From NCBI GenBank assembly GCA_030618495.1, contig JAUXDE010000075.1, positions 1-8,847 of the forward strand: DNA of 8,847 nt, given 5' to 3'. Within the stretch, counting starts at the first letter, position 1, and the number at the start of each line of letters is the position of its first letter. The notes beneath the pieces were generated by a model. The model had not been told where the DNA came from. It made no database searches and saw only the letters and a list, made by a program, of their open reading frames with translations. Positions 1-8,847 of the stretch are shown here, in pieces. The DNA is from Clostridia bacterium (lineage in GTDB: Bacteria; UBA6262; WVXT01; JAUXBS01). Made by a program: the position numbers and the translations under genes.

Positions 1-1313
1 AAGGGACATGTTATTTCTCCGGTTCCACTGCATTTAGTACAACCAACATACTGATAGGTAATGGGTTTATGTATCACCCCGGAACCTGAACACACCGCGC
101 AGGCAGCCTTCCCCGCGCCACCGCCGCAGGACGGGCAGACAACCGTTGTGGCCGGAATTTCCTCTTTGATTTTCCCTTCCCCCATACATCTTGTACACTT
201 CACTTTTTTCGGGCAATCTTTAATTATATGGCCTTTCCCGTCACAATCCGGGCATTTTAATTTCCCGGCTACGCATTTCAAACACCGTTCCTTGAGTTTT
301 CCCTGCCCGTTGCATTTCTCACAGTTCTTTTTTCCGTCACCGTTGCACACGGGACAGGTAAGCTTGACCTTTAAACCGCCCTTGCATACTGAACATACCT
401 TCCAGCTGCCCTTCTCACCCTTGCACTGAATACATGAACCGCTATATTTACATTCCGTACAGGGAAGGCGTTTCTTTACGGCAATTATCCTGGCGTTAAA
501 TATCTCGTCAGGCCTGTATTTATAAGCTTCTTCGTACAACTTAAGAGCCTCCTCAAGTTCCCTGCGCTTGCCGATGCTTTCCTTCCTGTCACCCGCCGCA
601 TAGACCCTGTCTAACGAATCTATTTCCAGCTTGCTGAAATCATCCCTTAAATCCATTTTCTTCCCGAAAAACATGGCTTCATGAGACAGAATTCTGAACT
701 CCAGGGCAAGTTTAAGCGCGTTAAGGGAAAGCCTTTCCGCGGATCCGCTATCAATCTCTGCCCCGGACATAAACCTGCTTTCTATCTCCATAAGTTCTTT
801 ATGCTTCTCCCTGGCGAGAGCGTAAATATTATTACCCGATTTCACCTTATCAAGCATATAACAGGCAAAATAGTATTTGACCCTCTTTTCCCTGCCATCC
901 CATGAAAGAACTTCTTCAAGACCCGCCAGTGTAGCTTCCGATTCAGATTTTACCATTGAATGTATATTATCTTCCATTATGTCCTGGTTGATACCGTCAG
1001 CCATATTTGTAAGTTCCGACGTAAAACTTGAACTGATTTTTAAGTTCACCATGTCGGAAAATGCATTATAGGCTTTATCCTTGGCATCATTCTTTGCCGC
1101 GGACAGTGTTCCTCCCGTGCCTGAAACCACTACGGAAAGATACCTTTTCGAAGGATATTTCCTTGCCGATGAATGGTCCGATGGCAGTTTTGTCATCTTT
1201 GCCCAATCCGGACGTTTATGAAGATTCGACGTTGCGCACCCGGCTGTAAGAACAAAAACCAGGATAAACAGCTTAACCAGAAGCGGTTTTTTTACCCTGT
1301 CTTTTAAATACAT
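1..1313 (-). CDS. Lipoprotein with LPP20-like domain and DnaJ-type CxxC zinc-finger array (partial, C-terminus off left edge)
   Basis: I read an uninterrupted frame of 437 codons from an ATG at 1313 to the left edge, with no stop. Residues 1-26 form a lipoprotein signal: basic KDRVKK, a hydrophobic core (LFILVFVL), then LTAGC, so Cys26 should be lipidated and the protein exported. Residues about 35-157 resemble the LPP20 lipoprotein family (RPDW, then YLSVVVSGTG, an Ala-rich helix, and a closing YYFACYMLDK). Residues about 160-280 look helical, with a TPR-like segment near 246-270. From 285 onward there are eleven CxxC pairs (first Cys at 285, 294, 307, 320, 331, 344, 354, 373, 393, 405, 425). 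Six match the DnaJ motif CxxCxGxG exactly (320, 331, 354, 373, 405, 425), and Cys436 may begin another. The array implies zinc or redox chemistry; the function is unknown. The start has AAGGA eight bases upstream; an in-frame ATG at 1322 is an alternative. It lies 34 bases after pyk, so is probably co-transcribed. Confidence 0.85.
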   Translation of the reverse strand, partial: MYLKDRVKKPLLVKLFILVFVLTAGCATSNLHKRPDWAKMTKLPSDHSSARKYPSKRYLSVVVSGTGGTLSAAKNDAKDKAYNAFSDMVNLKISSSFTSELTNMADGINQDIMEDNIHSMVKSESEATLAGLEEVLSWDGREKRVKYYFACYMLDKVKSGNNIYALAREKHKELMEIESRFMSGAEIDSGSAERLSLNALKLALEFRILSHEAMFFGKKMDLRDDFSKLEIDSLDRVYAAGDRKESIGKRRELEEALKLYEEAYKYRPDEIFNARIIAVKKRLPCTECKYSGSCIQCKGEKGSWKVCSVCKGGLKVKLTCPVCNGDGKKNCEKCNGQGKLKERCLKCVAGKLKCPDCDGKGHIIKDCPKKVKCTRCMGEGKIKEEIPATTVVCPSCGGGAGKAACAVCSGSGVIHKPITYQYVGCTKCSGTGEITCP

Positions 1314-1347
1314 GATTACCATCCTTTCCTTAAAATAAGTCTTCCCG

Positions 1348-2379
1348 CTACACCATAAGGTTTTTTAACTTCTTTTTATAGCTTTCGGTACTTTTAATAA
1401 TATTGTTCATCATGCATACCGCCTTGTGAGGATGCTTCCCAATGGCTGTCTCGGCAGAGAGGAGCAGTCCGTCAGCGCCATCCAGGATTGCATTTGCCAC
1501 ATCGCTAACCTCTGCCCTCGTTGGAAGTTCCTCCTCCCTCATGCTTTCCAGCATCTGGGTGGCAACAATAACCGGCTTACCCCTGAGACGGCATTTTTTT
1601 ATTACTTCCTTCTGAATCACCGGTACTTTGTAAATAGGGACGCAAATACCCAGGTCACCCCTCGCAACAATGATGCCATCCGCCTCATCAATAATGCCGT
1701 CAATATTTTCAATCGCATCCCTGCTCTCCACCTTGGCATAAATTCTGCATGAAGGATGACGCGGTTTTACAAGCCCCCTGAGCAATTTAATATCCTCTCT
1801 CTTGCTTACAAACGATTGGGCAATATAGTCCACTTTGTTTTCTATCCCCACCTCTACGTCTTTTCTGTCCTTTTCCGTAAGCGCCGAAAAATCCAGCTTT
1901 ACCCCGGGAATGTTTATTCCCTTGTTACCCATCAATATCCCACCCGTTATCACCTGAACCTTTAACCGATTCTTCCCCTTACCAATAACTTTCAGTACTA
2001 TTTTCCCGTCATCGATATAGACCAGTGTTCCGTTCTTTATCCGTTTAAGCGAACCCGTGTAATCAAAAGAAACATCTTTCTTGTTATTTATTGTATTATC
2101 CTGCGTGAGGTAAAACACAGTCCTCTTCTTCAACTCAACCGGTTTAGCCAGCTTCCCCACCCTTATACGGTACCCCTCCAGGTCCTGCATTATCTTTACC
2201 GCGCGCCTCTGTTTTTTGTTCATGTTTTTCACCAGCCTGATATTACGAAGGTGCTGTGTGTGCGTGCCGTGAGAGAAGTTAAGCCGCACTATATCAAGTC
2301 CGGAATGAAACATTTTTCTTAATACTGTCTCATTCCCGCTTGCGGGCCCAATGGTAGCAATTATCCTGGTTCTTACCAT
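1348..2379 (-). CDS. pyk: Pyruvate kinase, short form lacking the C-terminal allosteric domain
   Basis: Pyruvate kinase transfers phosphate from phosphoenolpyruvate to ADP, the last step of glycolysis. Recognisable motifs in order are TIGPAS (9-14), DIVRLNFSHG (29-38), a beta-barrel B domain (about 70-165), AKVES with the catalytic Lys216 and Glu218, ADGIIVARGDLG (233-244), ATQMLESM (273-280) and PTRAEVSDVANA (286-297). The protein is 343 residues against about 470 for the usual enzyme. It stops soon after the SAETAIGKHP segment (309-317), so the C-terminal effector-binding domain is missing. Only 34 bases separate its TAG from the next gene, so no decayed remnant of that domain is present. 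The usual G-P-[KE]-I-R segment reads G-Y-R-I-R (69-73). The family is clear, and catalytic residues seem kept; activity and regulation are uncertain. It starts 8 bases after the DUF1844 gene with only a weak purine-rich ribosome site. Confidence 0.92.
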   Translation of the reverse strand: MVRTRIIATIGPASGNETVLRKMFHSGLDIVRLNFSHGTHTQHLRNIRLVKNMNKKQRRAVKIMQDLEGYRIRVGKLAKPVELKKRTVFYLTQDNTINNKKDVSFDYTGSLKRIKNGTLVYIDDGKIVLKVIGKGKNRLKVQVITGGILMGNKGINIPGVKLDFSALTEKDRKDVEVGIENKVDYIAQSFVSKREDIKLLRGLVKPRHPSCRIYAKVESRDAIENIDGIIDEADGIIVARGDLGICVPIYKVPVIQKEVIKKCRLRGKPVIVATQMLESMREEELPTRAEVSDVANAILDGADGLLLSAETAIGKHPHKAVCMMNNIIKSTESYKKKLKNLMV

Positions 2380-2387
2380 GTTGATGT

Positions 2388-2699
2388 CTACTTCTTCTCC
2401 GGTTCCGGTTTGATTTCTTTTTTTTCTTCAGGGGCCTTCTTGTTGGCCTCCTCGGCGTAATTCAACTGGAGGTTAGCGAGCATATCGCAAATAAGCTTAT
2501 CCTCATCCTTCGCAAGGTTGCCTTTGGTCTTCTCCTTCAGCATTTCCATCATGTCAATACTTGTTTTTGCCTGGTTCATGTCTCTTTCTATCTTACCAGA
2601 CATCGGGTTTGTCACCTTTCCCATCTGCATCATAGCCGCCTGTGACAGCGAGAACACCAGGCTTGTGAAATACGCGTTTGGCTTCATATCCTCTACCAT
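2388..2699 (-). CDS. DUF1844 family protein
   Basis: A 103-residue cytosolic-looking protein with no signal peptide. Residues about 6-85 match my recollection of DUF1844: FTSLVFSLSQAAMMQMGK (11-28), then NPMSGKIERDMNQAKTSIDM (31-50), MLKEKTKGNL (53-62), and a final helix around CDMLANLQLNYAE. The family has no established biochemical function; it occurs in many deltaproteobacteria, acidobacteria, planctomycetes and related uncultured phyla. The fold is probably mostly alpha-helical, and the last 20 residues are a charged Lys/Glu/Pro tail that is likely disordered. A strong GGAGG (2707-2711) lies seven bases before the ATG, which fixes the start. It sits between gltX (37 bases upstream) and pyk (8 bases downstream), so it is probably translated from the same message. 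Confidence 0.85.
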   Translation of the reverse strand: MVEDMKPNAYFTSLVFSLSQAAMMQMGKVTNPMSGKIERDMNQAKTSIDMMEMLKEKTKGNLAKDEDKLICDMLANLQLNYAEEANKKAPEEKKEIKPEPEKK

Positions 2700-2706
2700 A
2701 ATATTT

Positions 2707-2711
2707 CCTCC
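2707..2711 (-). promoter_or_regulatory. Strong Shine-Dalgarno of the DUF1844 gene
   Basis: GGAGG, within GAGGGAGG on the minus strand, lies seven bases before the ATG at 2699. It is much stronger than the sites before gltX and pyk, suggesting that the DUF1844 protein is translated more efficiently than its operon neighbours. Confidence 0.7.
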
Positions 2712-2736
2712 CTCAAATAGTTTTATCTGCCCTGCA

Positions 2737-4179
2737 TCAGGTATACTTCATCGATTCTTCTATCCTTTTTAACACCCTTTCCTTTCCAATGAACTCGAGC
2801 ATCACGAACAACCCGGGCCCCGTCGTCCTGCCGGAAACCGCAGCCCTCAGCGGGTGAAACACTTTGCCAGTCTTGAGGTCCTTCCGGCGGCAGTATTCCC
2901 TTACCATCTCTTCCAACTCCTTCTCCGAAAAATCATCCATACCGTTTATCTTCTCCATGATGTCCGACAATACTTCCCTCGAGCCTTCCTTCTTCAGAAC
3001 CTTAGCGACTGCCTTGTCAGTATAACCTATATCATCCTTCAGCATGAAATCAATAAGGCCCGGGATATCTTTCAACAGTTTTATCTTTTCCTGTTCCAGT
3101 GATACCGCCTTCCTGAGTTTTTCCTTATCTTCCACGTTCAGGTTTGCATCCAGAATAAACGGCATTGCCTTTTCCGTCAGTTCATCTATGTTCATTTTCC
3201 TGACATACTCGCCGTTAAGCCATTCCAGTTTCTTGAAATCAAAAACCGAGGCCGACTTAGAACACCCTTTAAGCGTGAACTTATTTATCAAATCATCAAG
3301 TTCAAAAATCTGCTGGCTGTCCGTAGTGCTCCATCCCAGTAGAGCGAGGTAATTCACCATTGCCTCGCGCAGGTAGCCTTCTTTCATGTATTCTGTAACG
3401 GCAACCGCGCCGTGCCTCTTGCTTAGTTTTGCCCTGTCGCTTCCAAAAATCATAGGTATATGGGCAAACTCCGGCAGCGTGGAACCCAGCGCCTCGTACA
3501 ACAGTATCTGCCTCGGCGTATTGGATATATGGTCATCCCCCCTTATGACGTGGGTGATTTTCATTTCAATATCATCGGTGACAACCGCAAAATTATACGT
3601 TGCGGTTCCTGTTGACTTAAGTATGATAAAATCATCAAGGAGTGAATTCTCAAACGAAAGCTCGCCGTGTATCAGGTCATTTATTTTCGTCGTTCCCTCC
3701 TGCCTTGTCCTGAAGCGCAGTACGGGCTTTCTTCCCTGTTCCTCGTATTCCTTTCTCTGCTCATCACTTTGGTCCCGGCACCTGCCGTTGTACTTCGGCG
3801 GTTTTCCTTCTTCGCGCGCCTTCTTTCGCATTGACTCCAGTTCTTCAGGAGAACAGTAGCAGAAATACGCTTTACCTTCCCTTACCAGCCTGTCCGCATA
3901 CTTCCTGTGCACTTCCGTTCTCTGCGCCTGGAAGTACGGACCGTATTCTCCCTCCTTTTCCGGCCCCTCGTCCCAGTCAAGCCCCAGCCACCTCAAACCT
4001 TTTATTATCACTTCCAGCGCTTCATCCGTTGAACGCTGGCTGTCCGTATCCTCTATCCTCAGGATAAAACTGCCTTTATGGTGGCGGGCAAAAAGCCAGT
4101 TGAACAAGGCAGTTCTTGCGCCGCCAAGATGCAGGTATCCGGTAGGGCTCGGGGCGAAACGCACCCTGACATTCTTCAT
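2737..4179 (-). CDS. gltX: Glutamyl-tRNA synthetase
   Basis: Charges tRNA(Glu) with glutamate in the cytosol; class I aminoacyl-tRNA synthetase. The 480-residue length is normal for the bacterial enzyme. Visible motifs: RFAPSPTGYLHLGG (7-20) containing the HIGH-type signature (HLGG, 17-20), RIEDTD (41-46), a possible zinc site with Cys107, Cys109 and Cys134, the IRGDDH segment (212-217), and KLSKR (251-255) as the KMSKS-type loop. The helical anticodon-binding region follows and ends with a typical FHPLRAAVSGRTTGPG segment. No glnS is seen here, so whether the enzyme also mischarges tRNA(Gln) for later amidation cannot be judged. The ATG at 4179 is preceded by AAAGG at about six bases. It is separated from hisG by 61 bases holding a repeat pair, and from the DUF1844 gene by 37 bases. 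Confidence 0.97.
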   Translation of the reverse strand: MKNVRVRFAPSPTGYLHLGGARTALFNWLFARHHKGSFILRIEDTDSQRSTDEALEVIIKGLRWLGLDWDEGPEKEGEYGPYFQAQRTEVHRKYADRLVREGKAYFCYCSPEELESMRKKAREEGKPPKYNGRCRDQSDEQRKEYEEQGRKPVLRFRTRQEGTTKINDLIHGELSFENSLLDDFIILKSTGTATYNFAVVTDDIEMKITHVIRGDDHISNTPRQILLYEALGSTLPEFAHIPMIFGSDRAKLSKRHGAVAVTEYMKEGYLREAMVNYLALLGWSTTDSQQIFELDDLINKFTLKGCSKSASVFDFKKLEWLNGEYVRKMNIDELTEKAMPFILDANLNVEDKEKLRKAVSLEQEKIKLLKDIPGLIDFMLKDDIGYTDKAVAKVLKKEGSREVLSDIMEKINGMDDFSEKELEEMVREYCRRKDLKTGKVFHPLRAAVSGRTTGPGLFVMLEFIGKERVLKRIEESMKYT

Positions 4180-4195
4180 CTAAAACCTTTCATGG

Positions 4196-4240
4196 GGGTC
4201 AGCCCTTGAATTTAGGGAAAAAGGGTCAGACCTTAAGTTT
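4196..4240. repeat. Pair of imperfect 18-bp direct repeats (GGGTCAG-headed) between hisG and gltX
   Basis: Two copies, at 4196-4213 and 4223-4240 on the plus strand, match at 15 of 18 positions with a 27-base period. Both begin GGGTCAG, followed by CCTT and a T-run. The second includes GGTC-A-GACC, a perfect palindrome with a one-base centre. Together they fill nearly the whole gap and end exactly next to the hisG stop codon. From memory, GGGGTCAG-headed motifs of this kind recur in intergenic regions of many environmental genomes, often near Y1/REP-type transposases. I could not verify that here, and no transposase is in the window. Confidence 0.6.
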
Positions 4241-5113
4241 TTAATATATGAGTTTGTTAAGCGGGTATTCTATAATACCTTCAGCTCCGGCGCGTTTAAG
4301 TTCGGGAATAATCCTTTTCAGGGACTCTTCCTTCAATATTACTTCCAGCGCCACCCATCCTTTAACTGCAAGCTGCGACACCGTGGGTTTTCTTAATGAA
4401 GGCAGAACCTTCATCACCTTATTCAGGCTGCTTTCCCTGATGTTCATCTTTATTCCCACCATACCCTGGGCGGCTAAAGCCCCCTTCAGGAGTATGGCGA
4501 TATTTTCAATTTTTTTTCTCTTCCACGGATCGCTGTAAGATTTTTTGTTGGCAATCAGCTTCGTTGTTGACGTGAGCACTACATCTATTATCTTCAGCTT
4601 ATTCGCCCTGAGCGACGAACCGGTCTCGGTCAGTTCCACTATGGCGTCAACCAGGTACCCTGCCTTGGCTTCCGTTGCGCCCCACGAAAACTCCACCTCC
4701 GCTTTCACTTTTTTCTTTTTCAGGTAATTCTTTACGATACTGACCACTTCGGTGGCAATACACTTGCCCTTCAGATCCTTTACGGACTTTATCGGCGAAT
4801 TCTCGGGAACCGCAAGGACCCATTTCACGGGTTTGCAGCCCCTCTTGCCGTAAACCAGGTCGCATACCTCTTTCACGGATGCGCCGTTCTCAAGTATCCA
4901 GTCATATCCCGTTATACCCAGGTCAAAAACGCCCCGCTCAACATAAATCGGCATTTCCTGGCTACGGACAAGCATGATTTCAAGCTCACTGTCATCGCAT
5001 GACGGAAAGTATGACCTCTCGGAATCGCTTACCTTAATGCCCGCTTTTAAAAACAGTTCCATGGTCGACTGCTGTAAACTGCCTTTTGGCAAACCCAATC
5101 TTAATTTTTTCAT
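4241..5113 (-). CDS. hisG: ATP phosphoribosyltransferase, long (HisG_L) form
   Basis: Catalyses the first, committed step of histidine synthesis: ATP plus PRPP gives phosphoribosyl-ATP. Counting from the ATG at 5113 it has 290 residues. Motifs: LPKGSL (8-13), [17 protein letters not shown] (57-73), a WGATEA segment (144-149), and [15 protein letters not shown] (159-173), the PRPP-binding loop. Residues about 205-290 form the extra C-terminal ACT-like domain of the long form. In that family the domain carries histidine feedback inhibition and makes a HisZ subunit unnecessary. I chose ATG 5113 because it gives an ATGA overlap with the tsaB stop, has GGAG six bases upstream, and places the LPKG motif as usual. 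ATG 5125 (four residues longer, GGAGG ten bases upstream) is a real alternative. No other his gene is present, so it is detached from any histidine operon. Confidence 0.96.
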
Positions 5114-5817
5114 TTTTTTCTCCATTTTATTTCAGCCTCCGGCTTCCTTATATAAAGAGGCAAAACCTTTGTATAATCCTTTCCATTATCCCCCGGCATC
5201 CTTTTCATGCCCGCTGCGGCTACGCTCAATGCCGAGGCATACCTGTTTTTATTATCCGCAATCATAGCTCCCTTGATTTCCGTTCTTATTAAGCCGGCGT
5301 ATAAATCAACAGCATCCCCGAGAAAAAATATTTTTTCTTTCCGTCTTTTCAGGCTTTTCAATAATATTTTTATATTAACAAGGTTGTAATCCGCAAGTTG
5401 TCCGACTCCACCCGGTACTTTACGGTAAAGGGCAGTGTAAACCTCTTCCCTCAGGGCGTCAATTACCGGGCATATAATAACCTTACCGGTTATTCTCTTT
5501 ATTAACGCGGCCTTGTTCGCGAGCCCATCAAGACTGCTGATGCCGGTAAGGGGTATTCCCAGGCTCTGCGCAAACCCCCTGGCGGCAGAAACACCGACCC
5601 GTATACCCGTGAAAGAACCCGGCCCCGTGCTGACCGCTATCCCCCCAATGTCCCCGACGGCCATTTTATTCTTCTTCAGCAAAGCATCCATCAATGGGAT
5701 AAGTTTTTCGGAATGGATAAGCCCGGCATCAAGGGAGGTCTCATCCCCTATACCATCGCCATCCGTCAGGGCAACGCTGCAAATCCTCGATGAAGTTTCA
5801 ATACCCAGTATCGTCAT
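5110..5817 (-). CDS. tsaB: tRNA threonylcarbamoyladenosine biosynthesis protein TsaB
   Basis: TsaB is the bacterial scaffold that pairs with TsaD and TsaE to put threonylcarbamoyl on A37 of ANN-decoding tRNAs (t6A). The 235-residue protein starts [10 protein letters not shown], the first strand and phosphate-loop-like segment of the ASKHA fold. It contains HSE (35-37) and the hallmark [19 protein letters not shown] (63-81), followed by [14 protein letters not shown]. The C-terminus has the typical [10 protein letters not shown] segment. Length is normal. TsaB itself has lost ATP-binding function in characterised members. The start overlaps the tsaE stop (ATGA) and its stop overlaps the hisG start in the same way, indicating tight translational coupling. 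tsaD and tsaC are not in the window. Confidence 0.95.
5120..5123 (-). promoter_or_regulatory. Shine-Dalgarno deciding the hisG start, nested behind an alternative start
   Basis: GGAG lies six bases before the preferred ATG at 5113, and it sits immediately after the alternative ATG at 5125. That upstream ATG has its own GGAGG at 5136-5140, ten bases away. Both lie inside the end of tsaB, so hisG translation is probably coupled to tsaB. Confidence 0.5.
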
Positions 5818-6248
5818 TTAAATGCCCTGGAACTTTTAATTTTTATTTCCCTTGAAGTTTCGTCAATATAAGTCAGCTGAATTTCTATTCTTTTTTCCGG
5901 CAGCAGCGACTTCAGCTTATCAGCCCACTCAATAACGGCTATGCCGCCACTGTAAAAATACTCCCTGTATCCGAGTTCCTGTATGTCACCAATACCGTCA
6001 AGCCTGTACAAATCAAAATGATAAAAAGGGATTGTCCCTTTATACTCGTTTATCAGCTTAAACGAAGGGCTCGTAACACATTCCTTAACGCCGGCTCCAC
6101 TCGCGATTCCCTTTATAAGCGTTGTCTTGCCCGCCCCCAGTTCCCCGGTTAAACACACGATATCATCTTTTTTTAACTGTCTGCCTATATTGACTCCGAT
6201 TTCATCGGTCATTCCGGGACTATCCGAGGTTAACGTACGCGTTATCAC
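5814..6248 (-). CDS. tsaE: tRNA threonylcarbamoyladenosine biosynthesis ATPase TsaE
   Basis: TsaE is the small P-loop ATPase that drives turnover of the bacterial TsaBDE complex in t6A synthesis. The 144-residue protein has a Walker A motif GELGAGKTT (35-43), VTSPSF (58-63), HFDLYRL (77-83), an ELGYREYFYSGG segment (91-102), and IEWADK (106-111), whose Glu-Trp is a family signature. All expected motifs are intact. It starts with GTG at 6248. That start is supported by GGAG at 6257-6260 with eight-base spacing, only three bases after the thiL stop, and by the motif positions. The stop overlaps the tsaB ATG as ATGA. tsaE next to tsaB is a common bacterial arrangement and supports both calls. 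Confidence 0.96.
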   Translation of the reverse strand: MITRTLTSDSPGMTDEIGVNIGRQLKKDDIVCLTGELGAGKTTLIKGIASGAGVKECVTSPSFKLINEYKGTIPFYHFDLYRLDGIGDIQELGYREYFYSGGIAVIEWADKLKSLLPEKRIEIQLTYIDETSREIKIKSSRAFK

Positions 6249-6251
6249 GGT

Positions 6252-7289
6252 TCAGACTCCATTACTCTTAATTGCCTTTTTGAAATGTTGAAAACTCCTG
6301 CCCCTGATTACAACCTCTTTGCCGTTATGAAGGTACTTTGTACCGGATTTAAACGGTACTATTTCCCCGACCAGCTTCGCCCGGGGAACGCATTTCAAAG
6401 CCTTCTTTAACTTGCTCCCGGGGACAGTAAAGACCAGTTCAAAATCTTCACCGCCGTAAAGAGCATACTTTATTGCAGTAAAATGTCCTCCTGCCGAAAC
6501 CCCTGCCCCGGTAAAATCCCTGAGCGCGGATGAAACGGGGATATTTTCAAGACATACTCTTGCTCCAACCCGGCTCTCCCTGCAGATGGAGCGGACGCAT
6601 TCATCGAGCCCGTCACTTGAATCAATCATGGATGTAGCAAGCCTCTTTTCGGCAATTACCCGTGATTCCCTGAACCTGGGCTCCGGGTTCCGGTGCCTGG
6701 CTATAAGAAACCTGCAGGTCCTGTCCGGTCTTTTTCCACGCCTGCCCATCAGCTCCAAACCGGCAGCTGAATCGCCGAAAGTACCGGTTACTAACAACTT
6801 ATCCCCAACTTCTGCACCATTCCTCAAAACCAGCTGATTTTTACTGACTTCTCCCAATAAAGTTAAAGTAATTGTTAAGTTTCTCGGGGATTTAACAGTA
6901 TCTCCACCCACTATTGCCACTCCAAATTTTTCTGCTGCCCCTTCAAATCCCATGAATAAGTTATCCACAAGTTTTACACTGTTATTTCCGCAAACCGCCA
7001 GGCTTACCAGGGCATACTTCGGGATGCCTCCCATGGCAATAATATCACTTATATTAGCAACCATTGCCTTCCGCCCAACATCAGGGGAATCCAGGTCAGG
7101 CCTGCTAAAATGAATCCCCTCTACGAATGTATCTGTTGTAGCAAGCAGCAGTTTGCCGCCTGTATGCCTGATTACGGCGGTATCATCACCGATACCCTTA
7201 ATCACGGATTTGATTTTCCCGACCCTGCCTTCTGTCCGCTTTCGTATCCTGTCTATAAGCCCGCTTTCACCTATCTCATGGATCTTCAT
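6252..7289 (-). CDS. thiL: Thiamine-monophosphate kinase
   Basis: ThiL phosphorylates thiamine monophosphate with ATP to give thiamine diphosphate, the active cofactor, in the cytosol. The 345 residues fit the family (about 320-350). Motifs in order: KIHEIGESGLI at the N-terminus, GIGDD (32-36) and TTDTFVEGIHF (51-61) for metal and nucleotide binding, NISDIIAMGG (79-88), GGDT (128-131), VTGTFGDSAAGLELM (167-181), DSSDGL (223-228), and YGGEDFELVF (278-287). All metal-binding aspartates expected from the AIR-synthase-like fold seem to be present. The Shine-Dalgarno before the ATG is poor, and the gene follows the small membrane protein by only 23 bases, so it may rely on re-initiation. tsaE begins three bases after its stop. 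No thiamine synthesis gene is nearby. Confidence 0.96.
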   Translation of the reverse strand: MKIHEIGESGLIDRIRKRTEGRVGKIKSVIKGIGDDTAVIRHTGGKLLLATTDTFVEGIHFSRPDLDSPDVGRKAMVANISDIIAMGGIPKYALVSLAVCGNNSVKLVDNLFMGFEGAAEKFGVAIVGGDTVKSPRNLTITLTLLGEVSKNQLVLRNGAEVGDKLLVTGTFGDSAAGLELMGRRGKRPDRTCRFLIARHRNPEPRFRESRVIAEKRLATSMIDSSDGLDECVRSICRESRVGARVCLENIPVSSALRDFTGAGVSAGGHFTAIKYALYGGEDFELVFTVPGSKLKKALKCVPRAKLVGEIVPFKSGTKYLHNGKEVVIRGRSFQHFKKAIKSNGV

Positions 7290-7312
7290 TTATTACCATC
7301 ATAGTTTAAGCT

Positions 7313-7573
7313 TTATTCCTTGCTCTCACTCTCATTTTTCTGCGGTTTTTCGGTTTCCGGTTTCTTTTCCTTTTCTTCGGATGACTTGTCCTTCATACCG
7401 CTGATTCCCGCGACTATAGCTATTAAACCACTGATAACCAACAATGCCGGAACGACTGCCACGAGCGCCCTGAGAAACAGCTGAAAACCCGTTATATCAC
7501 CGCCGAACCACTTGATCATCATCCCTGAAACGCCAACAGCAATTGTAATCAAACCAATAATAATACTCATCAT
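7313..7573 (-). CDS. Small two-helix membrane protein with charged C-terminal tail
   Basis: I do not recognise the family. The 86-residue protein has two predicted membrane helices, about 3-23 and 33-59, joined by a short loop (FGGDITGFQ). A Lys/Glu/Pro/Ser-rich tail (61-86) is likely disordered. The two helices look like copies of each other: residues 4-18 and 46-60 match at 9 of 15 positions around a GLIxIxxGxSGM pattern. The start at 7573 is supported by AGGAGGG about eight bases upstream; the second codon is also ATG. It lies between nnr (47 bases) and thiL (23 bases) on the same strand. The small size makes a structural, regulatory or scaffold role more likely than an enzymatic one, but this is inference. 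The strong ribosome site and membrane-like composition argue that it is a real gene. Confidence 0.75.
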   Translation of the reverse strand: MMSIIIGLITIAVGVSGMMIKWFGGDITGFQLFLRALVAVVPALLVISGLIAIVAGISGMKDKSSEEKEKKPETEKPQKNESESKE

Positions 7574-7582
7574 TTCTACAAC

Positions 7583-7588
7583 CCTCCT
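7583..7588 (-). promoter_or_regulatory. Strong Shine-Dalgarno of the small membrane protein gene
   Basis: AGGAGG and flanking G residues lie nine bases upstream of the ATG at 7573. This supports expression of an otherwise unrecognised small gene and favours the first of two adjacent ATG codons. Confidence 0.65.
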
Positions 7589-7608
7589 TTTCTCCTTATT
7601 TTAGTGTG

Positions 7609-7621
7609 GTGTTACTAACAC
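7609..7621. repeat. 13-bp palindrome GTGTTA-C-TAACAC after nnr
   Basis: Six-base arms around a single central base form a perfect inverted repeat ending on the first base of the nnr stop codon (plus-strand view). It could be an operator half-site pair upstream of the small membrane protein gene, or chance. It is too short-looped for a terminator hairpin and no T-run follows. Confidence 0.3.
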
Positions 7622-8847
7622 TATCGCTTCCCTGCAATCCTTATCGCATCCGGAATCCGGTCAATTATATCCTGAGCAATCAGGCTTAACTCGCCTTTTT
7701 CTTCAACCGCTATGTCTCCGGCAAGCCCGTGTAAATAAACCCCCGCAGCCGCGGCATCCAGCCGTTCTGAAACCGCCGCCTGGCACAACAACCCGGCTAT
7801 TATACCCGTTAAAACATCACCGGTTCCGCCCGAGGCCATCCCCGGGTTACCCGTTGTGTTAATGCAGGCGCAGGCGCCGTCGCTCACGATAGTCTGATAA
7901 CCTTTCAGCACGCATATGAGTCCGTTCTTACCCGCAAAATCTCTTGCCGTATTGACCCTGTTTTTCTGTATCTGACGCGTTTCTTTATTAATCAACCTCG
8001 CCAGTTCACCCGGATGAGGCGTGATTATTATTTTTGCCTTTGTATTCTTCAGGCTGGCCCCGCGCGATGAGAATGCGCTGATCCCGTCAGCGTCAAGGAC
8101 ACAGGGCAAAGCGGTTGCGGAAACAACCTTTCTTACCAACTGCTGAGTTTCATCCTCGGTTGAAAGTCCGGGCCCCACAGCAATTACCTTCACCTTCCTT
8201 GACCTGATAAAACTCTTTATTGTTCCATAAGCATCAAGACTTAAAGTATGTTTATCCGTTTCGGGCAGTGGAAGCGTCATGGCTTCAGTCAACTTCGCCT
8301 CGAGAATACCGTTCAAACTCTGCGGAATTCCCAGCGTTACCAGTCCCGCCCCGGCGCGCATGGCAGCCATGCACGTAAGAGCCGCCGCTCCCGTCATGCC
8401 GGCTGACCCGGCAAGCACCAGAACGTGCCCGAAATCATTCTTATGGGAGTCCTTTCGCCTTTTTTTCAACAACCCCCGCACCTGTTCGCTTGTAATCATC
8501 CGGTCTTTGCTTTTTGTCTTCACCTTCCCCAATCCTATGTCAACCACTTCAATGTTTCCGGAATACCCGCTTCCGGGCAGAATAAAAAGCCCGCGTTTCG
8601 GGTATGCGAACGTTACGGTCAAATCGGCATTTACCGCTATCCCATCCCCGTCCGCGCCCGTGTCGCCGTTTACACCCGAAGGAATATCGCAGGCAGCGGT
8701 ATAAATACCCGACCCGTTTATCAATTCAATAATCTCTCTTAACCTTCCCGTTATCTTACCCCTGAAACCCGTTCCGAATACGGCGTTGACAAGTGCCGCA
8801 GCCGCAAGCCGACGGTTGCGGAGAAGGGACAGCTCAATGAGCGGTTG
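7621..8847 (-). CDS. nnr: Bifunctional NAD(P)H-hydrate epimerase / ADP-dependent NAD(P)H-hydrate dehydratase (partial, N-terminus off right edge)
   Basis: Repairs damaged (hydrated) NAD(P)H: the N-terminal domain interconverts R and S epimers, and the C-terminal domain dehydrates S-NAD(P)HX using ADP. The frame is open to the right edge, giving 408 visible codons; a TTG at 8724 is internal, not the start. Visible epimerase-domain motifs are NAVFGTGFRG (21-30) and DIPSGVNGDTG (54-64). The dehydratase domain runs from about residue 120, with HKNDFGHVLVLAGSAGMTGA (135-154), RAGAGLV, LDADG, TPHPGE (276-281), LKGYQT, and GNPGMASGGTGDVLTG (333-348), which contains the catalytic Asp344. Roughly 100 N-terminal residues are missing if it has the usual length. 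In the FGTG motif, the Asp that usually precedes Ala is Asn21. It is the first gene of the visible cluster; a position near tsaE/tsaB is common for nnr. Confidence 0.94.
   Translation of the reverse strand, partial: QPLIELSLLRNRRLAAAALVNAVFGTGFRGKITGRLREIIELINGSGIYTAACDIPSGVNGDTGADGDGIAVNADLTVTFAYPKRGLFILPGSGYSGNIEVVDIGLGKVKTKSKDRMITSEQVRGLLKKRRKDSHKNDFGHVLVLAGSAGMTGAAALTCMAAMRAGAGLVTLGIPQSLNGILEAKLTEAMTLPLPETDKHTLSLDAYGTIKSFIRSRKVKVIAVGPGLSTEDETQQLVRKVVSATALPCVLDADGISAFSSRGASLKNTKAKIIITPHPGELARLINKETRQIQKNRVNTARDFAGKNGLICVLKGYQTIVSDGACACINTTGNPGMASGGTGDVLTGIIAGLLCQAAVSERLDAAAAGVYLHGLAGDIAVEEKGELSLIAQDIIDRIPDAIRIAGKR

Follow-up and report, generated by a model that had tools for sequence, protein, structure and literature searches.

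How would a DnaJ-type cysteine array be used by a protein that appears to be exported and anchored to a membrane by lipid? The question is raised by a gene lying at one end of the window, the whole 8847-base stretch of DNA that was analysed, which is also an entire contig (C18) of a source genome of 1.69 Mb that is 98% complete. A minus-strand frame at 3-1322 is open and stop-free over 440 aa and runs off the contig at base 1; since the window is the entire contig, the gene lacks its 3' end here. Two in-frame ATG codons are found at 1313 and 1322 (-), and ATG 1313 is the likelier start, judging from AAGGAAAGG just upstream of it. Numbered from this codon, the readable protein is organized as follows.

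1..1313, minus strand: gene for the lipoprotein, of which 437 aa can be read from ATG 1313 in a stop-free open frame, 3' end beyond the contig
1239..1313, minus strand: predicted signal peptide, residues 1-25, MYLKDRVKKPLLVKLFILVFVLTAG, read from the sequence as a positive n-region, hydrophobic core and lipobox LTAGC
1236..1238, minus strand: lipobox cysteine Cys26, predicted site of lipid attachment, with Ala at residue +2
765..1214, minus strand: putative divergent LPP20-like domain (aligned core 765-1172), from a profile of 17 LPP20 domains and weak single-sequence matches
462..764, minus strand: helical linker that includes a weak TPR_2-like stretch (507-566) and shows helices in a low-confidence model
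1..461, minus strand: DnaJ/BSD2-type cysteine array, 11 CxxC (6 of them CxxCxGxG) and the start of a probable 12th, from PF00684, 1exk and a hairpin model

The first step is the export signal. The lipobox reads LTAG before Cys26 and follows the hydrophobic core, so that the numbering given in an earlier sequence-only reading of this DNA is recovered from ATG 1313; we take LTAGC to agree with the PROSITE PS51257 pattern. The protein therefore has both the signal peptide and the lipobox cysteine of a bacterial lipoprotein, and lipidation at Cys26 is predicted.

What is the domain that follows the lipid anchor? The sequence-only reading had called this region LPP20-like, and the claim holds against a profile of LPP20 domains while failing against the Pfam model of the family. 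The profile was made from 17 LPP20 domains, most of them fetched with PF02169 and then aligned, and residues 51-186 of the protein score 44-45 bits against it (E about 1e-12 at Z 1000), a match slightly favored by the inclusion of L022, which was originally found with the query protein, and of L206, which is the same protein as the member L012. Scores of 500 shuffles of the same sequence do not exceed 8.3 bits, and held-out LPP20 members, each left out of its own profile, score 54-111 bits. Because the score lies far above the shuffles, the test supports assignment of the front half as a divergent LPP20-like domain. Moreover, single-sequence searches of other genomes return weak matches to two LPP20 proteins, of which L012 scores 46.6 bits against PF02169 and L022, at 18.8 bits, stays below the cut-off. 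In contrast, PF02169 itself matches neither the whole protein at E 1 nor the N-terminal half at E 10, and has no match across the source genome; a phmmer search of the front half against PDB chains returned nothing. The single-sequence structure model of the whole protein is unusable (pLDDT 38), and the helices that it places in the linker region are of low confidence. The TPR-like helix proposed for that region in the sequence-only reading likewise survives as a sub-threshold hint, since the TPR_2 match (E 0.33, 11.7 bits) falls below the cut-off of 27 and does not amount to TPR membership.

The C-terminal part of the readable protein is dominated by cysteine pairs, which begin at residues 285, 294, 307, 320, 331, 344, 354, 373, 393, 405 and 425. 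The resulting 11 CxxC within 144 residues, six of them exact CxxCxGxG, and the spacings of 9, 13, 13, 11, 13, 10, 19, 20, 12 and 20 residues reproduce exactly the array first described. When the residues of the array were shuffled 20,000 times, CxxC occurred 3.5 times on average and never more than 10 times, and 11 pairs are for this reason above chance even at the cysteine content of the array. C436, the last readable cysteine, probably opens a twelfth pair because it aligns with the invariant first cysteine of a pair in other arrays; the array thus likely holds twelve pairs, an even number. With 26 cysteines, about six Zn(Cys)4 sites are possible.

How closely is this array related to DnaJ? 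The DnaJ central domain, PF00684, matches at 23.7-24.7 bits (E 5.8e-5), which is under the curated cut-off of 32.7, and the cysteine-rich domain of E. coli DnaJ (1exk) matches at E 5.6e-4. No J domain match is found in the protein, and the DnaJ model TIGR02349 reaches 18.7 bits against a cut-off of 377.2. A structure model of the array, built together with 11 other arrays and confident only for the last ~45 residues, shows in those residues beta hairpins like the zinc knuckles of DnaJ, BSD2 and Anti-TRAP, at weak similarity (Z 3.5-4.4). UvrA, lambda Q and other entries in the fold list were set aside as relatives, the zinc hairpin alone being in common. The array is of the DnaJ/BSD2 type and is no copy of DnaJ, in keeping with the earlier view on the latter point: the J domain is missing, the spacing is tighter and PF00684 stays under its cut-off.

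Are the two halves found together elsewhere? No full-length homologue was detected in the poorly sampled phylum (six genomes, all of one order, including a genome of the same genus), in 386 diverse genomes, or in genome-contig and viral-contig collections, and plasmid matches to the protein cover the array alone. An array protein of the same phylum, L043 (24-1088 (-), G003:C74), was considered as a relative of the front half and rejected as a soluble, unrelated protein; it has 354 aa with six CxxCxGxG and an apparent winged-helix C-terminus, and it adjoins a gene for a 310 aa coiled-coil protein with repeats. Short six-motif proteins of the L043 kind occur at L040 and L041. The surroundings of the gene in the window are as follows.

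1348..2379, minus strand: pyruvate kinase gene, directly upstream neighbor (PF00224, E 4e-106), on the same strand across a 34-base gap
2388-2699 of the window, minus strand: gene encoding a DUF1844 protein (E 1.7e-26), flanked on the same strand by gltX and pyruvate kinase

All six genomes of the phylum have the pyruvate kinase gene. In G001, the genome of the same genus (76% complete), it precedes a different gene, and the locus is therefore variable. The upstream genes are housekeeping genes and offer no functional hint, and promoter and terminator scans gave no score above shuffles. Elsewhere in the window, a protein of 86 aa (7313-7573 (-)) has two hydrophobic stretches and matches the NCBIfam model of the magnetosome protein MamI at 49 bits (E 4e-13; cut-off 80), and four other genomes of the phylum encode small proteins similar to it.

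Dense arrays were then sampled by scanning two sets with a DNA pattern, 386 diverse genomes and 84,980 species genomes. The larger scan yielded 96 dense-array loci, which are a sample and no census since the pattern begins with TGTC. Lipoproteins are among the 31/96 that pass a signal-peptide/lipobox test, a figure to be read as a rough guide because the test is crude and of unmeasured error rate, and because several of the loci (Prevotella, Kiritimatiellae) are closely related to one another. Exported carriers in the 386-genome scan include tandem lipoproteins (two, L093), the PilX-like L100/L101, and also L089, L094 and L095; carriers in the larger scan include an RsgI-like lipoprotein (RsgI_M, L161) and an SH3 lipoprotein (L151), and small secreted Prevotella proteins also carry dense CxxCxGxG arrays. 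The sequence-only reading regarded export of a DnaJ-type array as unusual, a view that does not stand, and the proposed search for proteins sharing signal peptide and array found many on other carriers and none with an LPP20 front, as no similarity to the LPP20-like half was seen among the 96 sampled dense-array loci. By these sequence comparisons, export of such arrays is ordinary; the combination with LPP20, seen nowhere else among the sampled loci, is the rare part. The scans also turned up arrays in other settings. L100 and L101, from two related genomes, have a PilX-like prepilin N-terminus and then 16 CxxC (14 CxxCxGxG). L129 (about 2235-2357 (-)) of Candidatus Omnitrophus magneticus SKK-01 is a small exported protein with 10 CxxC in which the DnaJ central domain exceeds the Pfam cut-off. 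L079-L081, L105 and L106, from several genomes, are apparent Ser/Thr protein kinases into which a CxxCxGxG stretch is inserted and which have a membrane helix at the C-terminus.

What, then, would such a protein do? An SHS2-like fold is common to LPP20, FlgP and FlgT, the last two of which build envelope rings (PMC12222027; also PMC11756786). The J-domain-less, four-motif proteins ZnJ2 and ZnJ6 are zinc-binding holding chaperones that act without ATP (PMC5818400, PMC7865324). We hypothesize, tentatively and with slightly less than even confidence, that the protein is an envelope lipoprotein in which an LPP20 carrier tethers a J-domain-less, zinc-stabilised periplasmic binding or holdase array. 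In such a model, the signal peptide would be cleaved at Cys26 and the protein would be lipid-anchored, facing the periplasm; the N-terminal domain would be a divergent LPP20-type (SHS2-like) domain, of the kind that packs into envelope assemblies in characterised relatives; and from the helical linker would project a C-terminal rod with about six zinc sites, each formed by a pair of DnaJ/BSD2-like CxxC hairpins. Binding would be the most probable function of the array, such that unfolded or unassembled clients, or a fixed partner, are held at the membrane, and the zinc sites would serve stability and not catalysis. The recurrence of exported arrays on many unrelated carriers is what a portable binding module would predict. 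A broader and rather doubtful proposal is that exported CxxCxGxG arrays form an undescribed, widely shared envelope binding or holdase class swapped among LPP20, RsgI-like, SH3 and PilX-like carriers; the present protein would then be the first case carried by LPP20, a periplasmic zinc-finger chaperone that is independent of ATP and stands outside DnaJ. No description of exported bacterial CxxCxGxG proteins was found in the literature searched.

One alternative is that the protein is an assembly scaffold and no general chaperone, the LPP20 domain oligomerising as FlgP/FlgT do and the array recruiting one fixed partner. Relatives with the LPP20 fold form rings, but within the family the forming of rings correlates with the presence of a sequence insert (PMC12222027). 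The PilX-like, SH3 and RsgI-like carriers of other exported arrays are assembly or signalling modules, which would suit a scaffold; however, no partner gene lies near the present gene, and we regard this alternative as unlikely.

CxxC is also the redox motif of thioredoxin-fold enzymes, and the protein could therefore be a periplasmic thiol-disulfide protein whose pairs alternate between dithiol and disulfide forms and pass on oxidising equivalents. The DnaJ-like ZnJ6 is indeed oxidising in vitro (PMC7865324), whereas the holding activity of ZnJ2 is independent of its cysteines (PMC5818400). Against a redox role, moreover, the motifs here are CxxCxGxG knuckles outside any thioredoxin fold, and the six genomes of the phylum contain neither DsbB (PF02600) nor VKOR (PF07884), although the same searches were positive in control genomes. 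Since no member of either family was found in the six genomes, neither known quinone-linked disulfide-forming route is detected there. The missing DsbB and VKOR lead us to lean toward reduced, zinc-bound cysteines over redox-active ones, in a search that covered these two families of oxidase, and the thiol-disulfide role is distinctly unlikely.

If the cysteines do bind zinc, is binding metal their purpose? A metallothionein-like sink or sensor would mainly act in the envelope as a buffer for zinc or other thiophilic metals, and both the cysteine content, with its six or so possible sites, and the occurrence of exported arrays on otherwise unlike carriers would fit. However, in DnaJ and BSD2 the glycine-spaced CxxCxGxG knuckles have a structural role, and no metal transporter or regulator adjoins the gene, which makes such a role less probable still.

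Could the combination be an artefact? The contig does end within the gene, and comparison of its first 130 bases with the other contig ends of the genome gave no match and so no overlapping end carrying the remainder of the gene. An assembly join or frameshift between the halves had been named as what would overturn the fusion, and instead a single uninterrupted frame crosses both. GC is 0.44 and 0.49 for the two halves of the protein, and a CAI-like index is 0.79 and 0.74, with neighboring genes at 0.75-0.79; these values differ little, and there is therefore no sign of a chimeric join as judged from the sequence. It is thus very improbable that a lipoprotein gene was joined in assembly to a separate cysteine-array gene, or that this is a decaying orphan gene, as the lack of a homologue in the 76% complete same-genus genome might suggest, when one open frame, preceded by a ribosome-binding site and encoding a lipobox, has codon use and GC alike on both sides and arrays fused to other exported domains exist elsewhere.

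The tethered binding array remains our preferred reading. In most discussions, DnaJ-type cysteine arrays figure as modules of the cytosol or of plastids. The present case together with 30-odd exported arrays suggests that their transfer across the membrane by bacteria, by way of lipid anchors or signal peptides, is frequent. Do arrays outside the cytosol stay reduced and zinc-bound, and what do they bind there?

The protein can be compared with several known systems. With LPP20/FlgP-type envelope lipoproteins (PF02169; H. pylori HP1456) it has in common a lipobox signal peptide, a PxW..YP start and an LPP20-like domain of ~130 residues followed by helices, whereas here the Pfam model stays below threshold, the GxG turn is altered to SGTGG, and a CxxC array is present that none of the LPP20 loci inspected carries (the script took the wrong frame in a few of these loci). 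The exported array proteins L161, L151, L100, L093 and those of Prevotella likewise combine an export signal with a dense CxxCxGxG array, but their N-terminal domains are unrelated to the LPP20-like half. CxxCxGxG repeats are shared with the DnaJ central domain (PF00684), and the cysteine-rich domain of E. coli DnaJ can be aligned, while the present protein lacks the J and substrate domains of DnaJ and has a tighter and longer array. BSD2, ZnJ2 and ZnJ6, which are J-domain-less zinc-finger chaperones of the chloroplast, have the same CxxCxGxG knuckles without a J domain, in four motifs as compared with the eleven or more CxxC pairs, predicted lipid anchor and LPP20-like domain seen here, and ZnJ6 is membrane-associated, a likeness to the present lipoprotein.
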